From Polynucleobacter sp. MWH-UH2A (GTDB taxonomy: Bacteria; Pseudomonadota; Gammaproteobacteria; Burkholderiales; Burkholderiaceae): a stretch of DNA of 64,000 bases. The stretch's first letter is position 1, and every line of letters starts with the position of its first letter. A program made the position numbers and the translations under genes. The DNA is taken from the NCBI RefSeq assembly GCF_018687195.1, contig NZ_CP061321.1:1178001-1242000 (forward strand), given 5' to 3'. Below, in pieces: positions 1-64,000 of this stretch. The notes below the pieces were generated by a model that was given only the letters and a program-made list of their open reading frames with translations, was not told where the DNA came from and did no database searches.

Positions 1-217
1 TGAACAAAGCCAGCAGCGTCAATAACTTCATTAGTTGATTGCTAAATAGGCCAGACCAGCCTTCATAAGTAGCGCTACCAGTAACGCAATAATCTACGAG
101 CAACACAACGGTAAACACCACCATCACAATCGCGGTAACGCGTTGAATAATCCATTCTTTAAGGCCGTAATGCGCGCCTACAACTAAGCGCTTTGGTCCG
201 ATTTGATAAATAGGCAT
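1..217 (-). CDS. sdhD: Succinate dehydrogenase membrane anchor subunit (3' part outside window)
   Basis: Only the first 72 codons are inside the window, starting at ATG 217; the gene runs off the left edge. The visible protein begins MPIYQIGPKRLVVGAHYG and is followed by a hydrophobic helix (about residues 27-46) and the start of a second one, as in the small SdhD anchor of complex II, which helps bind heme b and ubiquinone in the inner membrane. It lies 24 bases downstream of sdhC in the same direction, the usual order in the sdhCDAB operon. sdhA and sdhB should follow outside the window. Identification rests on sequence feel plus neighbours. Confidence 0.85.
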   Translation of the reverse strand, partial: MPIYQIGPKRLVVGAHYGLKEWIIQRVTAIVMVVFTVVLLVDYCVTGSATYEGWSGLFSNQLMKLLTLLALF

Positions 218-241
218 GAAATTTCCTTAATGAAGAAACGC

Positions 242-661
242 TTAGTACAAGCCGAATAATTTAAGACCAACTACCGCGGTCAAAGCCAAACCAACCACCA
301 ATACGATGATGGCTGAACGATTGGACTCAGACTTCTCTACTCCGATCTCAAGATCGAGTAATAAGTAACGGATACCAGCGCAGAAGTGATGCAAGAAACA
401 CCAAATCAAACCTAGGCAAATAATTTTTACCAAGATGTTGCCTGTGAACGCTTGGAACTTTTGGTAACTCAATTCTGAAGCCAAACTTTGATCAAAGAGA
501 TACAAAATAAATGGCAACAAGAGGAACAACACTGCTCCACTGATACGGTGAAGAATGGAAACTTTACCGGCCCAAGGAAGGCGGTATTTCACCAACTGGG
601 CTAGACCAATATTTCGATAAACCGGTCTATCTTTTTTTACGTTTTGCTGTGCATCAACCAT
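242..661 (-). CDS. sdhC: Succinate dehydrogenase cytochrome b556 subunit
   Basis: This 139-residue protein is the larger membrane subunit of succinate dehydrogenase, passing electrons from succinate oxidation to ubiquinone. It has the family signature near residues 25-45 (KYRLPWAGKVSILHRISG), with the serine and arginine of the quinone site, three transmembrane helices, and the heme-ligand motif around HHFCAGIRYLLLD. I chose ATG 661; an in-frame TTG two codons upstream (667) is also open but unlikely. It lies between the GntR regulator upstream and sdhD downstream on the same strand, so the whole block is probably one transcript. The 131-base gap before it shows no clear terminator or strong promoter. 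Confidence 0.95.
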   Translation of the reverse strand: MVDAQQNVKKDRPVYRNIGLAQLVKYRLPWAGKVSILHRISGAVLFLLLPFILYLFDQSLASELSYQKFQAFTGNILVKIICLGLIWCFLHHFCAGIRYLLLDLEIGVEKSESNRSAIIVLVVGLALTAVVGLKLFGLY

Positions 662-792
662 GGGCAATCTCTATCTTTCGGTGGAGGTTCAGTTTGATTT
701 TGTTGTGTCGCAACATATTCTATTGGAAACCTTGGGTATGGTGGGGGCTTTTAAGGGTTTATAAGGGTTAAAAAGGGGTTTTACGGATAAGT

Positions 793-1530
793 TCAGTTCA
801 AGCGATTTTCGTAATGCTGCTCAGAAGTGTCGTATCTTGCGTGCCGAATTTCTACTGGTTTATTCCCGTAGGTGAACGCAACCCGCTCCACCGAGAGCAA
901 CGGCGCGCCGACCGTCACCTGAAGGTATTTTGCTAGGCCTTCATCGGCAGAGACCGCTTTAATTTTTTCTTCAGCCCGCACCATGTGGGTTGCGTACTGG
1001 CTTTCGTAGAGTGCGTATACAGGTCCATGCCAGTCATTGAGAGTATTCAGGTCTAAGCCCTTAAATCGGCTCCCTGGAAGCCAAATCTCTTCAAAAACAA
1101 CGGGTTGCCCAGCAAAGCTCTGAACTCGGTCAATGTAAATAACGGGGTCACCTGCCTTTAATTTAAGCAAATTAGCGACGTACTCACTTGCCTTAGTTTG
1201 CTGGCAAACCAAGAATTGACTAATGAGGTGAAACTTCTCCCCTGAATCTGGGGCTAAGCGTAAAAAGCGGTATTGCCAATCATCCTCTTGGTGGGTAGCG
1301 ACAAAAGTGCCCTTCCCTTGACGTCTGACCAGTAGATTTTGGGCTGCCAGCTCATCAATAGCCTTGCGAACGGTGCCTTGACTCACCGCATAGCGAGCTG
1401 CAAGCTCCATTTCACTGGGAATCGCATCCCCAGGCAACCACTCTGCTGCCTGCAGACTAGCCAAAATCATGGCCTTGATCTGCTCATACAGAGGGCTAAA
1501 TGAGGCAATAGGCAAATTTACTTCTGACAA
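793..1530 (-). CDS. GntR-family (HutC/UTRA type) transcriptional regulator of the sdh operon
   Basis: An N-terminal winged-helix GntR domain (about residues 12-75, with the typical sequence LPGDAIPSEMELAARYAVSQ and the recognition region GTVRKAIDELAAQNLLVRRQ) is followed by a UTRA/HutC effector domain (about 95-235), which in this family binds a small metabolite. The start is uncertain: TTG 1530 has GGAG five bases upstream, while GTG 1536 would overlap that site, so I prefer TTG. It is the first gene before sdhC-sdhD and diverges from mdh. A perfect palindrome (1578-1591) on its own -10 box suggests autorepression and control of the TCA genes; the effector is unknown. Confidence 0.85.
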   Translation of the reverse strand: MSEVNLPIASFSPLYEQIKAMILASLQAAEWLPGDAIPSEMELAARYAVSQGTVRKAIDELAAQNLLVRRQGKGTFVATHQEDDWQYRFLRLAPDSGEKFHLISQFLVCQQTKASEYVANLLKLKAGDPVIYIDRVQSFAGQPVVFEEIWLPGSRFKGLDLNTLNDWHGPVYALYESQYATHMVRAEEKIKAVSADEGLAKYLQVTVGAPLLSVERVAFTYGNKPVEIRHARYDTSEQHYENRLN

Positions 1531-1577
1531 ATTCACTCCACGAGGACATCAATTGGATAAAATTCTGAGTAATTCTA

Positions 1578-1591
1578 GTCTTATATAAGAC
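1578..1591. promoter_or_regulatory. Perfect 14-bp palindrome, probable GntR operator
   Basis: GTCTTATATAAGAC reads identically on both strands. It covers the -10 box of the gntR promoter and ends four bases before the -35 box of the mdh promoter. Binding there would block gntR-sdh transcription and could influence mdh. The assignment to the neighbouring GntR protein is inferred from position. Confidence 0.6.
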
Positions 1592-1608
1592 ATCATTGAC
1601 AGTGTAAA
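1580..1608 (-). promoter_or_regulatory. Sigma-70 promoter for gntR-sdhCD
   Basis: On the minus strand, -35 TTTACA (1603-1608) and -10 TATAAG (1580-1585) are separated by 17 bases; each matches consensus at five of six positions. The predicted transcript starts near 1573, about 40 bases before the regulator's start codon. Confidence 0.6.
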
Positions 1609-1625
1609 GGCAAAGTTCATACACT
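1596..1625 (+). promoter_or_regulatory. Sigma-70 promoter for mdh
   Basis: A perfect -35 TTGACA (1596-1601) is followed after 18 bases by TACACT (1620-1625), giving a predicted start near 1632 and a leader of about 58 bases. It overlaps the divergent gntR promoter, so the two may compete. Confidence 0.5.
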
Positions 1626-1689
1626 TGAATGGATAATAGAAAAGTTTTTATTAATCAACCCAATTAACCTTCCTCTGGAGTTATCAGCA

Positions 1690-2679
1690 ATGGCAAAAGC
1701 CCCAATGCGTGTCGCCGTAACCGGTGCAGCCGGTCAAATCGGATATTCCCTTCTATTCCGCATCGCCAATGGCGACCTATTGGGCAAAGATCAGCCCGTA
1801 ATCTTGCAATTGCTCGAAATTCCAGATGAAAAAGCTCAAAAAGCCTTAACTGGCGTGATTATGGAACTCGAAGATTGCGCGTTCCCATTGTTGGCTGGTG
1901 TTACAGCACACTCTGACCCGTTAACTGCATTTAAAGATATTGATGTTGCCCTCCTAGTTGGCGCACGTCCACGTGGTCCTGGCATGGAACGTAAAGATTT
2001 GCTCTCCGCTAACGCACAAATCTTTACTGCACAAGGCAAAGCATTAAACGCTGTTGCTAAGAAAACAGTCAAGGTATTGGTTGTTGGTAACCCAGCAAAC
2101 ACCAATGCTTACATCGCCATGAAATCTGCTCCAGATATTCCTGCGAAAAACTTTACAGCGATGTTGCGTCTCGATCACAACCGCGCCCTCTCGCAATTGG
2201 CAAGCAAGTTGAATAAACCTGTTGCTGGTATTGAGAAGTTGGTTGTTTGGGGTAACCACAGCCCAACAATGTATCCAGACTATCGCTTTGCAACTGTTGA
2301 TGGCAAGTCAGTAAAAGACTCCATCAATGATGCAGCATGGAACAAGGATGTATTTATTCCAACCGTTGGCAAACGTGGCGCTGCGATTATTGATGCGCGT
2401 GGCCTCTCTTCTGCAGCATCTGCAGCAAACGCAGCAATTGATCACATCCATGATTGGGTTCTTGGAACGAATGGCAAATGGGTCACTATGGGCATTCCAT
2501 CCAAAGGTGAATATGGCATTCCAGCTGAAGTGATTTATGGCTTCCCTGTCACTTGCGAAAACGGCGAGTACAAGATGATTGAAGGCTTGGAGATCGATGA
2601 GTTTTCTCGTGAGCGTATGACACATACCCTCAATGAATTGCTTGAAGAGCAAGCTGGCGTTAAACATTTGCTACCTTAA
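1690..2679 (+). CDS. mdh: Malate dehydrogenase (NAD-dependent)
   Basis: This 329-residue enzyme interconverts malate and oxaloacetate in the TCA cycle. The N terminus holds the NAD-binding glycine motif ([15 protein letters not shown], about residues 11-25), the substrate-binding arginine loop ([15 protein letters not shown]), the second arginine/aspartate pair (LRLDHNRA) and the catalytic histidine in VVWGNHSP (near 190). Length and motifs fit the cytosolic-type MDH group common in betaproteobacteria. ATG 1690 has CTGGAG 9 bases upstream. It diverges from the gntR-sdh operon and is followed after 20 bases by a small secreted protein. Confidence 0.97.
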
Positions 2680-2699
2680 TCTACTGAGGAATATTGCAT

Positions 2700-3074
2700 A
2701 TGAAGAAGTCTCTTCTCACCATTAGCCTTGCGATTGTCTGCCTTACAGGGGCAGCTAACGTGAGCGCCAATGAAGAAGTAATCACATGGACCTGCAGCGA
2801 AAGCAAGCAGTTCAAAACCACCGGGACTACTGAGAAGGTTCGCCTTACTTGGGAAACCAAAACATATGACTTAGATCGCCAAACTTCATTGCCTGGTAGC
2901 TTGCGTTACAAAAATACAAACTCAGGTTTTGATTTGGTTGTTTTGGGTAATAAGGCAATGTTATTCAACATCAAAGTAGGTACACGCCTTGCCGATTTTT
3001 GCCAAACAGCAGAAATGAAAGCAGGAAAATTACCGCATTTGTTTGCCGGAGCAGAGCCGTTCGTACAGAACTAA
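2700..3074 (+). CDS. Small secreted protein resembling MliC/PliC lysozyme inhibitors
   Basis: A 124-residue protein with a signal peptide (MKKSLLTISLAIVCLTGAAN, cleavage probably after VSA-N). The mature part is a short beta-rich domain with two cysteines, one in WTCSESKQF near its start and one in ADFCQTAEM near its end, spaced as in the MliC (C-type lysozyme inhibitor) fold, with a matching TYDLDRQTSLPGSLRYKN core. The family is a tentative pattern match. ATG 2700 is preferred to TTG 2694 because GAGGA ends nine bases before it. It lies 20 bases after mdh, so it may be co-transcribed, and ends at a strong terminator. Confidence 0.6.
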   Translation: MKKSLLTISLAIVCLTGAANVSANEEVITWTCSESKQFKTTGTTEKVRLTWETKTYDLDRQTSLPGSLRYKNTNSGFDLVVLGNKAMLFNIKVGTRLADFCQTAEMKAGKLPHLFAGAEPFVQN

Positions 3075-3101
3075 GTTCTTTAAGCTCTAGAAGCTTTAAG
3101 C

Positions 3102-3130
3102 AAAAAAGCCGAGTATCCCTCGGCTTTTTT
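3102..3130. terminator. Bidirectional intrinsic terminator
   Basis: A 12-bp stem (3102-3113 with 3119-3130) of AAAAAAGCCGAG and its complement encloses a five-base loop and has T-runs in both directions. It separates the convergent secreted-protein gene and DUF2863 gene. Confidence 0.9.
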
Positions 3131-3141
3131 GTTGTCCTTCT

Positions 3142-4353
3142 TTAATGAAATAAAGGCTGCTGAGTTGGGGTGTCTTCTGGCATCTCTGCATGTACCGCTT
3201 CGCCTGAGCGATCGGGGAACAATGGCGCACCACAGTCATCGCATAACTCTGGATCAAATAGCATGGCATGACGAAACACATCCTCTACCCCAGCATCATG
3301 CAGGGCATCGCAAATCTTTTTAATCGGACTCTCATCATCCGACAAATCATTGAGAGCATCATTAGCTACGCTCTCTCGGTCATACAAAGGCCAAATAACG
3401 CCATACATAACATCGGACGAACCTTTTGCACTGAATGAGATGCGGTACTCATCAGCCTGCTCCTCTCCGAACGCACCAACCACACACGACAGACCAGCAG
3501 GAAGAATGCCTAAGGTGCTTTCTAGGAAGTTCACTGCGGCGCGAATGCTGAGTGGGCGAACATGCTTATCGGCTAAACGACAATTAGTGAAATATGCTTC
3601 AGGTAGCAATAGCTCAAATTCGCAGCCAGGCAACATAGAGGCGATAGATTCTTGCATCGCATTTTGCCAACCGATCAAACTGACACCACGCTCCTGTCTA
3701 GCGGGAGCTTCTTCTTGCCATTTAAAAATGGGGGAACCGCTAGGTACGCTGACAACCGCAATGATGAAACGCGGATCGGCCAATACGGCTATCGTTTCCG
3801 ACATATCACGCAGTTCTAATTTGACATCTTTCCCTGAGATTGCAGCAGTTGCAAGTGCCTCCGTAAGTACGCGTGTTTGGCAATGCGAATGGGGCATTTG
3901 ATCAATGCTATATAGCCAGGGAATAATCGCTAAACGAGTATCGGTTGCAGCAATCGCACTATGCAAAGCACTCGCAGTTGCCTCCACCATATTTGCCGGT
4001 AAAGGACCAGAAGGAATTTGATAACGAGTATGCGCAACGATTGGCATCGCCAATAAGAGCGCATCCCACTGCTGCCCCTCATACTCCATCTTGAGAGATT
4101 CAGCCAAAGTTTCCGCGGTATCAGCCAAGACTTCAAACGCAACTGTATTAATGCGAAAAGTTTGATCTAATGCGGCATCAATGACATTCTGATTCTGGCT
4201 TTTTAGCAAACGCATCAAGCGTGTGTTTAAACGCTCTTCCCAGTAGCGATCCTCAATCTGACTGCCTGAGGCAGCCAAAGAAATAGCATCAGCTACAAGC
4301 TTTTCTACTTCCGGTGAAGTGCGCTGAGAAGGTTTAGTGCGATGAACAGCCAT
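3142..4353 (-). CDS. DUF2863 family protein
   Basis: A 403-residue soluble protein that I recognise as the DUF2863 family, found mainly in Burkholderiales and of unknown function. It has no signal peptide or membrane segment. The N-terminal half is alpha-helical and rich in alanine and leucine. The C-terminal end has a CDDCGAPLFPDRSGE segment, whose CxxC could bind a metal, followed by a proline-rich tail. Its ATG (4353) overlaps the stop codon of yaaA by one base, so the two genes are translationally coupled. Confidence 0.8.
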   Translation of the reverse strand: MAVHRTKPSQRTSPEVEKLVADAISLAASGSQIEDRYWEERLNTRLMRLLKSQNQNVIDAALDQTFRINTVAFEVLADTAETLAESLKMEYEGQQWDALLLAMPIVAHTRYQIPSGPLPANMVEATASALHSAIAATDTRLAIIPWLYSIDQMPHSHCQTRVLTEALATAAISGKDVKLELRDMSETIAVLADPRFIIAVVSVPSGSPIFKWQEEAPARQERGVSLIGWQNAMQESIASMLPGCEFELLLPEAYFTNCRLADKHVRPLSIRAAVNFLESTLGILPAGLSCVVGAFGEEQADEYRISFSAKGSSDVMYGVIWPLYDRESVANDALNDLSDDESPIKKICDALHDAGVEDVFRHAMLFDPELCDDCGAPLFPDRSGEAVHAEMPEDTPTQQPLFH

Positions 4354-5129
4354 TATTTTTTCTCCGCCCTTCTATAGACCGGTTTATCTAGATTAGAGTC
4401 GGCAGCATAGTACTTGTAGCCATCCAAATTAAAGCCCTTCAAATCCGCAGGATCAGTAATGCGATTCTCGACAACGTAACGCGCCATCAAACCACGTGCG
4501 CGCTTTGCATAAAACGAAATGATCTTGTACTTTCCATCCTTGGCATCTTGAAACACCGGAGAAATCACTGGGCAATCCAAATCTTTGGGTTGCAATACCT
4601 TGAAATACTCTTCAGATGCCAGATTCAGCAAAACAGGTTTCTTTTGTTTAACAAGCACCTCTTTTAATGAGTTTGTGACCCTATTGCCCCAAAAGGCATA
4701 CAAGTCCTTGCCACGAGTGTTCTTAAAAGCAGTCCCCATCTCTAATCGATAGGGCTGCATTAAATCCAAGGGTCGTAAAGCGCCATAGAGCCCTGACAAG
4801 ATACGAATATGGTTTTGTGCGAATTCAACTGCTTTGGCATTCAGCGTTTTGACATCAAAACCATCATAAACATCGCCATCAAAAGCATAAATGGCAGGCT
4901 TGCTGTTTTCTTCGGTGAACTTTTTTGACCAATCTCGGTAGCGCCCCACATTGAGGACCGCCAGCTGATCAGATAAACCCATTAACTTGGCAACATCCTG
5001 AGGGGCTAATTTCTTAAGGTCGGTGATGAGCTTGGCCGATTCAGCAACAAACTCTGGCAGGGTTGGCGCCTTGACCTTTGCAGGCGTCTTGTAATCCAAG
5101 GATTTAGCGGGAGAAAGTACGATCAGCAT
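4353..5129 (-). CDS. yaaA: Peroxide stress protein YaaA (UPF0246)
   Basis: A 258-residue member of the YaaA/UPF0246 family. It has the conserved N terminus [13 protein letters not shown], the central [23 protein letters not shown] motif region and a C-terminal basic region ([19 protein letters not shown]). In E. coli this protein limits intracellular iron and DNA damage during hydrogen peroxide stress and can bind DNA. Full length for the family. It is the first gene of a two-gene operon with DUF2863; about 95 bases separate it from the divergent aminotransferase gene. Confidence 0.92.
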
Positions 5130-5224
5130 GGCACAATTTGTCTATGTATTGTTTCCATTCTAGCGACTGCTCAACTTATTCGCCAAAAAGGCCAATGGAA
5201 CGCTTTTAGCCACCTTTTGTCCAG

Positions 5225-6424
5225 ATGAATTCTGCCCCAAAGCCTCCCTCATTCCCTAGTCGCCTCCCTAAGGTAGGTACGACCATCTTTACAGTAATGT
5301 CTGCCTTGGCCGCTGAACATCAAGCCATCAACTTAGGCCAAGGCTTTCCTGATTTCCCCTGTGATCGCAAGTTAATTGCTGATGTCAACGAAGCCATGCT
5401 CGCTAATCACAATCAATATCCTCCGATGGTTGGAGTTCCCAGTTTGCGCAATGGTATTGCACACAAGATTGAGAAACTGTACGGACACCAATACAACCCA
5501 GATTCTGAAATCACAATTACTGCTGGCGGTACACAAGGTATCTTGACTACTATTCTTGCGTGCGTGAGTCCGGGCGATGAAGTCGTCATCATTGAACCAG
5601 CATATGACAGCTATAGACCGTCGATTGAATTGGCTGGCGGAAAAGTGATTGCAGTTGCTCTAGAGGCGAAGCGCGATATTGATGGCAAAGTAGCTTCTTA
5701 CCAAATTCCATGGGAAGCACTATCAAAAGCAATGCATGCCAACACGCGCTTGTTGATTATCAATACACCTCATAACCCAACTGGCATGGTTTGGCAAAAA
5801 TCCGACTTAGATCGATTGGCCGACTTACTCAAAAATACTTCCACTCTCATCTTAAGTGATGAGGTATATGAGCATATGGTTTATGACGGCGCGCGTCATC
5901 ATAGCGTTGCCTCGCATCCCGAACTAGCTGCTCGTAGTTTTCTGATTTCTAGCTTTGGCAAAACCTATCACGTCACTGGTTGGAAGGTGGGCTACGTTGC
6001 TGCCCCCGCCCCTCTGAGTGCAGAATTTCGCAAAGTCCATCAATTCAATGTATTTACGGTGAACACACCAATGCAGTACGGATTAGCCACATATCTGGCG
6101 GATGCGTCTCATTACTTAAATCTTCCAGCCTTTTATCAAGCCAAGCGGGATTTCTTCAGGGTTGGATTAGAAAAGACTGCATTCAAATTGCTACCAAGTC
6201 CTGGAACCTATTTTCAGTGTGTTGATTACACCGCCCTGGGTATCCCCGAAGCAAAACTCAATGAAGCAGATTTCTGTAAATGGCTCACCACTGAAGTAGG
6301 TGTTGCAGCCATTCCCGTTTCTGCCTTTTATGAAGAGCCAACGGAATCAGGCGTTATTCGTTTTTGTTTTGCAAAACAGGAACAAACACTTTCTTTGGCT
6401 TTAGAACACTTACAAACCCTTTAG
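5225..6424 (+). CDS. PLP-dependent aminotransferase, YbdL-like (methionine/2-oxo acid type)
   Basis: A 399-residue class I/II aminotransferase. It shows the substrate-side motif AINLGQGFPDFPC near residue 36, TAGGTQGILTTI at the phosphate-binding region, NTPHNPTGMVW, the aspartate motif LILSDEVYEHMVYDG and the PLP-lysine motif SSFGKTYHVTGWKVGY. The QGFPDF signature and overall resemblance point to the YbdL/kynurenine aminotransferase subgroup, which uses methionine and aromatic amino acids with broad 2-oxo acid acceptors. Substrate is inferred. It starts a run of closely spaced plus-strand genes. Confidence 0.85.
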   Translation: MNSAPKPPSFPSRLPKVGTTIFTVMSALAAEHQAINLGQGFPDFPCDRKLIADVNEAMLANHNQYPPMVGVPSLRNGIAHKIEKLYGHQYNPDSEITITAGGTQGILTTILACVSPGDEVVIIEPAYDSYRPSIELAGGKVIAVALEAKRDIDGKVASYQIPWEALSKAMHANTRLLIINTPHNPTGMVWQKSDLDRLADLLKNTSTLILSDEVYEHMVYDGARHHSVASHPELAARSFLISSFGKTYHVTGWKVGYVAAPAPLSAEFRKVHQFNVFTVNTPMQYGLATYLADASHYLNLPAFYQAKRDFFRVGLEKTAFKLLPSPGTYFQCVDYTALGIPEAKLNEADFCKWLTTEVGVAAIPVSAFYEEPTESGVIRFCFAKQEQTLSLALEHLQTL

Positions 6425-6451
6425 ATTTTTAGTGTAACCACAGAGAAACCC

Positions 6452-7189
6452 ATGGCAATCAAAAAAAGTAAAGCTAGTAATGTGATTGATGTGTATAGCT
6501 GGCCAACACCGAATGGCCACAAAGTTCACATCATGCTCGAGGAGTGCGGCTATCAGCTTGGGCGTGACTGGATTGCACACCCGATTGATATCGGTGCAGG
6601 TGACCAGTTTGATAAAGCCTTTTTGAAAATCAGTCCGAATAATAAAATTCCTGCCTTGGTTGACCCCAATGGACCTGACGGCAAACCAATCAGTATCTTT
6701 GAGTCAGGCGCCATCCTGCTTTATCTCGCCAGCAAAACGGGCAAGTTCCTACCTAAAACCACACGGGGTAAATACGAGGTTCTACAGTGGCTCATGTTCC
6801 AGATGGGCGGTCTTGGCCCCATGCTTGGTCAAAACCATCATTTCCGCCTCTACGCTCCCGAAAAGATTCAATACGCGGTAGATCGCTATACCAATGAAGC
6901 CAAACGGCTTTACGGGGTTCTGGATACTCAACTGAAAGATAATACGTATATCGCTGGTAAAACGTATTCGATTGCTGATATCGCGATTTTTCCTTGGACG
7001 CGTAATTGGAAAAATCAAGGTATTGATATCGATGCGTACCCGCATTTCAAACGATGGTTTGAAATGATTGGTAAACGACCAGCAGTAAAACGCGGTTGCG
7101 AAGTATTAACCGCATTACGCAAGCCTTTGCATGATGACAAGGCTAGAGAGCAGTTATTTGGTTCAACCCAGTATCAACGAAGGAAATAA
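6452..7189 (+). CDS. Glutathione S-transferase family, YghU/YfcG (Nu-class) type
   Basis: A 245-residue protein with an N-terminal thioredoxin-like GST domain and a C-terminal helical domain. The TPNGHKV motif (about residues 19-25) replaces the usual Tyr/Ser/Cys active site and is typical of Nu-class GSTs such as E. coli YfcG and YghU, which reduce disulfide bonds and peroxides with glutathione. ESGAILLYLA is the glutathione-binding SNAIL-like motif, and SIADIAIFPW the conserved N-capping box. It is 27 bases after the aminotransferase and one base before the next gene, so it is part of an operon. Confidence 0.85.
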   Translation: MAIKKSKASNVIDVYSWPTPNGHKVHIMLEECGYQLGRDWIAHPIDIGAGDQFDKAFLKISPNNKIPALVDPNGPDGKPISIFESGAILLYLASKTGKFLPKTTRGKYEVLQWLMFQMGGLGPMLGQNHHFRLYAPEKIQYAVDRYTNEAKRLYGVLDTQLKDNTYIAGKTYSIADIAIFPWTRNWKNQGIDIDAYPHFKRWFEMIGKRPAVKRGCEVLTALRKPLHDDKAREQLFGSTQYQRRK

Positions 7190-7190
7190 G

Positions 7191-8045
7191 ATGAAGATTC
7201 AGTCAGTGGGTGTAATTGGTGCAGGCACCATGGGTAATGGGATCGCACAGGTGTGCGCCGTTGCAGGACTTGATGTAGTTATGGTTGATATCAATGAAGC
7301 TTCAGTGCAACGCGGTTTGGATCAAATTAGTAAAAGCTTAGATCGCCTAGTTAAAAAAGAGACCCTTACAGTAGAAGCCAAGGATGCAGCCCTTAAGCGT
7401 ATTAAAGGCAGCACTGCCTATGCAGACTTCAAAGGTCTTGGACTCGTGATCGAGGCCGCAACAGAAAACCAAGCAATTAAAGAAAAAATTCTCAAGCAAG
7501 TAGATGAGATTGTTAGCAAAGACACCATCATTGCTACCAATACTTCTTCACTCTCGATTACTAAGTTAGCTGCATTGGACTCTAACCCTGCACGCTTTAT
7601 TGGTATGCACTTCTTTAACCCGCCACCCTTGATGGCCTTGGTAGAAGTGATTCGTGGATTACAGACGAGCGATGAGACACATGCCGCCATTATTGAAATG
7701 GCAAAACACGTGGGCAAAGAACCCATTACCGTAAAGAACTCTCCTGGTTTTGTCGTTAACCGTATCTTGCTGCCGATGATTAACGAAGCTTTCTTTGTAT
7801 TGTCTGAGGGTCTTGCAAGCCCAGAAGACATCGATGCCGGTATGAAGCTTGGGTGCAATCAACCGATTGGTCCGCTTGCTTTAGCAGATCTTATTGGTCT
7901 GGATACCTGCCTTGCGGTGATGGAGGTGTACTTTGAAAACTTTAGCGACTCGAAATACCGCCCATGCCCACTCTTACGCGAAATGGTTGCTGCAGGTTAT
8001 CTTGGTCGCAAAACAGGACGCGGCGTTTATAGCTACGATAAATAA
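7191..8045 (+). CDS. hbd: 3-hydroxybutyryl-CoA dehydrogenase
   Basis: A 284-residue single-domain-pair hydroxyacyl-CoA dehydrogenase. It has the NAD motif VGVIGAGTMGNGIAQVCAVA at the N terminus, the central GMHFFNPPPLMALVEVIRG motif containing the catalytic histidine, and VKNSPGFVVNRIL. This short form (PaaH/Hbd) interconverts acetoacetyl-CoA and 3-hydroxybutyryl-CoA, linking to fatty-acid, phenylacetate or polyhydroxybutyrate metabolism; a phasin gene occurs at 19290. ATG 7191 with AGGAA six bases upstream is chosen over a longer reading that would overlap the GST gene. Confidence 0.93.
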   Translation: MKIQSVGVIGAGTMGNGIAQVCAVAGLDVVMVDINEASVQRGLDQISKSLDRLVKKETLTVEAKDAALKRIKGSTAYADFKGLGLVIEAATENQAIKEKILKQVDEIVSKDTIIATNTSSLSITKLAALDSNPARFIGMHFFNPPPLMALVEVIRGLQTSDETHAAIIEMAKHVGKEPITVKNSPGFVVNRILLPMINEAFFVLSEGLASPEDIDAGMKLGCNQPIGPLALADLIGLDTCLAVMEVYFENFSDSKYRPCPLLREMVAAGYLGRKTGRGVYSYDK

Positions 8046-8078
8046 TTTCATATTCAATCAATCTAAAACTGAACTGTC

Positions 8079-8564
8079 GTGAGTAACAATCCTATTCCCC
8101 CGCTTGTTCTTAAACTTGCTTACGCAGGTTTAATTCCTTTTATTGGCTTAGCTCTGTTGGTACAACTTGCGCCCACCCCAATTAATTACCTGAGCGCTGA
8201 GTCACTTGCTGGTTATAGTGCCGTGATTACCTCCTTCATGGGCGCACTGCATTGGGGTGCTAATTTGCACAATCTAGGGAAAGCCGCCACAGGGGATCGC
8301 TGGTTAGACCGCAATGCATGGATCTGGGGAGTAATTCCTGCCTTGGTAGCCTGGGTAGCCCTACACATCTATATTCCAGTTGGCTTATTAATCATGGCAT
8401 CTACCTTGATTATTCAACGCAATATTGATCAAAATACCTATCGCTATTATTTTTCGGATGAAACTACCTGCGCAGCTTTTATGACTATGCGCAATCGCTT
8501 AACTTATATCGCTGCTTTCTGTTTGACTTGGGCGGCCATTGTGATTTTATTTATTCAAGCTTAA
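8079..8564 (+). CDS. DUF3429 family membrane protein
   Basis: A 161-residue inner-membrane protein with about four to five hydrophobic helices. It carries the family's features: KLAYAGLIPFIGLAL in the first helix, SFMGALHWGANL in the middle and WAAIVILF near the end. It belongs to DUF3429, whose function is unknown. It begins with GTG (8079); no in-frame ATG exists near the N terminus. It ends three bases before rarA and is probably co-transcribed with it. Confidence 0.8.
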   Translation: MSNNPIPPLVLKLAYAGLIPFIGLALLVQLAPTPINYLSAESLAGYSAVITSFMGALHWGANLHNLGKAATGDRWLDRNAWIWGVIPALVAWVALHIYIPVGLLIMASTLIIQRNIDQNTYRYYFSDETTCAAFMTMRNRLTYIAAFCLTWAAIVILFIQA

Positions 8565-8567
8565 TCA

Positions 8568-9881
8568 ATGAGTGGTCTGTTTGATAACACCCCTCCGCCA
8601 CCATTAGCAGAAGCGCTACGTCCCAAAACAATCGACCAAGTGATTGGGCAGACCCATCTTCTTGCGCCCAACAAACCATTAAATCTCGCTTTTGCATCTG
8701 GCAAACCTCATTCTATGATTTTGTGGGGCCCACCTGGCGTTGGAAAAACTACCTTAGCCCGCCTATCCGCAAAAGCGTTTGATCGTGAATTCATCGCCAT
8801 CTCTGCTGTACTAGCCGGCGTTAAAGAAATACGTGAGGCTATACAACAAGCTGAGCAGGTCTTAGCGCAATCTGGCAAGCAAACGATATTGTTTGTTGAT
8901 GAAATTCATCGCTTTAATAAAAGCCAGCAAGATGCGTTACTGCCTCATGTTGAATCAGGCTTATTTACCTTCATTGGAGCCACCACGGAGAACCCCTCCT
9001 TCGAAGTGAACTCCGCATTACTTTCTCGCGCTCAAGTCTATGTTCTCAAGTCCCTAAGCAAGGAAGAACTTGAGCAGTTATTTGAACGCGCGCGTCAATA
9101 CGCAATGCCCAATATCGAATTTGAAGCGTCAGCTATTGAGATACTGATTCATCACGCTGATGGCGATGCCAGAAGACTGCTTAATTTAGTTGAGCAAGTT
9201 CGTAACGCAGTACTCACACCCGACTTTAATGCCAAGATCGTTGATCAAAGCTTTATTGAAAATGCACTATCCACACAAGCTAGACGATTTGATAAAGGCG
9301 GCGATCAGTTTTACGACCAAATTTCAGCGCTGCATAAATCGGTGAGGGGTTCTGACCCTGATGCCTCTTTATATTGGCTCTGCCGCATGTTAGATGGCGG
9401 AGTAGATCCTCGCTATTTAGCCCGCCGCATTATTCGCATGGCGTGGGAGGATATCGGTCTTGCTGATCCACGCGCTATGCAACTTGCTAACGATGCCGCC
9501 CTCACCTACGAACGTCTTGGCTCGCCTGAGGGGGAGCTGGCTCTTGGCCAAGCAGTGGTGTATCTCGCTGTAGCAGCCAAAAGTAATGCGAGCTATAAAG
9601 CATTTAATGCTGCTCGCGCCTTTGTGGCAAACGACCAATCCAAACCAGTGCCCAATCATTTACGCAATGCGCCCACCAAACTCATGAAAGAGCTTGGTCA
9701 TGGCAAAGAATATCGTTATGCACATGATGAGCCCCATGCTTATGCTGCGGGAGAATCTTACCTTCCAGACGGAATGACTGCACCTCATTGGTATGAACCT
9801 GTTGATCGCGGTCTAGAAGGTCAGATTAAAGAAAAGATGGCATTCTTGCGAAAGCTCGACGCCGAGCATCAGAAGAAATAA
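8568..9881 (+). CDS. rarA: Replication-associated recombination protein A (AAA+ ATPase)
   Basis: A 437-residue AAA+ protein of the RarA/MgsA/WRNIP1 family, which acts at stalled replication forks and single-stranded DNA ends. Visible motifs are LRPKTIDQVIGQTHLL near the start, Walker A GPPGVGKTT, Walker B ILFVDEIHRFN, sensor 1 FIGATTENPSFEVN and the arginine-finger region LLSRAQVY. The C-terminal half holds the tetramerisation domain (GLADPRAM, LRNAPTKLMKELGHGKEYRY). Full length and no defects seen. It is preceded by a DUF3429 gene and followed after ten bases by the isomerase gene. Confidence 0.96.
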   Translation: MSGLFDNTPPPPLAEALRPKTIDQVIGQTHLLAPNKPLNLAFASGKPHSMILWGPPGVGKTTLARLSAKAFDREFIAISAVLAGVKEIREAIQQAEQVLAQSGKQTILFVDEIHRFNKSQQDALLPHVESGLFTFIGATTENPSFEVNSALLSRAQVYVLKSLSKEELEQLFERARQYAMPNIEFEASAIEILIHHADGDARRLLNLVEQVRNAVLTPDFNAKIVDQSFIENALSTQARRFDKGGDQFYDQISALHKSVRGSDPDASLYWLCRMLDGGVDPRYLARRIIRMAWEDIGLADPRAMQLANDAALTYERLGSPEGELALGQAVVYLAVAAKSNASYKAFNAARAFVANDQSKPVPNHLRNAPTKLMKELGHGKEYRYAHDEPHAYAAGESYLPDGMTAPHWYEPVDRGLEGQIKEKMAFLRKLDAEHQKK

Positions 9882-9891
9882 AGAGGTCAAA

Positions 9892-10521
9892 ATGGCTTCA
9901 AAATTGTCTGCGCGTTTTTATTACGACATTATTTCTCCATTTGCATATTTGTATATCAAACAACGCCAACGCCTAGAAGAAAAACTAGACATCACTCCTG
10001 TGCCGATATTGTTAGGCGGCCTGTTTAGAGCAACTGAGAACAAGGGTCCGGGTGAAGTTGCCGCTAAGCGCCCTCACACGTATCAGTTCTGCGTTTGGCA
10101 AGCAGAGAAATTGGGAATTCCATTTCGCTTTCCAGATCACCATCCTTTTATGACTATTGCGCCACAACGTCTTCTCGTTCAAGAAAAGGCTGACTGGAAG
10201 ATGGTTGAAAAGGCTTTCGATTACGTCTGGCTTGAGGGGAAAGATCCCAACCTTTCTTGGCCTGATTTCTGCGCCTATCTTGGCTTATCTCGTGAGACGC
10301 CCAAACCAGATGATGCTGCAGTGAAATCCCAACTCATCAGCAATACGGAACAAGCAAAAGCGGATGGCGCCTTTGGCGTGCCAGCCCTAGTTGTGAATCA
10401 ACGTTGTTTTTGGGGTGTCGATACCATAGACTGGGTATTGGACTACCTCTCTCGCCCAGGTATGTTTGACGAAACCCCCTATGCTAAAGCGGGTAATCTC
10501 CCGAATGGCCTAAGCCCTTAG
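9892..10521 (+). CDS. 2-hydroxychromene-2-carboxylate isomerase-like (kappa GST/DsbA superfamily)
   Basis: A 209-residue thioredoxin-fold protein of the HCCA isomerase / kappa-class GST family. The active-site serine lies in FYYDIISPFAYL at residues 8-19, and the helical insertion and cis-proline motif AFGVPALVV are present. In naphthalene degraders this family isomerises 2-hydroxychromene-2-carboxylate using glutathione. Here no other aromatic degradation genes are nearby, so the physiological substrate is unknown. Ten bases after rarA. Confidence 0.82.
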   Translation: MASKLSARFYYDIISPFAYLYIKQRQRLEEKLDITPVPILLGGLFRATENKGPGEVAAKRPHTYQFCVWQAEKLGIPFRFPDHHPFMTIAPQRLLVQEKADWKMVEKAFDYVWLEGKDPNLSWPDFCAYLGLSRETPKPDDAAVKSQLISNTEQAKADGAFGVPALVVNQRCFWGVDTIDWVLDYLSRPGMFDETPYAKAGNLPNGLSP

Positions 10522-10602
10522 CGCAATACAATAAGTATCTTACTCAACAACGTTGTTCACTGTCGCCGTTCATTAAACTATTGTTTTGCTTAAGGAGTCT
10601 TT

Positions 10603-11178
10603 ATGCGTAAGTTTTTCGCCTTATTGGTCTTTGCGTTCACTTGCTTTGCAACACAAGCGGCAATTGCCGGGCCAAAAGTGGAATTTAAAACTACTATGGG
10701 TAACTTTGTAGTGGAACTAGATGATGTTAAGGCCCCCAAAACTACTGCCAACTTTTTAAATTACGTGAAGAGTGGTTTTTATAACGGTACGATTTTTCAT
10801 CGCGTGATTGATGGCTTCATGATTCAAGGTGGCGGCTTTACTCCTGACTTGGTCCAAAAGCCAACCGATGCACCCGTTGCTTCTGAAGCAAATAACGGAC
10901 TCAAAAACAATACCTACACCATTGCTATGGCTCGCACTTCAGATCCAGATTCAGCAACAGCGCAATTCTTCATCAACGTCAAAGACAATGAAGGCCTGAA
11001 CTACCCGAACGCCATGGGCAATGGCTATACCGTGTTTGGCAAAGTCATCTCTGGCACTCAAACTATTGATGCAATTCGTAAAGTGCCCACCATGGTTGCC
11101 CCTGCCCCACGCATGGGAAGAATGGCTGACGTACCAACTAAGCCCGTGGTTATTGAATCAGCCACCATCCTGAAGTAA
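10603..11178 (+). CDS. ppiA: Periplasmic peptidyl-prolyl cis-trans isomerase (cyclophilin)
   Basis: A 191-residue cyclophilin with a signal peptide (about residues 1-22, ending QAAIAG). The domain shows KTTANFLNYVKSGFYNGT, the catalytic-arginine motif FHRVIDGFMIQGGG, and AQFFINVKDNEGLNY. It would accelerate proline isomerisation of exported proteins in the periplasm. ATG 10603 follows AAGGAG with suitable spacing. The 80-base gap upstream may hold a promoter. The symbol ppiA reflects the periplasmic location; cytosolic PpiB lacks a signal peptide. Confidence 0.93.
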   Translation: MRKFFALLVFAFTCFATQAAIAGPKVEFKTTMGNFVVELDDVKAPKTTANFLNYVKSGFYNGTIFHRVIDGFMIQGGGFTPDLVQKPTDAPVASEANNGLKNNTYTIAMARTSDPDSATAQFFINVKDNEGLNYPNAMGNGYTVFGKVISGTQTIDAIRKVPTMVAPAPRMGRMADVPTKPVVIESATILK

Positions 11179-11205
11179 TCGCTAGATTAAGGTAGATTAA
11201 GCGTC

Positions 11206-13056
11206 ATGATTTTGCTCGATGACGCACAAAGCACGGATAACAACCCTTCCAGCCGTCTATATAAGGCGCCTTTGCAGTATTGGCGCGTTCTTCCTAGCGG
11301 TAGTCGCGACACCGATCATCAGGCAGTACTAGACTGCTTAGAAGAAATCTCACGAGTACTAAAAGAAGGTAAGTGTATTGTTGCAGCTTTCGCTTATGAA
11401 TTAGGTCGATTGATTCATCATCTGCCACAACCTACTCTAGAACCATATCATTTAAATCACCCAAATCATACAGATCCACACCCCTTAATTGAGGCGTGGG
11501 CTTTTCAGGATTATCAAAAGCTTTCTAAAGTACAAGTGGATCGCTATATTGCATCGCAATTGCAATCGCTATCAAAAGCAGAACAAATTGCTGGGGTGAT
11601 TGACCTGCAAGTATCAATAAACGAAGATCGTTTTTGTGATGATATTACGAAGATCCATGAATACATTCGTAATGGCGATACTTATCAAATCAACCATACC
11701 TATCGCATCTCTGGAAATGTCTATGGCTCGCCATTAGCGCTTTACAGCCGATTGCGTGATCGTCAGCCTGGTCGGTTTGGCGCTTATATTGCGCAAGATA
11801 ATCACTATTTACTCTCACAATCACCAGAGCTATTTATTGAGCGTCAGGGCGATACATTAAAAGCAATGCCCATGAAAGGCACTGCTAGCGCCCTATCAGA
11901 TACCGAAAGCGCTTTATCTGACGATCCCAAAAATCAAGCAGAGAATGTGATGATTGTGGATCTATTACGCAATGATTTAAGTCGGATTTGTTTACCAAAC
12001 ACAGTCAAAGTTCCCCATCTCTTTCAGGTAGCAAGACATGGCGATGTATTGCAGATGACCTCTACTGTGCAAGGTCAAATAAAACCGAATGTGCAACTGA
12101 ACGATATATTGAATGCCGTTTTTCCTTGTGGCTCTGTTACGGGTGCGCCCAAAAAACGGAGCATGGAAATTATTCAAGAGTTAGAACAAAGTGATCGAGG
12201 CTACTATTGTGGCGCCCTGGGGTGGCTTGATCCTCATGGTGACTTTGCGTTCAGCGTTCCCATTCGAACCATTGAAATTGAAGCAGATTCGATATCAGAA
12301 GCAGCGCAATTTACTCTTGGCGTTGGCGCTGGAATCACCATCGACTCCAATGCAAAACAAGAGTGGCATGAATGTCGCATTAAATCTGCCTTCTTGACAG
12401 AACTACCAAGCGCTACAGGCATATTTGAAACGATTGCAGTTCTAAACAAAGTGCCTCAACGACTTCAATCCCACCTGGATCGGATGCAATCCTCAGCAAA
12501 GGCTTTGCGTATTTCCTTTGATAGAGAAAAGGCTAAAGCAGTCATACTAAATGCCTGCGCATCTTTAAATTCAAACACTCCCATGCGGCTACGGCTTGAC
12601 CTTGCTGCTAATGGAAACTTAGATACCCAATACGGAGTGCTTGAGAGCATTAACCAACCAGTGAAGATTTTTTGGGCAAAAGATATTCTTTCAAGCAACT
12701 GCATCATGAATTCTGGGAACCCCTTGTTAGCGCATAAAGTCAGCGATCGAGATTTGTACGATGCCGCATGGCAGCAGGCTGTGAAGTTAGGTGGTTTTGA
12801 TGCGCTCTTTACTAATGAGAAAGGCTTTGTCACTGAGGGTGGCAGAAGTAGCGTATTTATCAAGCCCGCCGTTGGTAATGAGTGGCTTACGCCACCCAAG
12901 TCAGCCGGAGTGCTGCCTGGAGTCATGCGAGGGGCTTTGCTTATCGACGCCACTCTAAATGCCCGTGAAGCCAACCTGACTATTCAGGACGTCCTAAGGG
13001 CGAAAGAGATTATGCTTAGCAATGCCCTACGAGGCGCTATTAAGGCCCATTTCTAG
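11206..13056 (+). CDS. pabB: Aminodeoxychorismate synthase component I fused to aminodeoxychorismate lyase
   Basis: A 616-residue fusion protein for folate synthesis. Residues 1-405 are PabB-like (anthranilate synthase I superfamily), with GDTYQINHTYRI, PMKGTA, NVMIVDLLRNDLSRI, PCGSVTGAPKKRSMEII and FTLGVGAGITIDS. Residues about 408-616 form a PLP-dependent branched-chain-aminotransferase-fold domain resembling PabC, including LLAHKVSDRDLYDAAW with the probable PLP lysine. Together they turn chorismate into p-aminobenzoate; a glutamine amidotransferase PabA must act with it. Such fusions are known in betaproteobacteria. Next to a Nudix hydrolase. Confidence 0.93.
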   Translation: MILLDDAQSTDNNPSSRLYKAPLQYWRVLPSGSRDTDHQAVLDCLEEISRVLKEGKCIVAAFAYELGRLIHHLPQPTLEPYHLNHPNHTDPHPLIEAWAFQDYQKLSKVQVDRYIASQLQSLSKAEQIAGVIDLQVSINEDRFCDDITKIHEYIRNGDTYQINHTYRISGNVYGSPLALYSRLRDRQPGRFGAYIAQDNHYLLSQSPELFIERQGDTLKAMPMKGTASALSDTESALSDDPKNQAENVMIVDLLRNDLSRICLPNTVKVPHLFQVARHGDVLQMTSTVQGQIKPNVQLNDILNAVFPCGSVTGAPKKRSMEIIQELEQSDRGYYCGALGWLDPHGDFAFSVPIRTIEIEADSISEAAQFTLGVGAGITIDSNAKQEWHECRIKSAFLTELPSATGIFETIAVLNKVPQRLQSHLDRMQSSAKALRISFDREKAKAVILNACASLNSNTPMRLRLDLAANGNLDTQYGVLESINQPVKIFWAKDILSSNCIMNSGNPLLAHKVSDRDLYDAAWQQAVKLGGFDALFTNEKGFVTEGGRSSVFIKPAVGNEWLTPPKSAGVLPGVMRGALLIDATLNAREANLTIQDVLRAKEIMLSNALRGAIKAHF

Positions 13057-13065
13057 AAAGCATTC

Positions 13066-13620
13066 ATGAAGTATTGTTCCAACTGCGCCGCCACCATCAC
13101 TCTGAAAATACCAGCAGATGATTCGCGTGAGCGCCATGTATGTGAGGCCTGTGGAAGCATTCATTATCAAAATCCCAGAAATGTTGTTGGTAGCATTCCG
13201 GTTTATGGCAACAAAGTGCTACTTTGTCGTCGCGCTATTGAACCACGCTATGGTTATTGGACCCTACCGGCAGGCTTTATGGAGTTAGGTGAAAGTACTG
13301 CCGATGGTGCTGCTCGCGAGACCTTTGAAGAAGCCGGTGCCGTCGTCGAGATTGGTCCTTTGTATTCATTGCTAAATGTCCCTCTTGCTGAACAGGTACA
13401 TTTGTTCTACCTTGCCACAATGAAGACGCCAGATTTTTCGGCCGGTGAAGAGAGCCTAGAAGTGGCGTTGTTTGATGAGCAAGAAATTCCATGGAGCGAG
13501 CTTGCCTTCCCAACCGTGAAGCAGACTTTAGAGTGGTTCTTTGCTGATCGCGCTTCTGGCGCCCTAGCCAGTGAATTTCATGTGCGTAGCCGGGATGTAC
13601 TGCGCACCGAGAAAATCTAA
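13066..13620 (+). CDS. Nudix hydrolase with N-terminal zinc ribbon
   Basis: A 184-residue protein. Residues 4-31 contain two CxxC pairs (CSNC and CEAC), a zinc ribbon as in NADH pyrophosphatases. The Nudix box lies near residues 68-90: GFMELGESTADGAARETFEE followed by AGA, fitting GX5EX7REUXEEXGU. Such enzymes hydrolyse nucleoside diphosphates linked to another group; ADP-ribose, NADH or FAD are possible substrates, and sequence alone does not decide. Its location nine bases after pabBC could hint at dihydroneopterin triphosphate hydrolysis, but that is speculation. Confidence 0.88.
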   Translation: MKYCSNCAATITLKIPADDSRERHVCEACGSIHYQNPRNVVGSIPVYGNKVLLCRRAIEPRYGYWTLPAGFMELGESTADGAARETFEEAGAVVEIGPLYSLLNVPLAEQVHLFYLATMKTPDFSAGEESLEVALFDEQEIPWSELAFPTVKQTLEWFFADRASGALASEFHVRSRDVLRTEKI

Positions 13621-13640
13621 ATCGGTTTAGCGCTGAGCAC

Positions 13641-14378
13641 ATGAGTCAAATTTGTTGGCTTGGACCCCAAGACTCCTTTCCCAACCCCCTCCTAAGCTCA
13701 GATCCCGATCAGAGCGTACCTGGCCTCATTGCAGTTAGCGAACGGATTTACCCTAACCAGCTATTGCAGGCCTATCAGCTTGGTATCTTTCCCTGGTACT
13801 CAGACGAGCAACCAGTGCTATGGTGGTCACCCGATCCACGCATGGTTCTAAAGCCCCAAGATTTTCGCTGTAGCGACTCTCTTCAAAAAAGTATTCGTCA
13901 TTTTTGCCAAGATACTCATGCAAAAGTATTGGTCGATGTAGATTTTGGTGCCGTCATCAGAGCGTGCGCAACAAGTGCTCGCAAAGAACAAGATGGCACG
14001 TGGATCACCCATGAAATCATGGATGCTTACACCGCCATTCATGAACAAGGCTATGCGCATTCCATCGCCCTAATGGAACATGATGAAATGATTGGGGGTT
14101 TATATTGCGTTGCGATTGGCAGCATGGTTTATGGAGAGTCCATGTTTAGTCGCAAACCCAATGCGTCCAAAATTGCCTTAGCCGCCCTAAGTGCTTGGTG
14201 CATTCAGAATCAGATTGCCATGATCGACTGCCAACAAGAAACTAAGCATTTGCAATCGATGGGCGCCAAGCCCATATCTAGACAAGATTTCTTGCGGCAA
14301 CTGCAAGCTTCTTTAAATCCATCTAATATTGTTAAATCTTGGAAATTTGACAAGCAAATATTGACGCACTGGTTATGA
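13641..14378 (+). CDS. aat: Leucyl/phenylalanyl-tRNA--protein transferase
   Basis: A 245-residue enzyme that adds Leu or Phe from charged tRNA to proteins with N-terminal Lys or Arg, creating N-degrons read by ClpS/ClpAP. Motifs include [60 protein letters not shown]-like segment and [14 protein letters not shown]. Length is normal. Its stop overlaps the start of bpt by four bases (ATGA), so the two transferases are translationally coupled. Confidence 0.97.
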
Positions 14379-15121
14379 CACGCTTAAAAGAGCTACCCCT
14401 CACGACCCTACAGTTTTATGCAACCGCACCCTACCCATGCAGTTACTTGCCCAATAAAACTGCGCGCTCACAAGTTGCCACACCATCGCATTTGATTCAT
14501 GCGGATATATATAACGAACTGATTCATGCTGGATTTCGTCGCAGTGGTTTGTATACCTATCGCCCCTATTGCGATTCGTGTAGCGCATGTATTGCGACAC
14601 GCGTTTTAGTCAATCAATTTATCCCTAGTCGCAGTCAACGACGCGCCTGGAAAAAGCATTCAGGTCTTCAAGCATCTGTTTTGAATTTAGGCTATCAAGA
14701 GGAGCACTACCAACTATATCAACGATATCAAAATGATCGTCATACGGATGGTGATATGGATAGCGATGATCAAGACCAGTACATGCAATTCTTGCTACAA
14801 AGCAGAGTTAATTCACGGATCGTTGAATTCAGAGATGGGCCTAATGACCCTCACCCTGGGCGATTGCGCATGGTGAGCATGATTGATATTTTGGAGCATG
14901 GCATCTCCTCTGTATATACCTTTTACGATGCCTCTGACAGTGCTGCCAGCTTTGGTGTTTACAGCATCTTATGGCAAATTGAACAAGCACGAATACTGCA
15001 TCTTCCCTACCTCTACTTGGGCTACTATATTCAAGAAAGCGAAAAGATGTCCTACAAAGCAAAGTATCAGCCGATGGAAGGACTCATTGAGGATCATTGG
15101 CAAAAGCTGACTGGTTCATAA
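14375..15121 (+). CDS. bpt: Aspartate/glutamate leucyltransferase (Bpt, arginyltransferase family)
   Basis: A 248-residue member of the bacterial ATE-like family. It transfers Leu from Leu-tRNA to proteins with N-terminal Asp or Glu, feeding the N-degron pathway. Conserved features are [18 protein letters not shown] at the N terminus, [20 protein letters not shown] with paired cysteines, and [20 protein letters not shown]. It overlaps aat by four bases and overlaps no part of pyrD when the latter's ATG start is used. With aat it gives the cell both branches of leucine-based N-degron tagging. Confidence 0.94.
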
Positions 15122-15129
15122 TAGCCATC

Positions 15130-16164
15130 ATGATTGATCGCTACTCACTCTTACGCCCCTGGCTCTTTTGCCTAGATCCAGAACAGGCTCACAATCTCAC
15201 ACTCAACAATTTAGATCGTGCTCAACGCTGGGGTTTGCTAGATAAATTTGTCAGCAAGCCGATTGCCGATCCCCAACATGTATGCGGAATTCACTTTCCA
15301 AACCCGGTTGGTTTGGCTGCAGGTTTAGATAAAGACGGCAAGCACATTGATGCATTAGCCGCTCTGGGTTTTGGCTTCTTAGAAATTGGTACCGTTACGC
15401 CCCGCCCACAACCGGGCAATCCCAAGCCACGCATGTTCCGTCTACCAGAAGCCCAGGCAATTATTAACCGCATGGGCTTTAATAATGATGGTGTTGAGGC
15501 TTGCGTAGCCCGAGTTCGCCAATCTCGTTTCTGGCAAAAAGGTGGTGTACTAGGGCTCAACATTGGCAAGAATGCAAGCACCCCGATTGAAGAGGCTGCC
15601 AATGATTATGTATTCGGCATGGAAGCCGTCTACGATATTGCAACCTATATCACCGTAAATATCTCTTCACCCAATACAAAAAATCTTCGCGCTTTACAAG
15701 GTGAAGAAATGTTGCGTGATTTACTAAGCAATCTGGATGATGCAAGAAAACGTTTAAGCGATCGCACAGGAATTCGCAAACCCGTGTTTTTGAAAATTGC
15801 TCCCGATCTTGATCAGGATGACATCCATTTGATTGCCGATTTATTGGCTGAATTTGGCATGGATGCCGTGATTGCTACTAACACCACCATCGCTCGTGAT
15901 GCAGTGCAAGGCATTGAACATAGTGAAGAAGCTGGCGGCTTATCAGGGGCTCCAGTTCGAGCTGCATCTAATGCTGTCATCAAAGTTCTCAAAGCACGCC
16001 TTGGAGATCGCCTACCCATCATTGGTGTTGGTGGCATCCTATCCGGCGCCGATGCTAGAGAAAAAATTAGAGCTGGAGCAAGCTTGGTTCAGCTCTATAG
16101 TGGCCTCATCTATAAGGGGCCAGACCTCATAGATGAGTGTGCCAAGGCGCTAAGAAGTGCCTAA
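15130..16164 (+). CDS. pyrD: Dihydroorotate dehydrogenase, class 2 (quinone-linked)
   Basis: A 344-residue flavoenzyme that oxidises dihydroorotate to orotate in pyrimidine synthesis, passing electrons to ubiquinone at the inner membrane. It has the N-terminal amphipathic membrane segment ([19 protein letters not shown]) that marks class 2, then [53 protein letters not shown] with the catalytic serine, and [18 protein letters not shown] 15130 is chosen; the longer TTG reading (15097) would overlap bpt. Confidence 0.97.
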
Positions 16165-16270
16165 ATAAGGCTTTTAGGCACCACCGCACCCATTCCATTA
16201 ATGGGTAGGAATTTAGTAAAAACTGATTTCATAATATGCAATATGGTGCGAAATCGCTACAATATGCCTT

Positions 16271-17095
16271 ATGAATACCAGCAAATCTGCCAAAGATTCC
16301 AAAAATACTGGGGAAGTAACTAAAACCGCCATTCAGGTAGTCGAGCGCATGATGAATCTGCTTGATGCCCTGGCTGAGCAGGAAGACTCCTGTAGCCTGA
16401 AAAGCTTGGCAGAGCAGACTGGCTTACACCCCTCTACCGCTCACCGCATTCTGAATGACATGGTTGCCTGTCGTTTGGTTGAACGTGGCGATGGTGGCAC
16501 CTATCGATTGGGATTGAAATTACTGGAACTAGGCAACCTAGTCAAAGCCAGACTTTCCGTTCGAGAAGCAGCTCAAGGGCCGATGCGCACGCTGCACAAG
16601 CTCACAGGTGAAACGGTGAATCTTTCCGTGCGCCAGGGTGATGAAATTGTTTACGTAGATCGCGCTTATAGCGAACGCTCAGGCATGCAAGTTGTTCGCG
16701 CCATTGGTGGTCGCGCACCCCTTCACCTTACTTCTGTAGGAAAACTCTTCTTGGCTAGCGATGATGCTAACCAGGTTCGTGCCTATGTCACCCGCACAGG
16801 ATTATCTGGCCATACTCGCAATAGCATTACCGATTTAGCAAAGCTAGAAACTGAACTCAATCACGTTCGTAGAGTTGGGAACGCTCGTGATGACGAAGAG
16901 TTAGAACTTGGTGTGAGTTGTCTTGCTGCAGCCATTTTGGACGACACCGGAAAATTAGTGGCCGGCTTATCGCTGAGCGCCCCTACCGATCGCATACAGG
17001 CGGATTGGCTGCGTTCACTACAAGATACCGCCCTTCAGATCTCTAAGGGCATGGGCTATAAACCCAAGTCAACCGAACCAGGCGGCTCGGCCTAA
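16271..17095 (+). CDS. IclR-family transcriptional regulator
   Basis: A 274-residue regulator with an N-terminal winged helix-turn-helix (CSLKSLAEQTGLHPSTAHRI, about residues 43-62) and a C-terminal IclR effector domain (about 95-265) with GAF-like motifs such as GETVNLSVRQGDEIVYVDRA and ARDDEELELGVSCLAAAILD. The target genes are unknown: upstream pyrD runs in the same direction and downstream pbpG is convergent. The 106-base leader is AT-rich and has three ATATG repeats and an imperfect inverted repeat near 16241-16257, which could be an autoregulatory site. Confidence 0.88.
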   Translation: MNTSKSAKDSKNTGEVTKTAIQVVERMMNLLDALAEQEDSCSLKSLAEQTGLHPSTAHRILNDMVACRLVERGDGGTYRLGLKLLELGNLVKARLSVREAAQGPMRTLHKLTGETVNLSVRQGDEIVYVDRAYSERSGMQVVRAIGGRAPLHLTSVGKLFLASDDANQVRAYVTRTGLSGHTRNSITDLAKLETELNHVRRVGNARDDEELELGVSCLAAAILDDTGKLVAGLSLSAPTDRIQADWLRSLQDTALQISKGMGYKPKSTEPGGSA

Positions 17096-17105
17096 GCTAT
17101 CTTCT

Positions 17106-18107
17106 TTACATCAAACGGCGTATGGGTTGTGTGCCTGATGGCATGCGCTCATACCAATCGCGTACCCGCACTGCATCAGCGAAACGCGATTGTGTTCCTA
17201 CCGAATCTAAAAAGACCAGTAAGAGCGGTGTGTTGTTTACTCTGGCCTGCATCACTAAGCATTTGCCAGCAGCATTAATGAAGCCAGTCTTTTGCAAACC
17301 AATATCCATGTCACCAGAGCGCACCAATCGATTGGTATTCAAGAATTTCTGTGGGCGCTTTGCAATTACCATCGTTAAATCTGGCCAAGTGGAATACTCA
17401 CGTATCAATTTATATTGATACGCAGCATTGACCATACGAGTTAAATCTTCTGCCGTAGCAACGTTATCACTGAGTAAGCCTGTGGGATCAGCAAAATGAG
17501 AGTGATCCATTCCCAATTCCTTTGCTTTGCGATTCATCGCATCTACAAAGGCAGGCACACCGCCTGGGTAATTACGCCCCAAGGTATATGCTGCCCGGTT
17601 CTCAGAGGACATGAGAGCAAGGTGTAAGGCATCTTCACGAGACATTGCAGTGCCCTCTGCCAAACGAGAACGACGGTAAATATGCGCGTCCTCTGGGTTA
17701 ATCACAATCGTTTCGTCTAAAGGCAATTTAGAATCCAAAACCACCATTGCCGTCATGAGTTTGGTAATAGAGGCGATTGGTAAGCTCACCTTTGGGTTCT
17801 TTTCGAAGTAAACCTCTTTAGTGTCCTGATTGACCACCATAGCAACACTAGATTTCAAACTCAGATCATCATGCTGCCCACGCAAACCGAGTGCTGTTGC
17901 AAACGAAGGTGGCGCAGCTATTTCTGGTGCATTAGCACGCGTTACGGTAACTCTAACCGTTTTAGCTTTTTTAGGGGACTTTACAACTACCTTGGCGGAC
18001 TTAGGCTGTTTATCTTTATCTTTGCTGGCGGCATAGGCTGGCGCAATATTTGCACCACAAGCAAAAACAACCATCACGGCAAACAGCCAAAATCGATTCA
18101 AACGCAT
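17106..18107 (-). CDS. pbpG: D-alanyl-D-alanine endopeptidase / carboxypeptidase (PBP7-like)
   Basis: A serine peptidase of family S11 acting on peptidoglycan cross-links in the periplasm. After a signal peptide (MRLNRFWLFAVMVVFACGAN through APAYA) comes a lysine-rich linker, then the catalytic motifs SxxK (ASITKLMTAM), SxN (MSSENRAAYTL) and KTG (LQKTGFINAAGKC). I chose ATG 18107, which has AAGG ten bases upstream and gives 333 residues; ATG 18137 would add ten residues without a good ribosome site. The gene converges on the IclR regulator gene with a ten-base gap. Confidence 0.9.
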   Translation of the reverse strand: MRLNRFWLFAVMVVFACGANIAPAYAASKDKDKQPKSAKVVVKSPKKAKTVRVTVTRANAPEIAAPPSFATALGLRGQHDDLSLKSSVAMVVNQDTKEVYFEKNPKVSLPIASITKLMTAMVVLDSKLPLDETIVINPEDAHIYRRSRLAEGTAMSREDALHLALMSSENRAAYTLGRNYPGGVPAFVDAMNRKAKELGMDHSHFADPTGLLSDNVATAEDLTRMVNAAYQYKLIREYSTWPDLTMVIAKRPQKFLNTNRLVRSGDMDIGLQKTGFINAAGKCLVMQARVNNTPLLLVFLDSVGTQSRFADAVRVRDWYERMPSGTQPIRRLM

Positions 18108-18186
18108 CCCAAAAAGACCTTCTAAAACTTTCAACATACGGAATGATAAATACTTTCTACGCGAATATGGGATTTATTCCCCACCC

Positions 18187-19074
18187 CTACTCAGCAATCG
18201 TAGCAACGGTATTGTTCTGGCGAGCGTTAACCAGCACCACTCCGGTCATCGTTAGGCACAATCCTAGTGCCATCATGAGGGTAAATGGCTCATCAAATAA
18301 GCACCACGCCATTAGGGCGGTGGTTGGAGGCGTCAGGTACAACAAACTTGTTACCTTGGTAGCCGCTCCTTTGCGAATCATCATAAATAGGAGGCTGATT
18401 GAGCCAATTGACAGCGGGAATATCGCCCATAACAAAGCAGTGATAACAGAGGCATTCCAGACCATCACCCCACTCTCAAAGTAATACATACAGAAGAAAC
18501 ATAAAACAGCTGAGACACCAAACTGAATCGAAGAGCCAGCCCTCAAATCAAAAACGGGGCAATACTTCTTTTGATACAGAGTGCCAAACGTGATCGATAA
18601 AAGCGCAATGAACGCCAAAACGTAACTTGCCAAAGGAATGTGCGCAAAACCAATCTTTTCTGCTACCACCAAAGCAACGCCAGCAAATCCAAAGCACAAA
18701 CCAATCCACTGACGAGGCGAGACCTTTTCTGAAATCCAGGCAGCAAACCATGCTGTTAATATCGGCTGCAAACCCACAATAATTGCCACTAAGCCAGCAG
18801 TCATGCCAAGCCTGACGGCGAACCACACGCCCAACAAATATCCAAATTGCAACAGTATGCCTGCTATCGCAATATGCTTAATCTGAGTCCAACTGGGCCA
18901 TGTAATACGCCAAACCAAACTTAGCGCTGCCATCGCAGCGAGTACGCCACTAAAGCGCCAAAACAGAAAAGTAGCTGGCTCTACGTAAGGCATTGCTAGG
19001 CGCGCAATTACAAACCCTGTACTCCAAATCAACACAAAAATGGGTGCAATAAAATTGTCTAAACCTAGCTTCAT
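18187..19074 (-). CDS. EamA/DMT-family transporter
   Basis: A 295-residue inner-membrane protein with about ten transmembrane helices in two EamA repeats, the layout of drug/metabolite transporters such as RhaT/YdcZ-like exporters. The N terminus (FIAPIFVLIWSTGFVIARLA) carries the typical WSxxF motif. The second repeat ends with TALMAWCLFDEPFTLMMALG and LCLTMTGVVLVN. The substrate cannot be told from sequence. It stands alone between pbpG (same strand, about 80 bases downstream) and the divergent phasin gene. Confidence 0.88.
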   Translation of the reverse strand: MKLGLDNFIAPIFVLIWSTGFVIARLAMPYVEPATFLFWRFSGVLAAMAALSLVWRITWPSWTQIKHIAIAGILLQFGYLLGVWFAVRLGMTAGLVAIIVGLQPILTAWFAAWISEKVSPRQWIGLCFGFAGVALVVAEKIGFAHIPLASYVLAFIALLSITFGTLYQKKYCPVFDLRAGSSIQFGVSAVLCFFCMYYFESGVMVWNASVITALLWAIFPLSIGSISLLFMMIRKGAATKVTSLLYLTPPTTALMAWCLFDEPFTLMMALGLCLTMTGVVLVNARQNNTVATIAE

Positions 19075-19289
19075 GGGTAACTTACTGAAAATATTGATTT
19101 TTTTAAATTAACTCCCCATTTTAGGCTTTTTCAGATCATTCAAGTCACCAAGCGATCTACATACAGTTAGGGTCTTTGATGATGCGACGCAATATACAAG
19201 CTTTATAATTGTCCGTATAAGTTAGTTGATCCAATTTCCTCAAAGGGTCATACTGAAGACAGTAACCTAGACCAAAGAAAGGGTCTGCA

Positions 19290-19823
19290 ATGAACTTAAC
19301 TCCAGAACAAATCGCAGCAGCGCAAAAAGCCAATTTAGAAACTTTGAGTGGCTTGACTAACCAAGCGTTGCAAAGCATCGAAAGATTGGTTGAGCTGAAT
19401 TTAGCAATTGCCAAACAAAGCTTAAGTGATAGCGTTAATAATGCCAAAAAGGCATTGGAAGTAAAAGATATTCAACAACTTCTCGCCCACCAGGCCGCAA
19501 CAGTACAACCTATTGCTGAGAAAATTATTTCTTATAGCCGTCACCTTTATGAATTGGCGCATGAGACGCAAGATAGTTTTACTAAGTCTGCAGAAAAAGA
19601 ATTTGCAGCAGGTCAAAAGAAAATGAATGCATTGGTTGAAGAGTGGACTAAAAATGCACCCGCTGGATCTGATGCTGCCGTACAAGCACTGAAGCAAGCA
19701 ATCGCCTCAGCAAACAATGTATTTGAAACCAGCCAAAAGGCTGTTAAGCACGCAGTTGAAGTTGCTCAAACCAATATCAATACTGCAGCTGATGCAGTTA
19801 CAAAAACAACCAAGAAGAAATAA
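19290..19823 (+). CDS. Phasin family protein (polyhydroxyalkanoate granule-associated)
   Basis: A 177-residue, almost entirely alpha-helical and amphipathic protein, with PF09361-type phasin features: LTPEQIAAAQKANLETLSGL at the start, LVELNLAIAKQSLSDSVNNA in the core, and an alanine/lysine-rich tail ending in TKTTKKK. Phasins coat polyhydroxybutyrate granules, control their size and stabilise them. GAAAGGG lies nine bases before ATG 19290. The 215-base region upstream has a TATAAT at 19204-19209 but no convincing -35. The gene ends at a strong terminator. Confidence 0.9.
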   Translation: MNLTPEQIAAAQKANLETLSGLTNQALQSIERLVELNLAIAKQSLSDSVNNAKKALEVKDIQQLLAHQAATVQPIAEKIISYSRHLYELAHETQDSFTKSAEKEFAAGQKKMNALVEEWTKNAPAGSDAAVQALKQAIASANNVFETSQKAVKHAVEVAQTNINTAADAVTKTTKKK

Positions 19824-19860
19824 GTAAGAACACGAGTGCCTACTAAGGTGCTGTTATAAG

Positions 19861-19885
19861 AAAAGCCCCGAAGATCGGGGCTTTT
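19861..19885 (+). terminator. Intrinsic terminator after phasin gene
   Basis: A ten-bp stem AAAAGCCCCG (19861-19870) pairs with 19876-19885 around a five-base loop and ends in a T-run, about 38 bases after the phasin stop codon. Confidence 0.9.
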
Positions 19886-19975
19886 TACTTACTTCAGGCA
19901 CTCACTGCATGAGCTAAGATCTGTTCATTTGCAAAAATATACTCCGCTCAGAAGCCCAATACTCAAATACTCAAA

Positions 19976-20347
19976 ATGACGAAACTCTTTAGTCGAGATA
20001 AACTTCTAGCCTTAGCAAGCGCAAAGCATCAGGAAAAGTGTCCTGAGTGCCAATCTCTCACTTGCGAAGGTTGGGAAAGCATTCCTGGCGGCTATGAAAC
20101 CAAAACTCTGGAGTGCATTGGCACACTACGATCGGAAGATAACCCAGAATGCTGGGAGGAATACCATCCGAATGGCACAGACCTGTGGTCAAAGAATGCC
20201 CCAATAGCGATCCAGTTTCATCCCTACAATAAATCAGACGTATACCAGTGCAAAAAATGCGCTTCTAAATATCTCCGATACCTAGAAGCTGGCGGGTACT
20301 ATGTTGATGAGCGCATACGAGAGTTAAAAGCAGAGCTTATTTCATAA
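19976..20347 (+). CDS. Conserved-looking hypothetical protein with two CxxC pairs
   Basis: I do not recognise this 123-residue protein with certainty. It has two cysteine pairs, CPEC at about residues 22-25 and CKKC at about 92-95, with two further cysteines between them (TCEGW, TLECIG), so it probably binds zinc. It is acidic in the middle and has no signal peptide or membrane helix. It lies between two intrinsic terminators (19861-19885 and 20356-20385), so it is likely a single-gene transcription unit. Function unknown; a small zinc-ribbon protein is the safest description. Confidence 0.7.
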   Translation: MTKLFSRDKLLALASAKHQEKCPECQSLTCEGWESIPGGYETKTLECIGTLRSEDNPECWEEYHPNGTDLWSKNAPIAIQFHPYNKSDVYQCKKCASKYLRYLEAGGYYVDERIRELKAELIS

Positions 20348-20355
20348 AGCTTTAT

Positions 20356-20385
20356 AAAAAAGCCCTGATTGGTCGGGGCTTTTTT
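20356..20385. terminator. Bidirectional intrinsic terminator
   Basis: AAAAAAGCCC (20356-20365) pairs with GGGCTTTTTT (20376-20385) around a ten-base loop. T-runs on both strands allow it to end both the upstream plus-strand gene and the minus-strand pyruvate dehydrogenase operon. Confidence 0.88.
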
Positions 20386-20415
20386 GTTTACTACCCTGCG
20401 AATAGTGCTTACACC

Positions 20416-22197
20416 TTACGCAGGTTTCTTTTTGACTGGCGGCAAATCTGTGCAATGACCATGCGCCGCTTCTGCAGCCAAGCCAACAGATTCACCAAGG
20501 GTTGGATGAGGATGAATGGTTTTACCAATATCAACCGCATCAGCACCCATCTCAATGGCAAGACATACTTCGCCGATTAAGTCGCCGGCATGAGTGCCGA
20601 CGATACCGCCACCAATGATGCGATGAGTCTTAGCGTCAAAAATCAGCTTTGTGAAACCTTCATCGCGGCCGTTTGCAATCGCACGACCACTAGCAGCCCA
20701 TGGGAATAAACCTTTTTCATAGGCGATACCTTGGGCTTTGCATTGCTCTTCGGTCAGGCCTGCCCAAGCTACCTCTGGATCAGTATATGCAACTGAAGGA
20801 ATTTGCTTGGCATCAAAGTAAGACTTCTCACCAGCGGCAGCTTCAGCAGCAACATGACCTTCATGCACGGCCTTGTGAGCCAACATCGGCTGGCCTACCA
20901 AGTCGCCAATTGCAAAAATGTTCTGAACATTGGTGCGCATTTGTTTATTGACTGGAATAAAACCACGCTCATCCACCTGAACACCAGCTTTATCAGCAGC
21001 GATTTTCTTGCCATTTGGAGTGCGTCCCACTGCAACTAACACTAAGTCATAAGTCTGGGGTTGTGCGGGCGCATTCTCACCCTCAAAGGTAACCTGGATG
21101 CCATCAGCCTTCACTTCAGCTTTTGCAGCACGAGTCTTGAGCATGATGTTTTCAAAACGACCTGCGTTGAACTTCTCCCAAACCTTTTCAAGGTCACGGT
21201 CAGCACCAGCCATCAAACCATCCATCATCTCGGCAATATCAATGCGTGAGCCAAGCGTACTGTAAACCGTCGCCATTTCTAAACCAATAATGCCGCCACC
21301 AATCACCAACATCCTTTTGGGAATACTCTTGAGCAGCAAAGCGCCTGTGCTATCCACAATACGAGGGTCTTCAGGTAAGAAAGGCAGCTTTACAGGCTGA
21401 CTACCCGCAGCGATGATGGCTTTCTGAAAACGTACCACCTCTTTCTGCCCCGTTAAGTCTTGGCCTGTACCACTGGTCAGCTCAACTTCTACGTGATTTG
21501 CATCTAGAAACTTACCAAGGCCGCGCACTACCTTCACTTTGCGCGCTTTAGCCATACCAGCTAATCCGCCAGTTAATTTAGCGATCACCGACTCTTTATA
21601 ACCACGCAATTGATCAATCTCGATCTTAGGTGCGCCAAACGTAATGCCATGTTTAGCCATCGTCTTCACCTCATCCATCACTGCGGTGGTATGAAGTAAT
21701 GCTTTTGATGGAATGCAACCCACGTTTAAACAGACGCCGCCCAAAGTTGCATAGCGCTCTACCAAAACGGTATTCATTCCCAAATCAGCACTCCGGAATG
21801 CTGCGCTATAGCCGCCAGGGCCAGCGCCAAGAACTAAGGTCTCGCATTCATGATCGACTTTGCCGTTGTACTGCCCTGCTTTTGGCGCTGGGGGCGGCGC
21901 TGAAGGCTGAGGAGTTGGGGTTGGCACTGAGGCTGGTGCAGAAGCCACCGCTGAGGTAGCACTCGCTTCAATTTCAGCGATTACCGAACCCTTGCTGACC
22001 TTGTCGCCCAATTTCACGACAATACTGGTGATCGTGCCAGCAGCATCTGCGGGCACTTCCATGGTGGCCTTATCAGACTCAAGCACCAATAGCGGCTGCT
22101 CTTTTTGAATAACATCACCCACCTTCACCAACACTTCAATTACAGGTACGTCTGCGTAATCACCAATATCCGGAACTAGAATCGTTTGCTTGGCCAT
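20416..22197 (-). CDS. lpdA: Dihydrolipoyl dehydrogenase with N-terminal lipoyl domain (PDH E3)
   Basis: A 593-residue E3 subunit that reoxidises dihydrolipoyl groups and reduces NAD. Residues 1-75 form a lipoyl domain with the lipoylation motif LESDKATMEVPAD. An alanine/proline-rich linker (about 80-110) leads to the flavoprotein disulfide reductase: FAD motif ETLVLGAGPGGYSAAFRSAD, redox-active GGVCLNVGCIPSKALLH, NAD motif RMLVIGGGIIGLEMATVYST and the C-terminal HPHPTLGE with the catalytic histidine. Lipoyl-E3 fusions are typical of betaproteobacterial PDH. Last gene of aceE-aceF-lpdA; GGAGG precedes its ATG. Confidence 0.97.
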   Translation of the reverse strand: MAKQTILVPDIGDYADVPVIEVLVKVGDVIQKEQPLLVLESDKATMEVPADAAGTITSIVVKLGDKVSKGSVIAEIEASATSAVASAPASVPTPTPQPSAPPPAPKAGQYNGKVDHECETLVLGAGPGGYSAAFRSADLGMNTVLVERYATLGGVCLNVGCIPSKALLHTTAVMDEVKTMAKHGITFGAPKIEIDQLRGYKESVIAKLTGGLAGMAKARKVKVVRGLGKFLDANHVEVELTSGTGQDLTGQKEVVRFQKAIIAAGSQPVKLPFLPEDPRIVDSTGALLLKSIPKRMLVIGGGIIGLEMATVYSTLGSRIDIAEMMDGLMAGADRDLEKVWEKFNAGRFENIMLKTRAAKAEVKADGIQVTFEGENAPAQPQTYDLVLVAVGRTPNGKKIAADKAGVQVDERGFIPVNKQMRTNVQNIFAIGDLVGQPMLAHKAVHEGHVAAEAAAGEKSYFDAKQIPSVAYTDPEVAWAGLTEEQCKAQGIAYEKGLFPWAASGRAIANGRDEGFTKLIFDAKTHRIIGGGIVGTHAGDLIGEVCLAIEMGADAVDIGKTIHPHPTLGESVGLAAEAAHGHCTDLPPVKKKPA

Positions 22198-22206
22198 GGA
22201 ACCTCC

Positions 22207-23808
22207 TTATAGCGAAGCACGACGGAAGTCGGCCAAGAGTTGCGCAATATATACATTGAATCGAGTGGCCAATGCGCCATCGATCACACGGTGATCTGCA
22301 GACAGAGACAGTGGGCAAATCAAGCGCGGCACAAATTGCTTACCATCCCAAACCGGTTTCATCGCTGCTTTGCTGACACCTAAAATAGCAACTTCCGGTG
22401 CATTCACGATTGGAGAGAAATAGGTTCCGCCGATACCACCCAAGGAGGAAATGGTGAAGCTTGCGCCCTGCATTTGATCTGGCTTTAATTTGCCATCACG
22501 TGCCAATGCGGCCAATTCAGAAGTCTCTTTGGCTAACTCAAAGATACCTTTCTTGTCTGCATCTTTAATTACTGGCACAACGAGACCCGTTGGCGTATCT
22601 GCAGCAAAGCCGATATTGAAGTATTTCTTGAGAATTAAGTCATCCCCATCTAGGGAGCTATTGAACTCTGGATACTTCTTCAAGGCGGCTACAGCAGCTT
22701 TCATCAAGAAAGCGAGCATCGTAATCTTGATACCTTTTTTCTCGTTCTCTTTGTTTGTCAGAACACGGAACGCTTCTAAATCAGTGATGTCTGCATCCTC
22801 GTGATACGTTACCGCAGGAATCATCACCCAGTTACGACCTAGGTTTGCTGCGGTAAGTTTCTTAATGCGATTTAACGGTTGGCGCTCGATCTCACCAAAC
22901 TTCGTGAAATCCACTTTTGGCCATGGAATTAAATTCAGACCACCTAAGCTTCCACCACTGGATGCTGCAGCTGAACTGCCAGCACCGCCACTCATCGCGG
23001 CTTTCACAAAAGACTGCACGTCCTCTTGGGTAATACGCCCTTTTGGACCAGATCCTTTTACCTGAGCAATTGTGACACCAAGCTCACGAGCAAACTTTCT
23101 GACTGAAGGACTAGCATGGCTTACAACAGCATCTGCTGGTGGAGGTGTATTGCTGATTGGCGGAGGTGCTGGTGCTCGCGCAATAGGCGGCTCAACTGCT
23201 CTAGCCGCTGGGGCTGCAGGAGCTGCCGATGCTGCAACTGCAGGCGCAGAAGCGCTACTTGAAGCGCCACCCAAAATGACTACCACCGATCCCTCGGACA
23301 GGGTATCGCCAACTTTCACTTTCACTTCTTTCACAACGCCGGCATGAGATGACGGAACATCCATCGTCGCTTTATCAGACTCCAGAACAACAATCGATTG
23401 TTCTTTCTCTACCTTATCTCCTGCCTTCACCAGCACTTCAATCACAGGAACATCTTTGTAATCACCAATATCAGGAACTTTCACTTCAATTGGTGCGCCA
23501 CCAGAAGCGGCCGGAGCTGCTGGTGCGGGAGTCGTGCTTGCTGCTGGAGCGGGTGCAGCTGTAGCGGCACCTTCTTCCAAAGTGATGACAACCGAACCTT
23601 CTGATAAGGTGTCACCCACTTTGACCTTCACATCCTTAACTACGCCCGTATGTGAAGAAGGCACATCCATGGTTGCTTTATCGGATTCCAAAACGACAAT
23701 TGATTGCTCTTTTTCAACCTTGTCGCCTGCTTTTACTAGCACTTCAATGACAGGTACGTCTTTGTAGTCACCAATGTCCGGTACTTTGATTTCGATTATT
23801 TGACTCAT
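22207..23808 (-). CDS. aceF: Dihydrolipoyllysine-residue acetyltransferase (PDH E2)
   Basis: A 533-residue E2 core subunit that passes the acetyl group to CoA. Two lipoyl domains (about residues 3-77 and 109-183), each with VLESDKATMDVPSSH, are joined by Ala/Pro-rich linkers to a peripheral subunit-binding domain (about 230-265: SHASPSVRKFARELGVTIAQ) and the C-terminal catalytic domain ending with LSLSADHRVIDGALATRF, where the DHR motif provides the catalytic histidine. The two lipoyl domains are almost identical in protein sequence. Nine bases separate it from lpdA and 14 from aceE. Confidence 0.97.
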   Translation of the reverse strand: MSQIIEIKVPDIGDYKDVPVIEVLVKAGDKVEKEQSIVVLESDKATMDVPSSHTGVVKDVKVKVGDTLSEGSVVITLEEGAATAAPAPAASTTPAPAAPAASGGAPIEVKVPDIGDYKDVPVIEVLVKAGDKVEKEQSIVVLESDKATMDVPSSHAGVVKEVKVKVGDTLSEGSVVVILGGASSSASAPAVAASAAPAAPAARAVEPPIARAPAPPPISNTPPPADAVVSHASPSVRKFARELGVTIAQVKGSGPKGRITQEDVQSFVKAAMSGGAGSSAAASSGGSLGGLNLIPWPKVDFTKFGEIERQPLNRIKKLTAANLGRNWVMIPAVTYHEDADITDLEAFRVLTNKENEKKGIKITMLAFLMKAAVAALKKYPEFNSSLDGDDLILKKYFNIGFAADTPTGLVVPVIKDADKKGIFELAKETSELAALARDGKLKPDQMQGASFTISSLGGIGGTYFSPIVNAPEVAILGVSKAAMKPVWDGKQFVPRLICPLSLSADHRVIDGALATRFNVYIAQLLADFRRASL

Positions 23809-23822
23809 GAAATGATCTCGCC

Positions 23823-26519
23823 TTAAACCGTCATTGGGTTTGGTTTGTTAGTGTCGATGCCATACTTCTTAATAGCCTCGGCTAATTTCTGACGATCAAA
23901 CTGGCCTGCATCAACCAAAGATCTCAGCGCAGTAATCACCACCCAGCGACGATCTACCTCAAAGAAATCACGCAGCTTCTCACGGGTATCAGAACGTCCA
24001 AATCCATCTGTGCCGAGCACCTCATAGCGACGTCCCATATGCTGAATCGCCGGACGAATTTGCTCAGCGAACAGACGCACATAGTCTGTAGCAGCAATGA
24101 TTGGGCCTGCTGTATCTTTTAAGCACTTCTCTACATGGGAGAGTGTCGGCGTTGCAGTAGGGCTCAAGAGATTAGCGCGGTGAACTGCATTCCAATCACG
24201 TCCGAGCTCTGTAAAACTTGGGCAACCCCATAAATCAGATGCAACACCCCAGTCTTTTTGCAGCATCTCTGCAGCTTCAATCACTTCACGGAAAATCGTG
24301 CCTGAGCCTAAGAGTTGTACACGTAGTTTTGCTTTGTCATCACCAACAGACTTCAGCTTATACATACCCTTAATGATGTCTTGCTCAGCACCCTTAGGCA
24401 TTGCTGGGTGTGCATAGTTTTCATTCATGAGAGTGACGTAGTAATACACGTCTTCCTGCACTTCCAACATGCGACGCATACCATCTTGAATCACTACCGC
24501 TAACTCAAAAGCAAATGTCGGGTCATAGCTAATGCAGTTTGGCACTGCAGCACTCCACAGATGGCTATGACCATCCTCGTGTTGTAAGCCTTCACCATTC
24601 AATGTGGTTCTACCTGCTGTACCACCTAGCAAGAAACCACGGCTACGCATATCGCCCGCCGCCCAAGCCAAGTCGCCAATACGTTGGAAACCAAACATGG
24701 AATAGAAGATATAGAAAGGCAACATCGGCACACCGTGTGTTGAATACGATGTAGCAGCCGCGATCCAGTCGCACATACCGCCTGCTTCATTAATACCTTC
24801 CTGCAAAATTTGACCAGACTTATCTTCTTTATAGAACATCAACTGATCATGGTCTTCAGGCGTATAGAGTTGACCCAATTGATTCCAAATACCCAATTGG
24901 CGGAACATACCTTCCATACCAAAAGTACGTGACTCATCAGGAACAATGGGTACCACACGCTTACCAATAGTTTGATCGCGCACAATCGTGTTGAGCATGC
25001 GCACAAAAGCCATCGTGGTTGAAATCTCACGCCCTTCTGTAGTCGCTTCTAGCAACGGAGTGAACGCACTTAATGCAGGCACTGGCAAACTCTCGGCCTT
25101 TGCTCGACGCTGCGGCAAGTAACCACCCAACTCCTGGCGGCGCGCCTTCATGTATTCCAGTTCTGGGCTACCTTCAGCAAACTTGACCAAAGGCATTTCT
25201 GCTAAGTCTTGGTCTTTCACTGGGATTTCAAAGCGATCTCTAAAACGACGAACATCATCGTCATTCATCTTCTTAGCTTGGTGAGCAATATTCATCGCTT
25301 CACCAGATCCGCCCATGCCGTAACCCTTAATGGTATGAGCCAGGATGACGGTTGGTTGATCCTTATGATTTACCGCAGCATGAAAAGCGGCATAAACTTT
25401 ATGAGGGTCATGACCACCACGGTTCAATTGCCAAATTTCGTCATCGCTCCAGTCGCTTACCAGTGCTTTGAGTTCAGGGGTATTAAATACTGTCTCGCGA
25501 ACATAAGCACCATTTTTTGCTTTCATGGTTTGGTACTGACCGTCAACAATCTCGCCGAGACGTTGCATCAAGATACCCTTCTTATCGCGCGCGAACAGCG
25601 CATCCCACTGACCACCCCACACTACTTTGATGACATTCCAACCTGCGCCACGGAATTCACCTTCTAACTCTTGAATAATTTTTCCATTACCGCGAACTGG
25701 GCCATCTAAGCGCTGTAAATTACAGTTAATAACAAAGATGAGGTTATCTAATTTTTCACGGCCCGCCATGCCAATGGCGCCCAAGGATTCTGGTTCGTCT
25801 GTTTCACCATCTCCAAGGAAAGCCCACACTTTGCGACCTTGCTCTTGAATAAATCCGCGATCTCTCAAGTACTTCATAAAGCGCGCTTGATAGATCGCCA
25901 TAATGGGGCCAAGACCCATAGAGACGGTTGGGAACTGCCAGAAGTCTGGCATCAACCAAGGATGCGGATAGCTTGAAATACCCTTACCGCCAACCTCTTG
26001 ACGGAAGTTATTCAACTGATCATCCGTTAAGCGGCCCAACATATAGGCGCGTGCATAAACACCAGGTGCTGAGTGGCCTTGAACAAATATCAAATCACCG
26101 CCATGCTCTGCGGATGGTGCATGCCAAAAATGGTTGTAACCCACATCATATAAAGTGGCTGCAGATTGGAATGAAGAAATGTGGCCGCCGACATTGGTGT
26201 CTTTATTAGCACGCAATACCATTGCCATTGCATTCCAGCGTGTATATGAACGAATACGATGTTCTACATTTTGATCGCCCGGTAATCGCGCTTGATTCTC
26301 AACGGGAATCGTATTGATATAAGGCGTCTCGGCATGGAAAGGTTGATTCACTCCATTGACGCGCGCATGGGATATTTGTTGATCAATCAAATAGGCAGCA
26401 CGTTGCACCCCTTCGTTGTGAATGACACCATCAAGCGCCTGTAGCCATTCTTGCGTCTCACCAGGATCGGCATCCTGTAGATTTTGTTTGCCTAAAATTT
26501 GATCTGGAACTGCAGCCAT
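23823..26519 (-). CDS. aceE: Pyruvate dehydrogenase E1 component, homodimeric type
   Basis: An 898-residue thiamine-diphosphate enzyme that decarboxylates pyruvate and acetylates the lipoyl groups of E2. Seen are the transketolase-like N-terminal segment (GGHISSFQSAATLYDVGYNH, histidine included), the TPP motif KVWAFLGDGETDEPESLGAI through INCNLQRLDGPVRGN, the pyrimidine-domain glutamate region (INEAGGMCDWIAAATSYSTH) and a full C-terminal domain (YEVLGTDGFGRSDTREKLRD). Length and order are normal. First gene of the aceE-aceF-lpdA operon, with a good sigma-70 promoter 63 bases upstream, divergent from a sensor kinase gene. Confidence 0.98.
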   Translation of the reverse strand: MAAVPDQILGKQNLQDADPGETQEWLQALDGVIHNEGVQRAAYLIDQQISHARVNGVNQPFHAETPYINTIPVENQARLPGDQNVEHRIRSYTRWNAMAMVLRANKDTNVGGHISSFQSAATLYDVGYNHFWHAPSAEHGGDLIFVQGHSAPGVYARAYMLGRLTDDQLNNFRQEVGGKGISSYPHPWLMPDFWQFPTVSMGLGPIMAIYQARFMKYLRDRGFIQEQGRKVWAFLGDGETDEPESLGAIGMAGREKLDNLIFVINCNLQRLDGPVRGNGKIIQELEGEFRGAGWNVIKVVWGGQWDALFARDKKGILMQRLGEIVDGQYQTMKAKNGAYVRETVFNTPELKALVSDWSDDEIWQLNRGGHDPHKVYAAFHAAVNHKDQPTVILAHTIKGYGMGGSGEAMNIAHQAKKMNDDDVRRFRDRFEIPVKDQDLAEMPLVKFAEGSPELEYMKARRQELGGYLPQRRAKAESLPVPALSAFTPLLEATTEGREISTTMAFVRMLNTIVRDQTIGKRVVPIVPDESRTFGMEGMFRQLGIWNQLGQLYTPEDHDQLMFYKEDKSGQILQEGINEAGGMCDWIAAATSYSTHGVPMLPFYIFYSMFGFQRIGDLAWAAGDMRSRGFLLGGTAGRTTLNGEGLQHEDGHSHLWSAAVPNCISYDPTFAFELAVVIQDGMRRMLEVQEDVYYYVTLMNENYAHPAMPKGAEQDIIKGMYKLKSVGDDKAKLRVQLLGSGTIFREVIEAAEMLQKDWGVASDLWGCPSFTELGRDWNAVHRANLLSPTATPTLSHVEKCLKDTAGPIIAATDYVRLFAEQIRPAIQHMGRRYEVLGTDGFGRSDTREKLRDFFEVDRRWVVITALRSLVDAGQFDRQKLAEAIKKYGIDTNKPNPMTV

Positions 26520-26588
26520 AACTTGTCTCCAATAGTTACTTGATTTACTTCAGTTACTTCATTGCTAGCCATTCACTCTATAGGCAAT

Positions 26589-26617
26589 ATTCTAGGAAGG
26601 TATATGGGTGTTAACAA
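26589..26617 (-). promoter_or_regulatory. Sigma-70 promoter of aceE-aceF-lpdA
   Basis: On the minus strand, -35 TTGTTA (26612-26617) and -10 TAGAAT (26589-26594) are spaced by 17 bases. Predicted start is near 26582, leaving a leader of about 63 bases before aceE. Confidence 0.6.
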
Positions 26618-26628
26618 GCAATTTTCCA

Positions 26629-26653
26629 CATAATGGGAATATTTCTCATAATG
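26629..26653. promoter_or_regulatory. Inverted repeat flanked by CATAATG direct repeats in aceE/kinase intergenic region
   Basis: TGGGAATATTTCTCA (26634-26648) is an inverted repeat with one mismatch. It is flanked by two CATAATG copies (26629-26635 and 26647-26653) 18 bases apart. It lies 12 bases upstream of the aceE -35 box, a common place for an activator or repressor. Which protein binds is unknown; the divergent two-component system is one candidate. Confidence 0.35.
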
Positions 26654-26743
26654 CGGTATTTTATTGCGCTGCACAGAAATAAGGCTTAGAAGCCTCAAAT
26701 TCGATATTTCAAGCCTCCAATAAGGCAAAATGGGTTTATATAT

Positions 26744-29266
26744 ATGAAATCCACGGCTTTAGTCAGCTTAATCACCAAACCCTTTAAATGGCTCCGAAAA
26801 ATACGGGGATTTAAGCTCGTTTACACCCCATTGCTTGCCATTGTGTTGTTCACGATGGTGATGGGCATCATCCTTAGCACGCTACATCTTCAAGAAAAAA
26901 ATCAGCAAGAGGCTGCCCTATTCCGTGAACTGTCTTTTGCTAAGCAGCGTATTCAATTGCGTTTTGCAAATAATGCCGACACCTTAAATTCGATTAATCG
27001 CGAAATAGCCGCAAGCACAGAAGATCCAAAATTACGACAACTCGTACGCGAGCAAGCGGATGACTTGGTTATAAACAACCATGAGATTGTCAAAGTCATT
27101 TGGATTAATGCTGAAAATAATCCCGTCTGGACTGTTCCTGTTGGTAACAATAAAACAGATTGGATTAGCAAAACTCAAAATGATCAAACCGCTAACGATA
27201 ATCTGGCGAGCACTATTGAGTTAAGCAAGGCTACCAGCAGAGCTGCATTTAGTGCATTCATAACACTAAGCCTGCCGAATGAAGAGCCAATTGCCAAAGA
27301 GAGAAGGACTGTGTTCTGGCAAGTGGTACCCAATATCGTCGGTGGTCAAATAACAGGTTATCTTGCCGCTCTGTATACAACCCAAGGCGTTCTAGAAATC
27401 ATTCCAGGCGAACTCAAGGCCCACTATCGCTTTACCTTATTAACCGATAACGAGAAGGTGCTTGCTATCTCCTCTGACCGCGATACCCCTAAACGGGCAT
27501 TTAGCAACCAAACCAGTTTAGACATTGGTGTGCTCAGCCCGAATATGGTGTTGCGTATTGATACTTACCCACCTCCAACCAATCTCACATTCCGCATGCT
27601 GATTGGCGTGGTAATTGGCCTTTCCGCATTTGTGATCTGGAGTCTTTGGTCTGTCTTAAAGCAGATGCAAGTCAGACAAGAAGCTGAAGCGAATTTACGT
27701 TTAGAAACAAACTTTCGTAGCGCGATGGAAAACTCAACACCCGTGGGTATTCGTGCACATGACATGCAAAAGCGAATTACCTATGTCAATCGCGCCTTTT
27801 GTGAAATGACGGGATGGAGCGCCAAAGAACTCATTGGGCTTGAGCCGCCATTCCCTTTTTGGCCCGATAGCCGCAGAGATGAGCTCGTTGAGAAAATGAA
27901 TCGGGCACTTCAAGCAGACATCAATAGCGGACTGAAGAAAGGTATTGAAGGCGCCATCCTCAGAAAAGATGGCACTCTCATTCAAACTCGGACTTTTATT
28001 GCTCCATTGATCAACGAACGTGGCAAACAAACGGGTTGGGTCACTTCGTTAATCGATATCTCTGAACCGAAGAAGATTCGAGAAGAGTTAGCAGCCTCGC
28101 AAGAGCGCTTTACAACCGTGCTTGAAGGTCTCGATGCGGCGGTTTCTGTTGTCTCACTAGAAACTGATGAGCTCCTCTTTGCGAATCGCTTCTATCGTGA
28201 GCATTTCGGCAATGACTCCAAAGGTCATTTTCAACTAGCTCATCAAGATAACAATATGCAGACTCTGCATAATATTGCCGAGGATTTACAAGACTCCCCT
28301 CCTGGAATACCGACTTCATTCTTGTACCAAGAATCTGAATCCGAAGAGGTGCAATTAAGCGATGGCAGCAACAAATGGTACGAAGTACGTCGCCGTTTTA
28401 TTCCTTGGGTTGACGGTCATCTTGCGCAACTACTCATTGCAACGGACATTACTTTGCGCAAGGAGGCTGAAGACTTGGCACGCCAGCAAGAGGAGCGCAT
28501 GCAATTTACGAGTCGTTTGACAACAATGGGGGAAATGGCATCCTCGTTGGCGCATGAGCTTAATCAGCCACTCTCTGCTATCTCAAACTACTGCATGGGC
28601 GTTGTCAAAAGATTAGAGGGAAATCTGGATCCAGCACTCAATAAAGAAATTTTGCCTGCGCTAGAAAAAGCCTCAGAGCAAGCCCATCGAGCCGGCACAA
28701 TCATTCAGCGCATCCGAGGTTTTGTAAAACGTAGCGAACCGCAACGAAAGCTGATTGCGATTAGCGACATCATCAACGATGCCGTTGGACTCGTAGAAAT
28801 TGAGGCGCATCGTCACCGTCTCACAATTACCTCGAACATCACTGAAAACCTTCCTGAGATCAATATCGACCCAGTTCTGATCTTGCAGGTTTTAGTCAAT
28901 TTGCTGAAGAACGGCTTAGATAGCACCAGGGAGGCTTACCCCCTATCCTCCCGCTGGTCGGCCCCACCAGTCTCCATTAGCGCTGACCTTGATACCAGCA
29001 TTTTCCCAGCCATGCTCCGTATTCAGGTAAAAGATGGCGGTGCTGGAATCGCTGAATCGGTCTCACAACGCATGTTTGAGCCCTTTTTTAGTACAAAATC
29101 CGATGGAATGGGCATGGGCCTCAATATTTGTCGCTCCATTATTGAATCCCACCATGGCCGGCTCTGGGCCGTTAATTCCATGGATGCCGAACATACCAAG
29201 CTGGTCGGCTGCACCTTTACAATATTGCTACCCCTAGAATCTCCTGAATCTAGAGAGGTTGTATAA
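26744..29266 (+). CDS. Membrane-bound PAS-domain sensor histidine kinase
   Basis: An 840-residue sensor kinase. A transmembrane helix at about 26-47 and another at about 283-304 enclose a periplasmic sensing region of some 230 residues. Two PAS domains follow (about 320-440, with YVNRAFCEMTGWSAKELIG, and 450-575). The HisKA dimerisation region holds the phosphorylated histidine in MASSLAHELNQPLSAISNYC, the HATPase domain has VLVNLLKNGLDSTREAY and the G-box GMGMGLNICRSIIESHHGR. The HELNQPL form is typical of FixL/DctB-type kinases. It overlaps or abuts the FixJ-like regulator and diverges from aceE. Confidence 0.92.
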   Translation: MKSTALVSLITKPFKWLRKIRGFKLVYTPLLAIVLFTMVMGIILSTLHLQEKNQQEAALFRELSFAKQRIQLRFANNADTLNSINREIAASTEDPKLRQLVREQADDLVINNHEIVKVIWINAENNPVWTVPVGNNKTDWISKTQNDQTANDNLASTIELSKATSRAAFSAFITLSLPNEEPIAKERRTVFWQVVPNIVGGQITGYLAALYTTQGVLEIIPGELKAHYRFTLLTDNEKVLAISSDRDTPKRAFSNQTSLDIGVLSPNMVLRIDTYPPPTNLTFRMLIGVVIGLSAFVIWSLWSVLKQMQVRQEAEANLRLETNFRSAMENSTPVGIRAHDMQKRITYVNRAFCEMTGWSAKELIGLEPPFPFWPDSRRDELVEKMNRALQADINSGLKKGIEGAILRKDGTLIQTRTFIAPLINERGKQTGWVTSLIDISEPKKIREELAASQERFTTVLEGLDAAVSVVSLETDELLFANRFYREHFGNDSKGHFQLAHQDNNMQTLHNIAEDLQDSPPGIPTSFLYQESESEEVQLSDGSNKWYEVRRRFIPWVDGHLAQLLIATDITLRKEAEDLARQQEERMQFTSRLTTMGEMASSLAHELNQPLSAISNYCMGVVKRLEGNLDPALNKEILPALEKASEQAHRAGTIIQRIRGFVKRSEPQRKLIAISDIINDAVGLVEIEAHRHRLTITSNITENLPEINIDPVLILQVLVNLLKNGLDSTREAYPLSSRWSAPPVSISADLDTSIFPAMLRIQVKDGGAGIAESVSQRMFEPFFSTKSDGMGMGLNICRSIIESHHGRLWAVNSMDAEHTKLVGCTFTILLPLESPESREVV

Positions 29267-29300
29267 CTGCCGTACTGATGATGAATTTGCGAGACCCCTT

Positions 29301-29948
29301 ATGAACTTAAGCGCCAGCACCAAACCCAACCAAGCTGAAGTTGTCTATGTTGTCGATGACGACGAAGCAGTTCGCGACTCTTTGACATGGCTTTTAGAGA
29401 GCAATGGTTATGTCGTGCGTTGCCACGCAAGTGCTGAACGTTTCTTGCAATCATTGCAAAGCACTGACAAGTCAACGATCTCCTGCGCTATTTTGGATGT
29501 GCGCATGCCTGGTATGTCAGGCCTCGAACTACAAGAGCGCTTGATTAGTGAAAACCTGCCAATGCCAGTTGCCTTTATCACTGGTCACGGCGATGTTTCA
29601 ATGGCAGTATCCACCATGAAACGTGGCGCTGTTGACTTCATTGAAAAACCATTTAAAGAGAACGATCTTTGTGGGCTAGTGGATCGCATGTTGGCTAAAG
29701 CACGTGTGGACTACTCACAAGCAAGCCAACGCAAAATTACTCAAAGCCTACTTAGCAAACTGACGGGTCGTGAACGCCAAGTGTTAGAGCGCATTGTTGC
29801 CGGTCGTTTGAATAAGCAAATTGCAGATGATCTTGGCATTTCCATCAAAACTGTTGAAGCGCATCGTGCCAACATTATGGAAAAGCTCAACGTCAATACC
29901 GTAGCAGACTTGTTGCGCCTTGCACTATCTGACCCACAACCCAATTAA
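29301..29948 (+). CDS. FixJ-like response regulator (receiver plus LuxR-type HTH)
   Basis: A 215-residue two-component regulator. The receiver domain (about residues 14-130) has the acidic pocket VYVVDDDEAVRD, the phosphorylated aspartate in CAILDVRMPGMSGLEL, ITGHGDVSMAVSTMKRGAVD and the lysine in FIEKPF. The C-terminal LuxR/GerE HTH (about 150-212) contains LTGRERQVLERIVAGRLNKQ and IADDLGISIKTVEAHRANIM. ATG 29301 is chosen; the TTG at 29259 would overlap the kinase. It is surely the partner of the upstream kinase. Targets are unknown. Confidence 0.93.
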   Translation: MNLSASTKPNQAEVVYVVDDDEAVRDSLTWLLESNGYVVRCHASAERFLQSLQSTDKSTISCAILDVRMPGMSGLELQERLISENLPMPVAFITGHGDVSMAVSTMKRGAVDFIEKPFKENDLCGLVDRMLAKARVDYSQASQRKITQSLLSKLTGRERQVLERIVAGRLNKQIADDLGISIKTVEAHRANIMEKLNVNTVADLLRLALSDPQPN

Positions 29949-29966
29949 TTTATCCTACCACTCGTA

Positions 29967-30821
29967 ATGCCGGCTCAATTACTCGACGGAAACGCACTCT
30001 CCAAGAAACTACGCACTGAAATCGCTGCTCGTGGCGCCATTGTTACCGCCAAGGGCGTTCGCCCTGGTCTAGCAGTGATCGTTGTTGGCGACAATCCCGC
30101 CAGTCAGGTATACGTGCGCAATAAAGTGAAAGCCTGTGAAGATGTGGGTTTTCATTCAGTACTAGAGCGCTATTCAGTTGAGCTTGGTGAAGAAGAATTG
30201 TTGGCACGCATTGCAATGCTCAATGCAGATCCTTCTATCCATGGCATCTTGGTGCAACTCCCACTTCCAGAACATATCGCCGCTGAGCGTGTGCTTGAAG
30301 CAATCGCCCCTGAAAAGGATGTCGATGGCTTTCACGTTGCCAATGCTGGCGCTCTCATGGTGGGTCAACCTGAATTCAAGCCTTGCACCCCTTATGGTTG
30401 CATGAAGATATTAGAGAGCATTGACTACCCCATTCGCGGTGCCCGTGCCGTCATCGTTGGTGCATCCAATATTGTTGGCAAACCAATGGCAATGTTGCTT
30501 TTGCAAGCTGGAGCTACTGTCACGATTTGCAATAGTAAAACTCGTGACTTGGCGCACCACACCAAAGATGCCGATATTCTTGTGGTGGCCACAGGGAAGC
30601 CCAAAATGATTTCTGGCGATATGGTTAAGAGTGGCGCTGTTGTAATTGACGTAGGCATTAATCGCTTACCTGATGGCAAGCTTTGTGGCGATGTTGACTT
30701 CGACACAGCTAAATACGTTGCCGGCTGGATTACCCCTGTTCCTGGTGGTGTTGGTCCGATGACAATCACTATGCTTTTAATGAATACCTTAGAAGCCGCA
30801 GAAAAAGCAGCAAAACTCTAG
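29967..30821 (+). CDS. folD: Bifunctional methylenetetrahydrofolate dehydrogenase/cyclohydrolase
   Basis: A 284-residue enzyme that interconverts methylene-, methenyl- and formyl-tetrahydrofolate with NADP. Conserved motifs are [20 protein letters not shown], with the active-site lysine shortly after in [70 protein letters not shown] and [18 protein letters not shown]. Full length. It is 18 bases after the response regulator and 18 before the oligopeptidase, so it belongs to a plus-strand run. With pabBC it supports folate and C1 metabolism. Confidence 0.98.
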
Positions 30822-30839
30822 ATCCATTAAGCTAGAGGG

Positions 30840-32966
30840 ATGAATACACCCTCTCAAGCTAAGCTTCCTGCGGCATTACAAAACAATCCTTTACTCAATT
30901 TTGGTAGAGGCATTGCATCCTACTCAGAAGTAAAACCCGAGCACATCACCCCAGCAATTGAGTTGCTACTAGAGCGCGCTCAGGCTGCAGTAGATCTTGC
31001 TACCGATCCCAGCACTCCCGCTACCTGGGATCATTTGGCGGAACCTTTAGAAGATGCAACGGAAGCATTGGGTAGATCATGGGGAGTCATTTCTCATTTA
31101 AATAGCGTAGCTGATACGCCTGAGCTTCGAGCAGCTTATGGCGCAATGCTTCCTGAGGTAACTGCATTTTTCTCTAGCCTTGGGCAGAATTTAGCCTTGT
31201 ATCAAAAGTTCAAAGACCTAAGCAAGAGTCCAGAGTTTGCAAAACTCAATCGTGCGCAGAAAAAAGTGATTGAAAACTCTCTCAGGGATTTTCGCCTAGG
31301 CGGCGCAGAGTTAAGTGATGCCGATAAACCTCGCTTTGCCCAAATTCAGGATGAGCAAGCAGTATTAGGCAAAGCATTTTCAGATCACGTATTAGATGCT
31401 ACCGATCATTTTGTGCATCGGATTGCCGATGAATCTGAGTTGGTTGGATTGCCTGAGGATATCAAGGCAGCTGCAGCGGATGCCGCTGCACAAAAAAGCT
31501 TACAAGGCTGGGCATTTACGCTGCACTTCCCTTCCTACTACCCAGTGATGCAATATTCAGAGAACCGGGCGTTGCGTCGTCTGATGTATGAAGCCTATAT
31601 CACTCGGTCATCAGAATTATCGCCTCAATTTGGTAACGGCAAATTGGATTGGGATAATACGCAAAACATGCTGGAGCAATTACGTCTGCGTGATGAAGAG
31701 GCTCGCATGTTGGGCTTTGCTAATTTTGCGGCACTCAGTCTCGCACCCAAGATGGCCAATACCGTGGACGAGGTCGATCGCTTTTTGACTGACTTCGCCA
31801 TCAAATCCAAGCCCTATGCAAAACGGGATTGGGATGAGCTTTACGCTTTTGCTCAAAATGAACTTGGGATAAGGGATGGCATTCAGCCCTGGGATGTCGC
31901 ATTTGCTTCGGAGCGCTTAAAGCAATCTCGTTATGCGTTTTCTGAGAACGAGCTAAAGCAATACTTCCCTCTTCCGAAAGTCTTAGAGGGCCTTTTTGGC
32001 GTTATTCAAACGCTATTTAACGTCAAAATTGAGTCCGCCAATCTACCTACTTGGCATGCAGATGTGCAATCCTTTGCAGTAAAAGATCTCACAGGAAAAT
32101 TACGTGCGTATTTTTATCTAGACCCCTATGCTCGTCCAGGCAAACGTGGCGGTGCCTGGATGGATGATGGGCGTGGTCGTAGAGTATTGCCAAATGGTGA
32201 AATTCAAATACCGGTTGCCTATTTAATTTGCAACTTTGCGCCACCCGTCAAAGTTGATGGTGTATTACGTCAACCCACTATTACCCACGATGATGTCATC
32301 ACCCTCTTCCATGAGAGCGGTCATGGCTTGCACCACCTCCTAACTCAAGTAAGCGCTTTAGGTGTATCAGGCATCAATGGGGTGGAATGGGATGCCGTGG
32401 AGTTACCAAGCCAGTTTATGGAAAACTTCTGCTGGGAATGGGAAGTATTAGAAAAAATGACATCTCACGTAGATACTGGAAAACCATTGCCGCGTGAGCT
32501 ATTTGAAAAAATGTTGGCTGCCAAAAATTTCCAAAACGGATGGATGACTTTGCGCCAAATCGTGATGTCCTTAACGGACTGGAGATTACACTCACACTTT
32601 GATGCAAAGTCTGCTCAAGGCCAAGCTGTTCTGGATCTATCTCGCAAGATAGCCGATGAATTCAATGTCATCTCTCAGCCTGAAATTTCTCGATGGATTA
32701 ATACCTTCAGTCATATCTTTGCCGGCGGTTATGCGGCGGGTTATTACAGCTACAAGTGGGCCGAGGTCTTATCCGCTGATGCTTACTCTGCATTCGAAGA
32801 GGCAGCCAAACTCACAGGCTCAGTACTAGATCCCGTTACCGGCGCGCGTTATCGAGAAGAAATCTTAGAAGTAGGCGGCAGTCGCCCTGCTGCTGAATCC
32901 TTCAAAGCCTTTCGAGGTCGTGAGCCGAGCATTGATGCGCTCTTACGCCACGGCGGTCTTGCTTAA
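30840..32966 (+). CDS. prlC: Oligopeptidase A-like M3 family zinc metallopeptidase
   Basis: A 708-residue cytosolic metallopeptidase of the thimet oligopeptidase family (M3), which degrades short peptides including signal-peptide remnants. The zinc motif HEXXH is seen as TLFHESGHGLHHLL near residue 490, with the third ligand region GVEWDAVELPSQFMENFCWE about 25 residues later. The C-terminal region has FAGGYAAGYYSYKWAEVLSA, which is characteristic of OpdA/PrlC and Dcp. Length and the ligand spacing fit oligopeptidase A better than Dcp. It is the last gene of the plus-strand run. Confidence 0.92.
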   Translation: MNTPSQAKLPAALQNNPLLNFGRGIASYSEVKPEHITPAIELLLERAQAAVDLATDPSTPATWDHLAEPLEDATEALGRSWGVISHLNSVADTPELRAAYGAMLPEVTAFFSSLGQNLALYQKFKDLSKSPEFAKLNRAQKKVIENSLRDFRLGGAELSDADKPRFAQIQDEQAVLGKAFSDHVLDATDHFVHRIADESELVGLPEDIKAAAADAAAQKSLQGWAFTLHFPSYYPVMQYSENRALRRLMYEAYITRSSELSPQFGNGKLDWDNTQNMLEQLRLRDEEARMLGFANFAALSLAPKMANTVDEVDRFLTDFAIKSKPYAKRDWDELYAFAQNELGIRDGIQPWDVAFASERLKQSRYAFSENELKQYFPLPKVLEGLFGVIQTLFNVKIESANLPTWHADVQSFAVKDLTGKLRAYFYLDPYARPGKRGGAWMDDGRGRRVLPNGEIQIPVAYLICNFAPPVKVDGVLRQPTITHDDVITLFHESGHGLHHLLTQVSALGVSGINGVEWDAVELPSQFMENFCWEWEVLEKMTSHVDTGKPLPRELFEKMLAAKNFQNGWMTLRQIVMSLTDWRLHSHFDAKSAQGQAVLDLSRKIADEFNVISQPEISRWINTFSHIFAGGYAAGYYSYKWAEVLSADAYSAFEEAAKLTGSVLDPVTGARYREEILEVGGSRPAAESFKAFRGREPSIDALLRHGGLA

Positions 32967-32976
32967 GGTTAGCTAA

Positions 32977-33585
32977 CTACTCAACCCAAGTGGGATGTTT
33001 TTCCATCACCGACTGAAACAATGCTGAATTGATTCGCTCAGCAAGCCAGCGTTTTAAGCTTGGAAATGGTAGCCCTTCAAATTGCTGCGGATTGACCATT
33101 GAAAATTGCCGAATAAAGGGGAAGATGGCAATATCCACCCAACTGAGCTTGGATCCAATTAAATACCCGTGAGTCCTTAGACTGTCTTCCATAGGTTGTA
33201 GCATCAAAGCTATGGCGCTCTCCAAAACGACAGCTGGCATTAGTTCGGGATAACGATTTGGATATTTGTATTGGTCAAGTAATTTCTTGAACGGGCCATC
33301 GTTTTTTAAAATCCATTCTTGCGCCAGTTGCGGATCTATTGATAGCCAGCCATCAGGGTCAGATTGCTCCAATGCCCAACGCATGATATCGAGACTTTGC
33401 TCTAAAACCAGATCACCAGCACATAGAACGGGCACGGTTCCTTTTGGAGATATCCGCAACATTGATGCGGGCTTATCTCTCAGTGAGATTTCGCGAATCT
33501 GAACAGGAATACCGGAATACTTTAGCGCCATCCGCGCCCTCATCGCATAGGGGCACCGACGATATGAATACAAAATGGTCGCCAT
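32977..33585 (-). CDS. Glutathione S-transferase-like / glutaredoxin-2-like protein
   Basis: A 202-residue protein with an N-terminal thioredoxin-like domain and a helical C-terminal GST domain. The active-site segment YRRCPYAMRARMALKYSG has the CPYA motif of glutaredoxin 2 but lacks the second cysteine, so it would be monothiol. KGTVPVLCAG contains the cis-proline and LEQSLDIMRWALE the glutathione contacts. Likely a glutathione-dependent reductase or transferase; substrate unknown. It converges on the oligopeptidase gene and is followed upstream by xth on the same strand. Confidence 0.8.
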   Translation of the reverse strand: MATILYSYRRCPYAMRARMALKYSGIPVQIREISLRDKPASMLRISPKGTVPVLCAGDLVLEQSLDIMRWALEQSDPDGWLSIDPQLAQEWILKNDGPFKKLLDQYKYPNRYPELMPAVVLESAIALMLQPMEDSLRTHGYLIGSKLSWVDIAIFPFIRQFSMVNPQQFEGLPFPSLKRWLAERINSALFQSVMEKHPTWVE

Positions 33586-33610
33586 TACTTTGTTGCCAAC
33601 TAAAAGCTAC

Positions 33611-34459
33611 TTAAGCTTTTTTAATTTGCGCAATTACTGGAGCGTGGTCAGACGGCTGCTCCCAAGTTCTTGGTTCTTTATCCACAATGCTTGCACTGCA
33701 CTTTTCCTTAAGAGCATCACCCAATAAAATATGGTCGATACGCAAACCTGCATTGCGACGAAAACCCATCATGCGGTAATCCCACCAGCTATATGTTTTG
33801 GGTGCTTGCTCAAACATCCTAAAGGAATCGTGCAGACCTAGACTCACTAGCGATCTAAAGGCATCTCGCTCTGGTGGCGAAACCAAGTTCTGCCCTTCCC
33901 ATGCTTTTGGATCATGCACATCTTCATCCGCGGGAGCAATATTAAAGTCACCTAATAGTGCCAGACGTGGGTTTTGCTCCAACTCGCCTGTCAGCCAGGC
34001 TTGTAAAGAACTTAACCAATTGAGCTTATAGGCAAATTTCTCGCTATCAGGCGATTGCCCATTTGGAAAATATGCTGACACCAAGCGTATTGGCTGGGTG
34101 CCTGCAAATGGAATGGTTGCCGCCAAGATGCGCTGTTGCTCATCCTCAAAATTGGGCATATTTCGTACGGGCTTTAGAAAGGTCGTGTTCACATCGGTTG
34201 CGATAGGTGCTAACGCAGCCTTGCGCACAATAATCGCCACCCCATTGTAGGTTTTCTGGCCTGCAGCAAGGCTGAGATAGCCTGCGGCCTCAAGCTCTTG
34301 ATGAGGATACTTATCATCAGTGAGCTTGAGCTCTTGCAAACAGACCGCATCAATTGCCTGCTGTTTTTTCTCTTGATCTTGCAACCAACGAAGCACGTGC
34401 GGAAGACGAACCTTTAAGGAGTTCACATTCCAAGCAGCAATTCGGATGGAATCAGTCAT
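33611..34459 (-). CDS. xth: Exodeoxyribonuclease III (AP endonuclease)
   Basis: A DNA-repair nuclease of the Xth/ExoA family, cutting at abasic sites and removing 3' blocking groups. Motifs: IRIAAWNVNSLKVRLPHVL at the N terminus with the metal-binding asparagine, VCLQELKLTDDKYP with the catalytic glutamate, LLGDFNIAPADEDVHDP, and RIDHILLGDAL through PSDHAPVIAQI with the catalytic histidine. I chose ATG 34459 (282 residues); earlier starts would run into ntrC. It overlaps the 3' end of ntrC by eight bases, so it is probably translated from the same mRNA as glnA-ntrBC. Confidence 0.95.
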   Translation of the reverse strand: MTDSIRIAAWNVNSLKVRLPHVLRWLQDQEKKQQAIDAVCLQELKLTDDKYPHQELEAAGYLSLAAGQKTYNGVAIIVRKAALAPIATDVNTTFLKPVRNMPNFEDEQQRILAATIPFAGTQPIRLVSAYFPNGQSPDSEKFAYKLNWLSSLQAWLTGELEQNPRLALLGDFNIAPADEDVHDPKAWEGQNLVSPPERDAFRSLVSLGLHDSFRMFEQAPKTYSWWDYRMMGFRRNAGLRIDHILLGDALKEKCSASIVDKEPRTWEQPSDHAPVIAQIKKA

Positions 34460-35906
34460 CAATACCAAGCTCCTGCAGTTTGCGAGTAATCGTATTGCGA
34501 CCAATGCCAAGACGCTGCGCTGCCTCAACACGGCGGCCACGGGTTACCTCCAGAGCCGCCTGCAATACCGCCTTTTCGAAACGTAAGTTCAGAACATCAA
34601 AAACGGCTTTATCGCCATCTTGGAGCATCTTCACCGCTAAGCGATACAAACCACTCTCCCAATCAACAGCGCCTGTCTTTGCAGGCACCGTGTTGGTAAT
34701 GGAAGATGATTCCCCTTGAATCAGAATTGGCTGCTCACTCGCTTGTGAAATGATGTCAGCAGGTAAATCACCAACCCCCACTACGTTTGCAGGGGTCATG
34801 ACAGTTAACCAATGGCAAAGATTTTCCAGTTGACGCGCATTGCCTGGGAACGGCATTGCAGTCATCTCTTTGAGAACCTCATCTGAGAGTTTCTTAGGCT
34901 CTACACCAAGTGACTTCGCACAGATCATCATGAAATGTTTAGCAAGCGAAGGAATATCTTCGGAACGCTCACGCAAAGCCGGCATACGCAAGCGAATCAC
35001 ATTCAGGCGATGCATGAGATCTTCACGGAATAAACCAGCAGCTACACGCTGCTCAAGATTTTGGTGGGTAGAAGCAATGATGCGCACGTTGGCTTTAATG
35101 GGGTCTTGACCGCCAAGGCGATAAAAATGACCATCCGTTAATACGCGCAATAGGCGAGTCTGCAGATCAAATGGTAGGTCGCCAATCTCTCCCAAAAATA
35201 ATGTGCCGCCATCAGCCTGCTCCAGGCGTCCGCGACGCAGTGTCTGCGCACCAGGAAAAGCACCACGCTCGTGACCAAATAACTCTGATTCCAACAAATC
35301 TTTAGGAACTGCTGACGTACTTAAAGACACAAAAGGCCCTTTGGCACGAGGACTATGACGATGTAGAGCTTGCGCTACTAATTCTTTACCGGAGCCTGAC
35401 TCACCAGTAATTAAGACAGTTGCATGAGACTGTGCCAAACGACCAATCGCACGAAACAGCTCTTGCATTGCCGGAGCTTGACCAATAATCTCAGTTGATT
35501 CTTGCCTCCAAGCTGCTGATTCTTTAATGCTGGCATCACTTCTGACGCCCTGCTCTACAGCCCGATGAATCAACTCCACCGCTTTCTCAACATCAAATGG
35601 CTTGGTGAGGTATTCAAATGCACCGCCCTGAAAAGAGGACACCGCTGAATCCAAATCCGAAAAAGCCGTCATGATAATCACGGGTAAATAAGGATGCGTT
35701 ACCTTGATATGCTGCAACAAATCTAACCCATTGCCACGTGGCATACGAATGTCTGAAATGATTGCTTGTGGAGCCTCTTTCTCTAATGCATTGAGGACAT
35801 CATTCGGATTAGAAAAGCTCTTGTGTGGAATATTCTCGCGTGCCAATGCCTTTTCTAATACCCAACGAATAGACTGATCGTCGTCGACAATCCAGACTGG
35901 TTTCAT
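34452..35906 (-). CDS. ntrC: NtrC-type nitrogen response regulator with altered sigma-54 motifs
   Basis: A 484-residue regulator with receiver (1-120, acid pocket VDDD, phosphorylated D52 in ISDIRMPRGNG, K102), AAA+ domain (about 138-375) and a Fis-type HTH at the end (VEAAQRLGIGRNTITRKLQE). Walker A GESGSGKE (168-175) and the arginine-finger region FREDLMHRLNVIRL are normal. Two key motifs are not: GAFTGA, which contacts sigma-54, is GAFPGA (215-220), and Walker B DE is GE (G239-E240). Both were confirmed in the DNA. DNA binding and phosphorylation should work, but ATP-driven sigma-54 activation is doubtful. Downstream of ntrB with a four-base overlap. Confidence 0.93.
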   Translation of the reverse strand: MKPVWIVDDDQSIRWVLEKALARENIPHKSFSNPNDVLNALEKEAPQAIISDIRMPRGNGLDLLQHIKVTHPYLPVIIMTAFSDLDSAVSSFQGGAFEYLTKPFDVEKAVELIHRAVEQGVRSDASIKESAAWRQESTEIIGQAPAMQELFRAIGRLAQSHATVLITGESGSGKELVAQALHRHSPRAKGPFVSLSTSAVPKDLLESELFGHERGAFPGAQTLRRGRLEQADGGTLFLGEIGDLPFDLQTRLLRVLTDGHFYRLGGQDPIKANVRIIASTHQNLEQRVAAGLFREDLMHRLNVIRLRMPALRERSEDIPSLAKHFMMICAKSLGVEPKKLSDEVLKEMTAMPFPGNARQLENLCHWLTVMTPANVVGVGDLPADIISQASEQPILIQGESSSITNTVPAKTGAVDWESGLYRLAVKMLQDGDKAVFDVLNLRFEKAVLQAALEVTRGRRVEAAQRLGIGRNTITRKLQELGIDD

Positions 35907-37036
35907 GATGCCCTCTCCCGGTTACGGTATGGAATTTGAATATGAAAATCGGTGCGTCCAGGACGACTATCGCAGGCGATATAGCCTTGATGTTGCTGAA
36001 CAAATGTTTGTGCCAGGGTTAAACCCAAACCGCTACCCCCTTCGCGCCCAGATACCAATGGAAAGAAGATGCGATCGATAATTTCTTTCGGAATGCCGGG
36101 CCCGTTATCAATTACATGCAAGTCCATCGCCAGCTTGTAGCGTCTTTTTGCAATCGTGACTGAACGAGCTACGCGGGTTTTTAATTCAATTTGCGCAGTG
36201 CCCTGACTAATTTCCTCAGAAAGGGCTTGGGCTGCGTTATGCACAATATTGAGAACTGCCTGTATTAATTGCTCGCGGTCACCCATAATGTCAGGCAAGC
36301 TAGTATCGTAATTACGAATGATTCGCAAGCCTTTTGGAAACTCAGCAAGCACCAAGCTTCTTACCCGCTCTAATGCCTCATGCACATTAAAAGACTCAAT
36401 CACATGAGCCTTGCGATGCGGCGCCAGCAGTCGATCAACCAGCGTTTGCAATCGATCGGATTCTTTAATGATGACCTGCGTGTATTCGCGTAAGCCCTTT
36501 TCAGGCAACTCAAACTCCAAAAGCTGAGCCGCTCCACGAATACCGCCTAAGGGATTTTTGATTTCATGCGCCAGATTGCGCATTAACTGTTTATTCGCTT
36601 CAACTTGCTGCGTTACACGCTCATCGCGCTCACTTCTAAGCTGCTGATCAATCGGAAACCATTCCATCATGATCAATGCCGGATCTTCCAAAGCCGCAAT
36701 TACCACATGCGCAGGAATAGAGTCCTGATGAATACTGCCAGGCAATGAATGCAAGACCATCTCTTGGCGCTGAGCCATTACGTGACCCTGCTTGATGTCG
36801 CCAATCATGCCATTGAGAGCTTGATTGTCACCAAATAAATCGTGCACAGATTGACCTTCAAGTGACTTGCGTGAAAGATCCAGTGCGGACTCCGCAGCGG
36901 GATTCACATAAACCAATTGTTGGTTCTCAGCCTCAAATACCACGATGGCATTGGGCATCTGATCGAGCAATGTCGGAAAAAAAGAAGCAGCCGTAGCTGC
37001 TCCTTTGAACGAATTGCGCAACAAACCTGCGCTCAA
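35903..37036 (-). CDS. ntrB: Nitrogen regulation sensor histidine kinase NtrB
   Basis: A 377-residue cytosolic kinase that phosphorylates NtrC under nitrogen limitation and is controlled by PII. It has a PAS domain (about residues 25-90: MPNAIVVFEAENQQLVYVNP), the H-box NLAHEIKNPLGGIRGAAQLL (phospho-histidine near 158), an N-box (VLNIVHNAAQALSEEI) and G-boxes (VIDNGPGIPKEIIDR, REGGSGLGLTLAQTFV). No membrane helix. TTG 37036 is chosen because AAGGAGAG lies just before it. It sits 14 bases downstream of glnA and overlaps ntrC by four bases, the usual glnA-ntrB-ntrC order. Confidence 0.95.
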   Translation of the reverse strand: MSAGLLRNSFKGAATAASFFPTLLDQMPNAIVVFEAENQQLVYVNPAAESALDLSRKSLEGQSVHDLFGDNQALNGMIGDIKQGHVMAQRQEMVLHSLPGSIHQDSIPAHVVIAALEDPALIMMEWFPIDQQLRSERDERVTQQVEANKQLMRNLAHEIKNPLGGIRGAAQLLEFELPEKGLREYTQVIIKESDRLQTLVDRLLAPHRKAHVIESFNVHEALERVRSLVLAEFPKGLRIIRNYDTSLPDIMGDREQLIQAVLNIVHNAAQALSEEISQGTAQIELKTRVARSVTIAKRRYKLAMDLHVIDNGPGIPKEIIDRIFFPLVSGREGGSGLGLTLAQTFVQQHQGYIACDSRPGRTDFHIQIPYRNRERAS

Positions 37037-37050
37037 GTTCTCTCCTTCGC

Positions 37051-38466
37051 TTACAGGGAGTAGTACATATCGAATTCGATTGGATGAGTTGTCATACGGA
37101 AACGTGTGACATCTTCCATCTTCAATCCGATATAAGCATCAATCATGGACTCAGTGAATACACCACCACGAGTCAAGAACTCATGATCCTTCTCGAGTGC
37201 TGCCAAAGCTTCTTCCAAGCTTGCGCAAACGGTTGGGATCTTTGCATCTTCTTCTGGTGGCAAGTCATACAAGTTCTTATCTGCAGCATCGCCAGGATGA
37301 ATCTTGTTCTGAACGCCATCCAAACCAGCCATCATCAATGCAGAGAATGCCAAGTATGGGTTTGCCAATGGATCTGGGAAGCGAGTCTCAATACGGCGGC
37401 CTTTTGGATTCGCAACGTGTGGAATACGAATTGAAGCAGAACGGTTACGTGCTGAGTAAGCCAACTTCACAGGAGCCTCGAAGCCTGGTACCAAACGCTT
37501 GTATGAGTTTGTACCTGGGTTAGTGATCGCATTCAAAGCTTTGGCATGTTTAATGATGCCACCGATGTAGTAGAGCGCAAACTCTGACAAACCAGCATAA
37601 CCATTGCCAGCAAATAAGTTCTCGCCGTTCTTCCAAATAGATTGGTGAACGTGCATACCAGAACCGTTATCGCCAACAACTGGCTTAGGCATGAAAGTAG
37701 CTGTCTTGCCATAAGCATGAGCAACGTTCTGAATCACATACTTTTGCCAGATAGTCCAGTCAGCACGCTGTACCAATGTGCTGAACTTTGTGCCCAATTC
37801 GTTCTGACCTTGGCCAGCAACTTCATGGTGATGCACTTCAACTGGAATGCCCAATGATTCAAGGATCAAACACATTTCAGAACGCATGTCTTGGAATGTA
37901 TCTACTGGAGCAACTGGGAAGTAACCACCCTTCTTGCCTGGACGGTGACCAGTATTGCCGCCTTCGATCTCTTTAGATGAAGACCATGGAGCCTCTTCAG
38001 AATCAATCTTCACAAAGCAACCTTGCATGTCGGCACCCCAACGAACGCCGTCAAAAATAAAGAATTCTGGCTCTGGACCAAAGTAAGCTGTATCGCCAAG
38101 ACCAGTGCTCTTCAAATAAGCTTCAGCGCGTTTTGCGATAGAGCGTGGGTCACGATCGTAACCTTTACCGTCTGCTGGCTCGATCACATCACAAGTCAAC
38201 ACTAAAGTTGGCTCTTCATAGAATGGATCGATATAAGCAGCGGTTGGATCTGGTTTGAGCAACATGTCAGAAGCTTCAATACCCTTCCAACCAGCAATAG
38301 AAGAACCGTCAAATGCATGACCGCTCTCAAACTTGTCTTCGTCAAAAGCAGAAATAGGCACCGTTGTATGTTGCTCTTTACCCTTTGTATCTACAAAGCG
38401 GAAATCAACGAAAGTACATTCTTTCTCTTTAACTAACTTCATCACATCGGCGACGGTCTTCGTCAT
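37051..38466 (-). CDS. glnA: Glutamine synthetase type I
   Basis: A 471-residue enzyme that makes glutamine from glutamate, ammonia and ATP. Motifs: the D50-loop region [17 protein letters not shown], the metal/glutamate site [52 protein letters not shown] and the glutamate flap around [17 protein letters not shown]. The loop [10 protein letters not shown] near residue 395 has the tyrosine adenylylated by GlnE in the I-beta subtype, so post-translational control is likely. It heads the glnA-ntrB-ntrC-xth unit; an NtrC-type site lies 131-145 bases upstream of its ATG. Confidence 0.98.
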
Positions 38467-38529
38467 GCAGCTCTCCTCTATTAACTAAACTTGGAATTCA
38501 AAACTAAGGCATACACCCTTGTTTATTCC

Positions 38530-38546
38530 AGGCATGCAACATGCCT
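38530..38546. promoter_or_regulatory. Inverted repeat / weak -24/-12-like element upstream of glnA
   Basis: AGGCATG and its complement CATGCCT flank a three-base centre. On the minus strand the element also has GG and GC spaced by ten bases, as in sigma-54 promoters, but matches the rest of that consensus poorly (AGGCATG for TGGCACG, ATGCC for TTGCA). It may be a decayed sigma-54 promoter or an operator. Confidence 0.3.
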
Positions 38547-38596
38547 CTCGGATGTATGTAATTTACTGAAGCAAACAACGGGGAATCCTCATTATT

Positions 38597-38611
38597 GCAC
38601 TGTTTAAGTGC
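38597..38611. promoter_or_regulatory. NtrC-type binding site upstream of glnA
   Basis: GCAC, seven bases, then GTGC is the core of the enterobacterial NtrC site (TGCAC-N5-GGTGCA form). Its position 131-145 bases before glnA on the promoter side and the presence of an NtrC gene in the same operon support the call. Confidence 0.55.
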
Positions 38612-38672
38612 CGGAATACCTGCTTTACCCCATAGAAACGCCTATTTTGCACCGTTTTAGGGCATAAATTGC

Positions 38673-39548
38673 TTAGGTAATATCGTGGATTTCGTAACCC
38701 AGCGCTTGAGTGCCTGTCCTTAAGGCAATCCAAGCACTTTCTAGCAAATTAGCGTTACCCTTAATGCCAAGTTCTATATGTCGCTGGGCATATACCCCGC
38801 CCCTAGTGGCATCCCCCACGGAAGGGAGGCTAAAGACCTTTACCCCCGGAAAATTGGCTTCGATACACTCCATCAGCGGCGTCAAGGTTGACTCAATCCC
38901 CTTGGGCACAATAAAGCTCTGCTCTGCCCAGTTTTCTTGATGAAACAAGTCTTTGTAATGGGTATCTAAGCACCACGCCATCATCGGTGCCGCCATCACC
39001 GGAAAGCCAGGAACAAAGTGGTGTTCTTTAATCCGAAATCCCGGAATTTGATTGTAGGGATTGGGAATGATGTCACTACCAATCGGAAACTCACCCATCT
39101 TGAAACGATGTTGATTTTCTGGGGTGTTGAGATCTGCTTTAATGGGATCGCCTTCAGCCATCGACTGAATGCGCCCGGCAATCAACTCGCGTGCAGTCGG
39201 ATGCAATTCTGTTTTGGTACCAAGCGCTAATGCAGCACACTGTCGCGTGTGATCATCTGGTGTTGCTCCAATACCGCCGGTACTAAAGACCACATCACCA
39301 CTCGCAAAACTATCTTTTAGAGTCGTAGTGATTTGCCTAGGATCGTCAGCTACATATCTAGCCCAACTTAGGCTCAAGCCGCGCTCTGTTAATAACTCAA
39401 TGAGTTTATTCATGTGCTTGTCTTGACGGCGACCTGACAAAATTTCATCGCCAATCACAATCAGACCAAAGCGTCTAACAGCTTTAGCCTCGCCTTCTGG
39501 AGTATCGACCTCCACCTTTTTGACTGCATTAACTATTTCATCAGCCAT
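38673..39548 (-). CDS. CinA N-terminal / MoaB-Mog domain protein
   Basis: A 291-residue protein of the competence/damage-inducible protein A family, containing only the N-terminal MoaB/MogA-like fold (RRFGLIVIGDEILSGRRQDK, VVFSTGGIGATPDDHTRQCA) and an additional C-terminal region. It lacks the C-terminal NMN deamidase domain of full-length CinA. The fold binds molybdopterin or nucleotides; in this group a pyrophosphatase activity on ADP-ribose-like substrates has been described for the domain. ATG 39548 overlaps the EI24 gene by eight bases. Last gene of a five-gene unit. Confidence 0.85.
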   Translation of the reverse strand: MADEIVNAVKKVEVDTPEGEAKAVRRFGLIVIGDEILSGRRQDKHMNKLIELLTERGLSLSWARYVADDPRQITTTLKDSFASGDVVFSTGGIGATPDDHTRQCAALALGTKTELHPTARELIAGRIQSMAEGDPIKADLNTPENQHRFKMGEFPIGSDIIPNPYNQIPGFRIKEHHFVPGFPVMAAPMMAWCLDTHYKDLFHQENWAEQSFIVPKGIESTLTPLMECIEANFPGVKVFSLPSVGDATRGGVYAQRHIELGIKGNANLLESAWIALRTGTQALGYEIHDIT

Positions 39549-40410
39549 GATAGGGAAGCTCCGTTTCAATCACACGTGTTGGGATAGTCAAGGCTTTATC
39601 CAACTCTTCCTGTCTTAAGGTTTTTAAGGCATCTAATAGAAAGTGGCTAAACCATAATGCGGCAAAAACAAAAATGAGTGAGTAAATCCAGAGGGCTACA
39701 AAACTCACCACAGGAAAGAGCACCAAGGCCAATGCAGAGGTTGCCCAAAAGAATGTTGGTACAGCCCCCAGCATTCCTGAAGCAATACCCATCACCAATA
39801 ATGGCCAACGGTATTTTTCAATTAAGAGATCGCGCTCTTCTGTGCTGGCATGTTTTGCTAACACGTCATAGGACATGAGGCGCATTGTCAACCAACCCCA
39901 AAGCAAAGGCGGCAAGATGGCCACAAGCGGTGGCACCCACCACACTGGCAATGTCAATAAAACCAGCGCCAAACAAATCAAAGCAGACCAAAGCGTATAG
40001 ACCAGACTACCAAAGAAGCCTCCACCCTGTCTTCGCTCCAATCCATGGTACTGCGATTGCCTAGCAACAATATTGACAATCGAAGGTACAGTCGAAAATG
40101 CAATCAGCACCAAAAGACTAATGGTGATGAGTGGAATGATGAGCATTACAAAGAATAATGGTGCAATCCATGCTCGCGCATTATCAAAACCAGCCCAGAT
40201 TAAGCCTTCCTGTATCCAGCTTGTGAATATCGAGTTGGTCAGAAAAATACTGAGAGCTTCAAGTGCCGGAGTCCAAGTGAGCCATATCAGGCACCCCCAA
40301 AGTACTGACACAATTAAAAATGGGCGCAGACTTAACCACAGCATCCGCGGATGCATTGTTCCTACTAACGCAAGTCCAAACGATTTAAATACTTGCTGTA
40401 TACCGACCAT
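39541..40410 (-). CDS. EI24 domain-containing inner-membrane protein
   Basis: A 289-residue membrane protein with four to six hydrophobic segments, among them LIVSVLWGCLIWLTWTP, FFVMLIIPLITISLLVLIAF, a proline-rich pair around LPVWWVPPLVAILPPLLWGW and a last one near FPVVSFVALWIYSLIFVFAA. The segment LLWGWLTMRLMSYDVLAKHA is the characteristic EI24/CysZ core, which in CysZ carries sulfate. Here no cysteine synthesis genes are near, so substrate is open. It starts 22 bases after the fatty acid hydroxylase gene and overlaps the CinA-type gene. Confidence 0.82.
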   Translation of the reverse strand: MVGIQQVFKSFGLALVGTMHPRMLWLSLRPFLIVSVLWGCLIWLTWTPALEALSIFLTNSIFTSWIQEGLIWAGFDNARAWIAPLFFVMLIIPLITISLLVLIAFSTVPSIVNIVARQSQYHGLERRQGGGFFGSLVYTLWSALICLALVLLTLPVWWVPPLVAILPPLLWGWLTMRLMSYDVLAKHASTEERDLLIEKYRWPLLVMGIASGMLGAVPTFFWATSALALVLFPVVSFVALWIYSLIFVFAALWFSHFLLDALKTLRQEELDKALTIPTRVIETELPYHG

Positions 40411-40432
40411 ATAACTCCTAACTCACCAGCGC

Positions 40433-41413
40433 CTAGGTTCGCTGTTTAGCAAACAACTCACGCGCTGCGTGTACCAAACCCTGCCATTGTTGTGTCACGA
40501 TATTTTGCGAGACCGTTAAGTTTCGCACGCCAGTGGGATAGACCGCCTTTGGGAAAATGGCAGTCCCAAATATCATGTCCCACCAAGGAAATAACACCCC
40601 AAAATTACAACCACCCAGTACGCCAGGCTTGCCTTGTGCTTCATGACCGTAACCCACGGCATGGTGCATACGGTGATACATCGGGGAAATGAGTAAGTAC
40701 TGCCCCACACCTAAATCATTTTTGATATTGGCATGCTGCCAGCTTTGGATGAATTGACTGATGGCCACTAAAGCAACAAATTGCCCTGGCGATACACCAA
40801 ACAGTAAGGCAAAAAACGCCATGACTGTCGCGCGCATGATGTCATCAAGAAGATGGTTGCGATTATCAGACCAAGCCGTCATGACTGTTTGACTGTGATG
40901 CAGAGCATGCAATTGCCACCACCAATTGAAAGCATGTGAGGCGCGATGGTAGAGATAATCCACCAAATCCAACAAGATCAAATAAATTACAAAACTTACT
41001 ACAGGAATGGAGGTGATGCCAGGCCACCAACTCTCGACATTGAGACGATCAAATCGAAAATCATGTAACACCGAGTCAATCTCAAAAAAGAATCCAGATA
41101 AAGCAATAAACATCAATCCATGAAAGATGCCTAGGCGATGAAAAACGGTGTAGAACACATCTGCTTTTGTAGATGATGCAAAACGTTCTTGTGGTTCCGC
41201 GGGCTGAAATCGCTCCCAAGTGCGCAGAAAAACCACAATCAAAATGATTTGAATACAGCCGAATAAAAACCAATCAATTCCATCAAAGGCATCTTCAGCC
41301 CATGACATCAGATCGAATTGATAAAGGACCGGGCCAACGATATTGGTAAATAACCATTCTTGAACGCTACCGTACGCGCTTGAAATTACAGAGGTAATCG
41401 TGATCCATTCCAT
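40433..41413 (-). CDS. Sterol desaturase / fatty acid hydroxylase superfamily protein
   Basis: A 326-residue membrane di-iron enzyme. The histidine clusters that bind iron are visible: HRASH (about residue 155), HALHHS (about 168) and HRMHHAVGYGHE (about 245), separated by hydrophobic helices. Such enzymes hydroxylate or desaturate lipids; in bacteria the substrates include fatty acids and ornithine lipids. The actual substrate is unknown. It starts three bases after the polysaccharide-deacetylase-like gene ends, implying shared transcription and perhaps a common role in envelope lipid or glycan modification. Confidence 0.88.
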   Translation of the reverse strand: MEWITITSVISSAYGSVQEWLFTNIVGPVLYQFDLMSWAEDAFDGIDWFLFGCIQIILIVVFLRTWERFQPAEPQERFASSTKADVFYTVFHRLGIFHGLMFIALSGFFFEIDSVLHDFRFDRLNVESWWPGITSIPVVSFVIYLILLDLVDYLYHRASHAFNWWWQLHALHHSQTVMTAWSDNRNHLLDDIMRATVMAFFALLFGVSPGQFVALVAISQFIQSWQHANIKNDLGVGQYLLISPMYHRMHHAVGYGHEAQGKPGVLGGCNFGVLFPWWDMIFGTAIFPKAVYPTGVRNLTVSQNIVTQQWQGLVHAARELFAKQRT

Positions 41414-41416
41414 ACT

Positions 41417-42220
41417 TTATTTTGACTGATTCTCCGAACTTTTGGGTAGCAGTCCAAAACAGAAGCCGCGTTGCTTCAAATTGATAATTAATTGCTCTAA
41501 TACTGCAGGCGCCCAAGGATCTTTTCTAGACCAAATACCTAAGTGCGCCATGGTGATGTCGCCATCCTGAATGGCTTTACTGGCTTTTTCCAATAAGGCC
41601 TGATTAGGATATTTATCTGAATTGAGCTCATCACCCAAAAATCCCGCTGGCGCCCATCCAATATGCTGGTATCCACACATACCCCCCATCCGAATGAGGG
41701 TCGGAGAAGTTTTTCCACCAGGAGCGCGCCAAATTTTTTGCAAAGACTGGTTCGTGAGTTCCTGAAAGCGTTGATCTACTCGGCGTATCTCTTTGCAAAT
41801 CGCCGCCTCGTTGTACAAAATGGTCATCTCCGCTTTCGGACCAAACTGCGGTTTTTCAAAGACCTCACCTTTGGGTCCATCTTTAACAAAATAGGTGTGG
41901 TCATAGGTATGGCTACCAAAGTGATGCCCTTCTTTTGCCAGCGATTGCCAAAATGGTTTCCATGCATCATCTAGAGCGTAGTCACCACGAAAGGTTTTTT
42001 CGTTCGCCAAGAAAAAAGTAGCTTTAATATCTTGTCGTCTGAGTATCTCCGCTACCTTTTCAGCCACTGACATATTGCCTGTATCAAACGTCAGATATAC
42101 CGTTTTATTGCACGCTTGAGCTTGAGTCTGCGCCTGAGCACTCACACCAAATGAAAAACAGCCGAGCATGAGCCCGGCTGCAAAATAAATGATGTGAATA
42201 CATTTCATCGCCTTAGCCAT
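41417..42220 (-). CDS. Secreted polysaccharide deacetylase-like protein (NodB domain, altered motif 1)
   Basis: A 267-residue exported protein (signal peptide, ending about SVSAQA) with a NodB-like fold. Motif 2 (HFGSHTYDH) and motif 3 (WRAPGGKTSP) are present, but motif 1 is TFDTGN instead of TFDDG: the general-base aspartate is kept while the second aspartate, a zinc ligand, is threonine. The final histidine motif is MAHLGIWS. It may use another metal geometry, another substrate or be inactive. It lies directly after the beta-propeller gene (stop codon and ATG adjacent) and three bases before the hydroxylase gene. Confidence 0.82.
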   Translation of the reverse strand: MAKAMKCIHIIYFAAGLMLGCFSFGVSAQAQTQAQACNKTVYLTFDTGNMSVAEKVAEILRRQDIKATFFLANEKTFRGDYALDDAWKPFWQSLAKEGHHFGSHTYDHTYFVKDGPKGEVFEKPQFGPKAEMTILYNEAAICKEIRRVDQRFQELTNQSLQKIWRAPGGKTSPTLIRMGGMCGYQHIGWAPAGFLGDELNSDKYPNQALLEKASKAIQDGDITMAHLGIWSRKDPWAPAVLEQLIINLKQRGFCFGLLPKSSENQSK

Positions 42221-43246
42221 TTATTCCCATGCTGCCCTAGGATAGAAGAAGACGCCGTGAGGAGACTTGCCAACCGGGATAACAGTCACTAGCTTCATGG
42301 AAGGGATGTCAATGACCCCTACCTTCTTAGCAAAACGAAAGGTTACCCACATCGTCTTTCCGTCAGGGGTAATTTCCATATCATCTGGACCCGAAGGAAG
42401 CCCAGTGATCTCGCCCACTTTTTCTAAGGTTTGCATATTGATCAGGCTAATAGTGGAAGCGATGCGATTGCTGACAAAGACATGCTTCTTATCGCCTAGA
42501 GGGCGAAAGTTATGTGCTCCTTTGCCAGTGAAGATACGTTTAACTTCTTTGCGATTTTTCCAGTCGATTACTTGAACATTGTCTTCACCAGTAATGCCTA
42601 CCAATAAATACTGATCGCCAGGCGTCATCCACAATCCTGCAGGTACCTTGCCTGTTGGCATGACCCACAGAACATTTTGTGTTTCAAGATCAATTGCTGC
42701 AAGCTCACTGGAATCTTGCAAAGTAATAAATGCGATCTTGCTATCCGAAGTAAATGCAATATGGCTTGGTGTCTTGGCTAATTTAACTGTCTTGGCTAAT
42801 TTAAGATCGGCGCCATTTGCGGCATAGATATCCACTCGATCCAAACGATTACCATTCGACACAAACCATTTGTGATTTGGCGAGTAACCAATTTGGTATG
42901 GATCAATGATGTTGGGTACGCGCCCTGTGATTTCACCGCTTACTGGATTCATCAACACCACATCATTGCCGGCGGCATTGGCAATCAGCAAGGTTTTTTG
43001 ATCTGGGGTCATCATCAGGTGATGCGGCTCTTTGCCAACTGGAATCGTTTTAACGACTTCACGCGTTTGCATATCAATCAAGCTGACGGATGCCGCACCA
43101 GAATTCAGAATGACCGCTAACTTTGGCTGTGCTGGAGCATTAGAGGAATTGGATTGCGCGTACGCAGGTATTTGAGCATTGGCGAAGGCTAAACCTAGGA
43201 ATAAGACAGCAGCGCCAAAAGTTCTAATCTTGATAAATATATGCAT
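42221..43246 (-). CDS. Secreted YVTN/YncE-like beta-propeller protein
   Basis: A 341-residue exported protein (signal peptide through about residue 30, IPAYA-QS) made of repeated blades of about 42 residues, each with a VSLIDMQTREVVKTIPVGKE or VGVIDIPSMKLVTVIPVGKS type unit and HHLMMTPDQKTLLIAN type unit. Six to seven blades fit the length, forming a propeller. YncE-like proteins are periplasmic and bind DNA or peptides in some cases; no enzyme activity is predicted. First gene of a five-gene operon; the next gene starts directly at its stop codon. Confidence 0.85.
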   Translation of the reverse strand: MHIFIKIRTFGAAVLFLGLAFANAQIPAYAQSNSSNAPAQPKLAVILNSGAASVSLIDMQTREVVKTIPVGKEPHHLMMTPDQKTLLIANAAGNDVVLMNPVSGEITGRVPNIIDPYQIGYSPNHKWFVSNGNRLDRVDIYAANGADLKLAKTVKLAKTPSHIAFTSDSKIAFITLQDSSELAAIDLETQNVLWVMPTGKVPAGLWMTPGDQYLLVGITGEDNVQVIDWKNRKEVKRIFTGKGAHNFRPLGDKKHVFVSNRIASTISLINMQTLEKVGEITGLPSGPDDMEITPDGKTMWVTFRFAKKVGVIDIPSMKLVTVIPVGKSPHGVFFYPRAAWE

Positions 43247-43275
43247 AACGACATTGTAAGCAATGCAGCATGGCT

Positions 43276-43295
43276 AAAACCCCTTCTAGGAGGTT
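43276..43295 (-). terminator. Possible weak terminator after hrpA
   Basis: On the minus strand AACCTC pairs with GGGGTT around the six-base loop CTAGAA, followed by a short T stretch, ten bases after the hrpA stop codon. One G-T pair and a short T-run make it weak. Confidence 0.45.
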
Positions 43296-43304
43296 AAATT
43301 TGAC

Positions 43305-46300
43305 CTAGCGCAAGCTGGCCAAAACTTTTTCTAAACGCTTAATCGACATCGGTGTAGGCGTTTTAAGCTCTTGGGCATACAGGGCCACCCTCAGCTCTTC
43401 CAACTGCCAACGAAAATCCTTGAGGGATTGGTCACCCTCCATTGCGTAGGCAGCAGATCCCCTATTCCCCTGTACCAGCTTTTGCCATGGTCTTGCCACT
43501 GACTCCCAATCCTTTTGACACTGCATGTCACGGGATGGGTTAGATCGCATCTTATCGATTCGCAATGCAATGGCCTTGAGGTAGCGCGGTAAATGCACCA
43601 ACTGCACATAAGGAATTTCAGCAACAAACCTCTCAAAAATTAATCCCTGCACTTGTGTCTGAATGTCCGCATATGCGCTTGGAGAGGCTGCTTTTGCTTG
43701 AGCTATTTTTTTCTGTAAATCAGCGTAGCCTTGTAAAGCCGCTAGAGTATGGCGCGCAATCTCTTGAGCAATTAAGGCTAATCTCGGCTTACCCTCTTGA
43801 AGTCTCTGCGTAAATAGCTCTGATGTATTGGGCAATGGCTCTGCCATAAAGGCACGCTCTACAGAAAGGTTGAGAATCTGCTCCAGTAAACCATCTACTG
43901 AGCCGACATTAATGAAGAGCAAACCAATCTCCCGAATACCGGGTAATTGTTTTTGTAGTGCTTTTAAGGTGTCTTTATTACTTAAAGCAAACAGTCGACG
44001 CAAACCTTGAGCATGCTGCTTGCGCGCTTCCAATAAATCATCGAATACTTCGAGATCGCAATAATCGCCACGATCAATCAGCGCAGGATAACCAAAGAGC
44101 GTCTTGTTGCCCTTGGCAATTTCTAGGGTTTCTGGAAGCTCACCAAACTCCCAAGTGCGGTAGCCACCCTGCTCCACCTTCCGAGCCCGTTGTGGCGCCT
44201 GCTCTTTGGTATTCGTGACCTTCATTGGATCAATACCCAACTCGGCACCAGCTATCTCTTGGGTTACAGCCTGAAATGCCTCGCGCGCTGTTTGACCATA
44301 TTCAGAACGCAAACGGGCTAAATTACGTTCGAGCTCTAATTGGCGACCGTGCTCATCTATCAAACGAAAGTTCATGGAGCAATGCAATGGTAGCGCCTCT
44401 GGCCGGAAATCTGCTCTCTTAATTTCTAGGCCACGCTCTTGCCGAATATCATCAATCAGACTGTCTAAAAAATCGCCCACCCCAAATTGATTGCTTTCGA
44501 GCTTACGCTCCAAATATGACTTTGCGTAATCAGGCAAAGGAACACAATGGCGCCGCAGTTTTTGTGGCAACGTCTTCAGCAACAACAGAATCTTCTCTTC
44601 GCACATGCCTGGCACGAGCCAGTCGCAGCGACGCCCATCAATTTGATTGAGCTGCGCCAATGGCACTACAAGAGTTACACCATCCTTGGGGCTGCCTGGT
44701 TCAAAGTGATATGTTAAGTTGAGCTGTGTACCACCTACTTTCATGACCTTGGGGTAACGATCAACCGTGATACCTGCCGCCTCATGCCGCATGAGATCTG
44801 CTTTTTCAAGACGTAGCTGAGTATCAAGATCGAGATGTTTATTGAGATGACTTTTAAGTCCCTCGCGATTACAAATATCTTTTGGAATGCGGGCGTCATA
44901 GAAGGCAAACAGAAGATCATCATCTACCAAGACATCAGGACGACGTGAGCGATGCTCTAAAGCTTCGATCTCTTTTACTAGGCGGTGGTTGTGCCAAAAG
45001 AAGCCAAAGGTGTTGGAATATTTGAGCTTGGCATCGGCCTCGGTTTCGCGTTGTAATGCGGGCGTATCCATTCGCCCAAATAACTCTTCTTGCACTAAGG
45101 CTTGGCGTATAAATAGTTCACGCGCTTCTTCTACGCCATGAGGCTCGTAGCGCACTCGACGTCCATGGTAGATGGGCAGTCCATACAAGGTGCCCCGTTC
45201 AAATGCCAGCACTTCGCCTTGACGGTTATCCCAAAAGGGGTCGCTCAAGGATTTAATTAATCGATGTGCTGCGACCTTCTCGACCCACTGCGGCTCAATT
45301 TTGGCAATCGTGCGAGCATACATGCGGCTGGTTTCCTGCAACTCGCCTGCCAAAATCCATGCCCCTGCTTTTTTGCCAATAGTTGAGCCCGGCCAAATGA
45401 ATGGACGTATGCCTCGGGCACCGACATAACCACCTGTCTTACTATTACGGTCTTGAGATTTTTCATCCTCTTCTTTTTTCGCAATAAAGCCTAGTAAGCC
45501 AGTTAGGAGTGATAAATGGACTTGCTCATAGGTAGCAGCGAGACCATTTTCTTTCCAGCCCTTCTCTCCGAGCATGGTATGCAGTTGACCATGCACATCA
45601 CGCCATTCACGCATGCGACGTGGCGATAGAAATTTACTGCGGCATAAATTCTCTAACTGACGATTACTGTGTTTGTGTTGCAAGGCATCCTGATACCAAT
45701 TCCAGAGCTTCACAAAACTCAAGAACTCAGAGCGCTCATCCGCAAACTGCAAATGCGCCTGGTCTGCAGCGCCAGCCTGATCCATAGGGCGTTCACGTGG
45801 ATCTTGGGTGGCTAGAGCTGAAGCAATAATCGTGACTTCCTTTAAGGCATTCTGCTCTTTCGCTGCCAACAGTATTCGGCCAATGCGCGGATCAAGCGGT
45901 AAGTCGGCTAACTGTTTACCAATAGGCGTTAACTTAAAGTGCTGATGTTGCTCTTTGCTATCTTTAGCATCACCTGCGTGCGCGTCCTCAAATTCAATGG
46001 CACCCAACTCGTCTAAAAGCTGCACGCCATCGGCAATAGCCCTACCTAGAGGCTTATCAATGAATGGAAAATGCTGAATCCTTGGCAAACGCAAAGCACT
46101 CATGCGCAATAAGACTGCCGCTAATGAGCTACGTAGAATTTCTGGGTCGGTAAATTTAGGACGACCCAGAAAATCTTGCTCACTATAGAGTCGCACACAA
46201 ATACCATCTGACACACGTCCGCAACGACCTGCGCGTTGATTAGCAGCAGCCTGAGAGATGGGTTCGATCTGCAACTGCTCCACCTTGTTACGATAGGAAT

Positions 46301-47378
46301 AGCGCTTTACTCGAGCTAACCCACTATCAATAACATAGCGAATATTGGGCACCGTCAGAGAAGTCTCTGCAACGTTTGTCGTGAGAATAATTCGACGTCC
46401 ATTACCAGGTGAAAACACTCTTTCTTGTTCTGCAACGGATTGGCGCGCAAAGAGACTCAATACTTCTGGATGTAAGCGTTGCTGCAAAACATGGTCCTTG
46501 CGAAGCGCTTCAGCACAATCGCGAATCTCACGCTCGCCCGGCAAAAATACCAACACATCACCCGCGCCAGCAGCGCCCTCTCGCCAAAGCTTTGCAATCT
46601 CTTCTGCAACCGCCTCCGGAATTTCTTTAGCGGCCTTCGATTCTTTTTTGGCGTCAGGTTTATTTTCTGACTTATTTTCTGACTTAGCATCAGGCTCGAG
46701 TGGTGAATAACGCTGCTCCACCGGAAAGAGTCTGCCACTCACTTCAATTACAGGAGCCATCTTGCCATTTAAGGCAAAGTGCTCAGCAAAGCGCTGTGCA
46801 TCGATGGTTGCTGATGTAATGATGAGCTTGAGATCGGGGCGTTTAGGTAATAGCTGCCTCAGATAGCCAAGCAAGAAATCAATATTCAGACTACGTTCAT
46901 GTGCCTCGTCAATGATGAGGGTGTCATAAGCTCGCAGTTGGGGGTCACGCTGTGTCTCAGCTAACAAGATGCCATCGGTCATTAATTTGACGGAGGCGGT
47001 ATTGCTCGTCTTGTCTGCAAAGCGAACCTGATAGCCGACGTCTTGCCCTATCGGCGAGCCCAGCTCTTGAGCAATACGCTTGGCAGTCGCAGTCGCGGCA
47101 ATTCTGCGAGGTTGGGTATGACCTATGAGTTTCCCGCCATTGATGGCGCCCCTGCCAAGGTCCAAACAGATCTTTGGTAGCTGCGTTGTTTTGCCCGAGC
47201 CCGTCTCACCACAGACAATGACCACCTGGTGGCTTTGCAAGGCATCCTTGATCAGCTGACGCTGACCTGAGACAGGCAATTCTTCCGGGAAGCGGATCTC
47301 GAGCCTTCGTCCAGTGTTGGAAGCAGGCACAGGCTTTGATATTGGCTGGGGTTTTTGTTGGTTTATGGGCTCTTGCAC
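43305..47378 (-). CDS. hrpA: ATP-dependent RNA helicase HrpA
   Basis: A 1357-residue DEAH-box helicase. Motifs: Walker A VIVCGETGSGKTTQLPKI (about 52-69), DEAH in LIIDEAHERSLNIDF (about 150), SAT (IITSATIDAQ), and QRAGRCGRVSDGICVRLYSE (motif VI). The helicase-associated and OB-fold domains and the long HrpA C-terminal DUF3418-type extension are present. It probably remodels mRNA or ribosome-linked RNA. The start GTG 47378 is uncertain: no ATG is available and its promoter would lie within argA. Its beginning overlaps the argA promoter on the other strand. Confidence 0.95.
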   Translation of the reverse strand: MQEPINQQKPQPISKPVPASNTGRRLEIRFPEELPVSGQRQLIKDALQSHQVVIVCGETGSGKTTQLPKICLDLGRGAINGGKLIGHTQPRRIAATATAKRIAQELGSPIGQDVGYQVRFADKTSNTASVKLMTDGILLAETQRDPQLRAYDTLIIDEAHERSLNIDFLLGYLRQLLPKRPDLKLIITSATIDAQRFAEHFALNGKMAPVIEVSGRLFPVEQRYSPLEPDAKSENKSENKPDAKKESKAAKEIPEAVAEEIAKLWREGAAGAGDVLVFLPGEREIRDCAEALRKDHVLQQRLHPEVLSLFARQSVAEQERVFSPGNGRRIILTTNVAETSLTVPNIRYVIDSGLARVKRYSYRNKVEQLQIEPISQAAANQRAGRCGRVSDGICVRLYSEQDFLGRPKFTDPEILRSSLAAVLLRMSALRLPRIQHFPFIDKPLGRAIADGVQLLDELGAIEFEDAHAGDAKDSKEQHQHFKLTPIGKQLADLPLDPRIGRILLAAKEQNALKEVTIIASALATQDPRERPMDQAGAADQAHLQFADERSEFLSFVKLWNWYQDALQHKHSNRQLENLCRSKFLSPRRMREWRDVHGQLHTMLGEKGWKENGLAATYEQVHLSLLTGLLGFIAKKEEDEKSQDRNSKTGGYVGARGIRPFIWPGSTIGKKAGAWILAGELQETSRMYARTIAKIEPQWVEKVAAHRLIKSLSDPFWDNRQGEVLAFERGTLYGLPIYHGRRVRYEPHGVEEARELFIRQALVQEELFGRMDTPALQRETEADAKLKYSNTFGFFWHNHRLVKEIEALEHRSRRPDVLVDDDLLFAFYDARIPKDICNREGLKSHLNKHLDLDTQLRLEKADLMRHEAAGITVDRYPKVMKVGGTQLNLTYHFEPGSPKDGVTLVVPLAQLNQIDGRRCDWLVPGMCEEKILLLLKTLPQKLRRHCVPLPDYAKSYLERKLESNQFGVGDFLDSLIDDIRQERGLEIKRADFRPEALPLHCSMNFRLIDEHGRQLELERNLARLRSEYGQTAREAFQAVTQEIAGAELGIDPMKVTNTKEQAPQRARKVEQGGYRTWEFGELPETLEIAKGNKTLFGYPALIDRGDYCDLEVFDDLLEARKQHAQGLRRLFALSNKDTLKALQKQLPGIREIGLLFINVGSVDGLLEQILNLSVERAFMAEPLPNTSELFTQRLQEGKPRLALIAQEIARHTLAALQGYADLQKKIAQAKAASPSAYADIQTQVQGLIFERFVAEIPYVQLVHLPRYLKAIALRIDKMRSNPSRDMQCQKDWESVARPWQKLVQGNRGSAAYAMEGDQSLKDFRWQLEELRVALYAQELKTPTPMSIKRLEKVLASLR

Positions 47379-47386
47379 CCTATAAT
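47358..47386 (+). promoter_or_regulatory. Promoter of argA with near-leaderless transcript
   Basis: TTGGTT (47358-47363), 17 bases, and a perfect TATAAT (47381-47386). The predicted start (about 47393) is three bases before the argA ATG at 47396, and the promoter lies inside the first codons of hrpA on the opposite strand. Confidence 0.6.
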
Positions 47387-47395
47387 TTTCTCACT

Positions 47396-48760
47396 ATGCC
47401 GACAAATGCACCAAACCAGGCGTCCAGCGCCGAAGAATCTACCTCGAACTTCCCCTTTGTAGGGTGGTTGCGCGATGTCGCACCCTACATCCATAGCTTC
47501 CGAGAGAAAACCTTTGTAATCGCTTTTGCGGGTGAGTTGGTTCAAGAAGCTGGTCTTGAGAATCTTATCGAAGATATTGCGATGTTGCATGCCATGGGTA
47601 TGCGAATTGTTCTGGTACACGGCATTCGTCCGCAAATTGAAGAACAACTCAAGCTACGCAAGATTAAGAGCAAGTTTGGCAAAAGCGCAATGCACAGCTA
47701 TCGGATTACCGATGCTGCCGCCCTTGAATGCGTCAAAGAAGCTGCTGGTGAATTGCGCCTTGATATTGAGGCGGCATTTAGTCGCGGTCTACCCAATACG
47801 CCGATGGCTGGTTCACGCATCTCAGTGATTTCTGGAAACTTTATTACTGCCATGCCTGTGGGTGTAGTCGATGGTATTGATTACATTCACACAGGTTTAG
47901 TCCGTAAGGTTGACTCTACCTCTATCAAACTCTCGCTTGATAGCAATAAGATTGTGTTGCTATCACCTTTAGGCTTCTCCCCAACAGGTCAAGCGTTCAA
48001 CTTAGCCTTCGAGGATGTTGCCGCTTCTACTGCTGCAGCTCTCAAAGCCGATAAGCTCATCTTCTTAAGTCCCTATGAAGGTCTTAAGGATGACGAGGGT
48101 GATTTCATTACGGAACTCTCAATGCCGCAGATGCAAGACTATGTCATGCAGCATAAAGATTTAGATCTTGGCATGAAGGGAATGCTCAATATTGCTGGTC
48201 GTGCCATTCGGGCAGGCGTTAGCCGTGTGCACTTCTTGCCCTGCAATCAAGATGGTGCGCTACTTGAAGAGCTCTTTACGCACGATGGTATTGGCATGAT
48301 GCTTGCCTCATCGGATATCGAAAACTTACGTGAAGCCAATCAAGATGACGTGGGCGGCATTTTGCAACTTACTATGCCTTTAGAAGAAGAAGGTATCTTG
48401 GCTGCTCGTGGCCAAGATGTCATTGAGCGCGATATTCAGCGCTTCTCAGTCATTGAGCATGATCGCGTGCTCTTCGGTTGCGCAGCACTCTTCCCCTTCC
48501 CCAATGGAGTTGGTGAACTCGCCTGCCTGGCAGTGGATCCAGATGTTCAAGGCTCTGGCGATGGTGAACGTTTGCTAAAACGCATTGAAATGCGTGCCAA
48601 GCAAGAAGGTATTAAAAAATTATTTGTTTTAACCACCAGAACAGAACATTGGTTCTTGAAGCGTGGCTTTAAACGGGCGACAGTGGATGACTTGCCTGAA
48701 GAAAGAAAACAAATTTATAACTGGGACCGCAAGTCCATGGTTTTAACTAAAGACCTATAA
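47396..48760 (+). CDS. argA: N-acetylglutamate synthase (amino-acid kinase plus GNAT domains)
   Basis: A 454-residue enzyme for the first step of arginine synthesis. Residues about 20-300 form an amino-acid-kinase domain, which binds arginine for feedback inhibition ([33 protein letters not shown]); residues about 305-450 are a GNAT acetyltransferase domain ([20 protein letters not shown] is the acetyl-CoA loop). ATG 47396 is preferred; the longer TTG reading would start upstream of the promoter. It follows the -10 box at only nine bases, so the transcript is almost leaderless. yggX follows after 32 bases. Confidence 0.95.
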
Positions 48761-48792
48761 AAGAAATTAAGCAATTAAGAAAGGTATTACAG

Positions 48793-49065
48793 ATGGCACG
48801 GATGGTTCAATGCATCAAACTCAATAAAGAAGCTGAGGGCTTGGATTTCGCCCCCCTTCCTGGCGAGCTTGGCAAACGAATTTGGAATCAAGTCTCTAAA
48901 GAGGCATGGGCTGGTTGGTTAAAACAGCAAACGATGTTGATTAACGAGAACCGCCTCAATATGGCCGACCCTCGCGCCCGCCAGCACCTTTTAAAGCAAG
49001 TAGAAAAGCATTTCTTTGAAGGCGGTGCCGATACCGCCCAAGGCTTCGTACCGCCTACTGAGTAA
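48793..49065 (+). CDS. yggX: Fe(2+)-trafficking protein YggX family
   Basis: A 90-residue protein of the YggX family, which protects iron-sulfur clusters from oxidative damage and helps iron supply. The start [20 protein letters not shown] carries the single conserved cysteine; the central HTH-like stretch is [20 protein letters not shown]. Length is standard. It lies 32 bases after argA on the same strand and may be co-transcribed. Downstream is a structured noncoding region that ends in a strong terminator. Confidence 0.95.
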
Positions 49066-49099
49066 TTAACCCCTTTTGGCTGCTGCGCTACAGCATAAA

Positions 49100-49139
49100 A
49101 ATCTTCAATTAATTTTTCATAAATCCGATTTTGAAGATT
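49100..49139 (+). other. Hairpin in the yggX 3' region
   Basis: AATCTTCAA (49100-49108) pairs perfectly with TTGAAGATT (49131-49139) across a 22-base loop. It has no T-run, so it is not a typical terminator. It lies before the -35 box of the sRNA candidate, which begins with the last bases of the second arm. Confidence 0.4.
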
Positions 49140-49166
49140 GACATCGCATTTACTGAGGCATAGGAT
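49138..49166 (+). promoter_or_regulatory. Promoter of the candidate sRNA
   Basis: A perfect TTGACA (49138-49143), a 17-base spacer, and TAGGAT (49161-49166). Predicted start is about 49173, at the foot of the first hairpin. Confidence 0.6.
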
Positions 49167-49172
49167 GAAATT

Positions 49173-49330
49173 GTAGCAAGGCAGATATTGTGCTTCGCTA
49201 CATTGGCGAAAGCCATTAAAAATAAGCGCATCTATGTGCTTATAAGGCTAAGGAACTAGATACCTTCCGAGCGCCTGCGCCATGCGAACCATGGCAAACA
49301 ACCCGATGGGCATACCCCGTCGGGTTTTTT
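49173..49330 (+). ncRNA. Candidate structured small RNA of about 158 nt
   Basis: This gene-free stretch folds, by hand pairing, into a row of hairpins. Hairpin 1: 49172-49177 with 49197-49202, extended inside. Hairpin 2: TGGC-GAAA-GCCA at 49204-49215 with a GNRA loop. Hairpin 3: 49222-49230 with 49235-49243, nine pairs. Hairpin 4: GCCATG with CATGGC at 49279-49295. Last, an 11-bp terminator with six T residues. A consensus -35 with 17-base spacing lies upstream. It has no ORF and does not match tmRNA, RNase P, 6S or SRP RNA signatures I know. Role unknown. Confidence 0.55.
49300..49330 (+). terminator. Strong intrinsic terminator of candidate sRNA / yggX
   Basis: Eleven pairs between 49300-49310 and 49316-49326 (one G-T) with a five-base loop, then T-run to 49330. 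It also separates the convergent rpiA gene. Confidence 0.9.
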
Positions 49331-49350
49331 AATGTCAAAAGAATAAGACC

Positions 49351-50061
49351 TTAAAAGGTAATGCGGCTGACACCCGTTGCATTGCTTACTAAAAGCACAT
49401 TGGCCTTTTCTTTAGCAAACAAACCAACAGTAATCACGCCTGCGATTTGATTGATCTGGGATTCCATCTGAATTGGGTTAGCAATCCGCAAGCCAGCCAC
49501 ATCCAAGATCCAACCTCCGTTATCAGTGACAAAAGGCTCACTTGGTGTTTGGCCTAGATCAGCGCGCGTAGACTTAGATGAACGCAAGCTAACCGTACCC
49601 CCAAGCTTTTCTAATTCACGGGTAACCCCCCCTTTAGCTAGGGGAATGATTTCTACAGGCAAAGCAAAGTTACCGAGTACGGGAACCTGTTTTGAGGCAT
49701 CGCAAATACAAATAAATTGCTTAGCCATTGAGGCGATAATTTTTTCACGGGTAAGCGCTCCGCCACCGCCTTTAATCATGTTGCCTTTGGGATCAATCTC
49801 ATCGGCACCATCAACATAAGCAGGCAAACCTTGAACCTCATTTGGATCAAGCACTTTAAAGCCATGCTTAAGCAGCCTCTCGGTAGTTGCATTTGAACTA
49901 GATACAGTGCCGGCAAAGTGATCTTTATGTGGAGCTAAGGCATCAATAAAGCAATTGGCAGTAGAGCCTGTGCCTACACCCAGAATCTGACCTACGGGCA
50001 ACTTGAGTACCTCGTCACGGGCAGCCTCACCCACCATTTGCTTGAGTTGATCCTGATTCAT
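49351..50061 (-). CDS. rpiA: Ribose-5-phosphate isomerase A
   Basis: A 236-residue enzyme that interconverts ribose-5-phosphate and ribulose-5-phosphate. Conserved motifs are [51 protein letters not shown] with the catalytic residues, [20 protein letters not shown] and GWILDVAG. Full length. It is divergent from transaldolase (tal), so the two non-oxidative pentose-phosphate genes share one intergenic control region. Confidence 0.97.
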
Positions 50062-50099
50062 ATATCCGCCATTTACTGGAACATCGTATTTAATGCATC

Positions 50100-50111
50100 T
50101 ATCATATGATA
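50100..50111. promoter_or_regulatory. Palindrome TATCATATGATA between rpiA and tal
   Basis: A perfect 12-bp palindrome centred in the 79-base divergent gap, 30 bases before tal. It also contains TATGAT, a possible -10 box (50104-50109). Function unknown. Confidence 0.3.
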
Positions 50112-50140
50112 TTCAAGATATTGACCCTGCAAATTCCCTT

Positions 50141-51115
50141 ATGAACAGCACCTCAGCCCCAAGCCAACTAGAGCAACTGAAAAAATTCACTACGGTAGTG
50201 GCAGATACCGGAGACTTTGAGCGGATGCAGGCTTTTCAGCCGCAGGATGCAACCACTAACCCTTCGCTCATTCTGAAGGCGGCCCAACAAAGCAACTATC
50301 AATCTTTGGTTCAGTCAGTTAAGTCTGCTCATCCAGGCATGAGTGCCACCGATTTAGTCGATTACATCTTAGTCGCATTTGGTTTGGAGATTCTGAAGAT
50401 TGTTCCTGGTCGCGTATCTACTGAAGTAGATGCACGCCTTTCGTTTGACACCAAAGCAACCGTTGCTAAGGCTAAACATTTAATTGCCCTTTATGCATCG
50501 CATGGCATCGATCGCAAGCGCATCCTAATTAAGCTTGCTGGCACATGGGAAGGCATTGCTGCCGCAAAAGAACTGGAGGCATCAGGTATCCATTGCAATA
50601 TGACCCTACTCTTTTCACTGGTCCAAGCTGCTGCATGTGGTGCCGCTAACGCAAAACTCATTTCCCCATTTGTTGGGCGTATTACAGATTGGTACAAAGC
50701 AAAATTAGGAAGTAATTGGAGTGATGCCAACAACGGTGGCGCCAACGACCCGGGCGTTACATCCGTCAAGCGAATCTTTCATTACTACAAGCACTTTGGT
50801 ATTTCCACAGAGATCATGGGTGCCAGCTTTCGTAATACCAGCCAGATCCTGGAACTTGCAGGCTGCGACCTTTTAACTATTAGCCCTGAGCTATTGGCTG
50901 AACTCAGTGGAAATACTGGCGCAATAAGCAAGAAATTAGATGCGGCTAATGCCCAAGGTGCGCTGAGCGCTGAAAACATAACGCCACTCAAGCTAGATGA
51001 ATCAAGTTTCCGATTGCAATTGAATAATGATGCAATGGCAACCGAGAAATTAGCTGAAGGTATCCGTAATTTCTGTGTAGATACCGAAAAACTGGAAGCT
51101 TTGCTAGCAAACTAA
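50141..51115 (+). CDS. tal: Transaldolase
   Basis: A 324-residue TalB-type enzyme moving a three-carbon unit between sugar phosphates. Signature sequences are [14 protein letters not shown] with the phosphate-site residues, [20 protein letters not shown], the Schiff-base lysine in [33 protein letters not shown] and [13 protein letters not shown] prefer ATG 50141 ([20 protein letters not shown]) to ATG 50093, since the extra 16 residues are not seen in the family. It diverges from rpiA. The stop codon is inside a perfect hairpin (51103-51124). Confidence 0.95.
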
Positions 51116-51124
51116 TTTGCTAGC
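51103..51124. terminator. Perfect hairpin covering the tal stop codon
   Basis: GCTAGCAAA (51103-51111) pairs with TTTGCTAGC (51116-51124) around CTAA, whose bases include the tal stop codon. No T-run follows on either strand, so it may be a weak bidirectional terminator or a 3'-end stabiliser between convergent genes. Confidence 0.4.
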
Positions 51125-51127
51125 GTC

Positions 51128-51313
51128 TTACTTCTTGGCGGTATTGATGCCTAATAGGCTATAAGCTCCACAGTAGCCAAGCATTCCAGTTAATAGAGGC
51201 AGGATGCCAATCCATGCCCAAGGCCCAGTAATTCCGAAGCCTGCTAAACCCATTAGCGTGACGCCAACAGTCATGCGAAGAACGCGATCGGTGTGACCTA
51301 TATTGCATTTCAT
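51128..51313 (-). CDS. Small membrane protein, DUF2892 (YgaP-like) family
   Basis: A 61-residue protein. The N terminus MKCNIGHTDRVLRMTVG and the two transmembrane helices (about 15-30 and 33-55, GPWAWIGILPLLTGMLGYCG) fit the DUF2892 / YgaP membrane domain; this domain is found alone or fused to rhodanese domains and may carry sulfide or sulfur-related ions. Here it stands alone. AAGGAG lies seven bases before the ATG. It is 28 bases downstream of rlmB on the same strand and may be co-transcribed. Confidence 0.85.
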   Translation of the reverse strand: MKCNIGHTDRVLRMTVGVTLMGLAGFGITGPWAWIGILPLLTGMLGYCGAYSLLGINTAKK

Positions 51314-51341
51314 ATTGAGCTCCTTGTGTCTTGCTACTTAG

Positions 51342-52097
51342 TTACTTAACTGCTTTAACCTGGCGTTGTCTGAGCGCCTCATATAAGCATACGCCACTAG
51401 CTACTGATACATTCAAACTTGACACTACTCCTTGCATGGGGATGCGCACTAGCTCATCGCAAGTTTCGCGAGTCAGGCGGCGCATGCCCTCACCTTCAGC
51501 GCCCATCACAATTGCAACGGAACCTGTTAAATCAATGTCATAAATCGATTTTTCAGCTTCATCGTCAGTACCGATGAGCCAGACACCCGCCTCTTGCATT
51601 TCTTTCATGCTACGGACAAGATTGGTCACGGTAATCACTGGCATCACTTCAGATGCGCCACTAGAGACCTTACTCACCGTAGCATTGATCGAGGCAGAGC
51701 GATCTTTTGGAATAACAACTGCATTGACGCCTGCACCATCAGCAACACGCAGGCAAGCGCCAAAGTTATGGGGATCAGTGATGCCATCTAGCACCAAAAA
51801 CAACGGTTTTTCTTTGCTGCCCTCAACATCTTCAACAACTTCAGTAATGGTACGAGCCATGGTCATCTTTTCTGCCAAAGCAACAACGCCTTGGTGACGA
51901 TCATGGCCGGTTAACTTATGGAGTCGCTCAGCATCTGCTGCATGCAAACGCTCGCCCAAAATTTCTTCGGCCTGCTTTAAAAAATCTCCCATGCGTCGAT
52001 CGCGACGAGTTGGATCAAAGTACACTGACTTCAAACTATCGGGATCAACTCGCAAACGCGCTTGAACCGCATGAAATCCTACTAATATCTGTTTCAT
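51342..52097 (-). CDS. rlmB: 23S rRNA (guanosine-2'-O-)-methyltransferase RlmB
   Basis: A 251-residue SPOUT-class methyltransferase that methylates G2251 of 23S rRNA. The N-terminal substrate-binding domain ([20 protein letters not shown]) precedes the SpoU domain with [19 protein letters not shown], the knot region [20 protein letters not shown] and [20 protein letters not shown]. It lies 11 bases downstream of rnr, the same pairing as in E. coli. Confidence 0.96.
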
Positions 52098-52108
52098 CTT
52101 CTATTACT

Positions 52109-54493
52109 CTATTTACGTCTGGCTCTAGTATTACGCACTGGTGGTTTGGAGCTAGTTGCTTTACCAGCAGACCTGCTTGGTTTGCCGCTCTTTCGACTGG
52201 CCTTGCTTTTGGACTGAGTTGCGCTTAATGTGCCCGCCGATTTTGCTGCGTTGACATTTACCCCGCCCGATTTTTGAGGTGATTTATGAGACGGCCTACT
52301 CTTTGTAGAGGCAGCCTTCTTATTTGGTCTGCCAGTATCAGCGGCTAGCAGGGTTTGGCGTCGGCCTGATGAACCACCTAAATCAGCACTGGACGCTTTA
52401 ACAAGACTGAATTCAATTTTACGAGCATCAAGGTCAACACGGCTTACTAAGACATACACTCGGTCACCCAAACGATAACGAATACCAGTGCGTTCACCAC
52501 GTAACTCTTGACGGGCTTCATCGTATTGGAAGTAATCGCCGCCCAATTCCGTGACGTGCACCATCCCTTCAACAAAGAGATTCTCTAGTTGAACAAACAA
52601 ACCAAAGCCAGCAACACTCGTAACTGTGCCAGCGTATTCTTGGCCTAGATGGTCCCGCATGTAGTAACACTTTAACCATGCCTCAACATCACGAGAGGCT
52701 TCATCAGCACGGCGCTCATTCGATGAACAGTGCACTCCTAACTGACCCCAAATCGGCAGAGCGGCATTTGCACCCTTGGGCACTTTTGCGCCCTTTGCCC
52801 CTTTTGCTTCACCTGCCTTAGCATCGCTTTGGGATTTTTTAGCATTGACCGCATTCTCCCTACCTTTGCCCTTACGCGGTAAGGTTAGGTTTAGAGGAAC
52901 CTTAGGTGGCAATACTGGTACATAAGGTTTTTTCTGCAAGATCGACTTAATGACACGGTGGGTCAGTAAGTCTGGATAGCGACGAATCGGGCTTGTGAAA
53001 TGAGAGTACGCTGGATAAGCCAAACCAAAGTGGCCTTCATTATCCGGCTGATACATCGCTTGCTGCATCGAACGCAGCACGACTGATTGCAGCATGTTGG
53101 CATCAGGACGGTCTTTAATCTCGCGCATCAATTTTGCAAAGTCTTTTGGCTTAGGTTTCTCGCCGCCACCCAATGACAGACCTGATGTTCTGAGCACTTG
53201 ACGTAAAGTCATCAACTTCTCTTCAGAAGGTTCGCCATGTACACGATAGAGACTTAAATGCTTATTCTTTTCAATGAAATCCGCGGCACAAACGTTTGCC
53301 GTAAGCATGCACTCCTCAATTAAGCGGTGCGCATCATTTCGAATACGAGGCTCGATTCGTAAAATCTTTCCAAGCTCATTGCTAATAATTTGTGTCTCAG
53401 TGGTTTCAAACTCAATGGCACCACGCTTTTCACGAGCGTCCAAGAGAATCTTGAATAAAGAGTAGAGATTGGTTAATAGTGGACGGAATTGCGCAAAACG
53501 TGCAGCTTCAGGACCCTTACTATTTGAAAGAATCTCCCAAACAGTGTCATAGGTAAATCGCTGTGCTGAATGCATGACTGCTGGATAGAACTGGTAAGCC
53601 AAGACAACACCGTTGTTATCCACTACCGAATCACACACCATACATAGACGATCTACGCCTGGATTAAGCGAGCACAATCCATTGGAAATCTTTTCAGGCA
53701 ACATGGGAATAACGCGCCTTGGAAAATATACCGAGGTGGCACGCAATAGCCCCTCATCATCTAGAGGTTGCCCAGGTTTAACGTAATGAGACACATCAGC
53801 AATAGCCACGATCAGACGCCATGCTTTAGTCTTGCCATACATTACTGGCTCGCAGTAGACGGCATCATCAAAGTCTCTAGCATCAGCACCATCAATTGTG
53901 ACCAATGGGACATCGCGCAAATCGACGCGACCCTCAAGATCCTCTTGGCGAACACTATCCGGTAAGGCAGCAGCCTCTTTCATGGCGGCAGCAGAGAACT
54001 CGTGGGGAACGCCATACTTACGTACGGCAATTTCAATCTCCATGCCGGGATCATCAATCTCACCCAGCACCTCAACAACACGCCCTACTGCTTGGCGATA
54101 GCTATCCGGATAATCAATAATCTCGACACTAACCACTTGACCCAACTTAGCTTGACCCTGACCTTTAGGCGGAATCAAGATATCGTGACCAATACGCTTA
54201 TCTTCCGGCGCAACAATGAGTACACCATTTTCATTTAAGAGTCGCCCAATCACCACTTTGTTGACGTGCTGCATTACCTCAACAATCTGCCCTTCTGGGC
54301 GACCACGTCGATCAGTGCCGATTACTCTGACATTAACTCGATCACCATGCATGACGCGAGACATCTCTCGCTCAGAGAGAAAAATATCTTCACCACCATC
54401 ATCGGGGATTACAAATCCAAATCCATCTCGATGCCCTTGAACCGTACCTAAACGATCCGCCTGTCTAGGCATCAAGTCTTTCGCTTTACGCAT
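52109..54493 (-). CDS. rnr: Ribonuclease R
   Basis: A 794-residue 3'-5' exoribonuclease that digests structured RNA. Domain order: cold-shock domains (GFGFVIPDDGGEDIFLSERE), RNB catalytic domain (TIDGADARDFDDAVYCEP with metal-binding aspartates), HCSSNERRADEASRDVEAWL, S1 domain (GTVTSVAGFGLFVQLENLFV) and a long basic, Lys/Ser-rich tail (about 710-794). Between LLTHRVIKSILQKK and HCSS there is a Lys/Ala/Gly-rich insertion of about 60 residues that looks disordered and may be lineage-specific. rlmB follows after 11 bases. Confidence 0.97.
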   Translation of the reverse strand: MRKAKDLMPRQADRLGTVQGHRDGFGFVIPDDGGEDIFLSEREMSRVMHGDRVNVRVIGTDRRGRPEGQIVEVMQHVNKVVIGRLLNENGVLIVAPEDKRIGHDILIPPKGQGQAKLGQVVSVEIIDYPDSYRQAVGRVVEVLGEIDDPGMEIEIAVRKYGVPHEFSAAAMKEAAALPDSVRQEDLEGRVDLRDVPLVTIDGADARDFDDAVYCEPVMYGKTKAWRLIVAIADVSHYVKPGQPLDDEGLLRATSVYFPRRVIPMLPEKISNGLCSLNPGVDRLCMVCDSVVDNNGVVLAYQFYPAVMHSAQRFTYDTVWEILSNSKGPEAARFAQFRPLLTNLYSLFKILLDAREKRGAIEFETTETQIISNELGKILRIEPRIRNDAHRLIEECMLTANVCAADFIEKNKHLSLYRVHGEPSEEKLMTLRQVLRTSGLSLGGGEKPKPKDFAKLMREIKDRPDANMLQSVVLRSMQQAMYQPDNEGHFGLAYPAYSHFTSPIRRYPDLLTHRVIKSILQKKPYVPVLPPKVPLNLTLPRKGKGRENAVNAKKSQSDAKAGEAKGAKGAKVPKGANAALPIWGQLGVHCSSNERRADEASRDVEAWLKCYYMRDHLGQEYAGTVTSVAGFGLFVQLENLFVEGMVHVTELGGDYFQYDEARQELRGERTGIRYRLGDRVYVLVSRVDLDARKIEFSLVKASSADLGGSSGRRQTLLAADTGRPNKKAASTKSRPSHKSPQKSGGVNVNAAKSAGTLSATQSKSKASRKSGKPSRSAGKATSSKPPVRNTRARRK

Positions 54494-54634
54494 TTAATTC
54501 CTTTGGCAATTCCTGCCTTATTTATATCTACTGATATCTATTATTGTTATGAATAAGGCTACTGTATCAAACCACTGAGTCTGAAGGGAAAAAGCCAAAA
54601 TGGGTCCCGGGGAAGCCTAAAACGCCCAGCCCTC

Positions 54635-54640
54635 TATAAT
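54635..54640 (+). promoter_or_regulatory. -10 box of tRNA-Leu gene
   Basis: A perfect TATAAT nine bases before the mature 5' end. No clear -35 is visible 17 bases upstream. Confidence 0.45.
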
Positions 54641-54648
54641 GGAGGGAT

Positions 54649-54735
54649 GCCCAGGTGGCGAAATTGGTAGACGCACCAGCTTCAGGTGCTGGCGATCGTA
54701 AGGTTGTGGGGGTTCGAGTCCCTTCCTGGGCACCA
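54649..54735 (+). tRNA. tRNA-Leu (anticodon CAG)
   Basis: An 87-base cloverleaf with encoded CCA. Acceptor GCCCAGG (54649-54655) pairs with CCTGGGC (54725-54731), discriminator A, then CCA. The anticodon stem CCAGC/GCTGG holds the loop TTCAGGT, giving anticodon CAG, which reads CTG. A long variable arm follows, as in class II tRNA-Leu, and GGTTCGAGTCC is the T arm. TATAAT lies nine bases upstream of the mature end. Confidence 0.97.
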
Positions 54736-54802
54736 AACTCTCCCTACAGACCATATATGGGGTCTAATTAAGCAAATACAACCCTTTATTGCTAGTAATT
54801 TC

Positions 54803-56119
54803 GTGAATTCCAACCTCCTCAAGAAGTCCGACGAGAGCAGCAAACACATTAGCTTGTTTGCGGCCACCGCTCTTGGTATTGGAGGCATGATGGGCGCAGG
54901 CCTATTCTCCCTATTAGGAACGGCCAGCGCTCATGCAGGCACCCATATTCCATTGGCATTTTTAATCGGAGCCATAGCCGCTTCATTTTCGGTCTACTCC
55001 TATGCAAAATTAGGCGCAACTTATCCAAGTAGCGGCGGGGGTGCCACCTTCACTGTGATGAGCTTTGGAGATGGCTTAATTTCAGGTGGCCTAAATATCT
55101 TTCAATATATCGCCTACCTTATTGCAGCAGCACTCTACGCAGCAGGGTTTTCTGAATACGCCAATACGATGATTGGTGGCAAGCTCTCCCCATTGGAGGT
55201 GAAAGTGGTTGGGGCTGTCATTGTCATTTTGTGTGCAGGTATTAATCTCTTGGGTACTCGTATCGTGGGGCGAGCCGAGACCTTAGCTATCAGCTTTGTA
55301 ACGATTGCCCTTCTACTATTTTCTGCTGGCGGTATTCACGTAGCCAACCTAAGCCATTTTGAGATGTCAGGCTGGTCTATCAATGGGATTGCACTGGCTG
55401 CTGGCATTTTGTACATCAACTACCAAGGCTTTGGAGTAATAACGAATTCGTCAAATGCCATGAAAAGACCACAGCGAGAACTTCCGTTGGCGATGTTCAC
55501 AGCATTAGGCTTAGTCACGATTGCTTACATACTTGTAAGCACAGCATCAGTGCTCCTACTCACCCCGGCGCAATTTGCTCAATTTAATGGCCACGTGCTT
55601 GCCGATGCCGCCCAAATAGTAGACGGCAAACTGGGACTACTGATCATAGGAACTTCGGCATTGCTTGCCTGTGCTGCAGCATTGAATGCAACGATTTTTG
55701 CCGCTTCCAATATTGCTGCTGATATGGCGACTAAACGCTCTATCTCTGCAATGCTGGGATCTACCGTTCTTAAGACTCAAACTCGCGCGCTAACCATTTC
55801 TTCAATCATTGTGATTGCATTGGTCATCGCTTTTCCACTGGATGTGGTTGGCAAGATGGCTAGCCTATCCTTTTTATTGGTCTATGCTGCCATTACCTTT
55901 GGTCATATTCAAGTACGAAATAAAACTGGAGCCAAGCTCTGGCCTTTATGGACGGCCATCACCATTAATTTGGGTTTGTTCATCACCCTATTTATCAATG
56001 TGGTCGAAAGTACTCCGGGTAGTGCAATCGCCCTTACCGCAGCACTGATTGGATCCTTTGGGCTTGAAGCACTTTCAAGAAAATATCTTGTTGCTAAGCC
56101 TGGCTCTACATCTCACTGA
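54803..56119 (+). CDS. APC-superfamily amino-acid permease
   Basis: A membrane transporter of about 438 residues with some 12 helices. TM1 has the broken-helix motif TALGIGGMMGAGLFSLLG (GxGxxGxG type) that binds amino-acid substrates in this superfamily. Further typical features are VYSYAKLGATYPSSGGGATF in TM2-3 and NYQGFGVITNSSNAMKRPQR. Transport substrate unknown. The start is uncertain: reading further upstream would run into tRNA-Leu, so I take GTG 54803, 67 bases after the tRNA. Closing region converges on the small protein at 56137. Confidence 0.83.
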   Translation: MNSNLLKKSDESSKHISLFAATALGIGGMMGAGLFSLLGTASAHAGTHIPLAFLIGAIAASFSVYSYAKLGATYPSSGGGATFTVMSFGDGLISGGLNIFQYIAYLIAAALYAAGFSEYANTMIGGKLSPLEVKVVGAVIVILCAGINLLGTRIVGRAETLAISFVTIALLLFSAGGIHVANLSHFEMSGWSINGIALAAGILYINYQGFGVITNSSNAMKRPQRELPLAMFTALGLVTIAYILVSTASVLLLTPAQFAQFNGHVLADAAQIVDGKLGLLIIGTSALLACAAALNATIFAASNIAADMATKRSISAMLGSTVLKTQTRALTISSIIVIALVIAFPLDVVGKMASLSFLLVYAAITFGHIQVRNKTGAKLWPLWTAITINLGLFITLFINVVESTPGSAIALTAALIGSFGLEALSRKYLVAKPGSTSH

Positions 56120-56136
56120 CTCATCGTCTTAACTAG

Positions 56137-56634
56137 CTAGAGCCCCATGGTTCTGTGCAGAATCTTGGGCTTCATTTCTTCCCAAAGACTTTCAAAATCC
56201 TCAGTCTTTTCTTCCGAGAGATTTATGGGATCATAGAGATGACCAAATACGATTGAATTTCGTTTTACCAGGGTCTTTTCAAACTCCGTTAGACCAATCG
56301 GCTTATCTTCCATATCCCGCGTCAGCTCAGCCGAACAAACAATTGCTTGATCATCATCTTGGTCAACTACAGCAAATTCGATAAATTGCTGCGTCTTCTC
56401 AACAATCACTAAAGTGCCTCTAGCATAAGTTACCGCATCATGCTCTTTGACGATGTAGGCTAGAAACTGATCTTCGTCAGCGCGCTCCATCTGTAAATCA
56501 TCGATAAAGAACAGATACTGACTGCCATCACCATTCACCATAGTAAATACCTTAGGCGTCGCTCCATGCCCTAGAACGATATTGCGGTAATAGCTTGAAA
56601 CTTCGACAGCGAGATTTTCTGAAAAGAGATGCAT
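56137..56634 (-). CDS. Hypothetical acidic cytosolic protein
   Basis: I do not recognise this 165-residue protein. It is acidic, has no signal peptide or membrane helix, and shows beta-strand-like segments (SQYLFFIDDLQMERADEDQF, GTLVIVEKTQQFIEFAVV) and a C-terminal acidic helix (SEEKTEDFESLWEEMKPKIL). It is flanked by the permease (convergent) and a DUF4239-type protein (same strand, 51 bases upstream), and the ATG has no clear ribosome site. It may be lineage-restricted. Confidence 0.6.
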   Translation of the reverse strand: MHLFSENLAVEVSSYYRNIVLGHGATPKVFTMVNGDGSQYLFFIDDLQMERADEDQFLAYIVKEHDAVTYARGTLVIVEKTQQFIEFAVVDQDDDQAIVCSAELTRDMEDKPIGLTEFEKTLVKRNSIVFGHLYDPINLSEEKTEDFESLWEEMKPKILHRTMGL

Positions 56635-56685
56635 ATTGGCGTGAACTTTTTCTGTATTTTTTATTTATAAATCAGTGTATAAATT

Positions 56686-57471
56686 TTATTCGGTACGTGT
56701 TTTGATCGAATCAATGATCTTATAAAAGGCGACTGGCTTCACAGCGCTTTGGCCCTTGAATGGCTGATCCGTAATTACCAATAGCGAAATCAAGGCGCCC
56801 AATGTCACTGGCAGGATTTTCAGGCCAAAGGCAAAGGAATCAGAGGGCAAGAATAACGTGTTGATCGCCACAAGAGAAAAGATACAAATCAGAATCACAA
56901 TCCAGAACAAACCAGGCAAGTGGATGCTAGCCCGCTCTATACGAGCCTCCCTACTTTCAGCCACCTCTTCTGACTTTTTAATGATGTCGGTATACATTGC
57001 AATTTGACGATTGCTCACAGGCTCAAGCGACATAATTTTGCGAGAGATTCCGCGCCACAGCATATGGGTTTTGCTACTGCCCTGCGCTTTTTCCAAATCA
57101 GGCCACTCGTCATTCACGATGGAGTTCATATACTCAAATAGCTCCTTACGAATAACGGCAATGGCCGGGTCTCCATAACGAGTCAGTAAGCGATCTAAGT
57201 TATTAATGCGCCCCGCTTCTTGAGACACCAAGGATTGCACTTCGCGTAAATTCATTTGCGCTTGGTTTAAGAGAAAACCGATGAGCAATCCACTCAAGGT
57301 AATAATGGATCCAAATAGACTCAATCCTAGGCGAGTACTATCTTGTGACGGAGCCAGCGCCGGAATAGACTGCAGCACCCGAGGGGCGGCATCTAATAAA
57401 ACCACGAAGAAACAGACCAACAGAATCAGAATCTGAGCATTACTGCGTTTATATATCCAATTAAAGAGCAT
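56686..57471 (-). CDS. DUF4239-like (bestrophin-like) membrane protein
   Basis: A 261-residue membrane protein with two N-terminal helices (about 13-33 and 50-70), a central soluble part that resembles DUF4239 (SLVSQEAGRINNLDRLLTRY, FEYMNSIVNDEWPDLEKAQG, LPGLFWIVILICIFSL) and two C-terminal helices (about 188-210 and 217-237). DUF4239 proteins are related to bestrophin-type channels but have unknown substrates. It is 27 bases downstream of the dienelactone hydrolase gene, on the same strand. Confidence 0.7.
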   Translation of the reverse strand: MLFNWIYKRSNAQILILLVCFFVVLLDAAPRVLQSIPALAPSQDSTRLGLSLFGSIITLSGLLIGFLLNQAQMNLREVQSLVSQEAGRINNLDRLLTRYGDPAIAVIRKELFEYMNSIVNDEWPDLEKAQGSSKTHMLWRGISRKIMSLEPVSNRQIAMYTDIIKKSEEVAESREARIERASIHLPGLFWIVILICIFSLVAINTLFLPSDSFAFGLKILPVTLGALISLLVITDQPFKGQSAVKPVAFYKIIDSIKTRTE

Positions 57472-57498
57472 GAGTAATCCAGTATTGATGAATTCAGA

Positions 57499-58185
57499 TC
57501 AGCGATGAAGGTTCTTTTGTAGGAAATCCAGGGTTCTATCCCAGGCTAACTTAGCTGCCTCTGCGTTGTATTGTAGGGGTGGCAAGCCACGAGAATTAGA
57601 TTTCGGATTAGCAAAAGCATGTTTGGCATCGTAACGATAGAACTCATGATTGACATTCGCTTCTTTTAACTTTGCCTCCAGTTGATCTACCCCAGAAATG
57701 GCAAAGAAATCGTCGTGAGTAGCCCAGTGCGCCATCATGGGCTTTGTAATTGCGTTTGCATCCACATACTCTAATGGAGGGTAACCATACCAAACCACTG
57801 TGCCATCAAGCTCAGGCACATTGCATGCGGACAATACGGTGAGTGCTCCACCCATACAAAATCCGGTGACCGCGACCTTAGCGCTGCCAGTAGCTTTAAG
57901 ATATTGCACTGCTCCGCGAATATCCTGACCTGCCGCGTCACCAAAATTGAGGTCGCCCATCAGGTGCTCAGCTTCTTTGGCCTCTAATGCAAGTTTGCCG
58001 CGATACAAATCTGGTACGAGTGCGCGATAGCCTGCTGTTGCCAAGCGATCAGCAACGGACTTGACCTCATCATCAAGACCCCACCACTCTTGTATGACGA
58101 CTACACCAGGAGCGCCTTGTGGCTGAGCAGGCTCAGCTAGGTAGCCTTGAACAGAGTTGCCATCGGGTCTTTTGTACTCAATCAT
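57499..58185 (-). CDS. Dienelactone hydrolase family protein
   Basis: A 228-residue alpha/beta hydrolase. The nucleophile is cysteine in KVAVTGFCMGGALTVLSACN (about residue 115), with aspartate in WATHDDFFAI and histidine in RYDAKHAFANPKS, as in carboxymethylenebutenolidase. VVVIQEWWGLDDEVKSVADR is the N-terminal family motif. No chlorocatechol or beta-ketoadipate genes lie nearby, so a general hydrolase role is as likely as aromatic breakdown. It lies nine bases after the MFS gene on the same strand. Confidence 0.88.
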   Translation of the reverse strand: MIEYKRPDGNSVQGYLAEPAQPQGAPGVVVIQEWWGLDDEVKSVADRLATAGYRALVPDLYRGKLALEAKEAEHLMGDLNFGDAAGQDIRGAVQYLKATGSAKVAVTGFCMGGALTVLSACNVPELDGTVVWYGYPPLEYVDANAITKPMMAHWATHDDFFAISGVDQLEAKLKEANVNHEFYRYDAKHAFANPKSNSRGLPPLQYNAEAAKLAWDRTLDFLQKNLHR

Positions 58186-58194
58186 ATTGTCTCC

Positions 58195-59436
58195 TTATGC
58201 TTTCGTATGCTTATCTGTATCAGAATGTATATATCCTACCAGCCAAAAAGTTAGCAAACCGCAGACTGCAGCGCCATATCCAACTAGGCTGTAATGCTCC
58301 ATCTTTCCATCTGGGGTAATAGTCACTATAAGGCCCGCTAGAACAGATGCAATGCCAGAAGCAAGCATCTGTGTTGAGCCCACTAAGCTCATGAAAGCGC
58401 CTCTGATCTTTGGTTCAACTAATTGACTTACGATTGCCATTGCTGGAATCATGCGCCCTGAAATTAATATAAAGAACGAGGTAGAGTTGATTAGAACGAC
58501 CCACAAGGGTACGGGCACTAAATTGGTGGTAACAATCAAGGGAATCAAACTGATGATAGCCAGCACTCTAAACACCCTAACCTTGCCATACTGGTCGGCC
58601 ATATGACCAATTAATCTTGAGCTCATTAAAGTAGCAACGCCCCCACACAAATAGATGAGAGAGATATATGAATTAGCCACCCCAACATTTGAAGTGAGAT
58701 ACAAGGCTATATAGGGAATAACCGAGAAACCAGTAATCATGATCAAGCCCATAAATAGAAATGCGCGGGCATGTTGATGGGCAATGGCAATCTCATAGAT
58801 TTGCTTAAAACGATTCCCTTCGTTGACGTGGCCGAGATGGCCAGCAATCTTGGGAATATTGCGATAAGCAATAAACAAAATCACAATAGAAATAATGCCG
58901 ATGAATAGGAATGGCGCACGCCAGCCTAAGAAGGAGATATGGTTTGCCAGAAATAAACTCAGGGGTACACCAGCAACCGTAGATACCGAGAAAGCCGCCA
59001 TCACCGTTCCCAAGGCTTTACCTCTACGCTCAAACGGGATGGAATCGGCAACAATGGTTTGCACAAAAGAACCTAGTATTCCCCCGAATGCACCAGCACA
59101 AGCACGCGCAATAAATAGCATGTGATAGTTTGGCGCAAACGCACAGGCGACCGTTGCCACAATAAAGCAGACATATAGGCGTAGCAGTAGCTGCCTTCTC
59201 TCAAAGCGATCAATGTAATAGGTGGCAAATACTCCCGCTATCGCAGCGGCGAAAGTGTAAGAAGAAAGCAATAAGCCAAACTCGTGGGTGTTAATCGATA
59301 GCGCTGTAATGAACTGAGGCCCTAAAGGCATCATGATCATGAAGTCCAAGATATGAGTGAACTGAATTCCGGCAAGCGCAAAGAGAAAAAAACGCTCGCG
59401 CTTTGGGGATTCAAATAGAGGGGATGGCTGCTTCAA
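58195..59436 (-). CDS. Major facilitator superfamily transporter
   Basis: A 413-residue inner-membrane protein with 12 predicted helices. It contains motif A (YIDRFERRQLLLRLYVCFIV between TM2 and TM3) and the antiporter-like motif in TM5 (GTVMAAFSVSTVAGVPLSLF), typical of the DHA1 drug-export group such as AraJ/YdhP-type proteins. Substrate unknown. The only near start is TTG 59436, with no strong ribosome site; no upstream ATG is in frame. It begins 26 bases from the divergent channel-like gene and is followed by the dienelactone hydrolase. Confidence 0.85.
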   Translation of the reverse strand: MKQPSPLFESPKRERFFLFALAGIQFTHILDFMIMMPLGPQFITALSINTHEFGLLLSSYTFAAAIAGVFATYYIDRFERRQLLLRLYVCFIVATVACAFAPNYHMLFIARACAGAFGGILGSFVQTIVADSIPFERRGKALGTVMAAFSVSTVAGVPLSLFLANHISFLGWRAPFLFIGIISIVILFIAYRNIPKIAGHLGHVNEGNRFKQIYEIAIAHQHARAFLFMGLIMITGFSVIPYIALYLTSNVGVANSYISLIYLCGGVATLMSSRLIGHMADQYGKVRVFRVLAIISLIPLIVTTNLVPVPLWVVLINSTSFFILISGRMIPAMAIVSQLVEPKIRGAFMSLVGSTQMLASGIASVLAGLIVTITPDGKMEHYSLVGYGAAVCGLLTFWLVGYIHSDTDKHTKA

Positions 59437-59462
59437 GGTTTGCTTTACAGGAATTGGTCAAT

Positions 59463-60020
59463 ATGACATTATCCCTCTTGATACCAATACTTGCAGGGCT
59501 TTCCATGCCACTCCTACCTGAACAGATTGCCAACTCCAGCATCATGGGCCTTCCCCTCATTCCGCTGATTACCGATGTATTTTTTGGTCTTGTTGGAATG
59601 GTGGTCGTACTGATATTTCATGGTAGCGGCATTAATCACATCATCATGCGCTTTGAAAAAAGGACTGATGTCAATTTAAACAATGGGCAATACAACCGTG
59701 TATTCATCCATTTTTATGCCTCTTTTTTCTTCGTGGCATTAGTACATCTCTGCGAAATTATCCTATGGTGCTTTTACCTGCTGGGTCTTGGTTTAATCGA
59801 CGATGCAGTTCAAGCGCTGCTATTTGCCGGAAGCTGTTATACAACCGTCGGATTTGTGGCGGATATCTTGCCAGCCGGCTGGAAAAGTCTCGCTTTCTTT
59901 ATTGCCTTTACTGGCCTGTTTTCTTTGGCCTGGACCACTTCAATCATGATTGGCATGACCAATACGTATAAAGCGGCTTGGAACCTTAAATATGGTCGCA
60001 GCAGCTTCAACGACTCTTAA
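59463..60020 (+). CDS. Potassium-channel-like membrane protein with degenerate filter
   Basis: A 185-residue membrane protein with about four hydrophobic segments. Residues 115-165 look like the pore module of two-helix (Ion_trans_2) channels: a pore helix, the filter-like CYTTVGFVADILPAGWKSLA and an outer helix (LFSLAWTTSIMIGMT). The usual TVGYGD is here TVGFVA-D, so glycine and aspartate spacing are altered and potassium selectivity is doubtful. ATG 59463 has AGGA ten bases upstream. It diverges from the MFS gene and overlaps the convergent next gene by 14 bases. Confidence 0.6.
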   Translation: MTLSLLIPILAGLSMPLLPEQIANSSIMGLPLIPLITDVFFGLVGMVVVLIFHGSGINHIIMRFEKRTDVNLNNGQYNRVFIHFYASFFFVALVHLCEIILWCFYLLGLGLIDDAVQALLFAGSCYTTVGFVADILPAGWKSLAFFIAFTGLFSLAWTTSIMIGMTNTYKAAWNLKYGRSSFNDS

Positions 60021-60510
60021 TATAGTAGCCATACACGCAACGATTTCCCCCTCTAGATGGGTTATGCGTGTCATAAATCACCCCATTAATCACAGTAGTC
60101 AGATGCTTTGATACTTTGACGATCAATGTGCCTGCAGGTAGCTCATCTGGCCTGAGATGCACCTGGCAGCCCGCACCTACTTTCATGGTTGGCACCCAAT
60201 CAAAGCCATGACTAAGAATGTAGTCATGAAAGACATCTCGATGATTACCATTTCGCGGAGATGAACCTTTGCGGGCAAGATGTCTTGACACCTTGTTATC
60301 TCGCTCAAGCGCATAGCTCGCATTTGCTTGGCGCAAGTCTTCATAGACTTGCAGATAAGGAAGTTTGGCAGCAATTGCGATTGACCTGACTACACAGTCA
60401 CCTGCCCCGCCTTTGAAACCGGCAGCCTCTCTTCCACCATCATGATGCATAAATGGAAAGGTTATATGCGAACGCTGAAAACGCAGGAATGGATTGAGAA
60501 AACTAAACAT
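60007..60510 (-). CDS. Hypothetical protein with papain-like Cys-His-Asp arrangement
   Basis: I do not recognise a named family, but this 167-residue protein has the pattern of a papain-like fold: a possible nucleophile C39 in GAGDCVVRSIAIAAKLPYLQ at the start of a helix, H136 in IVKVSKHLTTVINGVIYDTH, and D147 following. The ending GGNRCVYGYYIKSR is aromatic. It could be a peptidase or a catalytically similar amidase. No signal peptide. It precedes the malate synthase terminator on the same strand and overlaps the channel-like gene. Confidence 0.55.
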   Translation of the reverse strand: MFSFLNPFLRFQRSHITFPFMHHDGGREAAGFKGGAGDCVVRSIAIAAKLPYLQVYEDLRQANASYALERDNKVSRHLARKGSSPRNGNHRDVFHDYILSHGFDWVPTMKVGAGCQVHLRPDELPAGTLIVKVSKHLTTVINGVIYDTHNPSRGGNRCVYGYYIKSR

Positions 60511-60532
60511 GACTTAACAGGTCTGCGCAATA

Positions 60533-60564
60533 AAAAATGGATTTGCCTCTCGACAAATCCATTT
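60533..60564 (-). terminator. Intrinsic terminator of malate synthase G gene
   Basis: AAATGGATTTG (60554-60564 on the minus strand) pairs with 60535-60545 through an 11-bp stem and eight-base loop, followed by a T-run on the minus strand. It lies about 20 bases after the glcB stop. Confidence 0.9.
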
Positions 60565-60584
60565 CATTTGCAAGCGAATGGGGG

Positions 60585-62801
60585 TTACTTCGCTTGCGCC
60601 TTTTTCACTTCCAAGCGCCATGCATGCAAGAGCGGCTCAGTGTAGCCGTTTGGCTGCTCAAGACCCTTGAAAATCAGATCGCTAGCTGCTTTGTAAGCAT
60701 AAGAATCTTTGTAGTTCGGCATCATTGGCTTGTACAGTGGATCACCTGCGTTCTGGCCATCTACTACCTTGGCCATCCGCTGCAATGTTTCGTTCACCTG
60801 ATCCGCAGTGACGATGCCATGCAATAACCAGTTAGCGATATGCTGACTAGAAATACGCAAAGTTGCACGGTCTTCCATCAAACCAACGTTATGAATATCA
60901 GGAACTTTAGAGCAACCAACACCTTGGTCAATCCAGCGCACTACATAACCCAAGATACCTTGGCAGTTGTTATCCAACTCCTGCTGAATCTCTTCCTTAG
61001 ACCAATTTGCTTGCTCAGCCACTGGAATAGTTAACAAGTCATTTAGCAAGGCTTCGGCTTCAGCAGCGGTATCCAACTTTTCCATTTCCTTTTGGAGTTC
61101 AGCCACGTTTACTTGGTGATAGTGAAGCGCATGCAAGGTAGCCGCTGTTGGTGATGGAACCCAAGCAGTATTTGCACCAGCTTTTGGATGAACAATCTTC
61201 TGCTCAACCATCGCCTTCATCATGTCTGGCATTGCCCACATACCCTTACCGATCTGAGCGCGACCACGCAAGCCACAATCCAAACCAGCAAATACGTTAC
61301 GACGCTCGTAGGCGGACAACCATTTGCTGGTTTTCATATCGCCCTTACGGATCATTGGGCCAGCGTACATAGAAGTATGCATTTCATCGCCGGTACGATC
61401 CAAGAAGCCGGTATTAATAAAGGCCACACGTGCGCCAGCCGCTGCAATAGCTGCTTTGATGTTTGCACTCATGCGACGCTCTTCGTCCATGATGCCTAGT
61501 TTTACGGTATCTGCTGGTAAGCCCAATAACTTCTCTACACGACCAAAGAGTTCAGCAGCGAAAGCCACTTCTTCTGGGCTATGCATTTTTGGCTTAACAA
61601 TGTAAACAGAACCTTTACGGGTATTGCCAATAGCTTGGCTTGCTGGACGATTGATGTCGTAGAGCGCGATCAATACCGTTACTACCGCATCCAAAATACC
61701 TTCATAAATCTCTTTACCTTCACCAGTCAAAATGGCTGGGTTAGTCATTAAGTGGCCAACGTTGCGGAGGAATAAGAGTGAGCGGCCATGCAAAGTCACT
61801 ACACCATCTTTGGCATTTACTGCACCAATACCAGCTTTGTACTGGCGATCTGGATTCAGAGTGCGAGTAAAGGTCTTGCCACCCTTACTGACCTCTTCAA
61901 CCAAGGTGCCCTTCAAAATACCAAGCCAGTTTTCATAGGCGAGTACCTTATCGTCGCCATCCACTGCAGCAATTGAGTCTTCCAAATCCAAAATGGTAGA
62001 GAGCGCTGCCTCAAGCACAACATCATTGATGCCTGCTGGATCACCAGCGCCAATGGTTTTGCTCTTATTGATTTCGATATCGATATGAACGCCGTTATTA
62101 CGTAGGAGCACAGAACTTGGGGCTGCTGCATCGCCTTGGTAGCCTACAAACTGCTTCTCATCTGCAAGGCCGGTAGTGCTGCCATCTTTGAGCTTCACAG
62201 ACAATTTATTACCATCTACTGTGTACGCTACTGAATCACGATGTGAGCCCTTTGCCAAAGGCGCTGCTTGATCCAAGAAATTACGTGCATAAGCAACTAC
62301 TTTTGCACCACGAATCGGGTTGTATGCCCCTGCTTTAGTGGCACCATCATCTTCTGAAATAACATCAGTGCCATACAAGGCGTCATATAGAGAACCCCAG
62401 CGGGCATTAGCAGCATTCAATGCATAACGTGCATTGAGCACAGGAACAACTAATTGAGGACCTGCTTGTAAAGCTAACTCATCATCAACGTTTTTAGTTG
62501 TGCCAGCAACTTTGCCTGGGACTTCATCAAGGTAGCCAATCTCTTTTAAGAATTTGCGATAGGCAGGCATATCTTTAATCGGGCCACGATTAGCTTGATG
62601 CCATTTATCTAAATCCAACTGAATGCGGTCACGCTTGGCCAACAATGCTTCATTTTTAGGAGTGAGGTCTTTAACGATTTCATCAAAACCTTTCCAGAAG
62701 TCGGCGCTCTTAATGCCGGTTCCAGGAAGCACTTTGTCTTCAATAAAACGATATAAAGGGGTTGCCACTTGAAGGCTATTGCAGATAGTACGCGCAGTCA
62801 T
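60585..62801 (-). CDS. glcB: Malate synthase G
   Basis: A 738-residue enzyme that condenses glyoxylate and acetyl-CoA to malate. It has the MSG features [40 protein letters not shown] with the magnesium/catalytic residues, [20 protein letters not shown] and the catalytic aspartate region [20 protein letters not shown]. Full length, typical of isoform G rather than A. Its place near purA is not functionally linked. Isocitrate lyase is not in the window; the enzyme may serve glyoxylate from glycolate oxidation. Confidence 0.97.
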
Positions 62802-62872
62802 GTTTAAACCTTAGTTTCTAATGCAAAAATTAAATAACTTAAATAATTAAGGGAGGAATCGATTATTTTCCA

Positions 62873-64000
62873 TCAATCCTGAAAAGGATGCTGGAGCAAG
62901 ATCGTTTCATCACGCTCTGGGCCCGTAGACACCATGGCGATCGGTTTTCCGGCCACTTCCTCAATACGGCGCAGGAAATTTTGCGCCTCAACCGGTAACT
63001 TACCCCACTCCCGAATACCAAAAGTCGTGCCTTTCCAGCCCCGGAAATCTTCGTAAATTGGCTCACAGCGAGCAACCGATTCAGCGCCACGTGGCAATAC
63101 ATCCAATTTCTTGCCATCCAAGGTGTAGCCAACACATAAACGAATGGTTTCTAAGCCATCAAGCACATCCAATTTAGTGATGCACAAACCAGTAAGACCA
63201 TTAATCTGAATTGAGCGCTTCAGAGCGGCAGCATCCAACCAACCTGTACGGCGTGGACGTCCTGTTACAGAGCCAAACTCTTTACCTACTTCTGCAAGAC
63301 GAACACCAATTGGATCTTGTCTTGCTGGATTGTCATGGTCATACAGTTCGCTTGGGAAAGGGCCTGCGCCAACACGAGTGCAATAAGCTTTAGTGATACC
63401 CAAAATATATTGCAATGAATCTGGGCCAACACCAGAACCGGCAGCCGCGTTACCTGCCACACAGTTACTAGAGGTTACATACGGATAAGTGCCATGATCA
63501 ATATCGAGCAAAGTGCCTTGCGCACCTTCAAACAAGAGGTTTTGACCAGCTTGTTCAGCAGCATATAAGGCACTAGAAACGTCAACCACCATGGGCTTGA
63601 GGCGTTCAGCATAAGACATTGCTTCAGCAAGCGTCTTCTCATAATTCACAGGCTCAGCACCGTAGTAATTGGTGAGCATGAAGTTGTGATACTCCAAGTT
63701 TTCACGTAACTGAGCTGCAAACTTCTCTGGATAGAATAAATCTTGAACGCGTAAGGCACGACGCGCTACCTTATCTTCGTATGCAGGGCCAATGCCACGA
63801 CCGGTTGTACCAATTTTGGCTTCACCACGCTTCTTCTCACGTGCATGATCGATCGCCACGTGATACGGCAGAATCAAAGTCGTTGCTTCAGAAATCTTCA
63901 AACGCGACTGGACATTCAAACCAGCAGCTTCGAGCTCACCAATCTCTTTAAAGAGCGCTTCTGGTGAGAGCACAACACCATTACCAATGTAGCAAATGAC
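62873..64000 (-). CDS. purA: Adenylosuccinate synthetase (5' part outside window)
   Basis: The reading frame runs through the right edge, so the N terminus with the GDEGKGK motif is missing. Visible residues begin [20 protein letters not shown], the conserved N-terminal third, followed by [40 protein letters not shown] and [20 protein letters not shown], and [20 protein letters not shown] near the C terminus. The enzyme makes adenylosuccinate from IMP, aspartate and GTP. It is 71 bases upstream of glcB on the same strand. Confidence 0.96.

Follow-up and report, generated by a model that had tools for sequence, protein, structure and literature searches.

A structured RNA between yggX and rpiA in Polynucleobacter is probably a free-standing small RNA gene of the HRC-28-1 motif

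Introduction

The gap between yggX and the convergent rpiA gene of Polynucleobacter sp. MWH-UH2A contains a structured stretch of DNA, and this locus raises the question whether the stretch is a small RNA gene in its own right or a part of the yggX mRNA. The window, which is the whole stretch of DNA analysed, spans 64,000 nucleotides (C1:1178001-1242000) of a 2.02-Mb single-contig genome. The genus is described as abundant in freshwater in the available text of PMC7522526, and no experimentally studied Polynucleobacter sRNA was noticed in the literature, which was covered in part. An RNA motif of this place was published as HRC-28-1 with 33 examples, mostly from Polynucleobacter; according to the available text of that paper, a gene for the oxidative damage protection protein PRK05408 lies upstream, rpiA lies downstream and is always opposed, the last of the six stems is an apparent intrinsic terminator, and the authors suggested that the motif is perhaps a structured 3'-UTR element of the upstream gene (PMC8632094, RNA Biol 2021). 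Within the partial literature coverage, the name HRC-28-1 was found in no other paper, and no paper was found stating that the motif is a free-standing gene. Since the motif is already known, what is added here is the free-standing-gene reading as against the published 3'-UTR suggestion. We propose, with a probability of about 0.55 for the statement as a whole, that a free-standing HRC-28-1 gene encodes an Hfq-bound trans regulator pairing with mRNAs through its hairpin loops. If this is true, a catalogued motif becomes an sRNA gene open to experiment, for which predicted ends, a promoter, a covariance model and strains with natural deletions are at hand, and a published suggestion that was based on gene order, as far as the available text goes, would be revised.

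The locus and its relation to known RNA families

The gene order at the window locus is yggX (+), RNA (+) and rpiA (-), and the features are listed below with the number of base pairs showing two-sided change among the copies.

48793-49065, + strand: yggX (Fe2+ trafficking / oxidative damage protection), upstream neighbour outside the RNA; PF04362, 138.5 bits
49138-49143, + strand: putative -35 element TTGACA; TTGAC in 49/49 aligned loci, sixth base A, G or T
49161-49166, + strand: putative -10 element TAGGAT, 17 nt after the -35 element, conserved in the alignment
49173-49330, + strand: small RNA (HRC-28-1 motif), 158 nt from the predicted +1 to the last terminator U; supported by fold, covariation and the R1 match
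49173-49201, + strand: hairpin P1, 10 pairs with a conserved CAG...GUG at the loop; two-sided change at 7/10 pairs
49204-49215, + strand: hairpin P2, a UGGC-GAAA-GCCA tetraloop; two-sided change at 3/4 pairs once distant copies are added
49222-49243, + strand: hairpin P3, nine pairs around UCUA; two-sided change at 8/9 pairs
49245-49276, + strand: hairpin P4, outer stem 49245-49248/49273-49276 and inner stem 49252-49255/49265-49268; two-sided change at 8/8 pairs
49279-49295, + strand: hairpin P5 (GCCAUG...CAUGGC); two-sided change at 4/6 pairs
49300-49330, + strand: putative intrinsic terminator, 11-pair hairpin P6 (49300-49326) followed by a T-run; two-sided change at 5/10 pairs
49351-50061, - strand: rpiA, convergent downstream neighbour outside the RNA; PF06026, 184.2 bits

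By place and architecture the window RNA is a member of HRC-28-1, the comparison being made with the published description, as far as available, and not with a consensus. The genus (127/186 genomes), yggX upstream and opposed rpiA (PF04362 and PF06026) and the six stems including the terminator all agree with that description, whereas the published account of 33 examples and a possible 3'-UTR differs from the conserved promoter, the 127/186 genomes and the copies away from yggX found here. The covariance model R1 scored the window RNA at 171.7 bits, with the window copy being among the sequences used to build it. The description of the gene as unannotated in the original prediction therefore held for Rfam 15, in which the RNA locus gave no match at gathering score, but not for the literature, where the motif had appeared in 2021.

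Eleven loci with divergent copies likewise gave no Rfam match at gathering score, and nine weak hits near the window locus (E up to 10; best anti-hemB, E 0.12) were at chance level and taken as such. Anti-hemB, Burkholderia RNA 7 (RF02837), ends in a similar hairpin and terminator, but it reached 18 bits against a cut-off of 49.5 and its match covered only 49266-49333 (P5 and terminator). The 6S RNA (RF00013) is also free-standing, structured and of comparable length; it was rejected, having no match in the window and a separate gene in the same genome at G000:C1:697157-697375 (L112; 59.7 bits). The lack of 6S signatures noted from the letters was thus borne out, and the general Rfam scan similarly gave no match to tmRNA, RNase P or SRP RNA. 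At gathering score, Rfam matched nothing else in the window than a tRNA at 54649-54732.

A coding role of 49173-49330 was rejected since a conserved reading frame was absent in 49 aligned copies, in agreement with the claim that the stretch has no ORF. In the three frames a stop was first reached after a median of 15, 4 and 14 codons, and the start of the longest start-to-stop frame fell at 16 different positions, with 13/49 at the first base.

Predicted ends of the RNA

The predicted TTGACA/17/TAGGAT promoter was present at 49138-49166 and was found to be conserved in 49 aligned loci, the TAGGAT bases being kept in 49/49 at five positions and in 48/49 at one. The G at 49173, 6 nt past the -10 element, is the putative +1 and was kept in 49/49, which is consistent with the start expected near this position. 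The pattern TTGAC[A/G/T]-N16/17-TA[G/A]NNT-N6-G was observed in 75/75 distinct upstream sequences (63 from yggX sites and 12 from copies elsewhere), and 10 of its 12 positions were matched in 0.27% of shuffled upstreams. Such a pattern does not agree with a yggX 3'-UTR element devoid of its own promoter. Mean column identity over the 49 loci was 0.50 in the upstream 60 nt, 0.94 in the -35 element, 0.62 in the spacer, 1.00 in the -10 element, 0.87 in the transcript and 0.60 in the downstream 30 nt. Furthermore, the distance from the yggX stop to the -35 element ranged from 14 to 81 nt across 68/68 loci, with the promoter retained throughout. The promoter string alone was not above chance (2 found versus 6.3 expected in shuffles of 4.5 kb), and the promoter is credible because it is conserved across loci, the string by itself being unconvincing. 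These results support a sigma-70-type promoter that would start the RNA at 49173.

The 11-bp terminator with a T-run was located as predicted, with its hairpin at 49300-49326. Terminator-like sites as a class were barely above chance (6 found versus 4.4 expected in shuffles of 4.5 kb), and the conservation of P6 supports an intrinsic terminator of the RNA's own that would end it at 49330. The hairpin region 49296-49330 matched the model on the reverse strand too, and at three loci where the RNA has been lost (L212, L216 and L040) the terminator persisted between yggX and rpiA with little or nothing else of the RNA. The terminator is perhaps bidirectional, serving the convergent genes, and P6 may also terminate transcripts of yggX and, on the opposite strand, those of rpiA.

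Fold and covariation

The minimum free energy of the RNA was -65.1 kcal/mol as compared with -42.4 (sd 3.9) for shuffled sequences (z -5.84), and none of the 200 shuffles was as low. Five hairpins and the terminator are supported by this fold and the covariation in it, so the serial arrangement in the original prediction was right and its count of four was low; the hairpin with a GAAA tetraloop and the one with nine pairs around TCTA were both located, as P2 and P3. Among 48 distinct close sequences, two-sided changes that keep the pair occurred at 15/47 pairs, and 98.9% of cells were paired versus 95.0% in shuffled and 34-41% in slid alignments. When distant copies were included (44 distinct sequences), two-sided compensatory changes were seen at 35/47 pairs in 262 cells, and 97.1% of cells were paired versus 85.2% shuffled and 34-43% slid, in an alignment that was fitted to the covariance model and is hence biased towards structure. 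The conservation and compensatory changes expected of real hairpins were therefore present in relatives. Counts of distinct sequences were preferred, as the loci of the two collections overlap in genomes (L035 and L180 are identical in the RNA). P2 was nearly invariant among the copies at yggX sites, and the outer stem of P4 was the weakest, with 89.6% of cells paired. Two divergent copies away from yggX, folded independently, gave the same series of hairpins (z -5.61 and -5.96).

Distribution within and beyond the genus

By blastn, 124 of 186 genus genomes gave matches, at least seven of which were only short and chance-like. At E up to 0.01 the covariance model R1 matched 127/186 genomes, including two terminator scars (G071 and G087), and model R2 also matched 127/186 at E up to 1e-4, with one doubtful (G145) and one cut by a contig end (G136). 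From R1 to R2, G071 and G087 drop out and G048 and G145 enter. The candidate copy in G145 (L199:1553-1725; 54.7 bits) is very divergent with a poor fit of P1, and its upstream sequence, having 9/12 promoter positions with unchanged spacing, was excluded from the promoter count. Two further matches were taken as chance, one of 27.2 bits in G117 that looks by eye like a terminator hairpin and one of 20.9 bits in G131.

Partial samples of the family and the order, both larger groups, were also searched. R1 matched 50/398 genomes of the family sample (47 in the genus and three outside), and R2 matched 14/399 of the order sample (six in the genus and eight outside). All 11 matches outside the genus (24.8-36.5 bits) were counted as chance. 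In the six alignments inspected, the terminator gave most of the fit, and the best of them (L187) fitted other parts loosely too; the upstream sequences of the 11 had 4-7/12 promoter positions against a shuffled mean of 6.4. R1 found no true copy at 57 yggX loci from other genera and non-matching relatives, with weak reverse-strand or terminator matches only. Searches of more than 40 genomes used stricter filters under which weak copies may be missed; a laxer-filter search of 20 genomes (G000 and 19 without the RNA) gave no further convincing copy, the extra matches being below 28 bits. With no convincing copy outside the genus in the partial family and order samples, the RNA gene is so far found only in Polynucleobacter.

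Possible mode of action

Hfq-dependent trans-encoded sRNAs are known to have their own promoter, an intergenic place and an intrinsic terminator with a U-tail. The sequence of the window RNA resembles this class in all three features, and the genome encodes Hfq (PF17209, 104.1 bits), while a genome search did not find ProQ. The Hfq of P. asymbioticus appears in a table within the available text of PMC7522526. A trans-acting regulator is likely as the product of this locus. We hypothesize that a sigma-70-type promoter would start the transcript at 49173 and its own intrinsic terminator would end it at 49330, that the transcript would fold into five hairpins and the terminator, and that Hfq would bind the U-tail and the hairpin loops would pair with mRNAs. 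By inspection, the best candidates for pairing are the P4 loop with the pyrimidine-rich (CU-rich) 3' arm and the UCUA loop of P3. The pairing of an Hfq-bound RNA through its loops is the tentative part of the proposal, rated somewhat below even odds. The RNA differs from the Hfq-dependent class in that a long single-stranded seed under conservation was not observed: the longest run of conserved positions unpaired in the ensemble was about 3 nt, which is not typical of a conserved sRNA seed, and no classic seed is evident.

Protein binding is a serious rival to mRNA pairing, although on balance an unlikely one. Here the free-standing gene would act by its structure, and in the manner of 6S and CsrB-type RNAs its product would bind and titrate or guide a protein and not pair with mRNAs. 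The conserved positions are mostly stems and short loops (the GNRA loop of P2, UCUA of P3 and a G..G in the P1 loop), a long unpaired conserved run is absent, and the helices covary despite large sequence change, all of which fit such a role. However, the transcript has a single GGA and is thus unlikely to be a CsrA sponge, the 6S gene lies elsewhere, and no protein partner is known. At a similarly low probability, a genus-specific RNA gene may have moved as a promoter-terminator unit, settled by yggX in one lineage, and may work via its conserved structure, with protein binding or loop-loop contacts in place of a linear seed.

A stretch of 26-27 nt resembling P2 was observed antisense within a reading frame in seven related genomes (L241-L247; e.g. 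L241:1789-1814). The frame is CobD/CbiB-like by inspection, and the stretch could be a pairing site or a chance match of the P2 inverted repeat. It is not claimed as a target, being confined to relatives and of a kind inflated by that inverted repeat. An eighth P2-like stretch (L248) lies on the same strand as its frame, in a different gene.

Copies at and away from yggX

The place of the RNA was monitored in the 127 matching genomes, and it was yggX-rpiA in 115, elsewhere in 11 and unassigned in one (G145). Among the yggX places listed, the RNA lay within 600 nt of yggX in 113/127 genomes and farther in 10/127; of the remaining four, G168 has yggX alongside, G136 has rpiA alongside, G182 has yggX on a separate contig and G145 is the unassigned one. 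The 11 genomes hold 12 copies away from yggX, and in six single-contig genomes the RNA and yggX are about 217-254 kb apart. G134 has two divergent copies on different contigs (L143 and L144), the only such case among the matches listed. No match to ArgA, YggX, RpiA or Tal was found within about 1.5 kb or up to the contig end at 11 of the 12 loci; the twelfth, L198, was judged by its reading frames.

A PIN-like frame lies 5' of the RNA in G050, G055, G127, G019, G001, G126 and G048 (one frame farther in G001). TRAP-like frames occur near the RNA in G050, G055 and G048 in the stretches inspected, TRAP-like genes are also present in G130, and G128 and G127 share 97% identity over 3.1 kb. The neighbours are AzlCD-like and LysR genes in G182, and in G134 a HemW-like gene and a solute-binding protein at one copy and an HD-domain gene and a Bug-like receptor at the other. 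Pfam was used for the PIN gene of G050 and for the LysR, solute-binding and HD proteins, and the other names were read from the sequence by inspection. In G182, the YggX at C7:7588-7858 (L235) is broken near residue 76 by one TGA, with a split match.

In 30 chosen genomes yggX was located, of which 19 lacked the RNA by the model, eight had it elsewhere and three had it at yggX. Of the 27 genomes that lack the RNA at yggX, 26 had a yggX-rpiA gap of -19 to 93 nt and one had a non-adjacent rpiA, whereas the gap was 229-257 nt in the three with the RNA at this site.

A free-standing small RNA gene of 158 nt is very probable from these sequence comparisons because the promoter accompanies the RNA at other loci, the helices covary, copies exist away from yggX and the yggX-rpiA gaps are short where the RNA is absent; the original prediction of a gene and not only a 3' UTR is supported on the same grounds. 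The conservation of both ends points to an independent transcription unit with an intrinsic terminator. A counter-point is that the RNA lies behind yggX on the same strand in 115/127 genomes, where read-through from yggX is possible. A dual-use RNA, in which a primary transcript from 49173 is accompanied by a 3' fragment cut from the yggX read-through mRNA, draws on this shared strand and the probably common terminator, but it is improbable, as the conservation is explained without it. Slightly less probable still is the published suggestion of a 3'-UTR element stabilising or terminating the yggX mRNA: it accords with the 115/127 sites that follow yggX on its strand before rpiA and end in a terminator, but the RNA carries its own conserved promoter, the element is not always downstream of yggX (12 copies in 11 genomes lie at other places), and many RNA-less yggX genes have a short gap or a different hairpin before rpiA.

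History of the RNA at yggX

The terminator of the RNA alone follows yggX in G071, a piece of P5 and the terminator are left in G087, and L040 resembles these; all three remnants are apparent deletion scars. A tree of joined ArgA, YggX and RpiA was made with 63 chosen leaves, comprising 16 of the 19 RNA-less sites (L227, L230 and L233 omitted) and L040, the eight with the RNA elsewhere, 34 yggX-site loci and four outgroups. The order of events read from it is tentative, as a number of its supports are low and it represents three adjacent genes and not the species. Its deepest branches are RNA-less, and the next ones have the RNA elsewhere or absent. The yggX position is confined to a single clade with a support of 0.948; inside this clade, seven places lack the RNA and one has it elsewhere. 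On this tree yggX does not appear to be the original site of the RNA, and the pattern suggests repeated losses, some leaving the terminator only. The RNA has apparently been lost several times and would therefore be dispensable. The labels changed 11 times on the tree, whereas 500 shuffles gave 24.7 changes on average and never fewer than 18.
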